Source: Haladaptatus sp. ZSTT2 (GTDB lineage Archaea > Halobacteriota > Halobacteria > Halobacteriales > Halococcaceae). Taken from it: a DNA stretch of 64,000 nt. The stretch is taken from positions 1-64,000 of the forward strand of contig NZ_JBAMHQ010000001.1 of the NCBI RefSeq assembly GCF_037081775.1, given 5' to 3'. The first letter of the stretch is position 1. Each line of letters opens with the position of its first letter. The position numbers and the translations under genes were made by a program. Positions 1 to 64,000 of this stretch are shown here, piece after piece. The notes beneath the pieces are model-generated. The model was given only the letters and a program-made list of their open reading frames with translations, was not told the DNA's origin and did not search any database.

Positions 1-47
1 TCAATGCGGTCTCTGAGGCGCTCAATCTCAGCGGCTGGGTCGGCCAT
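1..47 (-). CDS. 5' end of a truncated minus-strand gene, function unknown
   Basis: Only the first 15 codons are inside the window, reading MADPAAEIERLRDRI before the left edge. A TATA-like element (TATTTAATA on the coding strand, positions 71-79) lies 24-32 bases before the ATG, which is the spacing of a leaderless haloarchaeal promoter and is the main support for calling a gene. The visible residues look like the start of an amphipathic helix or coiled coil. The family cannot be named from so little. Confidence 0.45.
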   Translation of the reverse strand, partial: MADPAAEIERLRDRI

Positions 48-70
48 GAGAGTACCAAGGAAAATGTCCC

Positions 71-79
71 TATTAAATA
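71..79 (-). promoter_or_regulatory. TATA element of the left-edge gene
   Basis: TATTTAATA on the minus strand, 24-32 bases ahead of the ATG at 47. The spacing implies transcription starting at or next to the start codon (leaderless mRNA). Confidence 0.4.
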
Positions 80-154
80 CTCGGATGTGGACAAGTGCTG
101 TTTGTCCCTCCTTTGGCTTTTCTAACCGCGAACAACTCTGTGAGCGACAGGAGC

Positions 155-1414
155 TTACACCTCAGCCGAAGCTGGTGGGACCTCAACCCACGGATTGACG
201 ATGCTTTCGAAGCCGATAAGGGCGATGAACGCCACGGCGATGGTTCCAATCAGCGTGACTGGTGAAAACATATCCGCGAGTGGGATGAGCGCCAGGAATG
301 TTCCGATGACGACGAGCCGTGCCACGAGCACGTGATTGTCGAATCGAATTTCATCGGACACCTGTGGAATGGCCCGTTGAAGGATGGCACAGCCGAGCAA
401 GAACGAGGCAACGCCTCCACAGAGGATGAGTCTGGCACCTTGTTCCAGTGTGTGACCGGCAATCGTCGCTTCGATGGCGAGCACCAGTCCGACCCCGGCC
501 GCAACGATTCCGAGGTGAACGAAGAAGTGGCTGAACACGTAGACGAGTGCGGCTTGGCGTGCTCGAAGCTGTCGGTCGGGTGGTGCAGTGAGCGCCCGGT
601 CGATGACACGCTCGTCGAACCGCCCGAAGTAGAGCCACCATGCGCCGACTGCAATCAAGAAGCCGCCCAGTCCGACGAGGAGCACTTCGAGTTGGAAGTC
701 GGCACCGGAGGTCACAATGGAGGTGCCAAACGAGACGGCGAGGATGGTCTCACCGAGGACGATGATGGTGATGAGCCCGAGGCGCTCGGGGAAGTGTGAC
801 ACCTGAACGAGGACGGTGTCGAAGACGGTGTACAACACCGCGACTCCGGCCATATTGATGGTGAACGCCGCAATCCACAGCCCGAACCGGCCGGGGTCGG
901 GGACGAGCAGGGAAACCCCCCAAACAGCGGTCGTCAAGAATTCTGAGGTAATCCACGTCATGACGAACCCCTGTGTCTCTTCTGTGACGACGTTTGGTCG
1001 CGGCCGAAGATAGAGGACGGTGAGAACCACGCGCAAGAACAGCATGGTGGCCCCGAACACGAACGTCTGGCCGTGGAACACGCCGTCTACGGTCTGTGAG
1101 AGGAATATCACCACGAACATGACACCGATGAGGCTCGCCCGCGAGATGAGGTCGTCTGCGGCATACAGGTCTGCGTAGTAGCTGTAGTCAAGCCAGACCC
1201 ACCAGACCAACACGAACACGCCGGTGAAATACAGCACGCCTTCGAGCGTCAAGTTGTGATGGAGATTCGTGCCAATCTCTGCGATGGCAGCGACGAACAC
1301 GAGGTCGAAAAAGAGTTCGAGCCATGTGGCGTGGCGCAGACTCTCCTCTCTGCCGGTATACACCGAGAGCGGCCGCTTGAAGTGTCTCCTGATTCCTCGA
1401 GGGTCGAACGCCAT
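155..1414 (-). CDS. LtrA-family (low temperature requirement A) membrane protein
   Basis: A 419-residue polytopic membrane protein. The family signature WLELFFDLVF is at residues 31-40, just after a basic N-terminus, and is followed by a run of hydrophobic segments, as in LtrA proteins. Their biochemical role is not established. The start is set at the ATG at 1414, which gives the usual short cytosolic lead. The open frame continues upstream to 1513, but that part is Arg/Cys-rich and unlike the family. An A/T-rich stretch (ATAAAAACG, near 1430) precedes the start. It is transcribed away from the membrane protein at 1635. The family call is firm; the substrate or role is unknown. Confidence 0.85.
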   Translation of the reverse strand: MAFDPRGIRRHFKRPLSVYTGREESLRHATWLELFFDLVFVAAIAEIGTNLHHNLTLEGVLYFTGVFVLVWWVWLDYSYYADLYAADDLISRASLIGVMFVVIFLSQTVDGVFHGQTFVFGATMLFLRVVLTVLYLRPRPNVVTEETQGFVMTWITSEFLTTAVWGVSLLVPDPGRFGLWIAAFTINMAGVAVLYTVFDTVLVQVSHFPERLGLITIIVLGETILAVSFGTSIVTSGADFQLEVLLVGLGGFLIAVGAWWLYFGRFDERVIDRALTAPPDRQLRARQAALVYVFSHFFVHLGIVAAGVGLVLAIEATIAGHTLEQGARLILCGGVASFLLGCAILQRAIPQVSDEIRFDNHVLVARLVVIGTFLALIPLADMFSPVTLIGTIAVAFIALIGFESIVNPWVEVPPASAEV

Positions 1415-1634
1415 CGAATCTCTCCTGCGTATAAAAACGACACAAAATAGCATAAGCATATGTCGTGGCAGTCGAGGAGTCATCGAGTTTCCGCAACGTA
1501 CTGAAAACAGCACTGTCGCGGCGTTTATGCCATATTAAATCGTTATAATACCTACTGGTGTCGAGGAATCCACCGCGTTTGCAGGGTGGACAGGTTACGA
1601 ACTACGACTCGGGGCCTCAGCGGACGGAGACGAC

Positions 1635-2507
1635 ATGAAAGAAGTATTCACGATGTGGAAAGACCCACGGATGGTTGCACTCACGGCGGTCATCGCGGCA
1701 GTGTACATGACCGCGTTAATCCCGTTCAAGGGGTTCGTTATCGTCCCGGGATTCACGGAGATTCGTCCGGCGAACGTGCTTCCGGTCGCGCTCAGTCTCA
1801 TGTTTGGCCCAGCCACGGCGTGGGGTGCAGGTATCGGTAATCTGTTCAGTGATGCGTTCGGCGGTACGCTCACCGCCGGCAGCATTTTTGGCTTCGTTGG
1901 CAACTTCTTCAGCGGCTATATCGGCTATAAACTCTGGGGACGGCTCGGGTGGTTATCCTCGGGTGAGAAGCCGACCATGCGGTCTGTGAAACAACTCGGT
2001 GAGTTCGTCGTCATCTCGTTTGTCGCGGCTGCAGGCACCGCCGCGATAATTGCGTGGGGGCTCGAACTCTTGGGGCTGTTTCCGTTCTCGGTGTTTGCGA
2101 CCATCATTTTGGTCAACGATTTCCTCGCTGCTGCCGTCATCGGGCCGCCGTTGTTGTATCTTCTATATCCCCGTATCGAACGTGCAGGGTTGCTCTACAC
2201 TGGCATGATGGACCACAACGACCACCCAATCACGGCGACCCGTGACCAGCGCTACGCTGCTGTTGGGCTCTCGACTGTCTCAGTCGCGTGGCTGATCGTT
2301 GGAATCGGTATCGGGGTCGCTGTACAAGGCGTCCCGTTCGGTGTCGGTGGTGCTGGCATCGAGGCGGGAACCGGTGGCTCAGTGGTTCAGATCACCATCG
2401 GCGCAATCGCGTTCTCCTTGCTCGTTGGCTTCAGTATCCTCTCGGGCGGGTGGTCGCCACGATTACGCAGGTCAACAGGCCGAGAGCGAATCGGACGCAG
2501 TGGGTGA
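1635..2507 (+). CDS. ECF transporter S-component-like membrane protein (QueT-like)
   Basis: A 290-residue protein with about six to seven hydrophobic segments. The first about 190 residues match the pattern of ECF S components: a short cytosolic N-terminus, AVIAAVYMTALIPF in the first helix, then a loop with ITEIRP-like and GIGNLFSDAFGG motifs. S components bind a vitamin or precursor and work with an EcfA/EcfT energy module, which is not in this window. The C-terminal about 100 residues carry two more hydrophobic stretches and a basic tail (RLRRSTGRERIGRSG) that is not typical. GGAG six bases upstream supports the ATG at 1635; ATG 1653 is an alternative. The substrate cannot be told from the sequence. 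Confidence 0.6.
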   Translation: MKEVFTMWKDPRMVALTAVIAAVYMTALIPFKGFVIVPGFTEIRPANVLPVALSLMFGPATAWGAGIGNLFSDAFGGTLTAGSIFGFVGNFFSGYIGYKLWGRLGWLSSGEKPTMRSVKQLGEFVVISFVAAAGTAAIIAWGLELLGLFPFSVFATIILVNDFLAAAVIGPPLLYLLYPRIERAGLLYTGMMDHNDHPITATRDQRYAAVGLSTVSVAWLIVGIGIGVAVQGVPFGVGGAGIEAGTGGSVVQITIGAIAFSLLVGFSILSGGWSPRLRRSTGRERIGRSG

Positions 2508-2593
2508 GGCGAGACGACGAATCGCTTCGAAACGTTCGAAATGGGATATTGCCGTGCGATGCAAGCTTGCCTACACCACCTCACCACCCCCGA

Positions 2594-2632
2594 CAGTAAT
2601 ACTGCGCAGTAACACTGGCCAGTAATATTCTA
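2594..2632. repeat. Three tandem 13-bp dyad repeats ahead of parA
   Basis: Three copies with an exact 13-base period: CAGTAATACTGCG (2594-2606), CAGTAACACTGGC (2607-2619) and CAGTAATATTCTA (2620-2632). The first two each contain a short palindrome, CAGTA-A-TACTG and CAGT-AAC-ACTG. The block ends 44 bases before the parA start, so it overlaps or adjoins the promoter. Inference: a binding site for an autoregulating or partner protein of the ParA module. Confidence 0.5.
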
Positions 2633-2676
2633 TTGTCTGACGGGTGTTTTTGTACGTGTTCAGCCATCACTGTAGC

Positions 2677-3555
2677 ATGCTTACGTACACGGTTTATTCG
2701 GAGGCGGGCGGCGTCGGGAAAACCACACTTTCTGCGAATCTCGCTAAGGCACACGCTCGGGCTGGACAGGACGTACTCGTCATCGACTTAGACCCACAGG
2801 AGGGGAGTTTGACCTACTTACTCGATGTCGAAGCCGCTCGCAACGAGGGCGGCTCTGACAATCTCGTCCGGCATATGATTGGGCGACCAGGTGGCGCGTT
2901 CGAGGACTTGATTCGAACGGCCGAACCGGGCATCGACGTCCTCCCGAGTCACAACATGCTCGAACGGTTGACCGAGTTGCTCCTTCGAACCTCGGAAATC
3001 GAAGAGCAGACGAATCCCGACCCGGAGTACACGTACCCACGCTACGAGCAGCTCCACCGCGTGCTCGCGGAGGCCAGGGTTCACGAAACCTACGACGTGT
3101 TGATTGTCGATCCACCGGCGACGACGGGCGACCACCTGTACAACGCAATTTACGCGACGCGAAACGTCGTCATCCCGCTCGAACTCTCGGGGAAAGGTCA
3201 CCAGAGCGTCGAGGGGTTACAGGACATCGTGGCCGGGCTCGAATCGGAACTGGAGTTGGAAGTCGGCGTGCTCGCCGTGGTGCCAAACGAAGTCAAAGAC
3301 ACCGCAGACCAGCGTGAGTACGAGGCAGCACTCTCGGAACTCGGCTTTTCAGTACCGGTCTCCATTCGCGACAGAACCTCGCTGTTTGAAGGCTGTTGGA
3401 AACAGCAGGTGAACGCGTTCACCTACGTCGAAGAACACCGGGCGCGAAAGCGCCAGTACGAACTCGACACGCTCGCACAGTTTGACGAACTTGCGGCGTT
3501 CATCAACGAACAAGTCAATGGGGCAGCCACAGAACAAGCGGAGGTGTCGGCATGA
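2677..3555 (+). CDS. ParA/MinD-type ATPase next to the replication origin
   Basis: A 292-residue P-loop ATPase of the ParA family, which organises partition of DNA or other cargo. The Walker A loop is EAGGVGKTT (residues 9-17); the first signature Lys of classical ParA is replaced by Glu-Ala, as is usual in haloarchaeal homologues. The Walker A' segment VLVIDLDPQEGS follows near residues 34-45 and VLIVDPP near 137. The start at 2677 removes an 11-residue non-homologous extension. The stop overlaps the next gene (ATGA), so the two are co-translated. The position beside ORBs and orc1 suggests origin segregation or replication control. No ParB homologue is visible nearby. Confidence 0.85.
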   Translation: MLTYTVYSEAGGVGKTTLSANLAKAHARAGQDVLVIDLDPQEGSLTYLLDVEAARNEGGSDNLVRHMIGRPGGAFEDLIRTAEPGIDVLPSHNMLERLTELLLRTSEIEEQTNPDPEYTYPRYEQLHRVLAEARVHETYDVLIVDPPATTGDHLYNAIYATRNVVIPLELSGKGHQSVEGLQDIVAGLESELELEVGVLAVVPNEVKDTADQREYEAALSELGFSVPVSIRDRTSLFEGCWKQQVNAFTYVEEHRARKRQYELDTLAQFDELAAFINEQVNGAATEQAEVSA

Positions 3556-3989
3556 AATCCGGTGCCGGTGACGACCCGTTTGCAGACATCTTTGAAGACG
3601 ATACGCTGGACGACGGGCAACCAGCGGACGCAGACTCTGTCGAGGGTGGTAGCACAGAAGAGTCAGACGTACTGGACGTGTCGAAAAACGACTCTCCGCA
3701 CGCTACCGACGAGCCGGCCGGGAAGGCAGAAGAACCGGCCGACGAGGCAGAAATCCCGTGGATTTTCCGTCGAGACAAAGTCAAGGCTGACCGCGAGAAG
3801 GTTCACCAGTTGTTCGTCAGACCAGAAACCGACCGAACCTACCGTCGGTTCGAGAGCGACCTTGAAGAGGCGATGGACACCGACCTGAGCCGCCTCGACG
3901 TGCGCGAAGCCGCGTATCTCGTGGGGATGCAACACCCTGAGATGGTCATCTCGCTGCTCGAATCGTGGGGCTACAACTACTTCGACTGA
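3552..3989 (+). CDS. Acidic partner protein of the ParA ATPase, uncharacterised
   Basis: A 145-residue protein overlapping the parA stop by four bases (ATGA), so almost certainly made together with it. The first about 70 residues are very acidic and low in complexity (Asp, Glu, Ser, Ala). From IPWIFRRDKVKADREK onward it is folded-looking and rich in basic and aromatic residues, ending in a conserved-looking Trp-Gly-Tyr-Asn-Tyr-Phe-Asp tail. It has no helix-turn-helix or ParB motif that I recognise. By position it may be the adaptor that links the ATPase to DNA. That role is inference only. Confidence 0.65.
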   Translation: MKSGAGDDPFADIFEDDTLDDGQPADADSVEGGSTEESDVLDVSKNDSPHATDEPAGKAEEPADEAEIPWIFRRDKVKADREKVHQLFVRPETDRTYRRFESDLEEAMDTDLSRLDVREAAYLVGMQHPEMVISLLESWGYNYFD

Positions 3990-4051
3990 CGGGTTGACAA
4001 CGCTCTATTCGCTCGCTACTCATGTATTCGAAGATCGATTGAGAAGCGTGT

Positions 4052-4365
4052 CACACCGCATTTCCGGTGAAAGCAGTGTGGCTGTATGGGTGAGTGATGG
4101 AGCAGATGGCGAGATTAGCACTGGCGACGCAGGCTGTGAGACGCACACCACGTTTCCGGTGAACTGAGGCGAAATTGGCCTAGTGTGTTCGGGTCTGCAT
4201 GCAGGGGTGGCGCACACCGCATTTCCGGTGAAACGGCGTTGGTGAACGAAGTGAAGGTACGTGAACGCGCGCACACCGGGTTTCCGGTGAAATTCGTGTG
4301 AGGGGAAGGTGGGTAGCTTGGGCAGCGTGGTTGGATGAGCACGCACACACCGGATTTCCGGTGAA
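4052..4365 (-). repeat. Left ORB cluster, five copies
   Basis: Five near-identical elements in the same orientation at 4052-4072, 4144-4163, 4212-4232, 4272-4292 and 4346-4365. All keep TTTCCGGTGAA; the 5' half is CACACCGCA, CACACCACG, CACACCGCA, CACACCGGG and CACACCGGA respectively. Spacings between starts are 92, 68, 60 and 74 bases. Archaeal ORBs are bound by Orc1/Cdc6, and the orientation sets the polarity of initiator loading. Confidence 0.85.
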
Positions 4366-4448
4366 CCGTGGCGATAGGCTGCGACCGAAGACAGGATGTC
4401 GCGTCTATTGGCGGTATTCGGCTACTGACGTCGCCAACTGGTGCCCAC

Positions 4449-4474
4449 AATTGGAGCAGTCAACTGGAGCAATC
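4449..4474 (+). repeat. 13-bp tandem repeat inside the origin
   Basis: AATTGGAGCAGTC (4449-4461) is followed directly by AACTGGAGCAATC (4462-4474) and then by AATTGATGG. The pair sits between the left ORB cluster and the AT-rich region. The period equals that of the repeat ahead of parA, but the sequence differs. No function is known to me. Confidence 0.4.
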
Positions 4475-4610
4475 AATTGATGGCTTCGATTGGGCCGCCA
4501 GTCTACCAACAACCCATCGCGATGGCCACTACGTTTGCCAGGGGAGCCGTTCCTAGCAGTCTTGTGTGAGGTTGATGTTTCCTAAACGATGTTCCGAATG
4601 TCCCGGACCA

Positions 4611-4760
4611 GTCATATTTCTAACCAATCAAAGATATAGCATTTCTAAATACACCGCTTCCGGTGAAATATCTACGAATCAAACAACACTCTGATATAGA
4701 AATGATTAAGTATGCTATCTGAATAACAGTCCAGTAAGTCAATCGCAATACTTGTTTATT
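4611..4760. other. Probable DNA unwinding element
   Basis: The only strongly A/T-rich stretch in the origin, with runs such as ATATTTCTAA, GATATAGAAATGATTAAG and CTTGTTTATT, between the left ORB cluster and the right ORB pair. A shortened ORB (4650-4668) lies inside it. Duplex unwinding elements in haloarchaeal origins sit between inverted ORBs in this way. Confidence 0.65.
4650..4668 (-). repeat. Shortened ORB within the AT-rich region
   Basis: TACACCGC followed directly by TTCCGGTGAAA: the ORB pattern with two bases missing from the centre. It is oriented like the left cluster. The altered half-spacing would change the relative phase of the two contacts, so it may be a weaker or specialised site. 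Confidence 0.65.
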
Positions 4761-4809
4761 GTGCGGAATCGCACACCGACCTCGACTACCCCCACGCCCA
4801 TCCCACACA

Positions 4810-4830
4810 TTTCACCGGAAATGCGGTGTG
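4810..4830 (+). repeat. Right ORB, first copy
   Basis: TTTCACCGGAAA, then TG, then CGGTGTG: the exact complement-orientation of the left-cluster elements at 4052 and 4212. It faces them across the AT-rich region. Confidence 0.85.
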
Positions 4831-4921
4831 CGCGTCACCGTTGCTCGGGACCACTTGGTGAAGTTCTTGATTCGCACTCGTAGCCGTTCGAACCTGCCCG
4901 TGGACAGAAAACGTAAAGCCA

Positions 4922-4940
4922 TTTCACCGGAAACGGGGTG
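4922..4940 (+). repeat. Right ORB, second copy, in the orc1 promoter
   Basis: TTTCACCGGAAACGGGGTG, ending ten bases before the orc1 ATG at 4951. At this position a bound Orc1/Cdc6 would cover the expected transcription start, which suggests that the initiator represses its own gene. The binding is inferred from sequence identity with the other ORBs. Confidence 0.8.
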
Positions 4941-4950
4941 AATATCCAGA

Positions 4951-6153
4951 ATGTCTGAGGCTGACGAACTTTTCACTCGGGAAGACCCCATCTTTGCGAA
5001 CAAAGAGCTTCTCGAAATCAACCACCTCCCGGACGGGGGACGCATCGTCGGGCGCGACGAGGAAATCGGCCACCTCGCAAATGCCGTGAACCCAGCAATC
5101 TTCGGACAGAGTCCGAGCAACGTGCTCATCTACGGCAAGACGGGCACCGGGAAATCGCTCTGTGCGAAGTACGTCTCTCGTCGGCTCATCGAAACCGCAG
5201 ACGAAGAAGGCGTGACGGTTGCCATGGCGTACGTCGATTGTGCGCAGGATACGACCGAGACCCAGACGGTCCAAACCATCGCCACCGCGGTCAACGACCC
5301 CGCGGTGACGGACATCAAAATCCCGGACAAGGGTATCTCGACTGCGACGTACTACAAGCGCCTCTGGAAGATTTTAGACCAACAGTACGACGTGGTGCTC
5401 GTCATCTTAGACGAAATCGACAAACTCGACAGCGACGGCATCCTGATGCAACTCTCGCGGGCGGGCGAAGCCGGAAAACTCCACCACTGCAAGGTTGGCG
5501 TTATCGGCATCAGCAACAAAATCAAGTACAAAGACCGGATGGACGAACGCGTCCGCTCGTCGCTCTGTGAACGCGAGTACGTCTTCCCACCCTACGACGC
5601 GAACCAGCTTCGTGAGATTATGGACGCCCGTTCTGACTCCTTTCGTGACAACGTCTTAGAAGAGTCCGTGATTCCGCGCGCCGCCGCCCTCGCCGCACGC
5701 GAACACGGTGACGCCCGAAAGGCAATCGACATCCTCCGGTATGCAGGCGAGATTGCCCAATCGACGGGCGCGAAGACGGTCAAAGAGGAGTTCATCGTCC
5801 AAGCCCGCGAGCGCGCAGAAACCGACCGCTTTCGGGAACTCATCCGCGGTTCGACGCCCCACTCCCGGTTCGTCCTCCAAGCGCTCACCGTCCTCTCGCT
5901 CAACAACCCGAATCAGGACGGCTTTCGCACGACCCGTATCTACGATGTGTACAAAGAAATCTGCAGACAGGAAGGCTCTGATTACCTCTCACTGCGCCGG
6001 GTTCGTGACCTCCTCAAAGAACACGCCTTCCTCGATATCATCGAACAAGCCCATCGCAGCGGCGGGAGTGCCGAAGGGAGCTACACCGAACACCAACTCC
6101 TAGAGGAACCAGCAGTCGTAAAGAAAGTCCTCGTCGAGACGACCGAACAGTAG
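4951..6153 (+). CDS. orc1: Orc1/Cdc6 replication initiator
   Basis: A 400-residue AAA+ initiator that binds ORBs and recruits the MCM helicase. Walker A GKTGTGKS is at residues 62-69, Walker B VILDEID at 151-157, the sensor 1 stretch VIGISN near 184-189 and the sensor 2/lid region with EHGDARKAIDILRYAGE near 250. A winged-helix C-terminal domain follows from about 290. The length is normal for the family. The start is fixed by the ORB immediately upstream and by the family N-terminus (LFTREDPIFANKELL). This is the cognate initiator of the adjacent origin. A different paralogue is cut by the right edge of the window. Confidence 0.95.
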   Translation: MSEADELFTREDPIFANKELLEINHLPDGGRIVGRDEEIGHLANAVNPAIFGQSPSNVLIYGKTGTGKSLCAKYVSRRLIETADEEGVTVAMAYVDCAQDTTETQTVQTIATAVNDPAVTDIKIPDKGISTATYYKRLWKILDQQYDVVLVILDEIDKLDSDGILMQLSRAGEAGKLHHCKVGVIGISNKIKYKDRMDERVRSSLCEREYVFPPYDANQLREIMDARSDSFRDNVLEESVIPRAAALAAREHGDARKAIDILRYAGEIAQSTGAKTVKEEFIVQARERAETDRFRELIRGSTPHSRFVLQALTVLSLNNPNQDGFRTTRIYDVYKEICRQEGSDYLSLRRVRDLLKEHAFLDIIEQAHRSGGSAEGSYTEHQLLEEPAVVKKVLVETTEQ

Positions 6154-6185
6154 TCGGCTCAGCCACCCCACTCCTTTCTCACACA

Positions 6186-6206
6186 TTTCACCGGAAACCC
6201 GGTGCG
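6186..6206 (+). repeat. ORB copy downstream of orc1
   Basis: TTTCACCGGAAA-CC-CGGTGCG, 33 bases after the orc1 stop, in the same orientation as the right ORBs. The orc1 gene is therefore bracketed by elements that its product should bind. Confidence 0.75.
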
Positions 6207-6227
6207 CGTGCGCAACCAATACTCGTG

Positions 6228-7274
6228 CTATTCGTGAGCTACAGTCACTCGCTCGCCCACGGCTACACCGTTCCAGAATGCCGCATGCACGCGCCCTTCA
6301 CCAACCACCCAATCTCCAGCAAAGTACAGTCCCTCGTCCTCGGCGCTGCGAACCGTCGCGTCATCGACACGAGCGTCTGGCAGTGCATAGCGCCACCCCT
6401 GCGTATCGACCCAGTCAGGGTCTGCTACTCGCGAATCGTCGAGTAACGTCGAAGCGAGCTGTGCGACACGGCGTCCCGCTCGCGCCGTGGACAGGTCTGC
6501 GTGTTCTTCTGACCATTCCGGACTCATCTGGACGACGAGCAAGCTCTCACCGTCGGGGACGTGGCCTGGCTTACACTCCTCACGCGAAAGCCAGCCAATC
6601 GGGTGGTCCCGATCTACATTGACGAGTGCGTAGTAAGGCAGGTCAAGCTTGAACGGGTAGTGGAGCATCACCGAGCGAATCGTCCGGTAGGGCACGGCGT
6701 CGATGGCCTCGGTGAGTTCCCGTCGTCGTGAATCTATCCACTGGCTTCGCCGGAGAATCCCGGCCGTTTGCGGTGCGGGTGGCGTGAGGACGACGCGGTC
6801 GAACCGTCCAACCGCCGTGTCAGCTCCATCGAACAGTCGCCAGCCAGCCCAATCGCCGTCGTCTGTCCATTCGAGGCGAGCGATTTCAACGCCCTTTTCG
6901 ACCGTCGCATCCGTCTGCCTGAGCACTCGCTTTGCGAACTGGGTGAGGCCGGTTTGGTAGCTCCATTTGTGGGCTTCCTCACGGTCTCCCCGGCGAATCT
7001 GCCCGCGCTTGTCGTACGTCCAGACTGGAGCCTCGATGTCGACAAGCCCGTCGGTTCCGAGAGTCGAAAGCAAGGTCCCGGTTCTGTCGTCTGTGGGCTT
7101 CAGGTAGTTCGCGCCGTGGTCGTAGTAACAGCCGTTCCGCCGTCGCGTTGTGGCCCTGCCGCCGACGCCGCGGCTCTTCTCGAATATCGTCACGTCGAAC
7201 GCTGTATCGCGGAGGGCGTAGGCGACGCCACACCCCGCGGCTCCAGCTCCGACGACTGCGAGCGCGTTGGTCAT
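6228..7274 (-). CDS. FAD-dependent amine oxidase-like protein (renalase-like)
   Basis: A 348-residue flavoprotein with the dinucleotide-binding loop VVGAGAAGCG (residues 7-16), the following acidic strand end (IFEKS) and the GRATTRR motif typical of NAD(P)/FAD-dependent renalase-like oxidoreductases. Near the C-terminus GLYFAGDWVVGEGRVHAAFWNG is the FAD-contacting segment of this superfamily (only part shown in the usual GDW form). The start at 7274 puts the Gly-rich loop seven residues in; the open frame extends 15 residues further without homology. The gene is divergent from the MOSC gene. The substrate is unknown. Confidence 0.82.
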   Translation of the reverse strand: MTNALAVVGAGAAGCGVAYALRDTAFDVTIFEKSRGVGGRATTRRRNGCYYDHGANYLKPTDDRTGTLLSTLGTDGLVDIEAPVWTYDKRGQIRRGDREEAHKWSYQTGLTQFAKRVLRQTDATVEKGVEIARLEWTDDGDWAGWRLFDGADTAVGRFDRVVLTPPAPQTAGILRRSQWIDSRRRELTEAIDAVPYRTIRSVMLHYPFKLDLPYYALVNVDRDHPIGWLSREECKPGHVPDGESLLVVQMSPEWSEEHADLSTARAGRRVAQLASTLLDDSRVADPDWVDTQGWRYALPDARVDDATVRSAEDEGLYFAGDWVVGEGRVHAAFWNGVAVGERVTVAHE

Positions 7275-7418
7275 ACCAGAGTGTCGGGTCACGGAGCCAA
7301 AGTCTGTGGCATGGGGCACACAGGTTTCGGGTATCGAATGGATGTGCAGGTTTCCGGTGTCGATTTCCGGCTTCCTTTCAGAGGAAGCTTTGAGACACCA
7401 CCCACCCTACTCAACACA

Positions 7419-8201
7419 GTGACCGCGCCTACCCTCGACCGAATCACCGTCTATCCCATCAAGTCACTCGATGGCGTCACCTGCGACCGGGCGACGCTGG
7501 TCGAAAACGGCGGCCTCTCCCACGACCGCGCGTACGCACTCGTCGATGCGGCGGGAACGTTCGTGAACGGCAAACGCACAGCTACCATTCACCGCCTCGC
7601 CCTCTCGATGGACCTTGAGGCGAATCGAGCGACGATCAGCGTCCGCGGAACTGACCGGGCTGTGTCCGGCCATCTGGACGACCACCGCGACCGATTCGAG
7701 GCGTGGCTCTCAAGCTACTTCGAGCGCGACGTTTCGCTCGAAAAACAGCCTGCAGGCGGCGCGCCAGACGACACGGAGGCGTCGGGGCCAACGGTCGTCT
7801 CGACCGCAACGCTCGCTGAAATCGCCTCGTGGTACGACCTCCCCGTGGCGAACGTTCGGCGGCGCTTTCGAGCGAATCTCGAACTCGGCGGCTGTCCGGC
7901 GTTCTGGGAAGACCGGCTCTACGCCGAACCCGGCACGGCCAAACCATTCGAAATCGGACCCACCCCATTCGCCGGGACGAACCCCTGCCAGCGCTGTGTC
8001 GTCCCGACGCGCGACCCGGACACTGGCGAGGCGACGTCGGAGTTTCGCACAACATTCATCACCCGACGAGAGGCGACGCTTCCAGCGTGGGCCAACCGCG
8101 CGCAGTTCGACCACTTCTTTCGCGTGACGGTGAACACGACCGTCCCCGAGTCGGCGTGGGGGAAGGAGATTCACGTCGGTGATTCTGTCACAGTTGGTTA
8201 A
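7419..8201 (+). CDS. MOSC domain protein with MOSC_N (mARC/YcbX-like)
   Basis: A 260-residue protein. The N-terminal beta-barrel part begins ITVYPIKSLDG, the hallmark of MOSC_N. The MOSC domain follows and carries NPCQRC (Cys near 190 and 193) before VVPTRDPDTG. MOSC proteins bind molybdenum cofactor or transfer sulfur; the conserved Cys is the likely Mo ligand. The GTG at 7419 is used as start because the frame upstream overlaps the divergent flavoprotein gene and has no homology; ATG 7338 is the alternative. No partner reductase is adjacent. Confidence 0.85.
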   Translation: MTAPTLDRITVYPIKSLDGVTCDRATLVENGGLSHDRAYALVDAAGTFVNGKRTATIHRLALSMDLEANRATISVRGTDRAVSGHLDDHRDRFEAWLSSYFERDVSLEKQPAGGAPDDTEASGPTVVSTATLAEIASWYDLPVANVRRRFRANLELGGCPAFWEDRLYAEPGTAKPFEIGPTPFAGTNPCQRCVVPTRDPDTGEATSEFRTTFITRREATLPAWANRAQFDHFFRVTVNTTVPESAWGKEIHVGDSVTVG

Positions 8202-8279
8202 CTTTCTCATACACGGCGTGCGCAAATCGCTCGAACCGGCACAGTCATTGCGCGCTCGTCCCTACTGCCAATATTAGAC

Positions 8280-9047
8280 ATGGCGGTCGAATCGACCTAC
8301 GGACTGTTTACCCAGGAACAGTTACACGACGCACTCGACAATGGCGCACTTCCCGACTGGGCCGAAAGCCACTACGAGGGCTTTCGCAACGCGATGCTCG
8401 GCACCCACGACGGCGCACCGTTCCCGTGCTATTTCGGGATGGAATCAGAACGGAGCGGCGACGCCCTCTACACCTTTTGTGACTCGATGACCGACGAGTC
8501 GGCGCTGCTCACGCTCACAGACACCCTCTTCGAGTACGTTCAGGTGTTCGAAGAGTACAGCGAGCGGACGTCGCTGGTCATCTTCTTCAAACCACCCGAG
8601 CGTGAATTGGACGAGGCCGCGTACCGAGACCACTTCTGGCACATCCTCCAGTTCCTCCACGACCACGACCCGGAGCCGTGGCCACACCACATCCCAACCG
8701 ACCCGACGGACCCCTACTGGGAGTTCTGTTTCGCCGGTGAGCCAATGTTTCCGACCGCTCGCGCGCCGTTTTACGAACAGCGCATGAGCCGCCACACGCC
8801 ACACGGCCTCGAAATCACGGCCCAACCGCGAGCCATCTTCGCGGGTATCACGGGCGACACTGCGGCCGGAAAAGAAGCGCGACGCATCATCAGAGCGCGC
8901 ATCGAAGACTACGACGGCGTCTGCCCGCACGCGGATATCGGTGATTGGGGCGATTCTCACACCCGCGAGTGGAAACAGTACCTCCTTCCCGAGAGAAACG
9001 AGGACACCATCGAGACGTGTCCGCTCATAATCACTGCACTCAGATGA
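8280..9047 (+). CDS. YqcI/YcgG family protein
   Basis: A 255-residue soluble protein matching the YqcI/YcgG family: an early PFPCYFG segment, a central LVIFFKP stretch, HFWHILQFLHDHDP, and YWEFCFAGEPMFP before a C-terminal domain with CPHADIGDWGD. The biochemical function of the family is not established. Some members sit near haem or iron genes, but nothing here supports such a role. Its stop overlaps the ATG of the next gene (ATGA), so the two are co-translated. Confidence 0.82.
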   Translation: MAVESTYGLFTQEQLHDALDNGALPDWAESHYEGFRNAMLGTHDGAPFPCYFGMESERSGDALYTFCDSMTDESALLTLTDTLFEYVQVFEEYSERTSLVIFFKPPERELDEAAYRDHFWHILQFLHDHDPEPWPHHIPTDPTDPYWEFCFAGEPMFPTARAPFYEQRMSRHTPHGLEITAQPRAIFAGITGDTAAGKEARRIIRARIEDYDGVCPHADIGDWGDSHTREWKQYLLPERNEDTIETCPLIITALR

Positions 9048-9625
9048 CCGCCTCTACCGACACCACACCACTCACCGACACCACCGCGCTCATCACCATC
9101 GACGTACAGCAAGGCTTCGACGACCCCGCGTGGGGGCCGCGAAACAACCCCGAGATGGAAGCAAACCTCGATGCCCTCCTCGCCGCGTGGCGCGAGGCTG
9201 GCCGACCCGTGTTCCACGTCAAACACCACTCGACCGAATCCGACTCACCGCTCCGCCCAGACCAGCCCGGAAGCGCGCTCAGAGACGGCCTCGTCGCAGA
9301 CGGCGAACCCGTCATCACCAAGAACGTAAACAGCGCGTTCATCGGGACGGACTTAGCAGCCCGACTCCGCGAGGCGGGCATTACGACGCTCGTGCTCGCC
9401 GGACTCACGACTGACCACTGCGTCTCCACGACGGCGCGGATGGCAGAAAACCTTGGATTTACCGTGTTCGTCGTCGCAGACGCAACGGCGACACACGAGC
9501 GTACCGGCTACGACGGGACAACCTACGAAGCCGACGAGTCTCACGCACTCGCGCTTGCCCACCTCAACGGCGAGTTCGCGACGGTTCTCGACACCGAGGC
9601 GCTGCTCGCTGTGCGTTCGGAGTAG
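9044..9625 (+). CDS. Cysteine hydrolase, isochorismatase superfamily
   Basis: A 193-residue alpha/beta hydrolase of the isochorismatase/nicotinamidase superfamily. The catalytic triad is visible: Asp20 in LITIDVQQGF, Lys93 in VITKNVNSAF and Cys126 in TTDHCVSTTA. A cis-peptide-forming Gly-Leu-Thr-Thr precedes the Cys. The open frame starts upstream at 8945, but the ATG at 9044 overlaps the YqcI/YcgG stop and gives the normal family length. The substrate is an amide or enol ether that cannot be told from sequence. Confidence 0.88.
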   Translation: MTASTDTTPLTDTTALITIDVQQGFDDPAWGPRNNPEMEANLDALLAAWREAGRPVFHVKHHSTESDSPLRPDQPGSALRDGLVADGEPVITKNVNSAFIGTDLAARLREAGITTLVLAGLTTDHCVSTTARMAENLGFTVFVVADATATHERTGYDGTTYEADESHALALAHLNGEFATVLDTEALLAVRSE

Positions 9626-9694
9626 CTTGCGCCTGCGGTGCGTTTTGCCAGTTGCACCTACTGTCTTTCCTGCGTAGCTGTCACCTCCGCCCGT

Positions 9695-9715
9695 CACACC
9701 GGGTTTCCGGTGAAA
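9695..9715 (-). repeat. Isolated ORB 4.9 kb from the origin
   Basis: CACACCG-GG-TTTCCGGTGAAA, identical to the origin copy at 4272-4292. It lies alone between the stops of two convergent genes (9625 and 9720), with no AT-rich region and no other ORB near it. Confidence 0.75.
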
Positions 9716-9719
9716 ACCG

Positions 9720-9809
9720 CTAGAGGAAAACGCTCGCTAAAACCCCAATGAAGATGAGTACGAACGTCAGGATGACGACCAGCCGGAAGAATCGGTCTGC
9801 TCCTTGCAT
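9720..9809 (-). CDS. 29-residue single-pass membrane protein
   Basis: The ATG at 9809 opens a 29-codon frame: a short basic N-terminus (MQGADRFFRL) followed by one hydrophobic helix, VVILTFVLIFIGVLASVFL, to the stop. A TATATAT element at 9834-9840 is 25-31 bases upstream, the spacing of a leaderless promoter. The short size hides it from ordinary ORF thresholds. Tiny one-helix proteins of this kind are common in haloarchaea and mostly uncharacterised. Confidence 0.65.
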   Translation of the reverse strand: MQGADRFFRLVVILTFVLIFIGVLASVFL

Positions 9810-9833
9810 GAGTGGCCTTTCGCCTTCTGGGAG

Positions 9834-9840
9834 TATATAT
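9834..9840 (-). promoter_or_regulatory. TATA element of the 29-residue protein gene
   Basis: TATATAT, 25-31 bases before the ATG at 9809 in otherwise G/C-rich DNA. Confidence 0.55.
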
Positions 9841-10171
9841 GCTTGCAGGCTGGGGAGTCCTTATTGGAGATAGGTTTTCGCGTGTGGCCTCTCGGCAGAA
9901 CTCACCGCAACGGGCAGGGCTATGGTATGCTACCACGAACCGTCCGTTGCGACATTCGGCGTAGCGCTCCACCTACCCGATGGTCGAGAAACCGGGCTGT
10001 GGTGTTTCTCTTTGGTGCCATACCAGACACCGGGCCACCGCGGCCACCGGCCCGCTTCCAGTATAACTGTGTTCAGATTGCCTACAGAGGACTGTCTTCA
10101 GGCTGCCACAGAGCCTCCGCTGTCGCCCGTATATTACCAGCAATAATCTATACGTTTGTTTAATTATCTCT

Positions 10172-10190
10172 GGTTTTATCGGACAAAACC
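10172..10190. promoter_or_regulatory. Palindrome at the promoter of the PLP enzyme
   Basis: GGTTTT, seven bases, AAAACC: a perfect six-base dyad placed directly against TTAATC and 36 bases before the ATG at 10227. The position over the BRE/TATA region is that of a repressor operator. No regulator is identified. Confidence 0.35.
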
Positions 10191-10226
10191 TTAATCTTTT
10201 TCACAGATTTTGTCGTATTGTCTAGC

Positions 10227-11474
10227 ATGGATTGGCGAGCGCGCACCACGGACGCAGAGCACGTAGAAACGTTGGCGGTCACCTGCGGCGAGAAGGCGCA
10301 GGCTGGCAATGACCACGTTGGCGACGTGACGGTACCCATCCACCTCTCCTCTACGTTTGCTGTCCCCGGCATCGACCCTGCCGCAGACCTCCTCTCGCTC
10401 GACCCGGATGCGAACGAATACGTCTACTCGCGGCTCTCGAACCCGACGCGAAACGCGGTCGAAACCCGACTCGCCGCCCTTGAAGGCGGCGACCACGCCT
10501 TCGCCTTTGCCTCCGGCACCGCCGCCATCGCCACGGTTGCAATGGCCGCGCTCAACCCCGGCGACCACGTCGTCGCCTTCGACGACCTCTACGGCGGCAC
10601 GAAAGCGATGTTCACACTGTTTCTCCCCGACAAACTCGGCGTCGAAGTCAGTTTCGTCGACGCCCGCGACACCGAGAACGTCCGTGCGGCGATGCAGGAC
10701 AACACCGAACTCATCTGGATGGAGACGCCGACGAACCCGTTGCTCCACCTCTGTGACATCGAATCCATCGCCACCGTCGCACAGGAACACGGCGCGCTGT
10801 TCGGCGTCGACAACACCTTCCTCTCGCCGTACTTCCAACAGCCGCTCACCCTCGGCGCGGACGTGGTCGTCCACAGCACGACGAAGTACCTGAACGGCCA
10901 CTCCGATTCGATGGGCGGCGTCGCTATCACGAACAATCCAGACCTCGCAGACAGCCTCAAATTCCTGCAACAGATCGGCCTCGGCAACATGCTCTCGCCG
11001 TTCGACTCATACCTCTTGCTTCGCGGCATCAAGACGCTCCCGATGCGGATGCGCCAGCACGCTGAAAACGCCCAAGCGGTTGCCGAATTCCTCGATAATC
11101 ACGACCTCGTTGAGACGGTTTACTTCCCCGGCTTAGCAAGCCACCCGCAAGCCGACCTCGCCCGCCAGCAGATGTCCGGTCCCGGCGGCGTGGTAACTGC
11201 GGTGTTCAATGGTTCGCTCGAAACCGTAGAACACCTCGTCGCTGAACTCGATGAGTTCACCTTCGCCGTCAGCCTTGGCGGCGTCGAATCGCTGGTCGAA
11301 CACCCCGCGTCGCTCACCCACTCAGAACTCTCGCCAGAAGAACGCGAGTCGCTCGGCATCACCGACACCCTCCTTCGATTCTCTGTCGGTGTCGAACACG
11401 TAGACGACCTTATCGCAGACCTCGACTCCGCCCTTAGGGCGGTCGAAGAGCGCGCCGTCCACACTGCTGACTAG
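10227..11474 (+). CDS. Cys/Met metabolism PLP-dependent enzyme (cystathionine gamma-synthase/lyase type)
   Basis: A 415-residue enzyme of the trans-sulfuration family. It has PIHLSSTFAVPG at the N-terminus, YSRLSNPTRNAVE (phosphate-binding Tyr-Ser-Arg), the FASGTAAIATV loop and the PLP lysine in STTKYLNGHSD near residue 219. The C-terminal SLGGVESLVEHPASLTHS and LLRFSVGVEH are standard. Members interconvert cystathionine, homocysteine, cysteine or methionine; sequence alone does not separate synthase from lyase. ATG 10227 is used because the first three codons of the open frame (TTG start at 10218) are unsupported. Confidence 0.9.
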   Translation: MDWRARTTDAEHVETLAVTCGEKAQAGNDHVGDVTVPIHLSSTFAVPGIDPAADLLSLDPDANEYVYSRLSNPTRNAVETRLAALEGGDHAFAFASGTAAIATVAMAALNPGDHVVAFDDLYGGTKAMFTLFLPDKLGVEVSFVDARDTENVRAAMQDNTELIWMETPTNPLLHLCDIESIATVAQEHGALFGVDNTFLSPYFQQPLTLGADVVVHSTTKYLNGHSDSMGGVAITNNPDLADSLKFLQQIGLGNMLSPFDSYLLLRGIKTLPMRMRQHAENAQAVAEFLDNHDLVETVYFPGLASHPQADLARQQMSGPGGVVTAVFNGSLETVEHLVAELDEFTFAVSLGGVESLVEHPASLTHSELSPEERESLGITDTLLRFSVGVEHVDDLIADLDSALRAVEERAVHTAD

Positions 11475-14440
11475 TACTCGCCAAGTGCAACCGCGACCAG
11501 TTCGATTGGCGTTTTCGGCTGTTCGCTCGTCCCGTCGCGGTCACCAAGCTGCGTGCGACACGACGCCCCCGGCGCGACGATTTGGTCACCGGGACTTTCC
11601 TCGACTTGCTCGAACAGCACGTCACCGATTGCTTTGCTGAGCGAGAAATGCTCTGCCTCGTAGCCGAAGCTCCCGGCCATCCCACAACAGCCCGAATCGA
11701 GTGGGTCGACCGTGAAGCCCGCCCGCCGGAGCACACCCACCGCGTGGTGGTCTTTCTTCGTTGCCTTCTGATGGCAGTGGCCGTGGTAGGTGAGCGAGGT
11801 GTTCACCTCGCGGTAGGAGATGGTCTCGTCTAGCTGGAATACATCGAGGTACTCACAGACGCCGTAGGTGTTGGCCGCAAGCGTCTCTACGTCCTCTCCA
11901 GAGAGGAGGTCTACGTAATCGGACTGGAACATCACCGCGTCGGAGGGTTCGACCAACACAACGTCCCAGCCGTCTTCGACGTACGGGGTGAGTGCGGCGA
12001 CGTTTCGCTGGGCGGTCGCCCGCGATTTCCCGAGAAAGCCTTTCGAGTGGGCCGGACGCCCGCTGTCGGTTTCGTCTGCGAGTCTGACGTGGACGCCCGC
12101 GGCTTCGAGCACGCGAACGGCGGCGCGTCCGGCCTCCGGGTGGCTGTAGTTCGTGTATGTGTCGGGAAACAGAATGGCCTTTCTGTCTGCTTCGTCCTCG
12201 CTTAGCATCGACCCACGCGCCCGGAACCACTTTTTGAGCGTCTGGCGACGGAACTCCGGAAGGCTTCGCTCCTTTGCGATGCCAACCGTGCTTTGGATGG
12301 CAGTCCGAACGCCAGGAATCTTCGTCCCGAAGTTCGAGACGGGTGCAAACAGGCTGCCAAGTGCGGAGAGGCGGTCGATGTTCGCAAACAGCTTATCACG
12401 CAGACTCGACCCTTCTCGCTGATGGTGGACGTGTTGCACTTCGGCTTTCAGCTTTGCCATATCGACACCGGAGGGACAGTCTTGGACACAGCCCTTACAG
12501 CCGACACAGAGGTCTAACACTTCGTGTTGGAACTCGGCGGAGAACAACTCGCCTTTCGGGAGGTCGCCGCTCATCGCCTGTCTGAGCATGTTCGCCCGGC
12601 CACGTGTGGCGAGCGACTCCTCGTTCGCTGCCCGGTAGGTCGGACACATCACGCCGCCGGTGGTTTCCTGATGGCCGCGACAGCCGCCACAGCCGTGACA
12701 GAGCTCCGTCATCCCCTGAAAGCCGTTGTCGTTCTCCCAGTTGAGCGCGGGCGTGAATCCGGCATCGAACTCGTAGTCGGTGCCGTAGCGAAGGTTTTCG
12801 GTCATCTTCACGTCGCCACAGACCTGCCCGGGGTTCAGGAGCCAGTCGGGGTCGAAAGCGGTTTTCAGGTCACGGAACGCCTCCCAGAGCGTCGCACCGT
12901 AGAGTTTCTTGTTCCACTGGGTTCTGGCTCGTCCGTCGCCGTGCTCGCCGGAAACGGAGCCACCAAGTTCGACGACCATGTCGGTCACCTCGTCTGCAAT
13001 CGACTCCATCATCTCGATGTCGGCTTCGTCTTTGAGGCTCACGAGCGGCCGGACGTGGAGCACCCCCGGCCCGGCGTGGGCGTAGAAACTGGCTTCAGTC
13101 CCGTGGTCTCTGAGAATCTGCTGGAAGCATGTGACATACTCGGGGAGATGCTCGGGGGGCACGGCCGCGTCCTCGATAAACGAGATGTGTTTTCTATCGG
13201 AGGTTCGAGAAAGTAAGATTGGCAGACCAGCTTTCCGGAGTTTCCAGAAGTTCGCTTGCGCTTTTTCGGTGTAGGCTTCGACGGCGTCGAACGCTTGTCC
13301 CTCGCCCGCAACGCGGTCTTCGATGAGTCGGGCCACCTGTTGTTTGCCGTGGTCGTCGTCATCCGCGTAAAATTCGACAAGCAACACGGCCTCGGTTCCC
13401 GACGGCACCAGTTGCGAGATGTCCTCGAACGCGGCGGTCTGACTCGCCAAGTCGAGCAACACGTCATCGACCAGCTCGACGGCCGCGGCGTCGTGGGCCA
13501 CGATTGGAGCCACGTCGTGCATTGCGTCGGTGATGTTTTCGTAGGCGAGCAGCGCCATCGCCTTCGCCTCCGGGACGTCTACGAGCGAAATCGTGACCTC
13601 GGTGATGAGCGCGAGCGTGCCCTCGCTGCCTGCAAGCAAGCGACCGAGGTTCACCGACCCCGACTTCGCTTGCTCGACAAAGGAGTCCAAGTTGTACCCC
13701 GAGACGTTGCGCTTCAGGTCGGGATAGCGCGCCTGCACCTCGTCGCTCAGGTCGTCGAGGATGTGGCAGGCCTCTGCGTAAATTCTGGCTTCCAAATCCT
13801 CGTCACCGGCGCCGGCTCTCAGTTCTTCGAGGGTCACTTCCCCGAACGTCGTCACGGTACCGTCTGCGAGGACGACCTCACACTCTTCGACATAGGCTTC
13901 GGTGAGGCCGTATTTGAGCGAGTGCGACCCGGTCGAGTTGTTGCCAATCGCGCCGCCGATGACGCTTCGGTCGCCCGCTGCGGGGTCGGGGGCGAATTTG
14001 AGGTCGTGAGGAGCGAGGGCGTCGTTGAGGACGGAAAGGGTGATGCCGGGCTGGACACGGGCGGTTTTCGCCTCGGGGTCTACGTCGACGAGGCCGTCCA
14101 TGTACCGGGTGAAATCGAGGACGACGGCTTCGTTCACGGCTTGTCCGGCGAGACTCGTCCCGCCGCCGCGTGGCAGGACGGGTATCTTCCGCGCCGCACA
14201 GTACTCCATGACGGCTTTCACGTCAGCGGTCGATTCCGGGAGGACGACGCCGATGGGCGTCACCTCGTAGGAACTCGCGTCGGTGGCGTACAACTGGCGC
14301 GTGTAGGTATCAAAGCGAACGTCGCCTGCGACGAGGGTTTCTAAATCCGAAACGAGTCCCGGCCGGGCGATGGTGTCGTCGTGGTAGTCGTAGTTCGCAC
14401 GCTGGTCGGCTCCTGGTGGCCTCGCTGGTGTGTTGCTCAT
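11471..14440 (-). CDS. FAD-linked oxidase fused to 4Fe-4S/CCG domains (D-lactate/2-hydroxyacid dehydrogenase type)
   Basis: A 989-residue three-part enzyme. Residues about 40-250 form the PCMH-type FAD domain, with PRGGGTSLAGQAVN near 93-106. The FAD-oxidase C-terminal domain follows to about 545, with SGEHGDGRAR. Next come Cys clusters CHGCGGC near 580 and CVGCKGCVQDCP near 648 for two 4Fe-4S centres, and a CCG domain with YHGHCHQKA near 887 and DSGCCGMAGSFG near 920. This is a GlcD-GlcF type fusion that oxidises a 2-hydroxyacid such as D-lactate, glycolate or 2-hydroxyglutarate and passes electrons to quinone. It converges with the PLP enzyme, overlapping four bases. Confidence 0.88.
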   Translation of the reverse strand: MSNTPARPPGADQRANYDYHDDTIARPGLVSDLETLVAGDVRFDTYTRQLYATDASSYEVTPIGVVLPESTADVKAVMEYCAARKIPVLPRGGGTSLAGQAVNEAVVLDFTRYMDGLVDVDPEAKTARVQPGITLSVLNDALAPHDLKFAPDPAAGDRSVIGGAIGNNSTGSHSLKYGLTEAYVEECEVVLADGTVTTFGEVTLEELRAGAGDEDLEARIYAEACHILDDLSDEVQARYPDLKRNVSGYNLDSFVEQAKSGSVNLGRLLAGSEGTLALITEVTISLVDVPEAKAMALLAYENITDAMHDVAPIVAHDAAAVELVDDVLLDLASQTAAFEDISQLVPSGTEAVLLVEFYADDDDHGKQQVARLIEDRVAGEGQAFDAVEAYTEKAQANFWKLRKAGLPILLSRTSDRKHISFIEDAAVPPEHLPEYVTCFQQILRDHGTEASFYAHAGPGVLHVRPLVSLKDEADIEMMESIADEVTDMVVELGGSVSGEHGDGRARTQWNKKLYGATLWEAFRDLKTAFDPDWLLNPGQVCGDVKMTENLRYGTDYEFDAGFTPALNWENDNGFQGMTELCHGCGGCRGHQETTGGVMCPTYRAANEESLATRGRANMLRQAMSGDLPKGELFSAEFQHEVLDLCVGCKGCVQDCPSGVDMAKLKAEVQHVHHQREGSSLRDKLFANIDRLSALGSLFAPVSNFGTKIPGVRTAIQSTVGIAKERSLPEFRRQTLKKWFRARGSMLSEDEADRKAILFPDTYTNYSHPEAGRAAVRVLEAAGVHVRLADETDSGRPAHSKGFLGKSRATAQRNVAALTPYVEDGWDVVLVEPSDAVMFQSDYVDLLSGEDVETLAANTYGVCEYLDVFQLDETISYREVNTSLTYHGHCHQKATKKDHHAVGVLRRAGFTVDPLDSGCCGMAGSFGYEAEHFSLSKAIGDVLFEQVEESPGDQIVAPGASCRTQLGDRDGTSEQPKTPIELVAVALGEY

Positions 14441-14449
14441 TGGTTCGTT

Positions 14450-15253
14450 TCAGACGATGTGTTTGGTGTCGTAGGAACCGAGCACGTCAACGGTGCCCTT
14501 CGGGACGGTCTTTCGCACCTCGTCGATGGCGGCTTGGGCGCGTTCTTCGTACATGCCTGCCTCGAAATCGAGGTGGAACAGATAGTCACCGAGGCGGTTC
14601 CCGCTCGGCCGCGACTCGATGCGCGAGAGGTTGATGTCCCGTTCTGCGAACGCTTCGAGTATGTCGAGGAGAAGTCCGGGATAATTGGCGTTCGGGTGGA
14701 CGACGGCAGTCGATTTTCCGCCCGCGACGCTGCGTTCTTCGGGTGGGGCAATCACCAGAAATCGGGTTTCGTTCGACGAACGGTCTTGGATGTCCTGTGC
14801 GAGGACGGTGAGGTCGTCGCCTGCGGTGTCCGGGTGGCCAATGCCCGCCACAGTCGGGTCTTCACGGGCGAGTTCGACGCCGCGTGCGGTGCTTGCAACC
14901 GCCTCGATGGTGGCGTCGGGGTAGTGTTCTTCGAGATAGCCACGACACTGGGCAAGCGCCTGCGAGTGGCTTGCGACCGTGTCGAACGTCTCACTCTGGG
15001 CGAGCAGCGCGTGGCGGATGGGTGTAACCAACTCTGCGACCACCGCGAGGTCGTGGGTGGCGAGGGCGTCTAAGCTCTCGGTGACGCTCCCTTCGATGCT
15101 GTTCTCGATGGGGATGACGCCACGGCGATACTCGCCCGCGACGACTGCCTCTACGATGGCGGTCATCGACTCGCGAAACTCGACCTCGTCTGCGACCGCT
15201 TTCGCCGCACGATGGGAGTACGTCCCGACTGGCCCCAAGGTGACTGCTCTCAT
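14450..15253 (-). CDS. pheA: Prephenate dehydratase
   Basis: A 267-residue enzyme converting prephenate to phenylpyruvate in phenylalanine synthesis. The N-terminus VTLGPVGTYSHRAA, the segment GVIPIENSIEGSV, the catalytic TRF in NETRFLVI and a C-terminal ACT regulatory domain with SRIESRPSGNRLGDYLFHLD are all present. The ACT domain implies feedback control by phenylalanine. The ATG at 15253 starts one residue before the conserved strand; the frame above it is not homologous. The gene ends nine bases before the start of the FAD-oxidase gene on the same strand, so the two may be one transcript. Confidence 0.93.
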   Translation of the reverse strand: MRAVTLGPVGTYSHRAAKAVADEVEFRESMTAIVEAVVAGEYRRGVIPIENSIEGSVTESLDALATHDLAVVAELVTPIRHALLAQSETFDTVASHSQALAQCRGYLEEHYPDATIEAVASTARGVELAREDPTVAGIGHPDTAGDDLTVLAQDIQDRSSNETRFLVIAPPEERSVAGGKSTAVVHPNANYPGLLLDILEAFAERDINLSRIESRPSGNRLGDYLFHLDFEAGMYEERAQAAIDEVRKTVPKGTVDVLGSYDTKHIV

Positions 15254-15365
15254 ATACCTCAGTTCATCGAGATTCACACAAGTACCCATCGGTGGCCGCC
15301 ACGACTGCCGGAGAAAAATCGGCCAGTCCACGTATCTGTCGGGGGAGTGGACATCGACACGTATC

Positions 15366-15616
15366 ATGACAGAGCGCACCGACGACGAGGCCGCCCGCAT
15401 GGAACTGACCCAAGATTCGTGGCACGAGGGCGACGAGGGCTACTACGTTGACTGCCCTGCCTGTGGCGCCCGGCCACCCTCGCAACCATCGTCGAGTACG
15501 AATCGTGCAGCGCCGGGCTGCCAACAGACCACGACGTGACCGAGGTTGGCATGGATACGAACACACTCGAGTGTGACGCACAACTCACCCTCGAACTGTG
15601 TTGGGAAACGCCGTGA
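15366..15616 (+). pseudogene. Small zinc-ribbon protein gene with a one-base frameshift
   Basis: The frame from ATG 15366 reads through GYYVDCPACGA, then loses its protein-like character and stops at 15539. The next frame takes up sensibly from the same point, giving ATLATIVEYESCSAG, GMDTNTLECDAQL and LELCWETP, and stops at 15616. Adding one C to the C-run near 15468 (GCGCCCGGCC) joins them into one 83-residue protein with Cys-x2-Cys and two later Cys. The joined gene ends exactly against the stop of the convergent TPR gene. It is either a true frameshift mutation or a sequencing error in a C-run. Confidence 0.6.
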
Positions 15617-16354
15617 TTACTCGGTGAGCAGGCGCTGTTGGCCCTGTGCCCGAATCGCTGCGGCTTCTTCCGCCGCGATTTCAGCCTCGACATAGTTGCC
15701 CACTTCTTCGAGCGCCCGAGCGTGTTCCTCGTAGACCGTTGCCGTCCGATAGCCGAGCGTAATCGCCTTCTCGAAACAGTCTACGGCGTCCTCCCAAAGC
15801 GCGCGCTCTGTGTAGAAAAAGCCGAGATTATACCACGCCTGTGGCATGCGTGGGTCGAGTTCGACGGCGCGCTCTGCGTGTTCGAGTGGGTGCGAGGAAT
15901 CCTCGCCCTCCCAGAGGGCAAAGGCGAGGTTCATCTCCGCGAGCGCGGCGAACTCGTTTCGGTCGTTGATGTGCAACGCCTCGTAGAACGCTCCGATTGC
16001 CTCATCGAACTCCTCGATTTGTGAGTGGGCGACGCCCTTGTTCACCCACGCCTCTTGGGCGTCGAGTGAGTCTTCGTCTGCGAGTCGCGCCGCGCGCTCG
16101 AAGGAATCTGCGGCCTCCGTATGGAAGCCGAGTTGCAGATAGGTGAGGCCGAGGTCGATGAGTTCCTGTGGCGTGATGTCGTCGCGTTTGATGTTCCAGT
16201 CGTCTATGAGGTCAGCGAGCGCGTAGTCATCGACGGGGTCTATCTTGGTGTTGTCCTCGCGCAGAATATGCGGGTCCAGCGTCACGCCTTCGTACGGATT
16301 CCCAAAGCCTCGACTGTCAGAATAGCGGTGTTTACGATGTGTGGCCACGACCAC
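15617..16354 (-). CDS. Tetratricopeptide repeat protein
   Basis: A 245-residue soluble protein made largely of TPR units from about residue 60: ELIDLGLTYLQLGFHTEAADSFERAA, then WVNKGVAHSQIEEFDEAIGAFYEAL, then MNLAFALWEG and WYNLGFFYTERALWEDAVDCFEKAI in shortened form. TPRs are protein-interaction scaffolds. The 5' region (HRKHRYSDSRGFGNPYEG) is basic and could be the true N-terminus. It abuts the frameshifted zinc-ribbon gene and diverges from the GDPD gene. The partner is unknown. Confidence 0.75.
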   Translation of the reverse strand: MVVATHRKHRYSDSRGFGNPYEGVTLDPHILREDNTKIDPVDDYALADLIDDWNIKRDDITPQELIDLGLTYLQLGFHTEAADSFERAARLADEDSLDAQEAWVNKGVAHSQIEEFDEAIGAFYEALHINDRNEFAALAEMNLAFALWEGEDSSHPLEHAERAVELDPRMPQAWYNLGFFYTERALWEDAVDCFEKAITLGYRTATVYEEHARALEEVGNYVEAEIAAEEAAAIRAQGQQRLLTE

Positions 16355-16481
16355 GTATCTTGGCGCTCAGATAGCTTATGCGTGGCGCTCTGCGCGGTTC
16401 TGTGTGGCTATTTTTCACACGCGACGGCGAAATACCACTCTTAGCAATATATTTCTCACTCATCTCCTGATGAATTATCGC

Positions 16482-17426
16482 ATGTTCGAAACCACGAGTC
16501 GGCGAGCCTTCCTGCAGGGAACCGGTGTCGCCCTCGCAGGGGCTGCCGTCACGGGAACTGCCGCTGCAACTGACAGGGACGCGGGTCTCGAACACGAAAC
16601 AGAGATGGACGCACCCTCGCTCATCGCCCACCGCGGGTTCGCCGGGATGTATCCCGAGAACACGGTCGCGGCGTTCGAAAACGCCACCCGTGGTCGCAAT
16701 GGCGCTGACATGGTCGAACTCGACGTGATGCCGACCGCCGACGGGACGGTGGTCGTGTTCCACGACAGCGGCCTCGCAGAGCGCGACGGCGGCACGCAGG
16801 GACTCACCGACGTTTCAGGACTCGTCTTGGAGACGCCGTGGGAGACGGTCAAACAGGCAGAAGTACTCGAAAGCGGCGAAACGGTTCCGTCGCTCGCACA
16901 AGTCATGGACGCACTGCCGACGCACATCGGCGTCAACGTCGAGTTCAAAAATCCCGGTTCGACCGAGACGAAGTTTGCTGAAAAACTCTCTGGCGACGAG
17001 TTGGCCGCCCAGAAAGCGCTCTGGGAGGAGTTCGCCGTTTCCGTGTTCGACGTGCTCGACGACTACGAACACGACATTCTCGTCTCGTCGTTCTACGAGG
17101 GCGCGCTCTCCGCCGTAGACGAGGTTGCACCCGACGTCCCGCTCGCAACGCTGTTCTGGGACGACATCGAGACCGGACTCGACATCACCCGAACCTACGA
17201 CTGTGAAGCGATTCACCCGCCGAAAAATATGGTCAAAGGGACGCCGTTCTTTGGCGACGAGTATTACCTCGACGGGCCCTTTGCCGACATCGACCTGGTC
17301 CAGGTCGCCCACGACGAGGGCCGCAACGTCAACGTCTGGACGGTAGCGACGTGGTACGAGGCGGCGCAGCTCTCGCGTGCTAGCGTCGATGGCATCATCG
17401 CAAACTACCCGTTCGACCTGTCGTAA
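16482..17426 (+). CDS. Tat-exported glycerophosphodiester phosphodiesterase
   Basis: A 314-residue secreted enzyme that hydrolyses glycerophosphodiesters. The N-terminus has a Tat signal (TSRRAFLQGTG followed by VALAGAAVTGTAAA). The GDPD core starts LIAHRGFAGMYPENT with the catalytic His-Arg, and continues VELDVMPTADG and VVVFHDSGL with the metal-binding Glu/Asp and second His. NVNVWTV and GIIANYP near the C-terminus are family motifs. A TATA-like AATATATTTC lies at 16446-16455. The ATG at 16482 is preferred; ATG 16470 would add four residues before the same signal. Confidence 0.92.
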   Translation: MFETTSRRAFLQGTGVALAGAAVTGTAAATDRDAGLEHETEMDAPSLIAHRGFAGMYPENTVAAFENATRGRNGADMVELDVMPTADGTVVVFHDSGLAERDGGTQGLTDVSGLVLETPWETVKQAEVLESGETVPSLAQVMDALPTHIGVNVEFKNPGSTETKFAEKLSGDELAAQKALWEEFAVSVFDVLDDYEHDILVSSFYEGALSAVDEVAPDVPLATLFWDDIETGLDITRTYDCEAIHPPKNMVKGTPFFGDEYYLDGPFADIDLVQVAHDEGRNVNVWTVATWYEAAQLSRASVDGIIANYPFDLS

Positions 17427-17512
17427 TTTTCACACAATTGCCGGAGAAACAAGGGGTGTTCACCTACCGTTTTACGAATGGTTGTGTACAGTTCACATGA
17501 GCAGTGAAACCA

Positions 17513-18085
17513 ATGGCCACGACCAACGAACCCACTGAAGAAACACGCAACGATTTAGACCTGAACGCGCTGTTTTCGACCATTGACGCCGTCGAAGACG
17601 ACCCCACACTCGGTGAGGTAACTTTCCGCGCAGAGACGGAATGGACGGGTGGCGTCTCCTGTGAAACGCGCGTCAGTGACTTCGACCACGCGGGCGAGAC
17701 CATCGACTCGCCGGAGTTCGTCATCGAGAGCGACGAACCAACCCAACTGCTTGGTGAACGCGCTGCGCCGAATCCCGCAGAACTCTTGCTCGCCGCGCTT
17801 GGCTCGTGTCTCACCGTGAGCTACGCCGCCCATGGCGCGGCACTCGGCGTCCAACTCAACAGCCTCCGCTTCGAGTTCGAAGGCGACATCGACCTGCGTG
17901 GCTTTCTCGGGCTCGCAGACGACGTGAGAAACGGATTTGACGAAATCGAGGTGACGACCTACCTCGACGCTGAAGGCACAGAAGCGGAGCTTGCGGAGCT
18001 GAGAGAGGCTGCTGAGGGCGCATCGTCCATCATGGACAACGTCATGAACGCCGTCACGGTTTCGTCGGAACTCGTTACGAACTGA
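17513..18085 (+). CDS. OsmC family protein
   Basis: A 190-residue OsmC/Ohr-superfamily protein. It has the NPAELLLAALGSCLTVSYAAHG segment with the first peroxidatic-type Cys. The region where Ohr/OsmC enzymes carry the second Cys (usually before Pro-Val) reads ASSIMDNVMNAV here and has none. Peroxide reduction by the classical two-cysteine mechanism is therefore doubtful, and the protein may do another job, as many OsmC-like proteins do. The ATG at 17513 is used; an in-frame GTG is nine bases upstream. Confidence 0.82.
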   Translation: MATTNEPTEETRNDLDLNALFSTIDAVEDDPTLGEVTFRAETEWTGGVSCETRVSDFDHAGETIDSPEFVIESDEPTQLLGERAAPNPAELLLAALGSCLTVSYAAHGAALGVQLNSLRFEFEGDIDLRGFLGLADDVRNGFDEIEVTTYLDAEGTEAELAELREAAEGASSIMDNVMNAVTVSSELVTN

Positions 18086-18098
18086 CCTACGGCTTTTT

Positions 18099-18518
18099 CT
18101 ATCGACCGCTGTCCGTCCGGCCGCGTGAGAGCGGCTGTGCAGAGGGATTTCCCGGCAACTCACCGAGGCGGTACACCGAGTACGCGCCCGTCCCGAAGAC
18201 AAACAGCGCCATCGCCCCGAGGAGCACAACGGCATTCTTCCAACTCGGCCCGGCGGTCGCCATCGCCACCATCATCACGGGTATGAGCGAGAGTGCGGCG
18301 ACGCGACCGGCAATCCCGAACGCTATCATGATGACCGCTGTGACTTCGATGAGACCGACTACGACGACGAGCGCCTCCGGGACGGGGAAGCCAAGCGACG
18401 CGAAGAAGCCCGCGCTCTGGCTGAAGTTCAGGAATTTACTCATGGCAGGTATCGTGAGGATGCCCACCACTACTGCGCGGATTGGTAGCGGCGCGAGTTC
18501 GGTGAAACGAGTTCTCAT
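18099..18518 (-). CDS. DoxX family membrane protein
   Basis: A 139-residue protein with four hydrophobic segments and the DoxX-type pattern: an N-terminal helix with a KFLNF stretch, then GFFASLGFP and EALVVVVGLIEVTAVIMI, then a third and fourth helix. DoxX proteins are subunits or partners of redox systems in the membrane; the role here is not indicated. The start at 18518 removes seven unsupported residues. It converges with the OsmC gene, 13 bases apart. Confidence 0.75.
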   Translation of the reverse strand: MRTRFTELAPLPIRAVVVGILTIPAMSKFLNFSQSAGFFASLGFPVPEALVVVVGLIEVTAVIMIAFGIAGRVAALSLIPVMMVAMATAGPSWKNAVVLLGAMALFVFGTGAYSVYRLGELPGNPSAQPLSRGRTDSGR

Positions 18519-18634
18519 ACCTACCACCCACGAACTCATGTAAATTCATTATGAAGGTTCTAAACGGTTTTTAGCCACGGGGCTAGTCGCCCCTTTCGGG
18601 TAGCTATTTGCGGATTCACCCGAGTTATGCGGTC

Positions 18635-19357
18635 ATGAAGGAGAAAACTGGCCGCCGCTGGCAGCGCGGCACCGCCCCCGGGACGTTTTCAATCGCCGCC
18701 TACGACCCCGATGCAGACAGCTTTGGCGGGGCCGTCACGACCGGCGCGGTCGCCGTCGGCGCAACCTGCCCGCACGTGAGCGCGAACGGTGCCGTCATGA
18801 CCCAGTCGTGGACGAAAACCGCCCACGGCGTTCACGCCCTCGAACTCGTAGACCGCGGGGTGGGCGTCGCAACCGCCTGTAACGCGCTGCTCGACGCAGA
18901 CGAGTATTCGAGCTACCGCCAACTCCACGGCATCGACCGCGACGGCGAGACGTTCGCCTTCACCGGCGCAGACTGCGTCGAGTGGGCTGGTGAAACGGTC
19001 GGGGAAAATCACACCGTCGCCGGGAATATGCTTGTCGGCCCGGAAGTCATCGAAGCCGTGAGCGAGACGTTCACCGAAACCGGGGGCGACCTCGCAGACC
19101 GCTTGCTCGCCGCGCTGGCTGCGGGTGCTGAAGCCGGTGGCGACAAGCGCGGGAAGGTGAGTGGGGCGTTGCTCGTCCATGCGCCGGAGCCAAAGCTGTA
19201 TCATAACCTCAGAATCGACAGCGCGGAGACGCCAATCGCAGACCTCCGTGCCCTCTACGAGGAGACGAAACAGACCGTCCGCGACATTCCGAAGGAAGCA
19301 GAAGAGATGCTCGGGGGAGTACCCGACGAAATCGTGGATTTCGGCGTGAAGTACTAG
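18635..19357 (+). CDS. DUF1028 family protein (putative Ntn-type hydrolase)
   Basis: A 240-residue protein of family DUF1028. The conserved core begins TFSIAAYDPD and continues TTGAVAVGATCPHVSANGAVMTQSW, then QLHGIDRDG, FTGADCVEW and AGNMLVGPEV (parts of one conserved domain). I recall that this family has an N-terminal-nucleophile hydrolase-like fold, with Thr directly after Met in most members. Here the Thr is residue 17, behind a basic leader ending APG. No in-frame start codon lies between the ATG and that Thr. The gene converges with the ABC transporter operon, overlapping four bases, and may belong to the same catabolic locus. Confidence 0.78.
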   Translation: MKEKTGRRWQRGTAPGTFSIAAYDPDADSFGGAVTTGAVAVGATCPHVSANGAVMTQSWTKTAHGVHALELVDRGVGVATACNALLDADEYSSYRQLHGIDRDGETFAFTGADCVEWAGETVGENHTVAGNMLVGPEVIEAVSETFTETGGDLADRLLAALAAGAEAGGDKRGKVSGALLVHAPEPKLYHNLRIDSAETPIADLRALYEETKQTVRDIPKEAEEMLGGVPDEIVDFGVKY

Positions 19358-21450
19358 TTGCCGAGCGTCGTCTCGCTCATCTCGGCAACCGAGAGGTGAC
19401 AGGACAGTTCGTGACCCGTCCCGGCTTCTTTGACCTCCAGTTCGGGAACCTCGGTCTCACACTGCTCGCCAATTTTCTTCGGGCACCGCGTCTGGAACGG
19501 ACAGCCAGACGGCGGGTTAATCGGACTCGGCACGCTCCCCTCTAAGAGGATGCGTTCGGTCTCTCGCTCGGGGTCTGCGTGAGGTACGGCAGACAGCAAG
19601 CTTTCGGTGTACGGGTGGAACGGCGCAGAGAACACCTGTGGAACTGTCCCCTGTTCGACGATGTGTCCAAGATACATCACGGCGACGCGGTCGCAGATGT
19701 GCTGGACGACGCCGATGTTGTGCGAGATGAACAGATACGACAGCCCGTAGCTCTCCTGGATGTCTTCGAGCAGGTTGAGAATCTGCGCTTGCACGGAGAC
19801 GTCGAGCGCGCTCACTGGCTCGTCACAGATGATGAGCTTCGGCTCTGCGGCGAGGGCGTGGGCAATCGCAATCCGCTGTTGTTGCCCACCCGAGAACTCG
19901 TGGGGATACTTGTTCGCAGCCTCAGCAGAGAGGCCGACGCGCTCTAACAACTCGGCGGTTCGCTCGCGCTTTTCGTTGCCTGACGCGATGCCGTGTTTCT
20001 CCATCGACCGTCCGATGATTCGCCCGACCGTCTTGCGTGGGTTGAGCGAACTCTGTGGGTCTTGGAAGATTATCTGCATCTCCTTTCTGAGACTGCGAAT
20101 CTCGCGGCTCGACAGCTCGTGGAGCGGTTGGTCCTCGAAGTACACTTCACCGCCAGTCGGTTCGAGGAGCTTGAGCACGGTCCTGGCGACCGTCGACTTC
20201 CCACAGCCGGACTCGCCGACCAGCCCGACGGTCTCGCCGGGTTGGATGTGGAAGCTCACATCGTCTACGGCTTTGACGTGCTTTCGCTCGATGGTGGGCA
20301 ACCCGCCATCGGCCAAGGTAAATGAGAGGCTATCAACCAGCCCGTCACCCGCAGAGAAGTACTTTTTCAGATTGTTCACTCGCAACACTGCGTCGGCGTC
20401 CGCGTCGATCGGTTGTTTGCCGTCACCTGACGCCTGCTGTGGGATGTCTGGTTCACTCAGGTCGAGCTCGTCGCTGCGGATACAGGCAGCCTGTGACCCG
20501 GTTTGAAGCGATTCGAGCTCTGGGTCGTCGCCGGTTCGACACGCCGGTTCTGCGTACTCACAGCGGTCTGCGAAGTTACAACCCGACGGCAAGTCGAGGA
20601 GGTCCGGCATCGACCCCGGCAGCGTTGGCAGCACGTCGTACTCCAATTCGGGGTCGGGAATCGAGTTGATGAGCCCGCGGGTGTAGGGGTGGCGCGGCCG
20701 ACGGAACAACTCGTGCATCTCCGCTTTTTCCACGAGATTCCCGGCGTACATCACGCCGACGTGGTCGCACGTCTGGGCGACGACGCCGAGGTTGTGGGTA
20801 ATCATCAGAATACCCATCCCTTTCTCTTCCTGCAAATCGTTCAACAGGCCGAGAATCTTCGCCTGCGTCGTCACGTCGAGCGCGGTGGTTGGCTCGTCTG
20901 CGATAATCAGGTCTGGCTGACAGGAGAGGCCAATCGCAATCAACACGCGCTGGCGCATCCCACCGGAGAACTCGTGGGGGTAGTCGTCGATGCGAGAGGC
21001 CGCATCGGGAATGCCGACTTCTTCCATCGAGCGGATGGCCTGCTCGCGGGCTTCTTTTTCGCCTTTGTCCTGGTGTTCGGTGATGGTCTCCACAATCTGT
21101 GAGCCAACGGTCAACACGGGGTTGAGCGCCGTCATCGGGTCTTGTGGAATCATGGCGATTTTGTTCCCGCGCATCGCTCGCATCTCTTTTGGGGAGAGGC
21201 TGCGGAGGTCTGTGCCCTGGAACAGAATCTTTCCGCCGACGATTTCACCCGGCTTGTCGATGAGCCGCATGATGGAGCGTGCGGTGACGCTTTTACCGGC
21301 TCCGGACTCACCGACCAAGCCCATCGTGTCGCCGGATTCGAGCGTAAAGGAAACGTCGTTGCTGGCGACGACGGGGCCGTCTTCCGTGCGGAACTGCGTG
21401 CGGAGGTTTTCGACTTCTAAGAGTGGCGTAGTCATGGCGTTCTGGTTCAT
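19354..21450 (-). CDS. Dipeptide/oligopeptide ABC transporter, two ATPase domains fused (DppD-DppF type)
   Basis: A 698-residue protein with two complete ABC ATPases. The first (about 1-330) has [20 protein letters not shown] and [13 protein letters not shown]. The second (about 350-690) has [20 protein letters not shown] and [13 protein letters not shown]. Each is followed by the oligopeptide-type C-terminal Cys motif ([29 protein letters not shown]), which binds a 4Fe-4S cluster in some homologues. In most dpp/opp operons these are two genes. The start overlaps the end of the permease gene (ATGA). It energises import through the two permeases upstream. Confidence 0.93.
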
Positions 21451-22361
21451 TCGACAGTGTCCACCTTGGGGTCAAGCACGTCGCGCAGGCCGTCACCGAG
21501 CATGTTGAAGCCGATGACGGTGATGGCGATGGCCATTCCCGGGAAGATAATCATCCACGGTGCGGTCTGTATGAAGTCACGTCCGGTGTCAATCATCAGC
21601 CCCCACGACGGGTTTGGCGGCTGGGTGCCAAGCCCGAGGAACGAGAGACTCGCTTCCTGGAGCATGGCGAAGGCGATGTTAATTGACCCTTGGACGAGCA
21701 GGGGAGCGAGACAGTTTGGCAACACCTCGCGGAAGATGATGAACGAATCACTCTCGCCGCGAGCGGTCGCCGCATCGACGAACGACTCGTTACGTACCGA
21801 GAGCGCGGCACTCCGGGCCACGCGAGCGATGTACGGCGTGTACACGAACCCAAGCGCCAAGATGACGTTGTTGAGGTCGGGGCCGATGACGACCATCACG
21901 GTGAGCGCGAGGAGAATCGGCGGGAAGGACATGAGCGCGTCCATCATCCGCATCAACACCTCGTCTACGAGGCCGCCGTAGTACCCCGAGACGGTTCCGA
22001 TAATCGTCCCGGCGGTGAGTGCTGCGATAATCGACCCGAAGCCGACTTTCAGCGAGATGCGTGTTCCCATGATAACGCGGCTGAAGATGTCGCGTCCGAT
22101 GTCGTCGGTTCCGAACGGGTGTTCGAGCGACGGCGGTTGTGCCCGGTCTGGAATGTTCGTTTCTTGGTAGGAATGGGGGATGATAGCGGGGGCAGCGACC
22201 GCGGTCAACACGAGCGTGAGCACGATGGTGAGCCCAATCATCGCCTTCTTGTTGCGACGGAATTTCCGGGCGAAGCGCTTTGTCCGGTCAATCTGGGGGG
22301 CGTACTGTTCGCTCAGAGACTTCGATTCCTCAGACGAGTTCGTGACTTCAGCGTTCGACAT
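21447..22361 (-). CDS. Dipeptide-type ABC transporter permease (DppC type)
   Basis: A 304-residue inner-membrane permease. After a hydrophilic N-terminus there is a first helix, a periplasmic-type loop with HPFGTDDIGRDIFSRVI (the OppC/DppC hallmark), and the binding-protein-dependent transport domain with the ATPase-contacting EAA loop, DAATARGESDSFIIFREVLPN. It is followed by the fused ATPase gene with an ATGA overlap and abuts the partner permease gene. It forms the translocation channel together with the 22362-23321 product. Confidence 0.92.
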   Translation of the reverse strand: MSNAEVTNSSEESKSLSEQYAPQIDRTKRFARKFRRNKKAMIGLTIVLTLVLTAVAAPAIIPHSYQETNIPDRAQPPSLEHPFGTDDIGRDIFSRVIMGTRISLKVGFGSIIAALTAGTIIGTVSGYYGGLVDEVLMRMMDALMSFPPILLALTVMVVIGPDLNNVILALGFVYTPYIARVARSAALSVRNESFVDAATARGESDSFIIFREVLPNCLAPLLVQGSINIAFAMLQEASLSFLGLGTQPPNPSWGLMIDTGRDFIQTAPWMIIFPGMAIAITVIGFNMLGDGLRDVLDPKVDTVE

Positions 22362-23321
22362 CTATTCGTCACCTCCGTAGCGGATGCGTGGGTCGAAGTA
22401 GGCGTACAGCAGGTCTGCCGTGAAGTTCGAAATCATGAAGATGAGCGCAACGACGATGATGCAGCCTTGCAGGAGCGGGATGTCACGGCTCTGGATGGCG
22501 GTGAGCGTGAGATTCCCGATGCCCGGCCAGACGAACACCTTTTCGAGGACGACCACGCCACCGAAGGCGTAGCTGAACTGGAATGCAACGACCGTGATGA
22601 CCGGAATGATGGCGTTGCGAAGCGCGTGGCGCAGGACGATGATTCGTTGGGTCATGCCCTTTGCCTTGGCAAAGCGGATGTACTCTTCGCTCAGCACCTC
22701 AATCATACTGGAGCGGGTCATCCGCATCACGTAGGCCGTGAGCGCAAAGCCCATCGAAGTAGCAGGCAACACCAAGTGTTTGAGCGTTCCGATGGGGTCC
22801 TCACTCGGCGGGACGTACCCGCCGGTGGGGAACCAGTCGAGCCACACGGCAAACACGAGGATGAACACCAGCCCCCAGAGGAAGATGGGGATGGAGACGC
22901 CGACGAAACTGAACGTCGAGGCCGCGAGGTCGGGGCCTTCGTTCTGTTTGACGGCTGCTATGACACCGAGTGGGATGGCGAGCATCACAGCGACGAACGT
23001 CGCGGCCACGGCGAGCATCAGCGAGCGGGGGAGTTTTTCAGCGATGAGCTGGGCAACCGGGTCGCCAAAGCGAATGGAAGTACCCATGTTTCCGACCACG
23101 ACATCCTGAACCCACGAGAGGTACTGGATGTACAGTGGTTGGTTGAGGCCGAGTTGGGTCTGCAGTTGATGGAGACTCTCCTCACCGGCGTTCGGGCCGA
23201 GAATTAACAGCGCAACGTCGCCCGGGAGGATGTTCGTGATGGCGAACGTGATGAGCGAGACGAGAAACAGTGTCACCACCATGAACCCGACCCGGCGAGC
23301 GAGATAGTTGTGCAGGGACAT
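22362..23321 (-). CDS. Dipeptide-type ABC transporter permease (DppB type)
   Basis: A 319-residue permease with six predicted helices. The N-terminal helix is followed by LGPNAGEESLHQLQTQLGLNQPLYIQYLSWV in the DppB pattern (LG-LN-PLYxQY), then GTSIRFGDPVAQLI. The EAA loop near the C-terminus is FAKAKGMTQRIIVLRHALRNA, with the invariant Gly. It stops directly at the start of the DppC-type gene. It partners with that permease, the fused ATPase and the Tat lipoprotein upstream. Confidence 0.92.
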   Translation of the reverse strand: MSLHNYLARRVGFMVVTLFLVSLITFAITNILPGDVALLILGPNAGEESLHQLQTQLGLNQPLYIQYLSWVQDVVVGNMGTSIRFGDPVAQLIAEKLPRSLMLAVAATFVAVMLAIPLGVIAAVKQNEGPDLAASTFSFVGVSIPIFLWGLVFILVFAVWLDWFPTGGYVPPSEDPIGTLKHLVLPATSMGFALTAYVMRMTRSSMIEVLSEEYIRFAKAKGMTQRIIVLRHALRNAIIPVITVVAFQFSYAFGGVVVLEKVFVWPGIGNLTLTAIQSRDIPLLQGCIIVVALIFMISNFTADLLYAYFDPRIRYGGDE

Positions 23322-23335
23322 CGTTCAGAGGCAGG

Positions 23336-24976
23336 TTATTGGTCGAGCCAGTTGTCTTCGAAGCGCAGGGTAGAGCCGTCCGGTGCGCCGATTTTGCCCT
23401 GGTAGCTCGAATCTGCGGCGAACAGGTTTGCCTGCCAGAACAAGAACAGGTGACCAGCACGCTCTTCTTGCAGGATTTCTGCGGCACGGTGGTACTTTTC
23501 TGCCCGTTTGTCCGTGTCGTAGATGCGGCGGGCGTCTTCGACGAGGGTGTTGTACTCGTCGTTCTCCCAGCCGGTGAAGAAGTACGCACCGTTCGGGTGG
23601 AGGAACTTGTAGTACGACACGTCAGGGTACCAGAGTGCGAGGTACGACGACGTGGTCGCTTGGAAGTCCTGTTTGCTGTAGACGTCAGAGAGCCACAGAC
23701 TCCACGGAATCTTCTGAATCTCTAAGTTGATGCCGATTTCGGAGACGGAGTCCTGGATGATTTTCGCCGCGGTGACCTGTGCTGCATACGGCTCTGGAAT
23801 CTTGAACGTCGCCGTATAGCCGTCTGGGTAGGCAGACTGTGAGAGGTGTTCTTTGGCTTTCTCTAAGTCCTTTGGCCGTGGTTCTATGTCCGTGTTCTCC
23901 CACGGGCTGCCCGGTGCAGCGGGCGTCGCGGCTGGCTTGCCCGTCCCGTAGAGGGCAGCCTCTGCGACTTCTGCTTTGTCGATGGCGAAGTCGAGTGCGA
24001 GGCGAGCGTGCTTGTCGTCGAACGGTTCGCGGTTGCAGTTGAGGCCCATGTAGACGAGGGCCTTCGGGAAGGTGGTCTCAAAGCGGGTGTTCGACTGGGA
24101 TTTGACGCTCTGGACGTCTTTTGGTGGCACGTCGTTGATGAAGTCGAGTTCGCCAGCCTGGAACGACTGGAGCCGGACGCTTGCATCCGACACTTCCTTT
24201 TTGACGACTTTGTCGAGCAGTGCTGGTTCGCCCCAGTACTCCTCGAACTTGGTCATCACGAACTCGCTCTCGATTTCCATGCTCTCGAACTGGAACGGCC
24301 CCGTGCCGATTGGTTCTTTAATCTGGTCTTGTTGGGCCTGTGCTTCGGGGACGACGTGCATCTCCGAGGTAGCCATGCGGGCGAGGAACGGCGCAAACGG
24401 TTCGGTGAGCGTGATCTCGAACGTGTAGTCGTCCGGCGCTTTCATCGAATCGACGTTCTCGAAGTAGCCGTGGGCAAGGTATTGCTTGCCGTTTGCGACG
24501 CGTTCGAGCGAAGCCAGCACGTCGGCCGAGGTCATCTCCTCGCCGTTGTGGAACTTGACGCCTTCTCTGAGTTCGAAAGTGAGCTTCGTGTTGTCTTCTG
24601 AGGTTTCCCAGGACTTTGCGAGGTCTGGCTGGAGGTTGTACTCCCAGTCGACCGTCAGCAGGCCTTCGGTGATGTTTTCGAGAACGCGAGCCGATGCGGC
24701 GGCACTCTCAAGGTGTGGGTCGAGGGTCTGGACGGGGACACTGCCGCCCCAGTTGAGCGTGCCACCGGACTGTGGCTCGCCACTGCTGCCGCTGTCGCCG
24801 CCATTCCCACCATCGCCGCCATCGCCACCGTCGCCGCCACCCATACAACCAGCGAGCGCAAGCGCACCAGTTGCCGAGGCTGCGGTGATGAATCTCCGAC
24901 GATTCAAGCGGTTTTCCGGATGAGGAGAGGAATCCTGTTCGTGTTGATTTTCGTTTGCATTGCCATCCCGAGACAT
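23336..24976 (-). CDS. Extracellular solute-binding lipoprotein, family 5 (DppA/OppA type)
   Basis: A 546-residue binding protein that delivers the ligand to the permeases. The N-terminus has a Tat motif (NRRRFITAASATG) and a lipobox (LALAGC, Cys near 45), so it is exported folded and anchored by lipid. A Gly/Asp/Ser linker follows, then the family 5 core with GGTLNWG, SWETSEDNTKLTFELREGVKFHNG and GTGPFQFESM. TTTAAGT-type TATA (TTTAAG, 25003-25008) lies 27-32 bases before the start. It heads the transporter operon and diverges from the M20 hydrolase. The ligand is probably a peptide-like or N-substituted amino-acid compound; this is inferred from the neighbours. Confidence 0.93.
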   Translation of the reverse strand: MSRDGNANENQHEQDSSPHPENRLNRRRFITAASATGALALAGCMGGGDGGDGGDGGNGGDSGSSGEPQSGGTLNWGGSVPVQTLDPHLESAAASARVLENITEGLLTVDWEYNLQPDLAKSWETSEDNTKLTFELREGVKFHNGEEMTSADVLASLERVANGKQYLAHGYFENVDSMKAPDDYTFEITLTEPFAPFLARMATSEMHVVPEAQAQQDQIKEPIGTGPFQFESMEIESEFVMTKFEEYWGEPALLDKVVKKEVSDASVRLQSFQAGELDFINDVPPKDVQSVKSQSNTRFETTFPKALVYMGLNCNREPFDDKHARLALDFAIDKAEVAEAALYGTGKPAATPAAPGSPWENTDIEPRPKDLEKAKEHLSQSAYPDGYTATFKIPEPYAAQVTAAKIIQDSVSEIGINLEIQKIPWSLWLSDVYSKQDFQATTSSYLALWYPDVSYYKFLHPNGAYFFTGWENDEYNTLVEDARRIYDTDKRAEKYHRAAEILQEERAGHLFLFWQANLFAADSSYQGKIGAPDGSTLRFEDNWLDQ

Positions 24977-25647
24977 ACCTTCGGCTATCCAAGTAACTGC
25001 ACTTAAATCATTCGGTGTGTCAGACAGTTCACTCTTACTTCTTACATGATGTATTTAGAAATATTCTCTGTAGTTGGTGGTGCTCCAGACAGAACGGGAC
25101 ACCACGGAGGCAGGTTGTCGCTCTCTGAATCACGGGCTACAGTTGCCAAATACTTTCAAATTTCTCGAAAAGATGTAGCTATTTCGTAGAAATTCGAATA
25201 AAGTTAGACAGTCATCTTACACCCCTCTCGCTGTGTGCGACGAGGCTGTCTACGTTGTGAACACTCGATTCGTGGTGTGGAACACTGTACCCACTGTCGC
25301 GCTCATTTCTGTCAGAACTACTACCATCCCACCACTGCCATTTTTTCTGTCCTTTATATACTGTCGGGCGTTTCTACGAGTATTGGGAAGACTCTCGAAA
25401 ATCGGTGTTTAAGCGACTCTCTGTCGGCTTCTCGAAAAATGTTCTTCATTGTTGTTTATACTCGAAACGGACTGTCTCGCGTCCCTCGTTTTTCTTCCGG
25501 CGGGACAGCTCTATGTGGGCCATTGCTATTCCTCCTTCTGCGGAGTAGCCCTCGCCCGTACGCGAGTCATAGGAATTAGAAATATTCCAGAAACTCTCCG
25601 GAATGGGAAGAATAAAATACTACTTCTCCACAAAGTGCTGGCCATAT
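24977..25647. other. Divergent regulatory region between transporter and M20 hydrolase, no gene
   Basis: The 671 bases are A/T-rich relative to the surroundings and their open frames have no protein-like composition. On the left lies the TATA of the lipoprotein gene (25003-25008). On the right lies AATAAAATAC (25611-25620), about 30 bases before the hydrolase start, and just before it GGAAT-N7-ATTCC (25572-25588) followed by a further GGAAT at 25600-25604. The length leaves room for a structured leader or several operators. Confidence 0.5.
25572..25604. promoter_or_regulatory. GGAAT/ATTCC dyads before the M20 hydrolase promoter
   Basis: GGAAT (25572-25576), ATTCC (25584-25588) and a second GGAAT (25600-25604) make two overlapping dyads just upstream of the TATA-like AATAAAATAC. 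The TGGAAA...TTTCCA-like layout recalls operators of IclR-type regulators, and an IclR gene is two genes away. The link is inference. Confidence 0.35.
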
Positions 25648-26898
25648 ATGGACGTATGCACAGAGCGATTGCAGAACGACCTTGAGGCAAACGCCGAATT
25701 CGGGGCGGTCGCCGTCGAGCGCGGTCGAAGTCGGACGGTGCTCACCGGCACCGAGGCAGACCGGAAGGCCCGCGACTATTTCATCTCCCAGCTCGAGGCC
25801 GCAGACTTAGCTGTTCGCGTCGATGCTGTCGGGAACATCGTCGGCCGATGGTGCCCAGAGAGCGCAGACCCCGAGGCGGCACCGATTGCTGCGGGGAGCC
25901 ACCTCGACTCGGTTCCTCGAGGGGGCATCTTCGACGGGCCACTCGGCGTCTACGCTGCTCTCGAAGCCGTCCGGGCCATGCAGGATGCAGGTGTCTCCCC
26001 GACACGGCCAGTCGAGGTCGTCTCGTTCACCGAGGAGGAGGGCCAGCGCTTTGGCGGTGGCTTGCTCGGCTCTGCGGTCGCCGCCGGCGACTACACCGTC
26101 GACGAAACACTCGCGCTCACCGACGACGACGGCGTTTCGCTCGAAACTGTCCTCTCCGAGATTGGCTATCTCGGTGAAGGCGTCGTCGATGCCAGTGCGT
26201 GGGATGCGTGGTTCGAACTCCACATCGAACAGGACACGCGCCTCGAAGCCGAAGCCGTGAGCGCCGGTGTCGTGACGACGATTACCGGTATCACCCGCTG
26301 TACCGTCGAGATTCTCGGTGAAGCGAATCACGCGGGAGCGACGCTGATGGGCGACCGAACGGACGCTCTCGCCGCGGCAAGTGAGTTCATCCTCGACATC
26401 GAAGCTGCGACCAACGAGTACGTCGAACGCGAGAGCGAAACCGCGGTCGGTACCGTTGGCAAACTCGGCGTCTCGCCGAACGCCCCGAACGTGATTGCCG
26501 GCGAGACCACGCTCACCGTAGACGTCAGAGACGTTGCAACCGAGTCGATGGAACACATCGTTGCTGCGGCCAAAGAAAGCCTTGCACGTCTCGAGAACGA
26601 ACGCGCCGTAGAAACGAGCTTCGACCGTCCGTGGAGCCGCGAACCCGTTCCGATGGCGAACCGGTGTCGCAACGCACTGCACGCCGCTGGTGAGACGGCG
26701 GATATTTCGACGCTCGACCTCCATTCCGGGGCGGCTCATGATACGATGAACGTGGCGGCGGTCACGGACGCGGCGCTGTTGTTCGCCCCGTCAGAAGACG
26801 GCATCTCACACTCACCGCGTGAGTGGACCGACTGGGAGGACTGTGCAGCCGCAACCCGCGTTCTCGCCGGGGCGATGGCAAACCTCGCCTGTCAGTAG
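25648..26898 (+). CDS. Zn-dependent hydrolase, M20 amidase/carbamoylase family
   Basis: A 416-residue enzyme of the hydantoinase/carbamoylase (HyuC/AllC) branch of the M20 metallopeptidases. The first metal site is GSHLDSVPRGGIFDGPLGV (His, Asp), then SFTEEEGQRFGGGLLGS carries the catalytic Glu and a metal Glu, and ELHIEQ and a late HSGAAHD complete the set. Such enzymes remove carbamoyl groups from N-carbamoyl amino acids, or hydrolyse allantoate or ureidopropionate. The ATG at 25648 gives the normal N-terminus. The divergent ABC transporter and the DUF1028 gene suggest uptake and use of a peptide-like or ureido compound as nitrogen source. Confidence 0.88.
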   Translation: MDVCTERLQNDLEANAEFGAVAVERGRSRTVLTGTEADRKARDYFISQLEAADLAVRVDAVGNIVGRWCPESADPEAAPIAAGSHLDSVPRGGIFDGPLGVYAALEAVRAMQDAGVSPTRPVEVVSFTEEEGQRFGGGLLGSAVAAGDYTVDETLALTDDDGVSLETVLSEIGYLGEGVVDASAWDAWFELHIEQDTRLEAEAVSAGVVTTITGITRCTVEILGEANHAGATLMGDRTDALAAASEFILDIEAATNEYVERESETAVGTVGKLGVSPNAPNVIAGETTLTVDVRDVATESMEHIVAAAKESLARLENERAVETSFDRPWSREPVPMANRCRNALHAAGETADISTLDLHSGAAHDTMNVAAVTDAALLFAPSEDGISHSPREWTDWEDCAAATRVLAGAMANLACQ

Positions 26899-27268
26899 CT
26901 GTTTTCACACTGTTCGTCCGTTCGTCTACCACTCTCTCGCCTGGCGATTGCTCCTACGCGACAGACGCCAATCCTGAGTTTCTCGCCGCCAAACAGGTGT
27001 TTGGAGACATACTATTTTGTTTCCGTACGCGCACGCACGCGGAAAGTATTAAAATTAATTTGCGCCGAACGTCGCCGTTTCGATTGTCGCAAATGAGAAC
27101 TCGTCCTCTATCTGCCGTTTACTGGCGTCTCAGTTCACCTCTGGTTTGTTTGTGCTGAACAGACTTCTGACAGTCACTCTGCAATTCGACTTGTGTATGT
27201 GGGTTTCTCCATTTCCACCAATTGTTCGAGGGGGAAACGGCTATGTGCCAACGGTTCATGGTTCACAC
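26899..27268. other. Intergenic region ahead of the IclR regulator
   Basis: The 370 bases hold no supported gene. Visible are a dyad, TTTCCG (27020-27025) and CGGAAA (27040-27045), and an A/T block TATTAAAATTAATT (27047-27060). This may be a promoter, but it is more than 200 bases before the chosen start, so either the leader is long or a nearer promoter is used. Confidence 0.4.
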
Positions 27269-28084
27269 ATGGCTGAACTGCCGGGCGACCGCTCTTCTCG
27301 AACCTTACAGACGGTGAGCACGTCGGCCGACATCATCACCACGCTCGTCGAACTCGACGGTGCTCGAGTGACCGAACTTGCGAACCACCTCGACCTCTCG
27401 AAAAGCGCCGTCTACAACCACCTCACGACGCTTCGCCAGAAGAACCTCGTCGTCAAATCCGGCGACGACTACGAGTTGAGCTATCAGTTCCTCCTCCTCG
27501 GAGAGTACGTTCGCAATCGCTCACAGCTATACAGGGTCGCCCGCCCCGAGCTCGACCGCCTCGCAGAGGAGTGTGGCGAGTACGTCCACCTCTCGACCGA
27601 ACAACACGGCCTCGGAATCAACCTCTACAAGGTCCACGGTCCGAAGGCAGTCGGGAGCGACTATCAGACTGCAAAGCTTCAGAAGCCGGATTACTTACAC
27701 TACTCTGCGACTGGCAAGGCACTCCTCGCAGAACTCCCGCGAGAGCGCGTCGATAGCATCGTAGAGCGTCACGGCCTCGTCTCGCGAACCGCAAACACAA
27801 TCACCACGCCAGAGGCGCTGCACGAAGACTTAGAACGAATCTGCGAGCGTGGCTATTCGTGTAACGATGAAGAGGAAATCGAGGGGTTGCGAGCCGTCGG
27901 GGCACCCATCTGCGACCGCGAAGGAACCGTTCTCGGGTCGCTCAGCGTCTCCGGGCCGACCAGCCGCCTCAAAGGCGACCGCTTCCACGAAACGATTCCG
28001 GAACTCGTGATGAGTACGGCGAACGTCATCGAGGTCAACATCAATATGTCAGATCAGAGTTCGAACCTGCCGAATCTGTCGTAG
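27269..28084 (+). CDS. IclR family transcriptional regulator
   Basis: A 271-residue regulator. The N-terminal winged helix-turn-helix spans about residues 12-75, with the recognition region LDLSKSAVYNHLTTLRQKNLV. The IclR effector domain spans about 85-260: YVHLSTEQHG, HYSATGKALLAELP, RGYSCNDEEEIEGLRAVGAPI and the SVSGP strand. IclR proteins respond to small organic acids or amino-acid derivatives. It lies downstream of the M20 hydrolase and opposite NhaC and is the likely controller of this locus. The start at 27269 precedes the homologous region by 12 residues. Confidence 0.9.
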   Translation: MAELPGDRSSRTLQTVSTSADIITTLVELDGARVTELANHLDLSKSAVYNHLTTLRQKNLVVKSGDDYELSYQFLLLGEYVRNRSQLYRVARPELDRLAEECGEYVHLSTEQHGLGINLYKVHGPKAVGSDYQTAKLQKPDYLHYSATGKALLAELPRERVDSIVERHGLVSRTANTITTPEALHEDLERICERGYSCNDEEEIEGLRAVGAPICDREGTVLGSLSVSGPTSRLKGDRFHETIPELVMSTANVIEVNINMSDQSSNLPNLS

Positions 28085-28277
28085 CTTCTTCTCCACGTAC
28101 TAGTACGTCATTTCGATTTTCATCGCTCAATTCGGATAATTCGGACTATAGTTTGTCCTTTCCAAACACATATTTCTCTTTCCGGAATACTTCTCGCTCA
28201 AACGACCCGTTTTCCACCAGTAGTATGATTGCGCCTCGACAATTTCGGTTGAGAAATTCGAAACTGAGGAGGAGTGG

Positions 28278-29780
28278 TCAGTCGTCGCCGAGCGACGCGA
28301 TTGCGCCTTTGAGACCAGCCTGCGTCTCATCTGTCTTCTTCGTAATCCGCCAGCCGGTCAGCCCCATTGTGATGAGGATGAGCGGGGAGAGGAATCCGAG
28401 GAAGTAGTACGGCGCGTAGCCTTGGAGTCCCATCGAACCGGCGAACGGTGCGACACCGAGGACACCGGTCATGTAGATTGCACCGGCGTTCCACGGGATG
28501 AGGGCGCTCGTCGTCGTCCCGGCGGCTTCGATACCGCGCGAGAGGTTGCGGCTCTCTAAGTCGAAATCGTCGTAGAGCCCGCGGAGGCTCATCCCTGGCA
28601 CGACGATACTCATGTACTGCTCTGCGGCGAGGATGTTCATGCCGAGTGCGGAGGCAGCCGTCCCAATCGTAAGCCCCGCAACCGACGTGATGGCCTTGCT
28701 CAGGTGGTGGGTCAAGACGGCGATTACCCCAGTGCGTTCTAAGATGCCGCCGAGCGAAAGCGCGGCGACGACGATAGTAATCGTCCACGCCGAATCACCC
28801 ACGACGCCGCCGGAAGCGAGTAGTCCGTTTACGAGTTCAGAGCCGGTCTCCGGGGAGGTTCCGTACATCGGCACTTCCCACGCGGCGACGAAGTTCGCAA
28901 CCGTGAGCGGCCCTTGGAGGAAAAACTGCGTGAACACGCCCGCGAAGATGCCTGCACCGAGTGCTGGCAAGGCGGGGAAGCCACTCAGTGCGAGGCCGAA
29001 AGTGATGAGCAGCGGAAGGAAAACGAGCGGCGAGAGATTGTAGGTTCCCGCAATCGCTGATTGGATGTTGCCAACGCTCTCTGCTGGAATCGCGCCAGCA
29101 GCGTTGAGGCCGAGGATTGCGTAGAGGACGAGTGAAATCCCCATCGCAATCGACGTGCCCACGCGCATGGTGCGGACGTGGGTCATGAGGTCGGTGTTGG
29201 TGACCGCAGCGGCGAGGTTCGTCGTATCAGAGAGCGGTGAAATTTTGTCGCCCGTGTACGCACCCGTGAGGATGGCACCGGCGGTCATCTGTTCGGGGAC
29301 GCCAAGCCCGGCTCCGATGCCGATGAATGCAACGCCGAGCGTCCCGGCGGTGGTCCACGACGAGCCAATCGCGAACGCGACGATGGCCGCGAGCAGGGCA
29401 GTCGCGGGGAGGAACACCTGTGGGTTCAAGATGTCGAGACCGTAGTAGATGAGCGCGGGAATCGTGCCCGACCCCGTCCACGTCGCGATGAGCAGGTAGA
29501 TGATGAAGATGATGAGTATCGCTTGCATCCCCATGCGCAGCCCATCGACGATGCCTTTGTACATGCGGTTCCACGAGATTCCAATCCAGTAGCGTCCGAC
29601 AAGCCCGGTGAGGACGATGCCCCACAACAGCGGCATATGGGCGTCGAGGCCAAGTCCAATTGCCCCGACGCTCAGGAAGGTGAGCATTCCGAGTACGGGC
29701 ACGAGCGCCTGTAACAGAGTCGGTCGTTCCTCGACTGGAATGTCGTCGTACGATAGCGGTTCGAATGACAGTGTTGCCAT
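28278..29780 (-). CDS. Na+/H+ antiporter, NhaC family
   Basis: A 500-residue polytopic membrane protein of the NhaC family. There are about eleven hydrophobic segments, and the family signature GAYTGDKISPLSDTTNLA lies in the middle, with AIGSSWTTAGTLGVAFIG before it. NhaC proteins exchange Na+ for H+; some members exchange organic acids such as malate and lactate. Its position facing the IclR regulator within the transporter/carbamoylase locus makes an organic substrate worth considering. No other ion-homeostasis genes are near. Confidence 0.9.
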   Translation of the reverse strand: MATLSFEPLSYDDIPVEERPTLLQALVPVLGMLTFLSVGAIGLGLDAHMPLLWGIVLTGLVGRYWIGISWNRMYKGIVDGLRMGMQAILIIFIIYLLIATWTGSGTIPALIYYGLDILNPQVFLPATALLAAIVAFAIGSSWTTAGTLGVAFIGIGAGLGVPEQMTAGAILTGAYTGDKISPLSDTTNLAAAVTNTDLMTHVRTMRVGTSIAMGISLVLYAILGLNAAGAIPAESVGNIQSAIAGTYNLSPLVFLPLLITFGLALSGFPALPALGAGIFAGVFTQFFLQGPLTVANFVAAWEVPMYGTSPETGSELVNGLLASGGVVGDSAWTITIVVAALSLGGILERTGVIAVLTHHLSKAITSVAGLTIGTAASALGMNILAAEQYMSIVVPGMSLRGLYDDFDLESRNLSRGIEAAGTTTSALIPWNAGAIYMTGVLGVAPFAGSMGLQGYAPYYFLGFLSPLILITMGLTGWRITKKTDETQAGLKGAIASLGDD

Positions 29781-29914
29781 CTCTGGTTCGGCTTATTCCT
29801 AAGGTGCATATGAAAGTGTCTATCGTATGCACGAGGGACATTCAATGGCACGGGAGAAATTGATTCTCGTGGGTCGCCGTGTCAATTTTCCGTGCGAAAG
29901 AGTGTTCGAGTAGC

Positions 29915-31531
29915 TTACCGGTCAGGCGTCTGCTCTAAGGTTGTCTGCTCAAACTGTTCTCTGAGTCGCTTCTTGTCGAACTTTCCGGTTGCGGTTTTCG
30001 GCACTTCGTCGACGAATAAGATTGTATCAGGGAGCCACCATCGAGGATACGATTCGCTGAGAAATTCTCGCACGTCATCTGCGGTGAGCGTGCTTTCGGG
30101 ACGCAGTTTCAGCGTCGCTGCAGGGCGCTCTTGCCACTTCTCGTGAGGGATTGCGAACACAGCGGCTTCCGTGATTTCGTCGTGGCCCATGAGCTGATTT
30201 TCGAGTTCGATGCTCGAAATGTACTCACCGCCGCTTTTGATGATGTCTTTGTCCCGGTCTACGAGTTCGATGTAGCCGTGGCCGTCTACGGTGACGATGT
30301 CGCCCGTCTTGAGCCAGTCGCCCTCGAAGCTGTCTGCGGTTGCGTCCGGTCGGTTGTAGTATTCGTCTACGACGGTCGGCCCGCGAATCCAGAGTTCGCC
30401 AAACGTTTCGCCGTCCCACGAGATCTCCTCGCCTTTGGTGTTCACGACCTTCATGTCGAGACTCGGCGCGAGAATCCCCTGCTTGGCTCGTTTTTCGAAC
30501 TGGCGTTCTTGTGTCCATTCGCGCATGTAGGACTTCGGCCGCGACACACTGGAGATACTCATCGTTTCAGTCATCCCCCACGCTTGGTCGATGGTGACGC
30601 CGTACTTTTCTTCGTAGGTGCGCATGACGCCTTCGGGGACGGCGCTGCCTCCGGCGACGATGCGGTCAAGCGAAGAGATGTCCACGTCGTGGTCCTCGAG
30701 ATATTCAAGCATGGAAATCCACACTGTTGGGACGCCGCCAGTGAGTGTCACCCCCTCTGCTTCGATGAGATGAGCGAGTTCTTCGACAGTTGGAGCGGGG
30801 CCGGGAAACACCTGCTTTGCGCCCGCGACGGTCGCCGCGTAGGGAAGCCCCCACGCGTTGACGTGGTACATCGGGACGGTGTGGAGCACCACGTCGGATT
30901 CGTCGATGCACATGCTCGCAGGCGACATGAGCATCATGCCGTGGGCGTACAACATCGACTGGGTGTACTCGACGCCCTTTGGCTTGCCCGTGGTGCCCGA
31001 GGTGTAACACATCCCCGCAGGCTGGTCGGGGGCAAGTTCTGGCCACTCGACCGTCGCATCTTCGACCACGATATCGTCGTAGGCCACCGCGGGGAGGGTA
31101 GTGTCGGGGACGGAATCGCTCATGACCACGACGTGCTCGACGCAATCGATGTCGTCCCAGACGCGTTCGACCGTTTCGAGTGGGTCGCCGGGGTCTACGA
31201 GCAACACGGAATCTGCGGCGTCGTTTACGATGTACGAGACGTGACTGTCTGGGAGGACGGCGTTGATGGTATGCAGCTGTCCGCCGGAGAGCGGGACGGC
31301 GAAGTACGCCTCGTAGTGGCGGTGGTGGTTGTAGCCAATCGTGCCGACGCGCGCACCCTCCGCGACGCCCAGTTCTGCCAGCCCGACTGCGAGTCCGGTG
31401 ACGCGGTCTGCGAACGCCGCATACGTGTATCGTTGATCACCATCGGGCGGACACGACACGACTTCTTTCTCCGGAAAGAGCTGTGTCGCCCGGGTGAAAT
31501 ACGACAGAAGCGTCATGTTTGAAGATGGCAT
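29915..31531 (-). CDS. Acyl-CoA ligase (long-chain-fatty-acid-CoA ligase type)
   Basis: A 538-residue ANL-superfamily enzyme that activates a carboxylic acid to its CoA thioester through an acyl-AMP. The AMP-binding motif is YTSGTTGKPKGVE; then GGVPTVW, the A5 motif WGMTETM, the A7/A8 region WLKTGDIVTVDGHGYIELVDRDKDIIKSGGEYIS (the last Gly starts the hinge), and the A10 lysine in PKTATGKFDKK are present. The TATA-like TTATATG near 31561-31567 fits the ATG at 31531. It is divergent from the crotonyl-CoA reductase-like gene, so the two may serve one acid. Confidence 0.92.
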   Translation of the reverse strand: MPSSNMTLLSYFTRATQLFPEKEVVSCPPDGDQRYTYAAFADRVTGLAVGLAELGVAEGARVGTIGYNHHRHYEAYFAVPLSGGQLHTINAVLPDSHVSYIVNDAADSVLLVDPGDPLETVERVWDDIDCVEHVVVMSDSVPDTTLPAVAYDDIVVEDATVEWPELAPDQPAGMCYTSGTTGKPKGVEYTQSMLYAHGMMLMSPASMCIDESDVVLHTVPMYHVNAWGLPYAATVAGAKQVFPGPAPTVEELAHLIEAEGVTLTGGVPTVWISMLEYLEDHDVDISSLDRIVAGGSAVPEGVMRTYEEKYGVTIDQAWGMTETMSISSVSRPKSYMREWTQERQFEKRAKQGILAPSLDMKVVNTKGEEISWDGETFGELWIRGPTVVDEYYNRPDATADSFEGDWLKTGDIVTVDGHGYIELVDRDKDIIKSGGEYISSIELENQLMGHDEITEAAVFAIPHEKWQERPAATLKLRPESTLTADDVREFLSESYPRWWLPDTILFVDEVPKTATGKFDKKRLREQFEQTTLEQTPDR

Positions 31532-31580
31532 TTGGTACTGTCACAGTTGTCCCATTGTAACATATAACACGTAGGGGTAC

Positions 31581-31645
31581 AGACAAAACTTGTCTAGTTA
31601 CAATTTCTGAAAATTCAGCATACACAACAATGGTGATTAACCATT
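31581..31645. promoter_or_regulatory. Three evenly spaced dyads between divergent acyl-CoA genes
   Basis: AGACAA-AAC-TTGTCT (31581-31595), CTGAA-AA-TTCAG (31607-31618) and AATGGT-GATTA-ACCATT (31629-31645) are all perfect in their arms. Their centres are about 24.5 bases apart. They lie between the two divergent start sites and could be operators. The three sequences differ from each other, so part of this may be chance. Confidence 0.35.
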
Positions 31646-31700
31646 CTATTTGATTTTGCACAAGTTATGTTTATCACTTTGCTCCCGGAAGGTGTGAGCC

Positions 31701-33578
31701 ATGGGAACGATTGAACCGCCAGAACTCGCTTCCGATGACCTCGTTTCGGACCTCATCGAAGCCGGTGACCTGCTCCCAATTGGCGCACCGTTCTATCCTG
31801 GCGAAACTGAGATTCCACCGTACCAGCTTGCATGGGGTATCATTGGCGACGACGACGCCGAACCGATTCACGGCGAACCGCTCGCAGACGAGGCAGAAAA
31901 GGAAATCGTCGTGCCGGTCGAAGAGCCCGGCCCGATGGACGCCCTCGTCTACTTGCTCACCTCTGAAGTCAACTTCAACGACTCGTGGGCCATCGCGGGC
32001 GACCCCGTTTCGACGTTCAAAGGCCACGACACGCCGTGGCACATCACCGGCTCTGGCGGCCTTGGCTACGTCGTCTCCGTCGGCGAAGCAATCGAAGAAC
32101 AGGGACGCATCGAAGTTGGCGACCTCGTGAACGTCTATGCCGGGCAGTTCGACCCAATCGACCCGAAAGCATCGAAAGACCCGATGTTTTCGAACTACGA
32201 GATTCAAGGCTACCAGACGCCGGATGGCTCCCACCAGCAGTTCATGGTCGCCCAAGGCACACAGCTGTTCAAACCACCGCAGAACTTAGATCTCACCGAG
32301 GCCGGTTCCTACATTCTTACGATGGGCACCATCTATCGCGCCCTCTTTACCACGCTCGATGTGGAGCCGAACTCGAACCTCTTTGTCGAAGGCGCATCAA
32401 CAGGGACGGGCCGCGACGCCGTCGTGATGGCCGCGAGTCAGGGCCTCAACGTCACGGGTCTCGTCTCCAGTGACGAACGCGCCCAACGCGCCCGCGACGC
32501 CGGTGCGTCCGCGACCATCAACCGCAAAGATGCCGCGCTCGTAGACGCCATGACCGACGTGCCAAACGACCCCGACGAGTGGGCCGAGTGGGAAGCAGCC
32601 GGGGAACCGCTCCTCGACTCGTACCGCGACCAAAACGACGGCGAACTCGCAGACTACGCCGTCTCGCACGCGGGCAAACTCGCCTTCTCGCGGACCTACC
32701 AACTGCTCGGAGACGGCGGCCGTCTCACGTTCTACGGCGCGTCGACGGGCCACGAACTCTCCTTTATCGGGAAAGGTGGCAGCGTCGAACCCGAGGAGAT
32801 GTTCTCGCGCGCCAACCTCCGTCCCGGCCAGTCGGTGCTCGTCTGGTACGGAACGCCAGAAGACGTGACGGGCACCGAAGACGCGGTTGCCGAGGACGCC
32901 ATAGCATCCGCGCTCGCCAGTCGCGCCCGCGTCGCCGTCATCACCGAAACCGACGAACAGTCAGACTACGTCGAAGACGAGTACGACGTGACGGGCGTCA
33001 TCAGCCTCGAAACGCTCGCCGAAGAGAACGACTCCTTCGAGTACATGGACTCGTTCCCCGACATCGACGACCCACGCAATCTTGGCGCGTACATGGGCAA
33101 CATGTTCAAGCCACTCGGCATCGCCCTCGGCGGCATCCTGAAGACGCCGAACAACCCGCGCGGTAATCCCGACGTGGTGTTCGAGCGCGCAGGCCAGAAC
33201 ACGCTCGCCGTCTCGTCGATGCTTTGTTTCCCATTCCAGGGGAAGATCGTCTTCGCAGAGGGGATGGCAGGGCGGCGCTACTCGTTTTACGCCCCACAGG
33301 TCTGGATGCGCCAGCGGCGTATCTACATGCCATCGACCGAAATCTTCGGCACGCACATGAAAAATCCGTGGGAGGTGGCCCAGATGAACGAGGCCATCGA
33401 ACTCGGTGCCTTCGGCGTTCCAGAAACCCACCTCACCGCGTGGGACGACGCGCCGAAAGCCCACCAAGACATGTGGGACAACACCCACGAGGAAGGCTCC
33501 TACGTCATCAACCATGCGCTGCCTGAAGACGGGCTTGCGGACGAAGAAGCGCTCCTCTCCGCCTGGGACGACCAGTAA
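31701..33578 (+). CDS. Crotonyl-CoA reductase/carboxylase-like MDR dehydrogenase with a duplicated Rossmann region
   Basis: A 625-residue member of the medium-chain dehydrogenase superfamily, close in pattern to crotonyl-CoA carboxylase/reductases, which are about 430 residues. Shared with that family are WHITGSGGLGYVVSVG, DPMFSNYEIQGYQTPDGSHQQF, the NADP loop GASTGTGRDAV and, at the C-terminus, VFERAGQNTLAVSSM and GTHMKNPWEVAQMNEA. Between about 300 and 500 there is extra sequence: AVSHAGKLAFSRTYQLLGDGG closes one Rossmann fold, and a second, Gly-motif-poor copy follows. TTTATC near 31670 is a plausible TATA. Likely substrates are enoyl-CoAs such as acrylyl- or crotonyl-CoA. Confidence 0.75.
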   Translation: MGTIEPPELASDDLVSDLIEAGDLLPIGAPFYPGETEIPPYQLAWGIIGDDDAEPIHGEPLADEAEKEIVVPVEEPGPMDALVYLLTSEVNFNDSWAIAGDPVSTFKGHDTPWHITGSGGLGYVVSVGEAIEEQGRIEVGDLVNVYAGQFDPIDPKASKDPMFSNYEIQGYQTPDGSHQQFMVAQGTQLFKPPQNLDLTEAGSYILTMGTIYRALFTTLDVEPNSNLFVEGASTGTGRDAVVMAASQGLNVTGLVSSDERAQRARDAGASATINRKDAALVDAMTDVPNDPDEWAEWEAAGEPLLDSYRDQNDGELADYAVSHAGKLAFSRTYQLLGDGGRLTFYGASTGHELSFIGKGGSVEPEEMFSRANLRPGQSVLVWYGTPEDVTGTEDAVAEDAIASALASRARVAVITETDEQSDYVEDEYDVTGVISLETLAEENDSFEYMDSFPDIDDPRNLGAYMGNMFKPLGIALGGILKTPNNPRGNPDVVFERAGQNTLAVSSMLCFPFQGKIVFAEGMAGRRYSFYAPQVWMRQRRIYMPSTEIFGTHMKNPWEVAQMNEAIELGAFGVPETHLTAWDDAPKAHQDMWDNTHEEGSYVINHALPEDGLADEEALLSAWDDQ

Positions 33579-33585
33579 GCCTCCA

Positions 33586-33600
33586 GCCTCCCTTTTTCGG
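33586..33600 (+). terminator. T-rich terminator after the MDR gene
   Basis: CTCCCTTTTTCGG shortly after the stop at 33578. Archaeal RNA polymerase terminates at such short T tracts without needing a hairpin. The tract separates this gene from the aIF-1A gene. Confidence 0.4.
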
Positions 33601-33660
33601 TGTGTCCCACGGTCGCACCTATCTCCAATGAGTTATCCGTCGTGACCACATAGTCCCACT

Positions 33661-33948
33661 GTGAGTGAAGAAGACGGTGGGCGGAGGAATCTCCGCATGC
33701 CAAACAGCGACGAGATGTTCGCGGTCGTCACCGAGATGCTCGGTGGCAACCACGTCCGTCTCCAGTGCCAAGACGGCGAAACCCGGCTGGGGCGTATCCC
33801 CGGCCGAATGAAGTATCGGACATGGATCAACGAGGACGACGTCGTCCTCATCGAACCGTGGTCGTGGCAAGACGAGAAGGCCAACATCGAGTGGCGCTAC
33901 ACCAAACAGGACGCCGCCCAGCTGCGCCGCGAAGGCCACATCCAGTAA
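33661..33948 (+). CDS. Translation initiation factor aIF-1A
   Basis: A 95-residue OB-fold protein that acts in start-codon selection on the 30S subunit. The core [35 protein letters not shown] is the canonical aIF-1A/eIF1A strand order, within a protein of typical length. The start is GTG at 33661; the first twelve residues are basic and flexible as in homologues. It stands alone between the MDR gene and the convergent malate synthase gene. Confidence 0.93.
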
Positions 33949-34027
33949 CGATTCTCCCCTGAACCCGCACACCGGGTGTCAGCCGGTTCTTTTGACGTTG
34001 TGACTGAGAGCGCTGGCTCTGGGCTCG

Positions 34028-34039
34028 AAAAAAGGAAAA
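34028..34039 (-). terminator. T-tract terminator after aceB
   Basis: On the minus strand the bases right after the aceB stop read GTTTTCCTTTTTTC, a typical archaeal T-rich terminator for the aceA-aceB transcript. Confidence 0.45.
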
Positions 34040-34050
34040 CTGAACCGTGC

Positions 34051-35352
34051 TCAGCGGCCGACGTTCGCCGCGCGCTCGACGATGTCTTCACCGTACAGGT
34101 CGGCCAAGTCGTCGTGCTGGTCTGGGCGATTCTCGTAGACGTCTTGGAACAGCGCGATTGGCGTCATCGCGGCCTGGAAGGTGGCTTCGTCCCACATCCG
34201 GTCTTTGCTGATGTCGATGTCGACCTCACCGATGCGAATCGTCGCAGATTGGGTGATGGCGATTGCACCTCTGCCCGCGTCACGTGCCGTCTCGAACTCC
34301 TCCATCGAGTCGACGATGTCGTCCATGCTCGGGACGTAGACGGTCAGATTCAACAGCTCCTCGCGGAGTTCGTCTTCTGTGAGTTGCTGCTCGTCGGTGC
34401 CGACGCGGAGAAGGTAGCCGTCGCCGGTTGCTTCGACGGACACGCGGTCACCGTCGTACACCTGCACGCCGTCTTCGGGCGTGAGTTCGACCCGACGGCC
34501 GCCAGCTTCGATGTGCCAGCTTCCGGTCTTCGGTGGGAGTGGCCCCTTGTTCGCTTCGACGACTTGACCGGGCGTGAGCGACCAGATGCCGAGCATCCCT
34601 TTGGCCTGATTCTCGGTCATGCGGGTGTGGTAGCCCTCCACGTCGCGGATGTTGTCGTAGGGACCGTCGACCGCGATGAGGCCGGCAGCACTCGCCGCGC
34701 GCGAGGTGTTGTGTCGCAGTTCGGGCCACGGCGGGAGCGACCCGGTCGGCGTCATCCCGCGCATGTCCTTCGTGTAGTCAACCTCGCCGTCGACGAGCAT
34801 GAACAGGCGTTCTAAGTTATTCGTTGGCTTGCCCATCTCGTCGCGGAGGTGGCCCATCGCCAGCTCGGCCTCGCCGCTTTCGACGATGACGGACATGTTG
34901 ATGCTGCCCTCTGGCAGGCCGTGTTCGTGTTCCACGATGGTGATGAACTCGTCTGCTTTTTTCCAGTCGTCAATATCACCCACTTCGGGGATGACGAAGC
35001 CGTCTATGTGCTCGATTGCACCGCGTTCCGGGTCTGCGATTTCGAGCATGTGTTTGAATCCCTGATAGCGGGTCGACGGGCTGTCGCGGTGCCAGACGAC
35101 GCGCGGGTGGATTTCGCCAGGGAACTCTGCGCCGCCTTCGGAGATGACGTCGATGATGTTTGCTGCGCCTTCATCGCGCATCGAGGGGGCGGTTGCGTCT
35201 TCGTTGTCCGGCACCCACACGTCGGGGGCTTTCATGCCGCGGAGCTTGATGGCGCTCCGGAGCATTTTGGCTGAATCGTCTTCTCCTTCCACCGCCGTTG
35301 GTGTGGTGAAAAATGTTCGCACGAACTGTCTGCCGTGTATTCGTTCAGTCAT
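34051..35352 (-). CDS. aceB: Malate synthase, haloarchaeal type
   Basis: A 433-residue enzyme condensing glyoxylate with acetyl-CoA to malate. It starts RxHGRxFVRTFFTTPTAVEGEDDSAKML in the pattern of the haloarchaeal malate synthase, a form distinct from bacterial AceB/GlcB and related to the CitE/malyl-CoA lyase group. APDVWVPDNEDATAPS, SVIVESGEAELAM and a C-terminal domain with SATIRIGEVDIDIS follow. The length equals the characterised Haloferax-type enzyme as I recall it. It is 76 bases downstream of aceA on the same strand, forming the glyoxylate-bypass operon. Confidence 0.92.
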   Translation of the reverse strand: MTERIHGRQFVRTFFTTPTAVEGEDDSAKMLRSAIKLRGMKAPDVWVPDNEDATAPSMRDEGAANIIDVISEGGAEFPGEIHPRVVWHRDSPSTRYQGFKHMLEIADPERGAIEHIDGFVIPEVGDIDDWKKADEFITIVEHEHGLPEGSINMSVIVESGEAELAMGHLRDEMGKPTNNLERLFMLVDGEVDYTKDMRGMTPTGSLPPWPELRHNTSRAASAAGLIAVDGPYDNIRDVEGYHTRMTENQAKGMLGIWSLTPGQVVEANKGPLPPKTGSWHIEAGGRRVELTPEDGVQVYDGDRVSVEATGDGYLLRVGTDEQQLTEDELREELLNLTVYVPSMDDIVDSMEEFETARDAGRGAIAITQSATIRIGEVDIDISKDRMWDEATFQAAMTPIALFQDVYENRPDQHDDLADLYGEDIVERAANVGR

Positions 35353-35428
35353 GGTAATTTGGTTTGTCAGGTGGTCGATTAAATACTATGTCAGCTATGT
35401 GAGCACTGCGGAAAATCGAGCCGAGAGC

Positions 35429-36442
35429 TTAGTCGTCGGATTCTGCGAACCCTTCGGAGGATTCGATGCGCTCTCTGGCGAGTGGGTCGAACTGCTTTTC
35501 GATGTCCTGGTAGCGTGGGACGTTCGAGAGTTCGTGGTGGCTCTCGGTTGGGTGGCCGATGTACTTCTGTTCTAAGTCGAACTGCGCCTGTTCTGCGTTC
35601 TCGGCTAAGTTCTTCATGTCCTCGTAGGCCGCGTACGCACCGGAGTGGAGCGCGAAGAGGGTGATGAACTGGTACTTGTAGCCGAGGTCACCGAGCTCTT
35701 GGAAGGTGAGCGGGTCTTCCTGTTCAGACCAGCGGAACGATGACGAGTAGTTGAACGCGAGCTTGAGGTCTGGGTGGGTCTCGTGAATCGTCTCTGCGTA
35801 GTTGACGGCGTCTTCGCGCGATGGGTCTGGCATCTCTGGCCAGACGAGGTCGACGCCAGCGTCGGCGTAGATGCGCCCGCGCTCTAAGTGTTCCTCCCAG
35901 TCGCCGTTCGCAGAGCCGTAGGCGTCCGTGCGGGCGATGATGATGGTATCTTCTGACTGCTTTGCGTCCACCGCGGCCTCGAAGCGGGCGCGGGCTTCGT
36001 CACGCGAGACGATTTGCTTGCCCGCGATGTGGCCACAGCGCTTTGGCGAAACTTGGTCTTCGATGTGGACGGCGGCGACGCCTGCCTTCTCGTACTCTCG
36101 CACCGCGCGTCGGACGTTGTGGATGCCGCCGTACCCCGTGTCACAGTCCGCGATGACCGGCAGGTTCGTGGCTTCGCACATGCGCTTTGCGTTCTCGACC
36201 ATCTCGGTCATCGTGACCATTTCGAGGTCGGGGAAGCCAAACTGGCCAAGCACGGTCGAGTAACCGGACATGTAGGCTGCGTCGTGGCCAGCCATCTCGG
36301 CGAGCCGAGCGTCTAAGGCGTGATAGAGGCCAGGCGCGAACACGTAGTCCTGGTTGTTGAGCTTGTTTCGGAGTTCGCGGGCTTTCGGGTTGTCGATGTC
36401 TTTGATGTCGAAGTTCGTGTCGGTGATGTAGTCGTCTAACAT
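35429..36442 (-). CDS. aceA: Isocitrate lyase
   Basis: A 337-residue PEP mutase/isocitrate lyase superfamily enzyme that splits isocitrate to succinate and glyoxylate. Motifs are [27 protein letters not shown] with the metal-binding Asp, [14 protein letters not shown] with the catalytic Cys in KRCGH, and RTDAYGS. The Lys-Arg-Cys-Gly-His motif supports isocitrate lyase over other family members; 2-methylisocitrate lyase remains possible. The ATG overlaps the stop of a small upstream frame, and aceB follows. Confidence 0.93.
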
Positions 36443-36603
36443 TGGAATGATTCTCTCAGGTCTGTTTCGAGTTGGTCGAGCTGCGTTTGCAGCTGTGCAA
36501 GCTGTTCGTACAAGTCGGTCTGCGTCGGTTCTCGGTCGTCCTCGCCATCCGAATGGATGTGCGGGACGAGCGGTGCGGTCAGGTCGTCAGTGTGTCGTGG
36601 CAT
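36436..36603 (-). CDS. Small coiled-coil protein upstream of aceA, uncharacterised
   Basis: A frame whose stop (TAG) overlaps the aceA start (ATGTTAG), so aceA translation is probably coupled to it. From the ATG at 36603 it encodes 55 residues: an acidic N-terminus and a strong heptad-like helix, [16 protein letters not shown]. The frame is open upstream to a GTG at 36690, which would give 84 residues and a leader of about 18 bases from the inferred transcription start. I do not recognise the family. The coupling and helix support a real peptide. Confidence 0.5.
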
Positions 36604-36680
36604 GTGGGTCGACTGGGTGGGGTTGTTGGCTGGTAAGGAAGCTGTGCAGACCGGCGATGTACTGCGGTGTGTACAGTCAT

Positions 36681-36690
36681 GGTTTGTCAC
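36681..36690 (-). promoter_or_regulatory. Inverted copy of the GTGACAAACC motif near the aceA transcription start
   Basis: GTGACAAACC on the minus strand, 42 to 57 bases downstream of the TATA element (36732-36738), so at or just after the expected transcription start. It matches, in opposite orientation, the tandem pair at 36793-36812. Confidence 0.45.
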
Positions 36691-36731
36691 TACATCATTG
36701 CGAACTACGACCGGGTAAAAAACCTTTATGA

Positions 36732-36738
36732 TTTATAA
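36732..36738 (-). promoter_or_regulatory. TATA element of the aceA operon
   Basis: TTATAAA on the minus strand in a strongly A/T-rich stretch (36715-36760). A start of transcription near 36707 is expected from the usual spacing. Confidence 0.5.
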
Positions 36739-36792
36739 TGTTAATATTCTATAATGGGATTAGTGGCTTAAGACATCTCAAAACAATATAAG

Positions 36793-36812
36793 TGACAAAC
36801 CGTGACAAACCC
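36793..36812 (+). repeat. Tandem 10-bp motif GTGACAAACC upstream of the aceA operon
   Basis: GTGACAAACC at 36793-36802 is repeated at once at 36803-36812, a spacing of about one helical turn. A third, inverted copy is at 36681-36690. The three copies bracket the TATA element of the operon and are the best candidate for its control sites. Confidence 0.5.
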
Positions 36813-36851
36813 CCCGTGCCAATCGGCTTGCGTCTACCGAAAAGCCCCGTT

Positions 36852-37778
36852 TCAGACCGACAGTTCCGTGTCGAGTTCGGGGTTACAGAACAGCAGTTTC
36901 GCCTTTCGGGCGGCGTCGGTCGTCGCCTCCTTGTGATTTTCGAGGAGCACGGTTTCGCTCGGGAACAGCCGTTCGCCGAGTTCGAGCCCGTAGTCGCGCG
37001 CCGTTGACCCGGTCACCGTGAGATAGACGCCGAGGCCAACGTCCGCAATCGCTTCTTCTTCCTCAATGCCCTCCTCCGGATAGCAGAAGGTGACGTTCTC
37101 GATGGCGTCGGTGCCGAGGATGGCTTCGACGAGGCGCTCATAGCGCGGCGAGATACACAACGGGCCGTCGTGAGCTTTCACGAACTCGTGGCCAAGCGGG
37201 ACGTCAGGGCCGTCTGCTTTGCGCTCCGGACTTACGAGCAGCGTGTGATACACCGTATCGCCAAGCCCGGTCACGACGCGCACGTCCGTGTCGCGCGGGC
37301 TGATGCGCGCGTTCAGGTCCGCGATGCGCGCGAGCGGTTCTTCGCGCAACTCGACGACTTCTTCCAATACGAGGTCTGCGCTGTCGAAGCCGAGGGCGAA
37401 CTCGTGTTTTCTGAGCGCGCGAAACGGCTCTTCGCGCCCCACAAGTTGCACTTCCACGTCGCCAACGGGCACGGTGACGCTGTCGAACACGATGCGTCGG
37501 GGCATCGCCTCGCGGTCGTCGCGCAACAGCGTAAACTCGGGCGCTTCTGGGTCGGCTAAGTCGCTGTAGTCTGCGAGCCGGTCGTAGACGGGTTCCGCTG
37601 CGCTCTGGTTGCCCTTCGTGATGGCCTTCTCGTAGCGAAGCGTCGAAATGACGTGGTCTGCAACGTCGTCGAACGGCGCGGTCTCATCGAGTTCCCGGGT
37701 GCGAGCCGCGAGCCGCTCTAAGACGGCTTCGAGCGGGCGGCCCTTGCGTGGCACGGCGACCGGAATCGTCTCGGTCAT
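36852..37778 (-). CDS. HisG-like protein (ATP phosphoribosyltransferase fold), function unknown
   Basis: A 308-residue protein with the outline of HisG: an N-terminal IPVAVPRKGRPLEAVLERL like the HisG strand-helix start, and near residue 255 ADVGLGVYLTVTGSTARDYGLELGERLFPSE, which lines up with the HisG PRPP-binding loop and the helix after it. The intervening part is longer and diverged, so it is unlikely to be the histidine enzyme itself. No other his gene is adjacent; hisF lies 11 kb away. It is 41 bases downstream of the coiled-coil gene on the same strand, so the two are probably co-transcribed. Confidence 0.55.
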   Translation of the reverse strand: MTETIPVAVPRKGRPLEAVLERLAARTRELDETAPFDDVADHVISTLRYEKAITKGNQSAAEPVYDRLADYSDLADPEAPEFTLLRDDREAMPRRIVFDSVTVPVGDVEVQLVGREEPFRALRKHEFALGFDSADLVLEEVVELREEPLARIADLNARISPRDTDVRVVTGLGDTVYHTLLVSPERKADGPDVPLGHEFVKAHDGPLCISPRYERLVEAILGTDAIENVTFCYPEEGIEEEEAIADVGLGVYLTVTGSTARDYGLELGERLFPSETVLLENHKEATTDAARKAKLLFCNPELDTELSV

Positions 37779-37819
37779 TATCGAGTCCAAGGGACTCCCT
37801 CTAAAACAGATTGCGGTTG

Positions 37820-39193
37820 TTATTCAGCTTGGCCGCCGAACACGCCGGCGAGTTGGTCGCGCCACTGCTTCATCTCTGCGACCGTTTCCTCTAACTCTGC
37901 TTGGGTTGCCTGCACCTCATCGAGGCGGCGTTTGTGTTTCTCGGTGAGTTCTGCGAGTTGCTCTTCTTGCTCTTCGACCACGTCGTCAATCGTGTCGTCG
38001 AGCCGGCTCACGTCGCTTTCGATGTCGTCCATGCTGCCACGCACGTCGAGCACGTCGTCTTCGAGCGCGCTCAGGTTGCCGCGCACGGTCGCGGCCTGCT
38101 CGTCGAGTTCGTTGATGTTATCGCGCAGTTCGAGCGAGTCGTCTTCGAGCGTGCGAATCGATTTGCCGTTCGAGTCAACGCGCTGGTTCAGGTCGTGGAG
38201 ATCGTCGTTTACGTTCGCGAGTTCGCTCTTTAAGTTGTCGAGGAGGTGGCGACCGGGGCCGTTTTCGTCGATGAAGTCTTCGAGCGCCGCCGTGTACGCC
38301 GTGAGATCTGCGACCTGCGATTGGAGGTGCTTGATGCGCACGTCGTTGCTGTCGTCGTGGGCTTCGACAGTCAGCTCCTCGCGCAACACGTCGAGGGCGT
38401 CGCTCGACACGCGCCCTTCGCGCACCTCTGCGGCGAGTGCCGCCGCCACGTTACCCGGCATGATTGCGGGGCCGCGACTCTCTGTGGCTTCCTCCGACGC
38501 TTCTTCGTCTACCGCTTCGTTCGCTTCGGGTTCGGAGACCGGTTCAACTGGCGCTTCGATTTCGGCTGGTTCGTCAACCTCAGCTTGCGCTTCGGCTGGT
38601 TCATCTGCATCGGCTGGCGCTGAGTCTCCGATTGGGTCTGGGTCTTCGAGTTCGATTGGCTCGATTTCGTCTTCGTCTTCGTCCGCTTCCGGTTCGGAGT
38701 CTGGAACCTCGATTGAGTCGTGGTCGGTCTCCGCCGCTGGCTCTGTGCCCGGAACCGTCTCTGCCGTGCCCGCGAGCACTTCGCGGACGACCTGATTGTT
38801 GTCCTCCCCGAGGACGGCTTCGACATCTTCACTCGCATCCACGATGACGAGTTCCGGTTCGGTGAGGAACGCCTCGATGCCCTCGTCGTCTACGTCCCGA
38901 ACCCCGTAGACGGTCGTGTACGATTCGCCCGCCGCAACCGTCCGCTCGAACACGATGTGGTCGTCTGCGACCGTCCAGTAACTTGCGCCGAACTCGGGGT
39001 GAAAGCCGAGGTCATCTTTCGAAATCGTCTCGGGCGGGTAGTCGATGAGGCGAACGAGTGCGTCGTCGTCGCGGTTTGATTCGATGACAAATTCGATAGC
39101 GGGAACCGGAAATTTCTCTGATTGGTAGGATTTTGTGACTGTGACATCCTCTAGAGAAACCGCGAGTTCTTCTGCGACGGGTGAGTTACTCAT
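37820..39193 (-). CDS. Acidic coiled-coil protein, uncharacterised
   Basis: A 457-residue soluble protein in three parts. Residues about 1-120 look like a beta-rich domain (VTKSYQSEKFPVPAIEFVIES; YPPETI). Residues about 140-245 are a very acidic, Pro/Ala-rich linker. Residues about 255-450 are an almost unbroken coiled coil with regular Asp/Glu/Leu heptads (LEDDSLELRDNINELDEQAA; LDEVQATQAELEETVAEM). The layout suggests a spacer or scaffold that binds a partner through its N-terminal domain. The frame ends with FGGQAE. It is followed by the HisG-like gene. I do not recognise the family. Confidence 0.7.
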   Translation of the reverse strand: MSNSPVAEELAVSLEDVTVTKSYQSEKFPVPAIEFVIESNRDDDALVRLIDYPPETISKDDLGFHPEFGASYWTVADDHIVFERTVAAGESYTTVYGVRDVDDEGIEAFLTEPELVIVDASEDVEAVLGEDNNQVVREVLAGTAETVPGTEPAAETDHDSIEVPDSEPEADEDEDEIEPIELEDPDPIGDSAPADADEPAEAQAEVDEPAEIEAPVEPVSEPEANEAVDEEASEEATESRGPAIMPGNVAAALAAEVREGRVSSDALDVLREELTVEAHDDSNDVRIKHLQSQVADLTAYTAALEDFIDENGPGRHLLDNLKSELANVNDDLHDLNQRVDSNGKSIRTLEDDSLELRDNINELDEQAATVRGNLSALEDDVLDVRGSMDDIESDVSRLDDTIDDVVEEQEEQLAELTEKHKRRLDEVQATQAELEETVAEMKQWRDQLAGVFGGQAE

Positions 39194-39274
39194 ACTTCTG
39201 AATCTCTCCGGAAAATACATAAAACTACCCGAGAAAGTTCATAAAAAATACAGGTTTGCTGCCGTGTAGACCGG

Positions 39275-40105
39275 CTACAGAGTGACGCAGTCGCCAATCT
39301 CTGTGATTTCGAGTCGTTTCGGATACTCGAAACGCCGCGCGTGGTCGTGCAGCGCCGTCGGGTCTGCAGTCAGGCCTTTCCACATGTCCCAGTGGCTTGG
39401 CAGTAAGCGGTCGAGCTTGAGTGCGCGGGCGGCGTCGATAATCTCGTTTTCGTCTGCGTACCACTTCGTATACTTGGGCACGCGGGTCTGCTTGTCAGGA
39501 ATCATCCCCGCAGAGCCAAAGGCGAGCACGCCGAGGTCGATGTCGTATTCGTTTCCAACGCGCTCTAACTTCTCGTGGGGCTTTGAGTCGCCGCCGTGGA
39601 AGAACGTCCCTGCGTCGTGGTCGATGACGTAGGAGACGGGGTGGGTCGCATCAGGGTCGTGGGCGACTTCGACGGTGATGTCGAATTCGCCAACCGTGAG
39701 CGTGTCACCTTCTGCGACCTCGTGGAACTGCTGCTGTGAGACGTCCCACGTCTCAGCCCAGCCTTCTTCCTCTGCCACCGCGAGGCTGTCGTCTGGGGCG
39801 TACATCGTCGCACCCGTGTTCGCGAGGATTGGTGCTTGGCTCTCACCATGGACGTGGTCTGAATGCTCGTGGGTACAGAGCAGCGCATCGGCCTCGACAA
39901 CGTCGTCAGGGTCGAATGGAACGGGTACCATACGAAGCGTCCGGCCGGGGTCGCCCGTGCCGAGATACGGGTCGATGAAAATCGTGGTTCCCTCGTGGCC
40001 TTTGAGGATGAAGCCGTTGCAGCCGAGATACCAAATGGCGACGCCGTCTGGGTCTGCCTCCGCAACCGTCGTCGGAAGCCAGTCGCCCCAGTCTGAGTGA
40101 ATCAT
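39275..40105 (-). CDS. MBL-fold metal-dependent hydrolase (UlaG-like)
   Basis: A 276-residue metallo-beta-lactamase-fold enzyme. The first strand pair AIWYLGCNGFILKGHEGTTIFIDPYLG is UlaG/L-ascorbate-lactonase-like, the metal motif is CTHEHSDHVHG, and the later ligands are in VAHDPDATHPVSY, FFHGGDSKPH and LLPSHWDMW. The C-terminal part matches UlaG-type proteins. The substrate is unknown. The start at 40105 (MIHSDWGDWLPTT) is preferred over the upstream Met at 40126. It is divergent from the rhomboid gene. Confidence 0.85.
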   Translation of the reverse strand: MIHSDWGDWLPTTVAEADPDGVAIWYLGCNGFILKGHEGTTIFIDPYLGTGDPGRTLRMVPVPFDPDDVVEADALLCTHEHSDHVHGESQAPILANTGATMYAPDDSLAVAEEEGWAETWDVSQQQFHEVAEGDTLTVGEFDITVEVAHDPDATHPVSYVIDHDAGTFFHGGDSKPHEKLERVGNEYDIDLGVLAFGSAGMIPDKQTRVPKYTKWYADENEIIDAARALKLDRLLPSHWDMWKGLTADPTALHDHARRFEYPKRLEITEIGDCVTL

Positions 40106-40209
40106 GTGCCACACTGCGGCCACCACCCGCCTAAACGTGTCGTCTCTCCGATGGCGCGCAAATCACTGGACGGAGGAACAAAGAGGCAGGAGGTTCTCAC
40201 TCACTGATA

Positions 40210-41853
40210 ATGGTCTCTCTCCCGTTCGGGCGCTCCCTCTGGCAACTTGCCACCGTGCTTGCGGTTCTCGTCTCACTCGCTGCGGTGTGGTGGCTCGACC
40301 GCCACAACAGTCGGTGGGGCGACCCGCTTCGAAAACGTCTCGTCCTCGGCGTGCCGTGGGGCACCCTCATCGTCATCGGCGGCGTCCTCTCCGTCTACTT
40401 GTTTCTCCAGCAGGGCATCGCTGACTGGTATCGCCCGCTGGTCATTCCCTTCCGGGCGTGGTCGTATCTCTATCCGCTCGGTATCATCGCCGCGCCGTTC
40501 TCCCACGCGAGTCCCGGACACCTGATGGGCAATCTCATCGGTACGCTCGCGCTCGCACCGATTGCAGAGTACGCCTTCAGCCACTACCCCACCGAACGCG
40601 GCACGCAGACGTTCACCTCGCTTCGAACCAATCCGTTCGCGCGCATCCTCGCGTTCGTCGGCGTGGTTTTCGCCGTCGGCGTTTTCACGGGCATGTTCGC
40701 GCTCGGCCCAGTCATCGGCTTTTCGGGCGTCGTGTTCGCCTTCGCTGGCTTCGCACTCGTGCGCTATCCGCTCACCACCATCATCGCGCTCTCTGCGAGC
40801 AGCGTCATCAGCCTCGTCTACAGCGCGCTTCGCACGCCCGTCACCGAAGCGCAGGCAGGCCCGGTGTTCCAGACACCGTGGTGGGCGTCGATTGCGATTC
40901 AAGGCCACGCTCTCGGGCTGTTCGCGGGGGTCGTCCTCGGTGTGTTCCTCATCCACCGGCGCAACATCAAGCCGAACGCCTTCCGGCTCTGGCTCGGCGC
41001 GCTCCTCTTTTCGGTCGGGCAGGGCCTCTGGGCAGTGTACTGGTTTCGCGGCGCGGAAACGTTCGTCCTCTACCGGGCACTCGGCACGGCACTCGTGTTC
41101 TCACTCGCCGTCCTCATCGCCGTCGGCGTGAGCGCCTCAGACCGGCCGTTGATCCGCGCCCTCGACCTCTCGCGCTGGGAGGTGGCGTCCGGACTGCTCG
41201 TCATGTGTCTTCTCTTGCTCAGCGTCCCGACCGTCCCGGTGAACCTCACAACGGTTGACGACGCCACGGCACCCGGAATGAACGCCGTCGAGGTTCGCGA
41301 CTACACCGTCTCCTACGCAGAAGACGTGCCAAACCAGATGATTCTCGCCATCAACGTGAGCGCGTTCAACGAGACGACGCGGGTGAACACCTCAGGCGTC
41401 ATCGTCATCAGCGAACAGCGACACATCTGGACGACTGCGGTGACGAGCGGTCGCCTTGCGTTCTCCGGCCAAGAAACGGTCAGAGTCGGCGGCGTGGGCT
41501 GGCAAGAGACCGTCACGGTCACGCGCGACGGCTGGACGGTCGCCGGAAACTCCTCGGTGTACAAAGTCAACCTCCAACGACCCGGCGCACCGGAAGTGCT
41601 CGCATTCGTCTCTGCTGAGTCGCGCACGGCATTCACGATTTCGAACAAAAACATCTCACTCGAACCCTCACAACTCGGCTACGACGTTATCGTCACCCGG
41701 GGCAACGAAACGCTCGACCGTGGCTTGCTCCCCGCGCCGAACGAAACCGTCGCGGTCGGCGGACTCGACTTTACGCGAACTGACGACAAAATCTACGTCT
41801 CAGATAACGGCACCCGCATCCAGGTCGCCGCGCGCGAAACCTACGAAGGCTAA
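40210..41853 (+). CDS. Rhomboid-family intramembrane serine protease with an extracytosolic C-terminal domain
   Basis: A 547-residue protein. An N-terminal helix leads into a rhomboid core with HASPGHLMGNLIG, the serine motif GFSGVVFAFAG (Ser near 172) and the catalytic His in AIQGHALGLFAG near 232. Three more helices run to about residue 350. The last about 190 residues, from VPVNLTTVDD, are hydrophilic and beta-rich with many Asn-x-Ser/Thr sites, as expected for a surface domain. Most rhomboids lack such a tail. It may recognise substrates or anchor to the S-layer; this is inference. Confidence 0.85.
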   Translation: MVSLPFGRSLWQLATVLAVLVSLAAVWWLDRHNSRWGDPLRKRLVLGVPWGTLIVIGGVLSVYLFLQQGIADWYRPLVIPFRAWSYLYPLGIIAAPFSHASPGHLMGNLIGTLALAPIAEYAFSHYPTERGTQTFTSLRTNPFARILAFVGVVFAVGVFTGMFALGPVIGFSGVVFAFAGFALVRYPLTTIIALSASSVISLVYSALRTPVTEAQAGPVFQTPWWASIAIQGHALGLFAGVVLGVFLIHRRNIKPNAFRLWLGALLFSVGQGLWAVYWFRGAETFVLYRALGTALVFSLAVLIAVGVSASDRPLIRALDLSRWEVASGLLVMCLLLLSVPTVPVNLTTVDDATAPGMNAVEVRDYTVSYAEDVPNQMILAINVSAFNETTRVNTSGVIVISEQRHIWTTAVTSGRLAFSGQETVRVGGVGWQETVTVTRDGWTVAGNSSVYKVNLQRPGAPEVLAFVSAESRTAFTISNKNISLEPSQLGYDVIVTRGNETLDRGLLPAPNETVAVGGLDFTRTDDKIYVSDNGTRIQVAARETYEG

Positions 41854-42474
41854 CTACCACTCGATGCGGAACACTTCGGTGTCGAGCGTTCTCGACGCCT
41901 CCGTGTGGAAGTCGAACTGTTTTGGCATCTCGAAGGCGGCCTGAAACGCGTGGGTGACTTCGCCGCCATGGTCTTCGGCAAACGACTCGATGAACTGCTG
42001 GCTTCCGGCGTTGTGCACTGAATAGGACACGTCCGCGAGCGCGGCGGCCGTCTCTAAAAAGGCGCGGTCTGCGTGGACGTTGTCGTCCTGTGCGCCAAAC
42101 GGCGGGTTCATCACGACGGTCGTCAGCTCGTCGGGACAGAGCGGCAACTGCGTGGCGTCTGCGTTCACCCACTCGATGTCGGTGCGGGTGCCGACCCGCC
42201 GTCTGTTCTCGCGAGCGGTCTGGAGGGGTTTTGGATCTACGTCTACACCCACGACGCGCGTTGGCCCCCGCAACGCCGCGGCGAGCGCGAGCATGCCAGT
42301 TCCGGTGCCCAAATCCACCACGAGGCGGTCTTCTACGTCGCCTTGCAAGTCAGCGATGTGAATGAGGTGTGCGGCAAGGTCGGGCGGCGTTCGGTACTGT
42401 TCAAGACTCGCCTTCGGTCGTTCGAATCCGGCGACGACGGCCAACTGCTGTTCGAGGGCGCGTTTGGTTCCCAT
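41854..42474 (-). CDS. METTL5-like RNA N6-adenine methyltransferase
   Basis: A 206-residue class I SAM methyltransferase. VDLGTGTGMLALAAAL is the SAM motif I, VGVDVDP motif II, and VMNPPFGAQDDN is the NPPF catalytic motif of N6-adenine and related methyltransferases. The opening LAVVAGFERPKASLEQYRTPPDLAAHLIH matches the METTL5/TrmN-like group, whose human member methylates an 18S rRNA adenine. An archaeal rRNA target is therefore probable but unproven. Its ATG overlaps the stop of the 42474-42863 gene by one base (TAATG), so they are co-translated. Confidence 0.87.
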   Translation of the reverse strand: MGTKRALEQQLAVVAGFERPKASLEQYRTPPDLAAHLIHIADLQGDVEDRLVVDLGTGTGMLALAAALRGPTRVVGVDVDPKPLQTARENRRRVGTRTDIEWVNADATQLPLCPDELTTVVMNPPFGAQDDNVHADRAFLETAAALADVSYSVHNAGSQQFIESFAEDHGGEVTHAFQAAFEMPKQFDFHTEASRTLDTEVFRIEW

Positions 42475-42863
42475 TAGAGCGAAAGAGGGCCTGTCACCTC
42501 AAGGCTGATTCCTTCTCGGTCTGCGCGCTCGCGACACGCCGAGAGAGCGGGGCGCACCTTCTCCGGGTTCGCCACCGAGTCAACGCTGACGGTGAGCGTC
42601 GTCGCGCCGAGGAAGTCTGCGACGCGGACGTACTCGCGCACGCGATCGATTTCGCGCTGGGTCGCGAGCGAGCAGTCTTTCTCGAACGCCGCCGAGAGGC
42701 GCAGGCGCGAGGGGACGAAGTTGTTCTCTTTGAGTGCGCCGCGAAGCGACCGAAGGTAGTCAGAACCCGTCGAATCGAGTTCGGTCGCATCGAGGGTCAC
42801 AGGGGTTGCATCGTCTGGCTCACAGCAATCGAGTGCTCGGCTGACGTCGTGGGTTGCGCTCAT
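42474..42863 (-). CDS. Conserved small protein co-translated with the METTL5-like gene, uncharacterised
   Basis: A 129-residue protein starting at ATG 42863 (MSATHDVSRALDCCEPDD). The C-terminal half, EIDRVREYVRVADFLGATTLTVSVDSVANPEKVRPAL with ERADREGISLEVTGP after it, has the rhythm of two beta/alpha units of xylose-isomerase-like TIM barrels. It is far too short to be a whole barrel. The TAATG overlap ties it to the methyltransferase. The open frame extends upstream to 42911 with Met-rich, unlikely sequence. The function is unknown. Confidence 0.65.
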   Translation of the reverse strand: MSATHDVSRALDCCEPDDATPVTLDATELDSTGSDYLRSLRGALKENNFVPSRLRLSAAFEKDCSLATQREIDRVREYVRVADFLGATTLTVSVDSVANPEKVRPALSACRERADREGISLEVTGPLSL

Positions 42864-42897
42864 TGACACACCATTCCCCATAGACATACTAATAGTT

Positions 42898-42911
42898 TTG
42901 TGTATGCACAA
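42898..42911. promoter_or_regulatory. Palindrome upstream of the 42863 promoter
   Basis: TTGTG-TATG-CACAA, perfect in its arms, just upstream of CTATTAG (the probable TATA around 42889-42895) of the gene starting at 42863. It is a candidate operator; the regulator is unknown. Confidence 0.35.
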
Positions 42912-43036
42912 TAGTAATTATTTGGTGTGGTCGCCTCGGCCGATACGAGCAGAACGCTGGCCACGCATTCTACTAACTCGGCGTTCGGACGCGACAGATA
43001 CACACGGCTATCTGGTCGGCTCTCGTATACTCAGCC

Positions 43037-43294
43037 ATGACACGACACGTGAAACTGAACGACCTCGCATCGGTTCTGGACGAGTTGTCGTTCCCCCTCG
43101 AGCGCACGGCGGCGGTCGAGCAGTGTGGCGATGTCACGTTACAGCTCGCAGACGGCCGCGAGAACCTTGGGGCGCTTCTCGAACGGTCGAACGAAGACCG
43201 CTTTGAGTCCCCGGATGACCTGCTGAACGAAATTCTCTCGCTGTTACCCCAACACGCTGTGGGCGAACCCTACCAGTCGGAAGGAGAGGGATAG
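43037..43294 (+). CDS. Small haloarchaeal protein, DUF5789-like
   Basis: An 85-residue protein beginning VKLNDLASVLDELSFPLERTAAVEQCGDVTLQLADG, the pattern I associate with the haloarchaeal DUF5789 family, which is small, acidic and of unknown function. The C-terminal part (FESPDDLLNEILSLLP) looks helical. It converges with the 43296-43802 gene, the stops being adjacent. Confidence 0.65.
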   Translation: MTRHVKLNDLASVLDELSFPLERTAAVEQCGDVTLQLADGRENLGALLERSNEDRFESPDDLLNEILSLLPQHAVGEPYQSEGEG

Positions 43295-43295
43295 C

Positions 43296-43802
43296 CTATT
43301 CGGTCTCGACGCTTCGCACGACGCCGAGAACCTCCCAGTCGTCGTCGCCGAGTTCGTAGCGCCGAACCGTGACCGGCGACCACCCCGCTTCCTCGACGAC
43401 GGCGCGAATCTCGTATCGCACGGACGAGTCGTCACGGGGACGCACTTCCAGCCGGAGGCGTTCCGTTGGGACGTAGTCGATGGGTCCGGTCGTCCCCGAG
43501 ATGACCGTGCCACCGAGGAGTGCCACCCGTACGTCTGCGCCGAGCTCGAGCCCGCCAAGCTGGGCTGCCAGTGATTTCACTCGGTGGCGCGAAACGGCGT
43601 GCTCCGCTGTACCCTCTTTGAAGAACGCTGCGTCCGTGACCGGCGCTAATCCCTCTGCTTCGAGTCGCACGTTTTCTTGCTTTACGCGCATGCTCAACAG
43701 TCGTTGAATCTCGCGCAGCCGAAACCCAATCGTCCGCAGCTCCGCGTTCGACTCTGGTCGCAGTTCTCTCGACTTCGGTCCCGTCGTTCCACCCTCACTC
43801 AT
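43296..43802 (-). CDS. Conserved hypothetical protein
   Basis: A 168-residue soluble protein of a family I do not recognise. Residues about 20-70 look helical (ELRTIGFRLREIQRLLSMRV), and from about 75 on it is beta-rich (ADVRVALLGGTVISGTTGPIDYV; RLRLEVRPRDDSSVRYEIRAVVEEAG). It has no Cys, signal peptide or membrane segment. The coding pattern and length argue for a real gene. It lies between dph2 and the DUF5789-like gene and gives no functional clue. Confidence 0.6.
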   Translation of the reverse strand: MSEGGTTGPKSRELRPESNAELRTIGFRLREIQRLLSMRVKQENVRLEAEGLAPVTDAAFFKEGTAEHAVSRHRVKSLAAQLGGLELGADVRVALLGGTVISGTTGPIDYVPTERLRLEVRPRDDSSVRYEIRAVVEEAGWSPVTVRRYELGDDDWEVLGVVRSVETE

Positions 43803-43846
43803 ACCCGAAAATAGGCGATACCGGCGGATAAACGTGCGCAGCCCGC

Positions 43847-44884
43847 TTACCAGGTGCCGTGGAAGGTGTCGAATTCGAGTTCGTCGAGTGGCTTCTCGCC
43901 AATCGCAATCTCGTACTCACCGGGGGTGAGCATCGGCTTGTTAAAGCGCGGGCCGTCGTCGGTCGTGATGCGCGGACAGCCCGTGTTCACGTAGGCGTCG
44001 AAGCCGAAGTTGAGCAGGCGGTCTGGGGTGACTTCGTCCATCGTGATGAGGTAGGCGTTCTCGTTGTTCTCTAAGATTTCTTGGGCAATTTCCCAGCGAC
44101 CCTGCCCGATTTTCGTACAGAAAATGACACCCCACGTCTCTGCGTCCATCGCCTTGTGGACGGAGGCGTAGCGCTGCTTGAGGAACTTGTCCGTGTCCGC
44201 GATGGTGACGACCATGTTGACGGGGTCTGCGATGACGACCTTTTTGTCGGGGTGTTCCATCGCAAGGCCGAGCGGGTGGAACTTGCCGCCGCCGACGTAG
44301 AGGACGTGGTCTGCGTCGATGTCTGCAGAGGCGTAGTTGCAACCGAGCACCTGCCCTTCGTGGGTGAGGCGGTCGTCGCCGCGACGGGTGTGGACGGTGA
44401 AGCCTTCGTCTTCTAAGAAGTCGCGCATCTCGTCGAAGCGGTTCATGTGCTGGGCAGTGGTAACAAGGCCAACCTCGTCGCCGTCGAGTTCGGCCAACGC
44501 CTCCTCCATGATGGGCGTGACTTCGACGTTCGAGAACAGCGGAACGTAGATGATTTTGTCAGACTCCTTCATCGGCGAGTGACCGAAGTGGACGAACACG
44601 TCGGTGCGGCGCATGAGGAAGGTATCGAGGTCGCAGGCTCCGTAACACGGCTGGCCCGAAATCATCACGGTCACGTCGTCGGGCAGGAGTTGGCGGAGGT
44701 CGTCTGCAACGGCCGGACCGCGGCGTTTGAGGCCTTCAGGGAACTGGAGACCGACTTTCTTCGCATCGCGCTCTTCGACAGATTCGATGATGCGTTCGAG
44801 TTCGTAGTCCCACTCCCGGTCGTGCTTGAGCGAAAGGCCCGTGTTTCGGAGGTCGCCCTCTGAGTACTCCGATTCGTTGGTCAT
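43847..44884 (-). CDS. dph2: Diphthamide biosynthesis enzyme Dph2
   Basis: A 345-residue 4Fe-4S enzyme that transfers the 3-amino-3-carboxypropyl group from SAM to a His of elongation factor 2, the first step of diphthamide formation. The three cluster-binding Cys are in GQPCYGACDLD (residues about 80-84), VLGCNYAS and NTGCPRITTDDGPRF. GLQFPEGLKRRG and FVHFGHSPM are family motifs. The ATG at 44884 gives the normal N-terminus; the frame continues 40 residues upstream without homology. Confidence 0.92.
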   Translation of the reverse strand: MTNESEYSEGDLRNTGLSLKHDREWDYELERIIESVEERDAKKVGLQFPEGLKRRGPAVADDLRQLLPDDVTVMISGQPCYGACDLDTFLMRRTDVFVHFGHSPMKESDKIIYVPLFSNVEVTPIMEEALAELDGDEVGLVTTAQHMNRFDEMRDFLEDEGFTVHTRRGDDRLTHEGQVLGCNYASADIDADHVLYVGGGKFHPLGLAMEHPDKKVVIADPVNMVVTIADTDKFLKQRYASVHKAMDAETWGVIFCTKIGQGRWEIAQEILENNENAYLITMDEVTPDRLLNFGFDAYVNTGCPRITTDDGPRFNKPMLTPGEYEIAIGEKPLDELEFDTFHGTW

Positions 44885-45043
44885 TGGGCGTTCGTAGCGG
44901 CTACGGACGTTTAACAGCGACGTTTCCCCGACTGACCGTGTGTCGCTCACCCACTCGTTAGGCAGGTGTTTCCCAAAACCCGGTTGCCTGTCTGGTATCG
45001 CCATCAGTGTGATTGGGCATTCGACACGAGCGCCGACAGGAGG

Positions 45044-46393
45044 CTAACGCCGACGAAGCAGCCCACCGGTGAGGCCGAGTGCGACGACGCCAACGCCGAC
45101 GAAAATCGGTGCGTTCCCACTCTCGCTTGCGAGCCCCAGCGGCGTGGCTGCTTCGCGGGCTTGGTGCATCAGCCACGGCGTGGTCAACGGCTTGGGGGGT
45201 TCGCGTTCGTACACATGATTCCACAGCCACTCGTCCATCGACTCACCAGCGACCGATTCGACGGTCTGTTCGAACACCTCGTAGGTGACGGTTCCGTCGT
45301 ACTCGTTGAGTCGGGTGAACACATCGGCAAGCGACCGCTCGCCGTCGGTCGCGGTCTGGATGCGTTCGTCAAGAGCGGCGAGCGTGCGCATCCCTTTGGT
45401 GTACGGCACCGCCCGGTCGTCCCACGACGCAGGCTCTGCGAGGACGGCGTCTTCGTAGCCCGACTTGGTGACGAACTGTTGGGCTTCGTGTTCGCTCACG
45501 AGGCCCTGCTTTTCGGCCAGCCGAGCACCGTAGTACTCGGCCGAGGCTTCCCGCAGCCACTGCATTTCGGGAGCCAGCGTGAACGTTTGACGAGTGTGGA
45601 CGTACTCGTGGAGCCAGACGTTGTTCGGCGTGTCGAGGCGCGAATCGGCGTGTACCCAGAGTTCGCGCATCCGGAGGAACGATTCACCGCCGCGTCGGGC
45701 GGGGTCCGGCAGCGCGAACAGGAGCACCGTTCCGCGTGGTTGGCCAATGTCGAGTGAAGCGCTACTCTCGCTCACTGCGTCGAGGATGTGAGTAGGGTCG
45801 GCTGCAGTCTCCGCGCCGCGTGGGATGACGAGCCGGACGGTTTCGTCGCCTGTTGTGCGCTGGTACTGGTCGTATGGGCCAAGGAGAGCGTAGCGTTTCC
45901 CGACGACACCCGGGCCGTCCGTGGCAATCGTCACGCCCGCATCGCGTTGTTCGAACGGCCTGAGCGTGTGTTCCTCGCCGTCTTCTTGCCACGTCACTTC
46001 GAGGCCGGGGACGGGACCGAGCACCCAGTCGTCAGTTTTGGTGTATTCAGGGCCGCCGGAGACGGCGTGTGAGTTCGTGACGGTGTACTCAAGGGTGAGG
46101 GTCGTGACTGCGGACGAGCCGTCCCAGCGATAGACGCGTCGCTCGCCAGTGTTCGTTTCCGTCAGTCCAGAAACCCCGACGACGTCGAACTTGGCACCCG
46201 GGTCAACCCAGAGACCCTCGGCAGCTGCCGGTTCGACGACGATGTCGTATCGTATGCCGTCGGGAGTTTTCGAACTCGTGACCGTGAGTGCAGGCGACGC
46301 CGCCGGCTGGTCGGCCACGGCTGCCATCGGTGCGAGCACTAGCAGAAGCCCTACCAACGCCACTGCCCGCACCCATGCCATTGAGACGGTCAT
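45044..46393 (-). CDS. Exported membrane-anchored zinc metalloprotease-like protein (HExxH)
   Basis: A 449-residue protein with a Sec-type signal peptide (VRAVALVGLLLVLAPMAAVA), a beta-rich domain to about 200, then the zinc motif LHEYVHTRQ near residue 260 and, 30 residues on, EASAEYYGARLAE with the likely third ligand Glu, as in gluzincins. A single C-terminal helix (VGVGVVALGLTGGLL) ending in Arg-Arg-Arg anchors it with the catalytic domain outside. The fold order resembles M61-type peptidases, but I cannot place it in a named family. Its substrate is unknown. Confidence 0.72.
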   Translation of the reverse strand: MTVSMAWVRAVALVGLLLVLAPMAAVADQPAASPALTVTSSKTPDGIRYDIVVEPAAAEGLWVDPGAKFDVVGVSGLTETNTGERRVYRWDGSSAVTTLTLEYTVTNSHAVSGGPEYTKTDDWVLGPVPGLEVTWQEDGEEHTLRPFEQRDAGVTIATDGPGVVGKRYALLGPYDQYQRTTGDETVRLVIPRGAETAADPTHILDAVSESSASLDIGQPRGTVLLFALPDPARRGGESFLRMRELWVHADSRLDTPNNVWLHEYVHTRQTFTLAPEMQWLREASAEYYGARLAEKQGLVSEHEAQQFVTKSGYEDAVLAEPASWDDRAVPYTKGMRTLAALDERIQTATDGERSLADVFTRLNEYDGTVTYEVFEQTVESVAGESMDEWLWNHVYEREPPKPLTTPWLMHQAREAATPLGLASESGNAPIFVGVGVVALGLTGGLLRRR

Positions 46394-46486
46394 CGACTGC
46401 GCTCACTTAATGATTGTGGCGGTCTCGTAGGGAAGTTGACTGGTTTCCCGGCGATTTTTTATGCACGGTGCCGACAGTGTTACCCA

Positions 46487-47098
46487 ATGGCAGTCTCGTC
46501 GCTCGATTTGTTCATCGTCGCCTCGGTTGGACTCATCCTCGCGCCCGGGCCGGACACCATCTACGTCCTCACGCGCGGTGTGAGCGATGGCCCCAAAGCG
46601 GGGCTGCTCTCTGCCGCCGGTATCAGTACTGGCATCCTCGTCCACACGCTGGGGGCCGTCCTTGGGCTGTCGGTGCTCTTGCGAACCTCCGCCACCGCCT
46701 TCTCGCTGGTCAAATACGCGGGTGCGCTGTATCTCATCTACCTCGGCATCCAGACGTTCCGCGACGACGAACCGCTCACCATCGAGGATGACGACAGGGA
46801 CGACCACAGCTACCTCCAAGGCGTCGCCATCAACGTTCTCAACCCGAAAGTCGCGCTGTTCTTTCTCGCCTTCCTCCCGCAGTTCGTTGACTCCGCTGGC
46901 GCGACCGGTCAGTTTCTCGTACTCGGGGGCATCTACGCCGTGTTGACGCTCACGTATCTCACGAGCGTCGCTCTCCTCTCGGGGCGGGTGCGTGCGCTGC
47001 TCGCTGCACGGCCGTCGCTCAACCGCGGGCTTCGCTGGGTCACGGGGAGTATCTTCGTCGCCCTCGGTGCACGCCTCGCCGTTGGTGACCATTTGTAG
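46487..47098 (+). CDS. LysE family amino-acid exporter
   Basis: A 203-residue membrane protein with about six hydrophobic segments. LILAPGPDTIYVLTRGVSDGPKAGLLSAAGISTG is the LysE/RhtB N-terminal signature, with FSLVKYAGALYLIYLGIQTF and INVLNPKVALFFLAFLPQF following. Members export amino acids or related compounds. ATG 46487 is used; the upstream frame to 46436 is not homologous. The gene is divergent from the metalloprotease-like gene. Confidence 0.9.
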   Translation: MAVSSLDLFIVASVGLILAPGPDTIYVLTRGVSDGPKAGLLSAAGISTGILVHTLGAVLGLSVLLRTSATAFSLVKYAGALYLIYLGIQTFRDDEPLTIEDDDRDDHSYLQGVAINVLNPKVALFFLAFLPQFVDSAGATGQFLVLGGIYAVLTLTYLTSVALLSGRVRALLAARPSLNRGLRWVTGSIFVALGARLAVGDHL

Positions 47099-47162
47099 CC
47101 TCGACAACCCGAAAATGGCACTGACCGGCACTTTCAAACGTCTCGCTCACTAAGCGACGCCC

Positions 47163-47537
47163 ATGAGTATGGAAACCGCACGACTGGAGGACATGGGCAC
47201 GGAACTCGGCAAGGCAATTGCTGACTCACCGGCCTACCAGCGGTTCGAAGCGACGAAAGCAAAGGTCGAGAACTCAGAGGAAGCCCAACAGCGCGTCCAG
47301 AAGTTCGAACAGCTCCGCCAGGAGTTCATGCTGGCCCGCCAGACGGGCGAGGCGACCCAAGAAGACCTCCACAACCTCCAGAACGCACAGGCAGACCTCC
47401 ACGAACTACCCGTGATGGACGAGTTCCTCACCGCACAGGCGGAACTCGACGCGAAACTCGCGGCGGTCAACGACGCCATCTCCGCGGAGCTCGCCGTCGA
47501 CTTCGGCGAGAAAGCAGGCGGCTGCTGCCAGGACTGA
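47163..47537 (+). CDS. YlbF/YmcA family regulator
   Basis: A 124-residue helical protein in the YlbF family: LGKAIADSPAYQRFEATKAKVENSEEAQQ and a second helix LMLARQTGEATQEDLHNL are typical. It ends KAGGCCQD, a Cys pair found in haloarchaeal members. In Bacillus, YlbF/YmcA/YaaT act with RNase Y and carry 4Fe-4S clusters; the archaeal role is unknown. The first codons are ATGAGTATGGAA, so a start three residues later is possible. Confidence 0.8.
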   Translation: MSMETARLEDMGTELGKAIADSPAYQRFEATKAKVENSEEAQQRVQKFEQLRQEFMLARQTGEATQEDLHNLQNAQADLHELPVMDEFLTAQAELDAKLAAVNDAISAELAVDFGEKAGGCCQD

Positions 47538-47646
47538 CGGCGACGAACATTTTCAGTTTTAACTGTTGTGGTGGTTCTCAGCGGATAGTGTCTGTCAGTA
47601 CTCATATTCTTCTTCCAGCCATCGGTCCACATGGGGGAGACGTAAC

Positions 47647-47964
47647 ATGGAACACTGTCTGAACTGTGGGGCGGGGGTGTCGGGGCGGTTCCGTCGGGTT
47701 TTCGAGGATAACAACAATCGCGTTAGCGCGTGTCTGGAATGTGCGTCCTTCAGGGAGTTACAGGCAGGCGGTGCCGTTTCAGTCGCGCCAGTAGTTCAGC
47801 GCGGCGGACGGCAGGGGCCTCACACTACCAGTCGGTTCTTCGTAGACTGTCGTTTCTGTCAGTATCACGGCGAACTCCTGAGCGTAGCCCTTCGAAAGGT
47901 ACAAACGCCCGGCTTTGGCACTAATGGGTATGGAACTGCGGGTCATCGAGAAGACGGAGAATGA
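47647..47964 (+). CDS. Small zinc-ribbon protein upstream of rpoL, 3' end uncertain
   Basis: From ATG 47647 the frame encodes [20 protein letters not shown] and then [18 protein letters not shown], two Cys-x2-Cys pairs of a small haloarchaeal zinc-ribbon type (DUF7563-like as I recall). Such proteins are usually about 45-60 residues. Here the frame runs on to 105 residues, through a second Cys pair ([10 protein letters not shown]), and overlaps the rpoL start by 35 bases. The part after about residue 45 may therefore not be native, and a frameshift near 47770 is possible. Confidence 0.5.
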
Positions 47965-48214
47965 ACTCTCCATCGAGATTGCGGGCGAAGACCACACGTT
48001 CATGAACGTCCTGAAGGGCGCGCTCCTCGAACTCGAGGACGTGTCCGCGGCGACGTACGACATGAACCCTGAGCAGTCCGGTGGGCAAACCGACCCCATC
48101 CTCACCGTGAAAACGGTCGAAGGAGTCGACCCACTCGAAGCACTCGAACAAGGTGCCGCGCGCGTCCGTGAGAAGGCTGGTTCCTTCCGCGCCGCGTTCG
48201 AAGCCGCTCAGTAA
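47930..48214 (+). CDS. rpoL: DNA-directed RNA polymerase subunit L
   Basis: A 94-residue RpoL/Rpb11 homologue that pairs with RpoD in the assembly platform. [30 protein letters not shown] and the diagnostic [20 protein letters not shown] in shortened form are present. A GGTACAAAC element near 47898-47906 is 25-30 bases before the start. ATG 47930 is used; ATG 47924 would add two residues. It converges with hisF. Confidence 0.95.
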
Positions 48215-48225
48215 CCCGATTCTCG

Positions 48226-49038
48226 TTAGAGACGTACTGGAACGTCCCGTTCTGCGAGGTACTCTTTTACCTCGCGGATGGTGTACTCATCGAAGTGAAA
48301 AATAGACGCCGCGAGCGCCGCGTCCGCGTTCGCCTCGGTGAACACCTCGTAGGCGTCTTCCGGGCCACCACAGCCCGAGGAGGCGATGACGGGCGTCGAA
48401 ACCGCATCACACACCGCCGAGGTAAGCGGGATGTCGTAGCCGTCTTTCGTGCCGTCGGCGTCGATGGAGTTGACGAACAACTCGCCCGCACCGCGCGATT
48501 CGGCTTCGATTGCCCACTCAACCACGTCTTTTCCCGTCCCTTCGCGCCCGCCTTTGACCGTACACTCGAACCAGCAGGACTCGCCATCGATTTCGACGTA
48601 GTGTTCGCCCTGCTCGTCGAAGCGACGCCGAGAGTCAACGCTGATGACGATACACTGGTTGCCGAATGCGGCCGCGCCCTCTTCGATGAGTTCGGGGCGT
48701 TCGAGCGCACCCGTGGTAATCGACACCTTGTCCGCTCCCGCACGGAGCGTCTCTTTGATATCGGCTTTCGTCCGGATGCCGCCGCCGACGGTCAGCGGGA
48801 TGAACACCTCGTCTGCCACCCGCGAGACGGTGTCGAGCATCGTCTCACGGCCGTCGGAACTCGCGGTGATGTCGAGGAAGACAAACTCGTCTGCGCCTGC
48901 CTCGTTGTACCGCTTTGCCATCTCGACGGGGTCACCGGTGTACTTGAGGTCGGTGAAGTTGACCCCGGTATAAACTGCTGCGTTCCCGTCGTCGTCCAAC
49001 GCCACGTCAATGCAGGGGATGATCCGCTTGGTGAGCAT
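48226..49038 (-). CDS. hisF: Imidazole glycerol phosphate synthase subunit HisF
   Basis: A 270-residue TIM-barrel cyclase that, with HisH, makes IGP and AICAR in histidine synthesis. [14 protein letters not shown] carries the catalytic Asp, [13 protein letters not shown] and the second Asp region SVDSRRRFD follow, and [17 protein letters not shown] is the second phosphate site. The length is normal. It stands alone here, with HisH and the rest elsewhere. The product AICAR feeds purine synthesis, whose gene purL is 0.9 kb away, but they are on separate transcripts. Confidence 0.96.
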
Positions 49039-49132
49039 TCAGTTGGTTTCTGCTACGGAAGAACGGGGTTAGTCCCTTTCGCCTGCGGTAAGCATCCGAC
49101 ATAGCAAAGTACCACCGGGCAAATGTGCGGAT

Positions 49133-49294
49133 ATGGACGAGCACTCACACGACGGCGAGCACCACGAAGACGAACAAGTCGGCCGCGTCACCTCCCCAAT
49201 GCAAGAGTTTTCGATGGGACAGGTCACGACGGGACTCATCGTCACCATCATCGGGCTTGCGGTCGTTTTCGGTCTCGCGTTCGCGCTGGCGTAA
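49133..49294 (+). CDS. 53-residue small membrane protein
   Basis: The ATG at 49133 opens a 53-codon frame: a His/Glu/Asp-rich N-terminus (DEHSHDGEHHEDEQVGR), then SPMQEFSMGQVTTGLIVTII running into one hydrophobic helix, GLAVVFGLAFALA, and the stop. I recall conserved haloarchaeal small proteins with the same SPMQEF-MGQVTTG pattern (DUF7550-like). The His-rich head could bind metal. It is divergent from hisF. Confidence 0.7.
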   Translation: MDEHSHDGEHHEDEQVGRVTSPMQEFSMGQVTTGLIVTIIGLAVVFGLAFALA

Positions 49295-49319
49295 GTTTCA
49301 CTCCCTCTCTTCTTCCGAC

Positions 49320-49340
49320 GCTGTTGAAACCTTCAACAGC
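49320..49340. terminator. Perfect 9-bp hairpin after the 53-residue gene
   Basis: GCTGTTGAA-ACC-TTCAACAGC forms a perfect nine-base stem with a three-base loop, 26 bases after the stop at 49294. It may be an RNA stem that ends or protects the transcript, or a DNA-binding palindrome. No T tract follows, so a classic terminator is not certain. Confidence 0.4.
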
Positions 49341-49430
49341 TAACACAAACGGGCTGGCAATAATGCAAAACGGAGATTCCTCAATAAACTCGGAACCAGA
49401 ACTGGGTCTCCGAATGTCTTAGGGGCGCTC

Positions 49431-49691
49431 TTACCCGTCGGCAAGCTGTATCCCACGCGCAATAACATACATCAACACGATACCGGTGCCGACGGCTAGT
49501 ATGAACTGTGTGACGACGGTAAGGAGTCCAACGAGTAGAGAGTTGCCAGCGACAAGCAGCGTAATCAAAAACATAAGAAGCGCCAACCCTCCGAATAGCA
49601 CGATAAGACCAGCTAGAGGAAAGACTTCTGCGCGGATCTGACGTAGGTCTAACTCTCCCGATTCCCGGTCAATAAACGGCGGTGGCGACAT
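49431..49691 (-). CDS. Small two-helix membrane protein, uncharacterised
   Basis: An 86-residue protein from the ATG at 49691: a polar N-terminus (PPPFIDRESGELDLRQIRAEV), then two hydrophobic helices, LAGLIVLFGGLALLMFLITL and VVTQFILAVGTGIVLMYVIA in order, and a short polar tail. The DNA is richer in A/T than the flanks. The open frame extends upstream to 49814 without membrane or family character. I do not recognise the family. Confidence 0.6.
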   Translation of the reverse strand: MSPPPFIDRESGELDLRQIRAEVFPLAGLIVLFGGLALLMFLITLLVAGNSLLVGLLTVVTQFILAVGTGIVLMYVIARGIQLADG

Positions 49692-49882
49692 ACAAGTGAG
49701 ATATCGAGACGAGCTTATGAATTGTTGGATTGACAATGGGATAGAGGGGCCGTACAGATTATCGCACTGCTGTGTCCGCACCCTGTATGCAGCACAACTC
49801 CTGAAACCGATCACCGATTGAGGGGTTCAGTAGAGCCATTCTTCCCCACCAACCTTGAGCGACGCCACGCTGACGCGGTAGG

Positions 49883-49902
49883 TTCGTAAAAAACGAAAAA
49901 TC
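49883..49902 (-). terminator. Terminator after purL
   Basis: Just after the purL stop the minus strand reads TTTTTCGTTTTTTACGAA: a short TTCGT/ACGAA dyad combined with two T tracts, typical of archaeal intrinsic termination. Confidence 0.5.
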
Positions 49903-49906
49903 CGAG

Positions 49907-52045
49907 TTATTCGAGTTCGCGTTCGATGATGGCGCGCAGGTCGGCAATCGCTTCTGCTGACGCCGACAGTTCCTCGTCGTTGACCGTAAGCGAGAGCGTG
50001 CCTTCCGTCGTTGCCGTGCCGAGTTCGAACACCGGCGCGACGCCGTCGAAGGCGTCTTTTACTGCCTCGGAGTCGGTCGTCTCGATGACGGCGCGACCGG
50101 GCTGTTCGTGGAACAGGAGTTCTGCGGCGGAAGCGTCACCCGAAATCGCCACGTCAGCGCCCGATTCCTCGGTGACCATCTCGGCGAGCGTCACGGCGAG
50201 CCCGCCGTGGCTCGCGTCGTGGGCGGCGAGCGTCGTGTCTTGATTCACGACTGCGGCGAGGGTTTCCACGAACGCTGGCGCGTCTTCGGGGAGCGCCGGG
50301 AAGTCGTCCGTACCGCCGAACTGGGCGAGGAACTCAGAGCCGCCGAGGCCCGACTGTTCGCCCGCGAGGACGGAGTCACCGACGAGCAGGAGCGTGCCCT
50401 CTCCGGCGAAGAACGCGGGTGGGGCTTTGTAGCTGTCTTTCGTGCCGACCATCGCGAGCGTCGGCGTCGGTGGAATCGGCCCGGCCTGCGAATCGTTGTA
50501 GAGCGAGACGTTCCCGCCGACCACGGGTACCGAAAGGTCTGCGCACATGTCCGCGAGGCCGTCAACGATTGCCTTGAACCCGTGGTACACGTCGGGTTTT
50601 TCGGGGTTGCCGCCGTTCAGACAGTCCACCGCCGCGAGCGGCGTCGCGCCTTTCACGGCGAGGTTGGTGGCGTTTTCGAGCGCGACGGCGCGTGCGCCCT
50701 CGTACGGGTTCACACTCGTCCAGTTCGGGTCTGCGCCCGCGGTGAAGGCGAGCCCCATCTCGGCTTCGCGGATGGCGAGCACCGCGCCGTCTTGGCCCGG
50801 CCCGATTGCGGTGCGCGTCCCGACCTCGTGGTCGTACTGCCGGTACACCCAGCGCTTGCTCGCAGTGTTCGGACTGCCGACGAGCGCCTCGAAGGCGTCT
50901 GTGAGGTCCGTCTCTGGGAGGTCACGTTCGACGCCCGCTGGGGCTTCCGTTGCGAGGTCGTTCATCGGCGCGCCCTCACAGAGGAATTCGACGGGTACGT
51001 CGACGACCGTCTCGCCCTTGAAGGTGCAGATGTAGCGTCCGGAGTCGGTCACATCGCCGATGACCGAACAGCCGAGGTCGTAGCGTTCTGCGAGAGCTTC
51101 GACGCGCGCCACATTCTCAGGCGTGACTTCGTACACCATCCGCTCTTGGGATTCGGCGAGCAGGATTTCGAGGGGAACCATGTTCGGTTCGCGCTGGTGG
51201 ACGGTTTCGAGTTCGAGCACCGCGCCTTTGTCGCCTTTCGCGATGAGTTCGCTGGACGCGCCGCCCAGACCCGCCGCGCCGAGGTCGCGGGCCGATTCGA
51301 TTAACCCCTCGTCCAGCAGTGCTTCGTTGCACTCGATGAGAAGTTTTTCCGTGTACGGGTCGCCGACCTGCACGGCCGGGCGGTCTTCGGTTTCTGCGTC
51401 TTCAGCTAAATCTTCGGAGGCGAACGATGCACCACCTAAGCCGTCTCTGCCCGTGGAATTTCCGACGAGGACGAGTTTGTTGCCGACCGTCTGGGCTTCT
51501 GCGGTGACCATGCGATCTGCGGGCAGCAGGCCCACGCACGCGACGTTCACGAGGGGGTTGCCGACGTAGTCGTCGTGGAAGGCGACGCTTCCGGCGACGG
51601 TCGGCACGCCAATCGAGTTGCCGTAGTCGCCGATGCCCTCGACCACGCCTTCAAACAGGTAGCGCGAGTGTTCGCGGTCGAACCCGCCGAAGTAGAGGCT
51701 GTCAGCGAGCGCGATTGGGTAGGCTCCCATCGAGAGGGTGTCGCGGACGATGCCGCCAACGCCCGTCGCCGCCCCGTCGTAGGGGTCGACGTACGACGGG
51801 TGGTTGTGACTCTCGATACCCATCGTGATGTACACGTCATCGGTCAGTTTGACCACGGCGGCGTCGTCGCCGGGGCCGATGACCACCTGGTCGCCCTCGC
51901 TAGAGAACGCGCCGAGGAGGGGGCGCGACGAGCGATAGGCGCAGTGTTCACTCCAGAGATTTTCGAACAGGACTTCTTCTGCGTCAGTGGGCTCTCGCCC
52001 CAACTGCGCAACCACCAGTTCCTTGTCCGACTCGGCAAGACTCAT
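49907..52045 (-). CDS. purL: Phosphoribosylformylglycinamidine synthase subunit II
   Basis: A 712-residue FGAM synthase catalytic subunit. It has the early [24 protein letters not shown] and [24 protein letters not shown] motifs (ATP and metal binding), the [25 protein letters not shown] region and the second-half copy with [11 protein letters not shown] and [14 protein letters not shown]. The length fits the small (three-subunit) form that works with PurS and PurQ, which are not in this window. It catalyses step four of purine synthesis. The start follows the family N-terminus ([18 protein letters not shown]). Confidence 0.96.
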
Positions 52046-52185
52046 TCACCTATCTGTTGAGATAGTCGGGGTAAAGTCCTTTTCATGTGCACGAACGTGC
52101 CCAAAATCGCCGCTCGTCGTGATGTGCCAGCGCAGGCGCTCATGATTCCGAGGCCCTTTTCAAGACTGGCGCGCTACCTCCGCTT

Positions 52186-52872
52186 GTGCTGTCGGTCGAG
52201 CTTCACACACACTCACAGCTTTCGTTCGACGGGCGTGATCCCGTCGACCTCCTGTTAGAACAGGCAGCAGCCGTTGGCTTGGACGCGCTCGCTATCACTG
52301 ACCACGACGAGATAGACGCCAGCCTCGAAGCCGCAGAGAAGGCTCCAGAGTACGGGCTGGTTGGCATTCCCGGCATGGAAATCACGAGCGCCGCGGGCCA
52401 CATCCTCGCCTTTGGCATCCAGGAGAAAATCCCGGCCTACCGGCCGTTCGACGAAACGCTCGACCGCATCCGCGAGCAGGGCGGCCTCGCGGTCATCCCC
52501 CACCCGTTCCAGAAATCACGGAGCGGCGTCGCCCCGCACATCACTACCGACCAGCTTGCGAGCGCGGACGCCATCGAGGTGTACAACTCGCGGCTCCTCA
52601 CCGGTCGTGCAAATCGGAAGGCAGAGCGCTTCGCCCGCGCTCGCGGCCTCCCGATGACCGCCGGAAGCGACGCCCACATCAGCGAGATGGTCGGGCAGGC
52701 GGTCACCGAAATCGACGCAGAAGACCGGAGCGTCCCCGCCATTCTCGACGCCATTCGCGACGGGCACACGAGCGTCGTTGGCCAGCGCACCCCGTGGCAC
52801 ATCAGCTTCGCACAGGCCGCCGGTGGCGCGAAACGCCGCGTGAAAAACCGGCTGTCCTCGATGCTGGATTGA
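52186..52872 (+). CDS. PHP-domain metal-dependent phosphoesterase
   Basis: A 228-residue PHP-fold protein. Metal-binding motifs are ELHTHSQLSFDG, ITDHDEID, HILAFG, VIPHPFQ and GSDAHISEM, all in the expected order. PHP enzymes hydrolyse phosphate esters such as nucleoside 3',5'-bisphosphates or histidinol phosphate; the exact substrate here is unknown. The GTG at 52186 is the start, four residues before the first His motif. The stop overlaps the ATG of the next gene (TGATG), so both are translated together. Confidence 0.85.
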   Translation: MLSVELHTHSQLSFDGRDPVDLLLEQAAAVGLDALAITDHDEIDASLEAAEKAPEYGLVGIPGMEITSAAGHILAFGIQEKIPAYRPFDETLDRIREQGGLAVIPHPFQKSRSGVAPHITTDQLASADAIEVYNSRLLTGRANRKAERFARARGLPMTAGSDAHISEMVGQAVTEIDAEDRSVPAILDAIRDGHTSVVGQRTPWHISFAQAAGGAKRRVKNRLSSMLD

Positions 52873-53945
52873 TGGACGGCGCAGCCCCGGCCACCGTCCG
52901 CCGGGCGCTCGATTCACGAGAGGCTCTCCCCGGAACCGGGGGCTTCGCGGGCGAACTCTCTGGCGCGCTCGTCCGCGACGTGCTCGGGCGCTATCCAATT
53001 TTCTCGGAACCTGAAGACCCGACGACGTGGAGTTTCGACCACCGCGACCTTACAAATCCACGTCTCGTCCCAGCAGGCTGTCGGCGAACCGAAGCCGGTG
53101 ACGAGCAGGTCTGGACGGTTCCCGAACTACCACTGTTTTCCTCTCCAACAGAAGCAATCAAATCGGTCAGAGCCGCAGTCGAAGGGCAACTTTCTCCCCT
53201 CCCGGAAGACACGCCCGTCGCCTTCTCTGGCGGCGTCGATTCGGCTGCCCTCGGTGCGTATCTCGACGGCCCGCTCTACGTGACCGGCTTCCCCGGGAGC
53301 CACGACATCGAGGCCGCCCAATCAGCCGCACGATTGCTCGGCAAAGACCTCACCGTCATCGAGGTGTCCCACGACGTGCTCGAAGCAGCAATCCCAGAAG
53401 TCGCGCGGGCGACTGGTCGAACCAACGCAATGGACGTGGGCATCGCCCTGCCGCTCTATCTCACCGCGAAACGCGCCGCCGCAGACGGCTACGACACGCT
53501 CGCGGTGGGACAGGGCGCAGACGAGCTGTTCGGCGGCTACGAGAAAATTACTCGTGCGCCCGACGACCACCGCGTCGCGGCAGACACCGTTCGCGGCGCG
53601 GCCCGCGAAGTGATTGCGACGCTCGCAGACCAACTTCCTCGTGACGTGCTCGCGCTCCGTGCCGCGGGCGTCGAACCGGTCGCACCCCTCCTTCACGACG
53701 ACGTGGTCGAAGCGAGCCTCCGGCTGCCAGAAAATCTCCTCGTGAGTCCGCGTGGCGAGCGCAAATTCGCGTTCCGCATGGCCGTCCGAGAGTGGACACC
53801 AGACCCCATCGCCTTCCGCGAGAAGAAGGCGGTACAGTACGGCAGTCTCATCGCCCGCGAACTCGACCGCCTCGCGCGACAGGCGGGCTACAAAAAACGG
53901 ATGGACGACCACGTCGGCCAGTACATCGCGTCTTTGCTTGAATAA
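52872..53945 (+). CDS. Asparagine-synthase-like ATP pyrophosphatase with a degenerate N-terminal domain
   Basis: A 357-residue protein whose C-terminal part (from about 95) is the asparagine synthase AMP-forming domain: the PP-loop VAFSGGVDSAALG near 117-129 and GQGADELFGGYEKI near 213-226. A full AsnB has a glutaminase domain starting with catalytic Cys2. Here the first about 90 residues retain only a piece like it (GALVRDVLGRYPIFSE) and no N-terminal Cys, so ammonia or another amine is the likely nitrogen source. It is translationally coupled to the PHP gene. Whether it makes asparagine or amidates or adenylates another molecule is unknown. Confidence 0.75.
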   Translation: MDGAAPATVRRALDSREALPGTGGFAGELSGALVRDVLGRYPIFSEPEDPTTWSFDHRDLTNPRLVPAGCRRTEAGDEQVWTVPELPLFSSPTEAIKSVRAAVEGQLSPLPEDTPVAFSGGVDSAALGAYLDGPLYVTGFPGSHDIEAAQSAARLLGKDLTVIEVSHDVLEAAIPEVARATGRTNAMDVGIALPLYLTAKRAAADGYDTLAVGQGADELFGGYEKITRAPDDHRVAADTVRGAAREVIATLADQLPRDVLALRAAGVEPVAPLLHDDVVEASLRLPENLLVSPRGERKFAFRMAVREWTPDPIAFREKKAVQYGSLIARELDRLARQAGYKKRMDDHVGQYIASLLE

Positions 53946-53961
53946 CTCCTAATCTGTCTAC

Positions 53962-54078
53962 TCAGATTGAGCACATTGGCGACATTAAAACACAAATTCC
54001 GGGTAGTACAGCATGGAATACCAATAGATACAACAGTATCCCGACCAAAATTCCAATAACGATTCTTAATTGACTCAT
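53962..54078 (-). CDS. 38-residue membrane protein
   Basis: The ATG at 54078 opens a 38-codon frame: SQLRIVIGILVGILLYLLVF, then HAVLPGICVLMSPMCSI and stop, which is one or two short hydrophobic segments with two Cys near the end. A strong TATA (ATATTTTATTAT, 54101-54112) lies 23-34 bases upstream, the leaderless spacing. Codons are A/T-rich (TTA, ATA, GTT, TTG) in contrast to the flanking genes, which suggests recent acquisition or relaxed selection. The function is unknown. Confidence 0.55.
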   Translation of the reverse strand: MSQLRIVIGILVGILLYLLVFHAVLPGICVLMSPMCSI

Positions 54079-54100
54079 GGCTCGACATTGTTTTTGCAGG

Positions 54101-54112
54101 ATAATAAAATAT
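54101..54112 (-). promoter_or_regulatory. TATA element of the 38-residue protein gene
   Basis: ATATTTTATTAT on the minus strand, 23-34 bases before the ATG at 54078. Confidence 0.5.
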
Positions 54113-54146
54113 GTCAGTTTACCTAACTGATTAGGTAATCAGATAC

Positions 54147-54617
54147 CTATTCCATTGAAATAACTGCCTCGATGGCTTCGATGCCGTGGGCGATTACGTC
54201 GGGTTCGAGTCGGTCTCCGTCTTCGCGGAGCTCGTCTTTCGTAAACCAGTGCCACGTCTCGATTTCGCCGTCTTCGGGCGTGATGTCGCGGTGTTCGACG
54301 CGGCCGAAATAGACGAAGTCGATGTGCTGGTGGCCAACGTGCTCATCGTACACGTTCACGTCCGCGAGTTGGAGGTGGGCGGGTTCGGGAAGCGGTTCGA
54401 CGGTCGGCGAGGATGCGCCGGTTCGCTTTGCGAACAGGGTCACGTCCAAGCCGGTTTCCTCTTTGACTTCGCGGATGGCGGCTTCGTGGGGGAGTTCGTC
54501 GCGGTCGATGTGGCCGCCGGGCGGCAACCACATGTCCAGATGTTTGTGGTCGTGGAGGGCCGTGGCTCCGTCGTTGACGATATAGACGGTTGAGGTGAAA
54601 TGGCGAGTCGTCTCCAT
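54147..54617 (-). CDS. Nudix hydrolase
   Basis: A 156-residue Nudix enzyme that hydrolyses a nucleoside diphosphate linked to another moiety. The Nudix box is GGHIDRDELPHEAAIREVKEETGL, with the metal-binding Arg-Glu-x2-Glu-Glu intact (residues about 34-57; only its landmarks matter). The preceding STVYIVNDGATALHDHKHLDMWLPP is the standard beta lead. FTKDELRED in the C-terminal part recalls haloarchaeal members. The substrate is unknown. It lies 37 bases downstream of tfb on the same strand. Confidence 0.9.
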   Translation of the reverse strand: METTRHFTSTVYIVNDGATALHDHKHLDMWLPPGGHIDRDELPHEAAIREVKEETGLDVTLFAKRTGASSPTVEPLPEPAHLQLADVNVYDEHVGHQHIDFVYFGRVEHRDITPEDGEIETWHWFTKDELREDGDRLEPDVIAHGIEAIEAVISME

Positions 54618-54654
54618 GGGTCGAAAAATGCCGGAAAAGCCGTCAGTGTTCCGC

Positions 54655-55629
54655 TTAGACGACCTGCTCTTCTGCTTCGAGCAGTTCGTGGTAGCGGTTG
54701 CGGATGGTGACTTCGCTGATATTTGCGATGTCGGAGACCTGACTCTGGGTCACTTTCTCGTTCGAGAGCAGCGCGGCGGCGTAGACGGCGGCGGCCGCGA
54801 GGCCGACCGGCGACTTGCCACTGTGGACACCTTGCTGTTTGGCGGTTTTCAGGAGCTGTCGGGCGCGCATCTCCACCTCATCGGAGAGGCCGAGCGAGGA
54901 GGCAAAGCGCGGGACGTAGCTCTCCGGGTCGGCCGGGCGCACTTCGAGTTTGAGTTCGCGGGCCACGTAACGGTAGGTGCGCGCGATTTCGCTCTTTTCG
55001 ACGCGGGAGACGTTGGTAATCTCGTCTAAGCTTCGGGGCATGCTCGCTTGGCGTGCCGCGGCGTAGAGCGCTGCCGTGGCGACCCCTTCGATGGAGCGCC
55101 CCGGCAGCAGGTTCTCCGTGAGCGCACGGCGGTAGATGACCGACGCCGTTTCACGCACGTCTTTCGGCAGGCCGAGGGCGCTGGCCATGCGGTCGATTTC
55201 GCCGAGCGCCTGCTTCAGGTTGCGCTCCTTGCTGTCGCGGGTGCGGAAGCGTTCGTTCCACTTGCGAAGCCGCTGCATCTTCGCGCGCTGGCGGCTGCCA
55301 AGGGACTTGCCGTATGCGTCTTTGTTCTGCCAACTGATGTTGGTCGAGAGGCCCTTGTCGTGCATCATCTGGGTGGTCGGTGCGCCGACGCGGGACTTTT
55401 CGTCGCGTTCTGAAGAATCAAAAGCACGCCACTCCGGGCCGCGGTCGATGGTGCCCTCGTCTACGACGAGGCCACAGTCTTGACAGACCGTCTCGCCGTG
55501 TTCTGCGTCGGCGACAAGGTTGCCACTACATTCCGGGCAGACAAGCTCTTCTTCGCTTTGTGTTTGTTCGGGCTGTTCTCGCTCGCTCGTCCGCTCGTCT
55601 GTTCGGGTTCGAATACTCGTATCAGTCAT
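54655..55629 (-). CDS. tfb: Transcription initiation factor IIB (TFB)
   Basis: A 324-residue general transcription factor that recruits RNA polymerase to TBP-bound promoters. The N-terminal zinc ribbon has CPECSGNLVADAEHGETVCQDCG, and the B-reader region is GPEWRAFDSSE. Two cyclin-like repeats follow at about residues 130-215 and 225-315 (SIEGVATAALYAAARQ and KSPVGLAAAAVYAAALL in parallel positions). The last helix region with SEVTIRNRYHEL binds BRE. Haloarchaea carry several TFBs with different promoter sets; which one this is cannot be told. The start at 55629 is preferred over 55644. Confidence 0.95.
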   Translation of the reverse strand: MTDTSIRTRTDERTSEREQPEQTQSEEELVCPECSGNLVADAEHGETVCQDCGLVVDEGTIDRGPEWRAFDSSERDEKSRVGAPTTQMMHDKGLSTNISWQNKDAYGKSLGSRQRAKMQRLRKWNERFRTRDSKERNLKQALGEIDRMASALGLPKDVRETASVIYRRALTENLLPGRSIEGVATAALYAAARQASMPRSLDEITNVSRVEKSEIARTYRYVARELKLEVRPADPESYVPRFASSLGLSDEVEMRARQLLKTAKQQGVHSGKSPVGLAAAAVYAAALLSNEKVTQSQVSDIANISEVTIRNRYHELLEAEEQVV

Positions 55630-55857
55630 TGTCTGGTGTATCACACTGCAGAGAGAAGTAGCAGAGACGGCGTCGATACACCGTTTTGTTGTATCTCTGG
55701 CGACTTAAATGCTTCGGGCGCGTGAGGCGTTCTGTCTGTCGATTTCGACAAATTAACTGAATTCAAATTTACCTCGGGTCAGCGTCCCTGTCAGGGGGTC
55801 TCGCCGTGAAACCCGAGCATCGAAACCCTTACCGCTTGCCCGCGTGTGCAAAAAGCC

Positions 55858-56136
55858 ATGAGCGATACGGTTGTCGACGCAGACGAGGTCCGCCACATCG
55901 CAGACCTCGCGCGCATCGACCTAGACGACGAGGAGGTCGAGCTGTTCGCCCGACAGTTCGGGGACATCCTCGATTACTTCGGCGCGCTCGACGAAGTGCC
56001 CGAGGTCGAACAGGAGGCTGACCTGGTGAACGTGATGCGCCCCGACGAGGTTCACGACGGGCTCACGCAAGAAGAAGCGCTCCAGAACGCACCGGAGACC
56101 GAAGACGGCTATTTCAAAGGACCACGCGTCTCATGA
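55858..56136 (+). CDS. gatC: Asp-tRNA(Asn)/Glu-tRNA(Gln) amidotransferase subunit GatC
   Basis: A 92-residue subunit that clamps GatA and Gat[38 protein letters not shown] is the GatC helix pair, and the C-terminal belt has [20 protein letters not shown] and GYFKGPRVS. The ATG at 55858 gives the family N-terminus. The stop overlaps the gatA start (ATGA), so the two are co-translated. gatB is not in the window. Confidence 0.93.
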
Positions 56137-57404
56137 CGGATTCTCTCAACATCTTCGTCACCGAGGAAACGATTGAGAGCGACGGCGACGGCCCGCTCGC
56201 GGGCAAGACCATCGCGGTGAAAGACAACATCTCCACGAAGGGCGTCCGCACGACGTGCGGCTCGAAGATGCTTGAGGAGTACGTCCCACCGTACGACGCA
56301 ACCGTCGTCACCCGCCTGAAAGAGGCAGGCGCGACCATCGTCGGAAAAACCAACATGGACGAGTTCGGGATGGGGACGACGACCGAAACCTCCGCCTACG
56401 GGCCGACCCTCAACCCACTCGACGAAGACCGTGTCCCCGGCGGCTCTTCGGGTGGCAGTGCGGCCGCCGTCGCCGCGGGCGATGCTGACCTCGCCCTCGG
56501 CTCTGACACCGGTGGCTCAATTCGCTGTCCCGCCGCGTTCTGTGGTGTCGTCGGCATCAAACCGACGTACGGCCTCGTCTCGCGCTACGGCCTCGTCGCC
56601 TACGCGAACTCCTTAGAACAGATTGGGCCAATCGCCCCGAGCGTCGAAGACGCCGCTGCCCTGCTCGATGTCATCAGCGGGCAAGACCCACACGACGCGA
56701 CCACCCGCGAAAAACCCGACGTGAGCTACGCAGACGCCGCAACCGGCGACGTTGACGGGTTGACCATCGGCGTTCCGACTGAACTCGTAGAGGGCGCAGA
56801 CGACGGCGTCGTAGAACAGTTTGACGACGCGCTCTCGGAACTCGAAGCCCAAGGGGCGACCGTCGAAGAGGTCACGCTCCCTTCGGTCGAACACGCCGTC
56901 CAGGCCTACTACGTCATCGCCATGTCGGAAGCCTCCTCGAACCTCGCCCGGTTCGACGGCGTCCGCTACGGCATCTCCGGTGGCTTCGAGGACAACTGGA
57001 ACGAGGCCTACGCCCGCTCGCGCGAGGCTGGCTTCGGCGACGAGGTCAAACGCCGCATCCTCCTCGGCACCTACGCCCTCTCTGCTGGCTACCACGACCG
57101 CTACTACAAGAAGGCACAGGACGCCCGCGAGTGGATAAAACAGGACTTCAACCAAGCGTTCGAGGACGTTGACGTGCTCGCGAGCCCGACGATGCCAACG
57201 CCGCCGTTCAAACTCGGCGAGAGCCTGTCCGACCCACTTCAGATGTACCTCGCGGACGCGAACACGGTGCCCGTGAACCTCGCAAACCTGCCTGCCATCT
57301 CGGTGCCTGCGGGGGAAACCGACGGTCTTCCGGTCGGTCTGCAACTGATTGGCCCGGCGTTCGGCGAGGAGGTCATCATCCGCGCCGGAAGCGCGCTCGC
57401 GTAA
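56133..57404 (+). CDS. gatA: Asp-tRNA(Asn)/Glu-tRNA(Gln) amidotransferase subunit GatA
   Basis: A 423-residue amidase that releases ammonia from glutamine for the GatCAB complex, which converts misacylated Asp-tRNA(Asn) or Glu-tRNA(Gln). The Ser-cisSer-Lys triad is present: Lys in [10 protein letters not shown], the Ser-Ser of [14 protein letters not shown] and Ser in [11 protein letters not shown]. The C-terminal [21 protein letters not shown] is canonical. The length is slightly short of the bacterial enzyme, with a reduced C-terminus, as in other haloarchaea. It is coupled to gatC. Confidence 0.95.
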
Positions 57405-57444
57405 GCTAACAGAGCTTTTTGTTCATCGCTCACAAACGTGAGCC

Positions 57445-57603
57445 ATGGCTGCCGACACGATGTCTCAGAGTGCGTGGATTGCGATTGGTGCGGGCATTGG
57501 TGTCGCACTCGGCGTGGCGATGGACAACATCGGTGCTGGGCTCGCACTCGGGGTCGCAATGGGAGTCGCAATCGGCGTGGCCTACCAACAGCAAAACGAG
57601 TAG
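57445..57603 (+). CDS. 52-residue glycine-zipper membrane protein
   Basis: The ATG at 57445 opens a 52-codon frame: after MAADTMSQSA the sequence alternates small residues, WIAIGAGIGVALGVAMDNIG and then AGLALGVAMGVAIGVAYQQQ, giving two glycine-zipper helices joined by a short Asp-Asn turn. Similar small proteins occur across haloarchaea. It is 40 bases after gatA and ends one base before the convergent HTH gene. Its role is unknown; helix-helix packing suggests an oligomer in the membrane. Confidence 0.65.
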   Translation: MAADTMSQSAWIAIGAGIGVALGVAMDNIGAGLALGVAMGVAIGVAYQQQNE

Positions 57604-57604
57604 C

Positions 57605-57955
57605 CTACCCGTTGTAGGCGAGGTTCATAATCCAGTGACTCAGGGCGTCACTGCGCGCGTCGATGTCTTCTTCACCGATGAACGGCGAGAGCAGGTCGCC
57701 CGCCATCAGCAGCGAGAAATCGAGGTCTTTCGGTGCGGGGGTGACGAAGTACGTCGTGTGACCGTTGTAGACGGCTTCCTCCCGGCGGATGAAGTCTTTG
57801 GCCAGCAGTGACTCCACGATGCGACTTCCCTTCCGGGAGCTCACATCCAATTTTTTCCAGAAGTCACTCTGGTAAACGCCACCCGTCTCGCGGATGAGTT
57901 CGAGTCCTGCCTGCTCGTCCTCGGAGAGTTCAGCCTCCGCTTCTGCCGTACTCAT
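57605..57955 (-). CDS. Winged helix-turn-helix regulator (MarR/Lrp-like)
   Basis: A 116-residue DNA-binding protein. Residues about 12-70 form a winged helix: EDEQAGLELIRETGGVYQSDFWKKLDVSSRKGSRIVESLL with the wing FIRREEAVYNGHTTYFVT (landmarks only). The C-terminal part is short, DLDFSLLMAGDLLSPFIGEEDID, with no effector domain that I recognise. The start at 57955 cuts off an Arg-rich upstream extension. The stop lies next to that of the 52-residue gene. Regulated genes are unknown; the gene upstream on the same strand is NRDE. Confidence 0.8.
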   Translation of the reverse strand: MSTAEAEAELSEDEQAGLELIRETGGVYQSDFWKKLDVSSRKGSRIVESLLAKDFIRREEAVYNGHTTYFVTPAPKDLDFSLLMAGDLLSPFIGEEDIDARSDALSHWIMNLAYNG

Positions 57956-57981
57956 GGATTGAACAAATTGCCCCGAGCAGG

Positions 57982-58725
57982 TTAAATCTGACCTTCGACG
58001 GGTTCGTATTCGGTCGTACACGGCGACCCGGGTGCAAAGTCGTAGGTCCCATCCCCGCCTGCGCCAATCGTGATGAGCGACGACGAGCGCGTTCCGTAGC
58101 CGTCTTCGTGAATGCACACCCCGAAATCGTGGTCGGAAATCGCGTCACGCGCCCGGTGGAGCCACGCCTCTGCAGTCTCTGCAGGCGTCGGTTCGAGTGC
58201 ATCGCGGAGGGCAATCGCGTTCTGTGATTGCTGTTCGCCCGCTTCGGGGAAGCGCGGCGGCTCGAAGAACTCACCGTCTATGCCGACGTTCACCACGACG
58301 TGGACGCCGGGGTCGAGATTTCGAATCCGTTTGCGCCCGTCCCATTCAACGAGCAACGCGGCGTTCGCATCCGCGAGCACGAGGTTGAAACCGTCGTACT
58401 CGCGTTCGTCCACCTCGCGTTCGACGTATCGGGTCGCGTCCTCTGCGGTTTCGTAGGAAAGCGCATCGCGGACGAGCAAGCCGCGCGACCGCGGCGCGTT
58501 GAGTTCGGCTTCTATCCAGCGATTGGTGATGGCGACGAACACGCCGTGTTCGTTGTAGCCAATCCACGTCCCACCGGCTTCGCTGTCGCCGGGGGCGACG
58601 ATTGTGGGGTCACCGTCTCTGACCTGCGGCGGCGTCGAGGGTCGGTCTACACGTTCGTCACGGTTGGCAGCGACGACGAGCGGCGTGTCGTCGAACACCT
58701 GCCACGCGAAGGTGAGCGTACACAC
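57982..58725 (-). CDS. NRDE/TANGO2 family protein
   Basis: A 247-residue protein of the NRDE family (TANGO2 in eukaryotes). It starts MCTLTFAWQ with Cys2, then PLVVAANRDERVDRPS containing the name-giving Asn-Arg-Asp-Glu, and GGTWIGYNEHGVFVAITNR. The second-residue Cys in an Ntn-like layout suggests an N-terminal nucleophile fold once Met is removed. The biochemical role of the family is not settled; haem or lipid handling has been proposed for the eukaryotic member. It precedes the HTH regulator by 26 bases. Confidence 0.87.
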   Translation of the reverse strand: MCTLTFAWQVFDDTPLVVAANRDERVDRPSTPPQVRDGDPTIVAPGDSEAGGTWIGYNEHGVFVAITNRWIEAELNAPRSRGLLVRDALSYETAEDATRYVEREVDEREYDGFNLVLADANAALLVEWDGRKRIRNLDPGVHVVVNVGIDGEFFEPPRFPEAGEQQSQNAIALRDALEPTPAETAEAWLHRARDAISDHDFGVCIHEDGYGTRSSSLITIGAGGDGTYDFAPGSPCTTEYEPVEGQI

Positions 58726-58770
58726 AGTCTCTCATAGGTCGCGGGCGCTTCTAAACCCTTGGCGTGGGGG

Positions 58771-60255
58771 CTATCGAAGCGCCTCGCGCACCTTCTCGCG
58801 TTCAACCGTCCCCGACGCCGTCCGGGGCAACGCCGAGGTAAATCCAATCACTCGCGGGCACTTGTAGCCCGCAAGTTTGGCTCTACAGTGGTCGACCAGT
58901 TCGTCGCCGGTGACTTTTTCATCATCCTCTGTGACGACGAGCGCACCCACCCGTTCGCCCCATTCGTCATCTTCGATGCCGACGACGGCCGCGTCGGCCA
59001 CCTTTGGGTGCGTGAGCAACACGGCAACGACCTCCGCGGGGTCGACGTTCTCGCCGCCCGTGATGATCCGGTCGGCGCGTCGATTCGCCACCCAGAGTCG
59101 CCCACCTTCGTCCTGATACCCCATGTCCCCCGTGTGCAGGCCGTACTCAGAGAAGGCATCGACCGTCGTCTCGTAGTCGTCGAAGTACTCTTTCATCACC
59201 GTCGGCCCGGAGACGACGAGTTCGCCCGGCGTTCCCGGTTCGACGGGGTCGCCGTCGTCACCGACCACGGTCACGTCCGTGCCAAAGAGCGGCCTGCCGA
59301 CCGTTCCGAGATGCGCAAACGCCTCGCTCGGCGTCGCGGTGGCGATTTGCGAGGCGGCCTCGGTCATACCGTAGGTCGGGCAGACGGGCACGCCTTCTCG
59401 TTCGCACCGCTCGATGAGGTCGTCCGGTGCAGGTGCGCCGCCGAGCAGGACAAACCGAAATGGGTCAAAGGAAACGCCCGCATCGAGCAGGCGCGAGAGC
59501 ATTACGGGCACGAGCGAGATGCCCGTCGGCTGGTATTCGGCAATAGCGTCGCCCACCGCCTGTTCGTCGAATGCTTCGACCAACACGACAGCAGACCCGT
59601 AGCGTGCCGCGCGCAAAATCGGGGACAGCCCGCCCATATGATAGAGCGAGAGGAAGACCAGCCACCGGTCGTCGGGGAGCGTGCCGAGGCGGTAGGCAGA
59701 AGCCTCGGCGCTCGCCGCGAAGTTGCCGTGGGTGAGAACCACCGCCTTCGGTTCGCCAGTCGTCCCCGAGGTGAACATGATGAGCTGTGGGTCGTCCGCC
59801 TCCCACGTCGTCGGTCGAACCTCGGCCGTCGGCTGGGAATCGAGTTTCGTGACGCGCGCTCTGAGACTGGCGTCAAGCGAAAGGAGAGAAACGCCTGTCC
59901 CTTCGGTTGCACCCATCGCTTTCGCCTCTGTTGACTCACTACAGACGAGCACCGACACGTCCGCGCGCTCGATTTGCGGGGCGAGTTCGGCGGCGGTCAG
60001 GCGCGTGTTGAAGGGCACGAGCACCGCGCCGAGCCGCGCGACAGCGTGGATGAGTCGTACGAACGAAATGCTCGTTTCGAGCAAGACGCCGACGTGGTCG
60101 CCGGGAAGCACGCCGGCTCCCGCGAGATGTGCGGCGGTCTCATCGACTGTCTCGGTCAATTCGTGGTACGTCCAGTGTACGTCGTTTTCGGCGTCGATAA
60201 GCGCGACTTCGTCCGGTGACGCTCGCGCCTGTTGGGCTACCCAGTCTCGCATCAT
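58771..60255 (-). CDS. menE: o-Succinylbenzoate-CoA ligase
   Basis: A 494-residue ANL-superfamily ligase in the menaquinone pathway. The AMP-binding motif is MFTSGTTGEPKAVVLTHGN, then YGMTEAASQIA, YGLHTGDMGYQDEGGRLWVANRRADRIITGGENVDP in outline, and the C-terminal LPRTASGTVEREK with the catalytic Lys replaced in this stretch by Thr-Val-Glu-Arg, the lysine lying next to it. ATGATG at 60250-60255 overlaps the menC stop, so the genes are co-translated. The men context makes OSB the expected substrate. Confidence 0.9.
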   Translation of the reverse strand: MMRDWVAQQARASPDEVALIDAENDVHWTYHELTETVDETAAHLAGAGVLPGDHVGVLLETSISFVRLIHAVARLGAVLVPFNTRLTAAELAPQIERADVSVLVCSESTEAKAMGATEGTGVSLLSLDASLRARVTKLDSQPTAEVRPTTWEADDPQLIMFTSGTTGEPKAVVLTHGNFAASAEASAYRLGTLPDDRWLVFLSLYHMGGLSPILRAARYGSAVVLVEAFDEQAVGDAIAEYQPTGISLVPVMLSRLLDAGVSFDPFRFVLLGGAPAPDDLIERCEREGVPVCPTYGMTEAASQIATATPSEAFAHLGTVGRPLFGTDVTVVGDDGDPVEPGTPGELVVSGPTVMKEYFDDYETTVDAFSEYGLHTGDMGYQDEGGRLWVANRRADRIITGGENVDPAEVVAVLLTHPKVADAAVVGIEDDEWGERVGALVVTEDDEKVTGDELVDHCRAKLAGYKCPRVIGFTSALPRTASGTVEREKVREALR

Positions 60256-61286
60256 TCCCCATTCAGGACTGGCTGAATATTGCCCTTTCCCTGCGGAACC
60301 GTGATTGCGCCGTCTGAGACGGGCGCGGGGTCTGTCTCCGTCACGTCTGCTGAGAGAAGACTCGCGGTGGCAAGTCCACACGCTTCGACGTCGGGCAGGC
60401 TCGCGGCGAGGTGCACCGCCGCCGTTCGCGCAACCGCACCGTCGATGGTGGTCGTCACGATGCACTCGACGCCTGCCTCGCGTGCAGCGCGTGCTGTCTC
60501 TCGTGCCACGTCAACGCCGCCGAGGGCCATTGGTTTGAGTACCAGCACGTCGGCCGCGTCCGCGTCGAAAATCTCCGTGGGGGTTCGTTCGGTGAGCGAT
60601 TCGTCGAGGCCGATTCGCACGCCTCCACCGCGCAACCGGGCGTGCTCCTTGAGGTGCGTCGCCGGGAGGGGCTGTTCGAGCAGCGAGAGCTTCGCCTTCC
60701 CGAAGCCATCGAGCGCGCGCTTCGCCATCGGCACGTCCCACGCGCCGTTCGCGTCGGCTCTGAGCTCGATGTCGTCTCCGACGGCGGCGCGGACGGCCGC
60801 GGCTCGCTCCACGTCGGCTTCGACCGCGTCTGTACCGACCTTGAGCTTGAGCGTTCGAAACCCCTCAGCGACCGCGTTCTCGGCTGCCACGACGGTCTCC
60901 GAGACAGTTCCCGCGCCAATGGTCGCGTTCACCGGGACGTGCTCGACACGAGCGTCGCCACCGAGAAATCGGTAGAGCGGCTGGGCTGCGGCGCGCGCGC
61001 GGGCGTCGGCCACCGCAAGCGAGAGGCCGTGGCGCGCGGCCGGGTTCTCTGAGAGGGCGGCTATCGCCTCGTCTTCGGCTCCTGTTTCGACTTGTGAGCG
61101 AACCGCGTTGAGCGCCACTTCGCAGGCAGCGAGCGATTCGGTCCAGCCAGGCAGCGGGGTCGCCTCTCCGACGCCGGGGACGCCGTCTACGGTCACACGG
61201 ACGAGAAAGCCCTCGCGTTCCTCGATGTCGCCTGCGGCTGTTTGCAGGGGCGAGGTGAGCGGCAACGAGAATCGAGTGAGTTCCAT
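60252..61286 (-). CDS. menC: o-Succinylbenzoate synthase
   Basis: A 344-residue enolase-superfamily enzyme that dehydrates SHCHC to OSB. The barrel has the catalytic Lys pair region TLKLKVGTD, the metal ligands in LRADANGAWDV, LLEQPLP and GLDESLTER, and the second lysine in LVLKPMALGGV. The C-terminal VTTTIDGAVARTAAVHLAASLPD closes the barrel. It overlaps menE by four bases and shares one base with menA, so the three are a tightly packed operon. Confidence 0.92.
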   Translation of the reverse strand: MELTRFSLPLTSPLQTAAGDIEEREGFLVRVTVDGVPGVGEATPLPGWTESLAACEVALNAVRSQVETGAEDEAIAALSENPAARHGLSLAVADARARAAAQPLYRFLGGDARVEHVPVNATIGAGTVSETVVAAENAVAEGFRTLKLKVGTDAVEADVERAAAVRAAVGDDIELRADANGAWDVPMAKRALDGFGKAKLSLLEQPLPATHLKEHARLRGGGVRIGLDESLTERTPTEIFDADAADVLVLKPMALGGVDVARETARAAREAGVECIVTTTIDGAVARTAAVHLAASLPDVEACGLATASLLSADVTETDPAPVSDGAITVPQGKGNIQPVLNGE

Positions 61287-62233
61287 CAGAGTACCGCCGG
61301 TGCGGCGAACCCGAGGGCGAACAGAATCGAGTGAATCGCGAGCAGTTGGCCGGTCTGTTCGAGCGCGGGATTGAGCGCCGCGCCGTCGGTGCGGGTGAGC
61401 ACGGTTCGCGCGACGCGCACCGCAATCGGCAACGAAAGCAGCGGCAGGAGCACGAACTGCGAGTAGGCCGGGTCGAGCGCGAACACCGCAGGCACGGCGT
61501 AGGCAACGGCGAGCATGAGCAGGTATTCGACGCGACTCCAGCGGTAGCCGAGTCGCACCGCGAGGGTGCGCTTGCCGGTTTTCGCGTCGGTCTCTATGTC
61601 TCGAACGTTGTTCACGACGAGAATCGCCGTCGACAGCGCGGCGGGCGCGAGACTCGCCACGAGTGCGGCGAGTGGGAGCGTTCCGGACGGGACGGTCATC
61701 GGGATGCCTGCCACCGCATCGACTGCTTGGACGTAGTAGGTGCCCGTCACGGCGACGATACCGAAGAAGATGAACACGAACACCTCACCGAGGCCGTGGT
61801 AGCCAAGCGGGTAGGGGCCGCCGGTGTAGGCGATGCCACTTGCCACGCTTGCGAGGCCGATAACGACGATGGGAAGGCCGCCAACGGAGACGAGGTACGT
61901 CCCCGAGATGATGGCGATGGCGAAGGTGAGGTACATCGCGCGTTTGACTTCTTCCGGCGCGATGAGGCCGGATTGCGTCACGCGGGTGAACCCCTGTCGT
62001 TCGTCGGTGTCTGCGCCCTTTATCGCGTCGTAGTAGTCGTTTGCGAAGTTCGTCCCAATCTGGATGAGCAGCGCGCCAACGAGCGCGGCGAGTGCGGGAA
62101 GCGCGGCGAAGACACCGTCGTGGACGGCGAGTCCGGTGCCGACGATGACGGGGGCGGCCGCGGCCGGAAGTGTCTGCGGACGGGCGGCCATGACCCACGC
62201 CTTCGTCGGCGAGATGGTCGCGGTGTCAGTCAT
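61286..62233 (-). CDS. menA: 1,4-Dihydroxy-2-naphthoate polyprenyltransferase
   Basis: A 315-residue UbiA-family membrane enzyme that prenylates DHNA to demethylmenaquinone. It has about eight to nine hydrophobic segments. The first Asp-rich motif is NFANDYYDAIKGADTDERQG, the second is NNVRDIETDAKTGKRTLAVRLG. ARPQTLPAAAAPVIVGTG at the N-terminus is MenA-specific. It starts after a 207-base gap from menB that contains a strong hairpin, and its stop abuts menC. Confidence 0.93.
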   Translation of the reverse strand: MTDTATISPTKAWVMAARPQTLPAAAAPVIVGTGLAVHDGVFAALPALAALVGALLIQIGTNFANDYYDAIKGADTDERQGFTRVTQSGLIAPEEVKRAMYLTFAIAIISGTYLVSVGGLPIVVIGLASVASGIAYTGGPYPLGYHGLGEVFVFIFFGIVAVTGTYYVQAVDAVAGIPMTVPSGTLPLAALVASLAPAALSTAILVVNNVRDIETDAKTGKRTLAVRLGYRWSRVEYLLMLAVAYAVPAVFALDPAYSQFVLLPLLSLPIAVRVARTVLTRTDGAALNPALEQTGQLLAIHSILFALGFAAPAVL

Positions 62234-62350
62234 TCAGTTGGCAGTTAGGAAGGCACCGACATAGCGACTGTGGTTGCAGTGCGTTTTCGGTGCGGAGGCA
62301 GTTGCGGTTAACGGTACGAGTCCACTGCCGTAGCGGTTCAGCGTCGCACC

Positions 62351-62374
62351 CGACTGCGCACACGGGCGCAGTCG
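62351..62374. other. Perfect 9-bp hairpin in the menB-menA gap
   Basis: CGACTGCGC (62351-62359) and GCGCAGTCG (62366-62374) form a perfect nine-base stem around a six-base loop. On the + strand TTTTT follows at 62378-62382. On the coding (minus) strand it lies about 67 bases past the menB stop and 117 bases before the menA ATG. It may protect or process the men transcript, or end antisense transcription. Confidence 0.45.
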
Positions 62375-62440
62375 GCCTTTTTCATGCAAGTTTTTCAAGG
62401 AGGGGTTCGCCGGAGGTGAACTCGACGAAGAAAAAGTTGC

Positions 62441-63325
62441 TTAGTAGTGCCACGGGTACTTCGAGAAATCGGGGTCGCGCTTTTCGACGAACGCCTCGCG
62501 GCCCTCTTTTGCTTCGTCGGTCATGTAACCAAGCCGGGTGGCTTCCCCGGCGAACACCTGCTGGCCGACCATGCCATCGGTATCCATGTTGAAGGCGAAT
62601 TTGAGCATCCGCATGGCCGTCGGCGATTTCGCGTTGATTTCTGCGGCCCACTCAAGCGCCACGTCTTCTAAGTCTTCGTGCGCCACAACGTCGTTTACCA
62701 TGCCCATGTCTGCCGCTTCTTCTGCCGAATAATCCTTCCCGAGGAAGAAAATTTCACGCGCCTTCTTCTGGCCGACTTGGTGGGCGAGATACGCAGAGCC
62801 GAAGCCAGCGTCGAAGCTCGCCACGTCAGGGTCGGTCTGCTTGAAGATAGCCTTCTCCGAGGCGAGGGTCATGTCGCAGACGACGTGGAGGCTGTGGCCA
62901 CCGCCGACAGCCCAGCCGGGAGTGACGGCGATGACGGGCTTTGGCATGAAGCGGATGAGCCGCTGGACTTCGAGGATGTGCAGGCGGCCCGTGTCTGATG
63001 CGCCCGCCTCGTCGCCTTCGTACTGGTAGCCGTCGTCGCCGCGAATCGTTTGGTCGCCGCCGGAACAGAAAGCCCAGCCGCCGTCTTTCGGGGAAGGGCC
63101 GTTGCCGGTCAGGAGCACACAGCCAACGTCCGTCTGGCGGCGGGCGTGGTCGAGGGCGGTGTAGAGTTCGTCAACCGTCCCGGGGCGGAAGGCGTTTCTG
63201 ACTTCTGGGCGGTCGAAGGCGATTCTGACCGTACCCTGGTCGGTCGCGCGGTGGTAGGTGATGTCCTGAAAATCAAAGTCTGCAATCTCGTCCCAGCGAG
63301 CGGGGTCGAAAATATCTGAAACCAT
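62441..63325 (-). CDS. menB: 1,4-Dihydroxy-2-naphthoyl-CoA synthase
   Basis: A 294-residue crotonase-fold enzyme that closes the second ring of DHNA-CoA. FQDITYHRATDQGTVRIAFDRPEVRNAFRP, FCSGGDQTIRGDDGY, VIAVTPGWAVGGGHSLHVVCDMTLAS, and DPDVASFDAGFGSAYLA with the catalytic Asp/Tyr region are canonical MenB segments, followed by the C-terminal GREAFVEKRDPDFSKYPWHY. It is the first of the four men genes here. menF and menD are not upstream, where an orc1/cdc6 paralogue lies. ATG 63325 is the start; the frame above it is not homologous. Confidence 0.95.
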   Translation of the reverse strand: MVSDIFDPARWDEIADFDFQDITYHRATDQGTVRIAFDRPEVRNAFRPGTVDELYTALDHARRQTDVGCVLLTGNGPSPKDGGWAFCSGGDQTIRGDDGYQYEGDEAGASDTGRLHILEVQRLIRFMPKPVIAVTPGWAVGGGHSLHVVCDMTLASEKAIFKQTDPDVASFDAGFGSAYLAHQVGQKKAREIFFLGKDYSAEEAADMGMVNDVVAHEDLEDVALEWAAEINAKSPTAMRMLKFAFNMDTDGMVGQQVFAGEATRLGYMTDEAKEGREAFVEKRDPDFSKYPWHY

Positions 63326-63366
63326 ACCGCCACTCGGGTCGGGCGGCGCAAAAAGATTCTGCGCGG

Positions 63367-64000
63367 TCACTCCGAGGCGAGATTCGCAAATCGACTGTCA
63401 GCCGCGAGAATCCGCCGGAGGTCACGCCATCGCAATGAAAGACGCACGTCGCGTCTCCGTGGCCGTGTTTTCGACGCGACCGTCACCAACCCGAGCGAAT
63501 CGAGGTCGCCGAATGCGCTCGACATTCGGGCACCCGACAGCGGCTCCATCCCAAAGGAGGTACACAGTCGCGTGTAGCGTTCGTGGACACCTTCGACAGG
63601 TGCTCCTTCGGGGAAATCAGCGACGGCGAGCAACACGAGTTTTGACTGTGTTGGGAGCGAGTCGACGAGCTGCTCGGTGTGATCGAACTCGACGCGCGCC
63701 TTGGCGTCTCTGACGTGCGCCTCCGTCACCGTCTGCGCGCCATCTCGCTCTGCGAGTTCTCCCGCAACCCTGAGCAAGTCGAGGGCTCGTCGGGCGTCGC
63801 CGTGTTCTTGTGCGGCGAGGGCAGCGACGAGCGCGAAAACGCCCGCATCGATGACTCCCGGTTCGAACGCGACGGCCGCCCGTTCGGTAATGATATCGGT
63901 GAGCTGGCCCGCGTCGTAGGGCGGGAACACGATTTCGTCGGTTCCCAGACGAGACCGCACCCGTGGGTCGAGCGATTCGGTGAACGTCAGGTCGTTGCTG
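63367..64000 (-). CDS. Second Orc1/Cdc6 paralogue, 5' part outside the window
   Basis: The frame enters from the right edge as SNDLTFTESLDPRVRSRLGTDEIVFPPY, which is the sensor 1 and lid portion of Orc1/Cdc6, and continues with EHGDARRALDLLRVAGELAERDGAQ (sensor 2) and a winged-helix domain to the stop (about 211 residues visible). The Walker motifs are outside. It differs clearly from the 4951-6153 protein, so it is not a recent duplicate. No ORB that it could bind is near its 3' end. Confidence 0.93.
   Translation of the reverse strand, partial: SNDLTFTESLDPRVRSRLGTDEIVFPPYDAGQLTDIITERAAVAFEPGVIDAGVFALVAALAAQEHGDARRALDLLRVAGELAERDGAQTVTEAHVRDAKARVEFDHTEQLVDSLPTQSKLVLLAVADFPEGAPVEGVHERYTRLCTSFGMEPLSGARMSSAFGDLDSLGLVTVASKTRPRRRDVRLSLRWRDLRRILAADSRFANLASE

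Follow-up and report, generated by a model that had tools for sequence, protein, structure and literature searches.

Identification of the encoded protein

The question raised by this locus is what kind of enzyme carries a crotonyl-CoA reductase-like sequence with an internally duplicated Rossmann segment, as was claimed for it in the first-pass annotation. The window (the whole analyzed stretch of DNA, 64,000 nucleotides) belongs to a haloarchaeal genome of 3.23 Mb in 4 contigs, designated G000. The open reading frame 31701–33578 on the forward strand is closed by a stop codon and encodes a protein of 625 amino acids; the frame, its coordinates, and the motifs quoted in the first-pass annotation were all correct. 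The homology and architecture of the protein, its duplication, its clade, and its gene context were established by computation.

In a phmmer search of PDB sequences, residues 16–622 matched residues 1225–1839 of chain A of 6eqo (E = 3.5e-202, about 50% identity). This structure, solved in 2018, shows the propionyl-CoA synthase (PCS) from Erythrobacter sp. NAP1, a trifunctional enzyme with the enoyl-CoA reductase (ECR) as its C-terminal domain. It was the sole full-length match, far ahead of the runner-up, crotonyl-CoA carboxylase/reductase (Ccr) 4gi2 (E = 2.9e-49). The AlphaFold2 model also matched 6eqo best (Foldseek, VIA-align: Z of 33.0, rmsd of 3.9 over 439 residues; Z of 17–19 for Ccr). 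Since 6eqo ranked first in both the sequence and structure searches, the protein is a free-standing homologue of the PCS ECR domain. The full-length model had a mean pLDDT of 61, with values below 50 for residues 74–190 in the catalytic part; because of this poorly modelled region, active-site geometry was not read from the model.

The protein shares with the PCS ECR domain, in addition to full-length homology, both Rossmann copies with the Gly-rich loop in the first one only, and the conserved VNFND, GSH, and GTH motifs. It differs from PCS in belonging to a separate clade and in lacking the acyl-CoA synthetase and hydratase domains: the reading frame ends after 625 codons, so that synthetase, hydratase, and reductase are not joined in one chain. 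No other PCS was found in G000, and no relative of the reductase was found in the viral contigs searched. Public records label the relatives only as "zinc-binding dehydrogenase".

Outside PCS, the nearest family is Ccr (TIGR01751; 4gi2, AntE, 6na3), which has the same medium-chain reductase fold but one Rossmann domain instead of two. The AcuI/YhdH acrylyl-CoA reductases (MDR012) belong to the same superfamily, and the protein likely shares their reaction; however, their sequence similarity to the protein is very weak (14.7 bits against a cut-off of 440 for NF051456 and 21.6 against 297.25 for TIGR02823), and they have no duplication.

The polypeptide consists of an N-terminal catalytic part, Rossmann 1, Rossmann 2, and a C-terminal return of the catalytic part (Table 1). 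In this last part, His552 aligns with the histidine of the Ccr GSH motif and is invariant in 24 homologues. The TGTG loop, D94, H178, and H552 are invariant across the stand-alone and PCS forms.

Table 1. Features of the reductase gene and its surroundings (window coordinates)
Feature	Coordinates	Strand	Basis
IclR-family regulator, nearby	27263..28084	+	NF045644 and IclR-type models, under cut-offs
NhaC/ArcD-type antiporter behind ligase	28278..29780	-	NF052307, 727 vs 650 bits
AMP-forming acyl-CoA ligase, divergent neighbour	29915..31531	-	NF004837, over cut-off
Intergenic region between ligase and reductase, 169 bp, divergent, conserved in two congeners	31532..31700	.
Stand-alone PCS-type enoyl-CoA (acrylyl-CoA) reductase, predicted, 625 aa	31701..33578	+	phmmer, Foldseek/VIA to 6eqo
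N-terminal catalytic (GroES-like) part of medium-chain reductase, residues 1–199	31701..32297	+	Ccr 4gi2 15–272 vs residues 20–285
Asp94 of VNFND; invariant in 24 homologues; corresponds to residue 1302 of 6eqo and to a Gly of Ccr 4gi2	31980..31982	+
Gln172 of GYQT; aligns with Ccr pocket Glu (4gi2 GYET)	32214..32216	+	4gi2 alignment
Rossmann 1 (NADPH-binding, predicted), residues ~200–371	32298..32813	+	Profile vs Ccr 4gi2 185–341, E 1.2e-17; model
Nucleotide-binding loop EGASTGTG, residues 230–237; T234, G235, T236, G237 invariant	32388..32411	+	Alignment of homologues
Rossmann 2, degenerate, residues ~372–545	32814..33335	+	Profile self-comparison; Ccr 4gi2 303–354; block-alone model
Rossmann 2 first strand and loop WYGTPEDVTGTED, residues 382–394, without Gly-x-Gly; Y383, G384, D394 invariant	32844..32882	+
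C-terminal return of catalytic part, residues 546–625	33336..33575	+	4gi2 300–410 vs residues 488–605
Haloarchaeal malate synthase AceB, downstream context	34051..35352	-	NF041315, 833.7 vs 780 bits
Isocitrate/methylisocitrate lyase family protein, downstream context	35429..36442	-	TIGR02317, 192.5 bits, under cut-off

Tandem duplication of the Rossmann segment

We analyzed the repeat both in the single sequence and at the profile level, using an alignment of 24 homologues. Self-alignment, proposed in the first-pass annotation as a check, was unconvincing for the single sequence: the Smith–Waterman score of 48 was matched by 31 of 2000 shuffles, and the alignment was misregistered. This weakness would fit a protein with only one Rossmann fold, interrupted by an unrelated insertion, the duplication being a chance resemblance; the coverage by Ccr of residues 20–285 and 488–605 as two separate stretches and the absence of the Gly-rich loop from block 2 point the same way. 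The profiles, however, gave a clear result against such an insertion. Residues 200–371 and 372–560 scored 33.6 against each other in hhalign, a value reached by none of 200 column shuffles (mean of 14.1, standard deviation of 2.6, maximum of 22.8). The block 1 profile matched residues 185–341 of Ccr 4gi2 and that of block 2 matched residues 303–354; because the two overlap, Ccr residues 303–341 have two counterparts in the protein.

Structure prediction, the other proposed check, agreed: in the AlphaFold2 model, the same order of elements occurs at residues 226–356 and again at 378–518. Block 2 modelled alone folded as a Ccr-type Rossmann domain: it aligned to 6eqo 1580–1751 (Z of 19.4) and, from their first strand, to several Ccr cofactor domains (Z of 11–13; for AntE 198–342, Z of 13.4 and rmsd of 2.7 over 130 residues). 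The tandem duplication of the Ccr-type Rossmann domain is real, as the first-pass annotation had claimed; the insertion, which it had named as the refuting outcome, did not occur and is a most improbable explanation.

The second copy lacks the Gly-x-Gly loop (VWYGTPEDVTGTED), again in agreement with the first-pass annotation. Its mean column identity is 66% versus 68% for the first copy; being conserved like the first, it is no decaying relic. This conservation, together with its own invariant Y383, G384, and D394, points to a positive role, be it structural or of another kind. The duplicated layout is common to PCS, and the architecture itself is therefore not new; the remark that no description of it was known was mistaken, as the ECR domain of 6eqo has the same one.

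Reduction versus carboxylation

The first-pass annotation considered reduction more likely than carboxylation because of the GYQT motif. That preference is supported. At the Gln172 position, the 24 homologues have Q (8), E (13), D (2), or N (1), and the NAP1 PCS carries Glu in the 6eqo alignment. The NAP1 enzyme is mainly a reductase, with carboxylation being a weak, latent, promiscuous side activity (PMC10176493, PMC8252502). The GYQT argument is thus weak, since the position varies and the NAP1 reductase itself has Glu there. Membership in the PCS-ECR family combined with the invariant Asp94, replacing Gly of Ccr 4gi2, is the better argument. We take the Asp at this position to be the residue changed by engineers.

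The residues of the Ccr CO2 pocket are presumably Asn, Phe/Tyr-Glu, and His. Asn, Tyr171, and His552 are kept in the protein, and Glu is replaced by Gln172, a position variable in PCS. The retention of both Asn of VNFN and of His552, the fact that Ccr proteins are the closest relatives outside PCS, and the promiscuous carboxylation by the NAP1 enzyme (PMC10176493) would fit a true crotonyl-CoA carboxylase/reductase or an acrylyl-CoA carboxylase with CO2 fixation as the main reaction. We regard this as very unlikely: the TIGR01751 score (208.2 bits) is far under the Ccr cut-off of 378.55, Gln172 stands in place of the pocket Glu, Asp94 is invariant where Ccr 4gi2 has Gly, and the closest characterized relative is mainly a reductase.

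Gene neighborhood and proposed function

The arrangement of the reductase divergent to an AMP-forming ligase, with the antiporter behind the latter, was kept in all three congeneric genomes (G000, G022, and G111). The ligase resembles DmdB, the 3-(methylthio)propionyl-CoA ligase (6ihk, E = 2e-108), with an NF005426 score of 508 bits against a cut-off of 822, below the DmdB-type level; its resemblance to the PCS ligase domain is weak (22–26%). A 6-bp inverted repeat at 31629–31645 was rejected as an operator, being absent from G111. No hydratase gene adjoins the reductase in G000, and we failed to find a PCS-type enoyl-CoA hydratase (ECH) in that genome, where the best match had 42% identity over about 190 amino acids. 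Two methylmalonyl-CoA mutase matches over cut-off were present in G000. At G000:C1:270743-272854 and G022:C1:29315-31402, the matches to ADP-forming CoA ligase homologues run through a single in-frame TAG stop.

In three of the four stand-alone loci outside these three genomes (L045/L054, L046, and L047/L055), the ECR gene is paired with genes of an ADP-forming CoA ligase and an ECH. Such sets occur in Haloferax marinum, on Haladaptatus plasmids, in G034, and in Natribaculum luteum, and some of them add a BCCT transporter. The cassette ECHs are not PCS-like (26–36% identity). The cassette on a plasmid of Haladaptatus sp. YSMS36 (L054, 6410–17723) comprises an IclR regulator, ECH, ADP-forming CoA ligase, GbcA-like oxygenase, ECR, and BCCT transporter; that of Haloferax marinum (L045) is similar, and Haladaptatus adds a second ECH and an FAD oxidoreductase. 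The GbcA-like (glycine-betaine-monooxygenase-like) oxygenase of these cassettes scored 153 bits against 670. The make-up of these cassettes suggests that a betaine- or DMSP-like compound is broken down by way of an acyl-CoA. The Natrinema PCS gene adjoins methylmalonyl-CoA mutase genes.

The C-terminal domain of the Chloroflexus PCS is an NADPH-dependent acrylyl-CoA reductase (PMC4029986), and a 3-hydroxypropionate route to propionyl-CoA was proposed for Haloferax mediterranei (PMC7137286). We predict, with a probability of about 0.8, that the protein is a stand-alone PCS-type ECR which reduces acrylyl-CoA to propionyl-CoA with NADPH, Rossmann 2 being structural; what we infer here is the substrate, the use of NADPH, the inefficiency of any carboxylation, and the part played by the second copy. 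Separate partner enzymes would supply the acrylyl-CoA: the ADP-forming CoA ligase and ECH in several relatives and, in G000, G022, and G111, probably the divergent AMP-forming ligase. NADPH would bind to the first Rossmann domain and pass its hydride to acrylyl-CoA, and the propionyl-CoA formed would enter central metabolism via the methylmalonyl-CoA route. Rossmann 2, having lost the nucleotide-binding loop, is most likely a structural element shaping the active site and the subunit interface, and its C-terminal part would lead to the strands and the histidine closing the catalytic site.

The BCCT, glycine-betaine-monooxygenase-like, and FAD oxidoreductase genes in the cassettes suggest that the physiological enoyl-CoA might differ in some hosts. 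A reductase of the same fold acting on another enoyl-CoA, be it crotonyl-CoA or a product of betaine, carnitine, or DMSP breakdown, would be in line with the Haladaptatus and Haloferax marinum cassettes, in which a BCCT transporter and a GbcA-like oxygenase accompany the ECH and ADP-forming CoA ligase genes. We consider it unlikely, since the protein keeps every residue that is invariant in PCS, an enzyme whose reductase domain has acrylyl-CoA as its substrate. The bacterial DMSP lyase DddX, a member of the ADP-forming ligase superfamily adjoining a BCCT gene, yields acryloyl-CoA (PMC8163506); a link to DMSP would thus still end in acrylyl-CoA.

Distribution and phylogeny

Relatives of the reductase were detected in 20 of the 392 genomes of the order. 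Stand-alone forms, 65–94% identical, occur in seven genomes, one of them frameshifted; most of the remaining genomes encode a full PCS of about 1800 amino acids with 50–54% identity. The frameshifted gene (L048, 9206–11222, reverse strand, contig C13 of G325) is split into two frames by a frameshift or an assembly error and adjoins genes for an ADP-forming CoA ligase and a BCCT transporter. In Natribaculum luteum (G290), a single 862-kb plasmid carries a full PCS together with a stand-alone gene and a broken copy (L041, L047); the broken copy is a degenerate ECR fragment (L041, contig C2, 275434–276189) with four TAA stops.

One genome (G011, contig C101; L044, 1484–4351, reverse strand) encodes an ECH-ECR fusion of 956 amino acids without the acyl-CoA synthetase domain. 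Its ECR part is 69% identical to the window protein and belongs to the same clade, and it differs from the window protein by a PCS-type hydratase domain in front; this domain shares 40–49% identity with the ECH domain of PCS, and the domain order is that of PCS. The fusion is an intermediate between the stand-alone ECR and full PCS.

In the tree, six stand-alone forms and the ECH-ECR fusion formed a haloarchaeal clade (support of 100/100) apart from the bacterial and archaeal PCS. The fusion branched first inside it, with modest support for the inner fork (85/77). A search of the relatives' genomes with TIGR01751 gave no protein over the cut-off and therefore no Ccr outgroup from that source; the tree, having no outgroup, fits the assembly and the dismantling of PCS alike.

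Implications

The unusual feature of this locus is the ECR domain standing alone in haloarchaea, as the doubled layout was already present in the 6eqo structure of 2018. The claim of a new architecture is thereby corrected, and a gene labelled "zinc-binding dehydrogenase" gains a specific likely function.

Acrylyl-CoA is toxic, and the reductase of PCS works inside a closed compartment that holds it. Tentatively, and with less confidence than in the predicted activity itself, the haloarchaeal ECR and ECH-ECR forms may be surviving partial PCS, either building stages or dismantled remnants, with the reductase working in the open and Rossmann 2 perhaps having a role of its own. If so, the reductase would operate outside the chamber, its ligase and hydratase partners would be exchangeable, and Rossmann 2 may serve, e.g., as an interface or in CoA binding. 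The stand-alone and ECH-ECR forms are natural material for studying the need for the PCS reaction chamber as well as the origin or break-up of the three-enzyme fusion, and synthetic CO2-fixation work could make use of a small, free-standing reductase in which the potential for carboxylation is latent.
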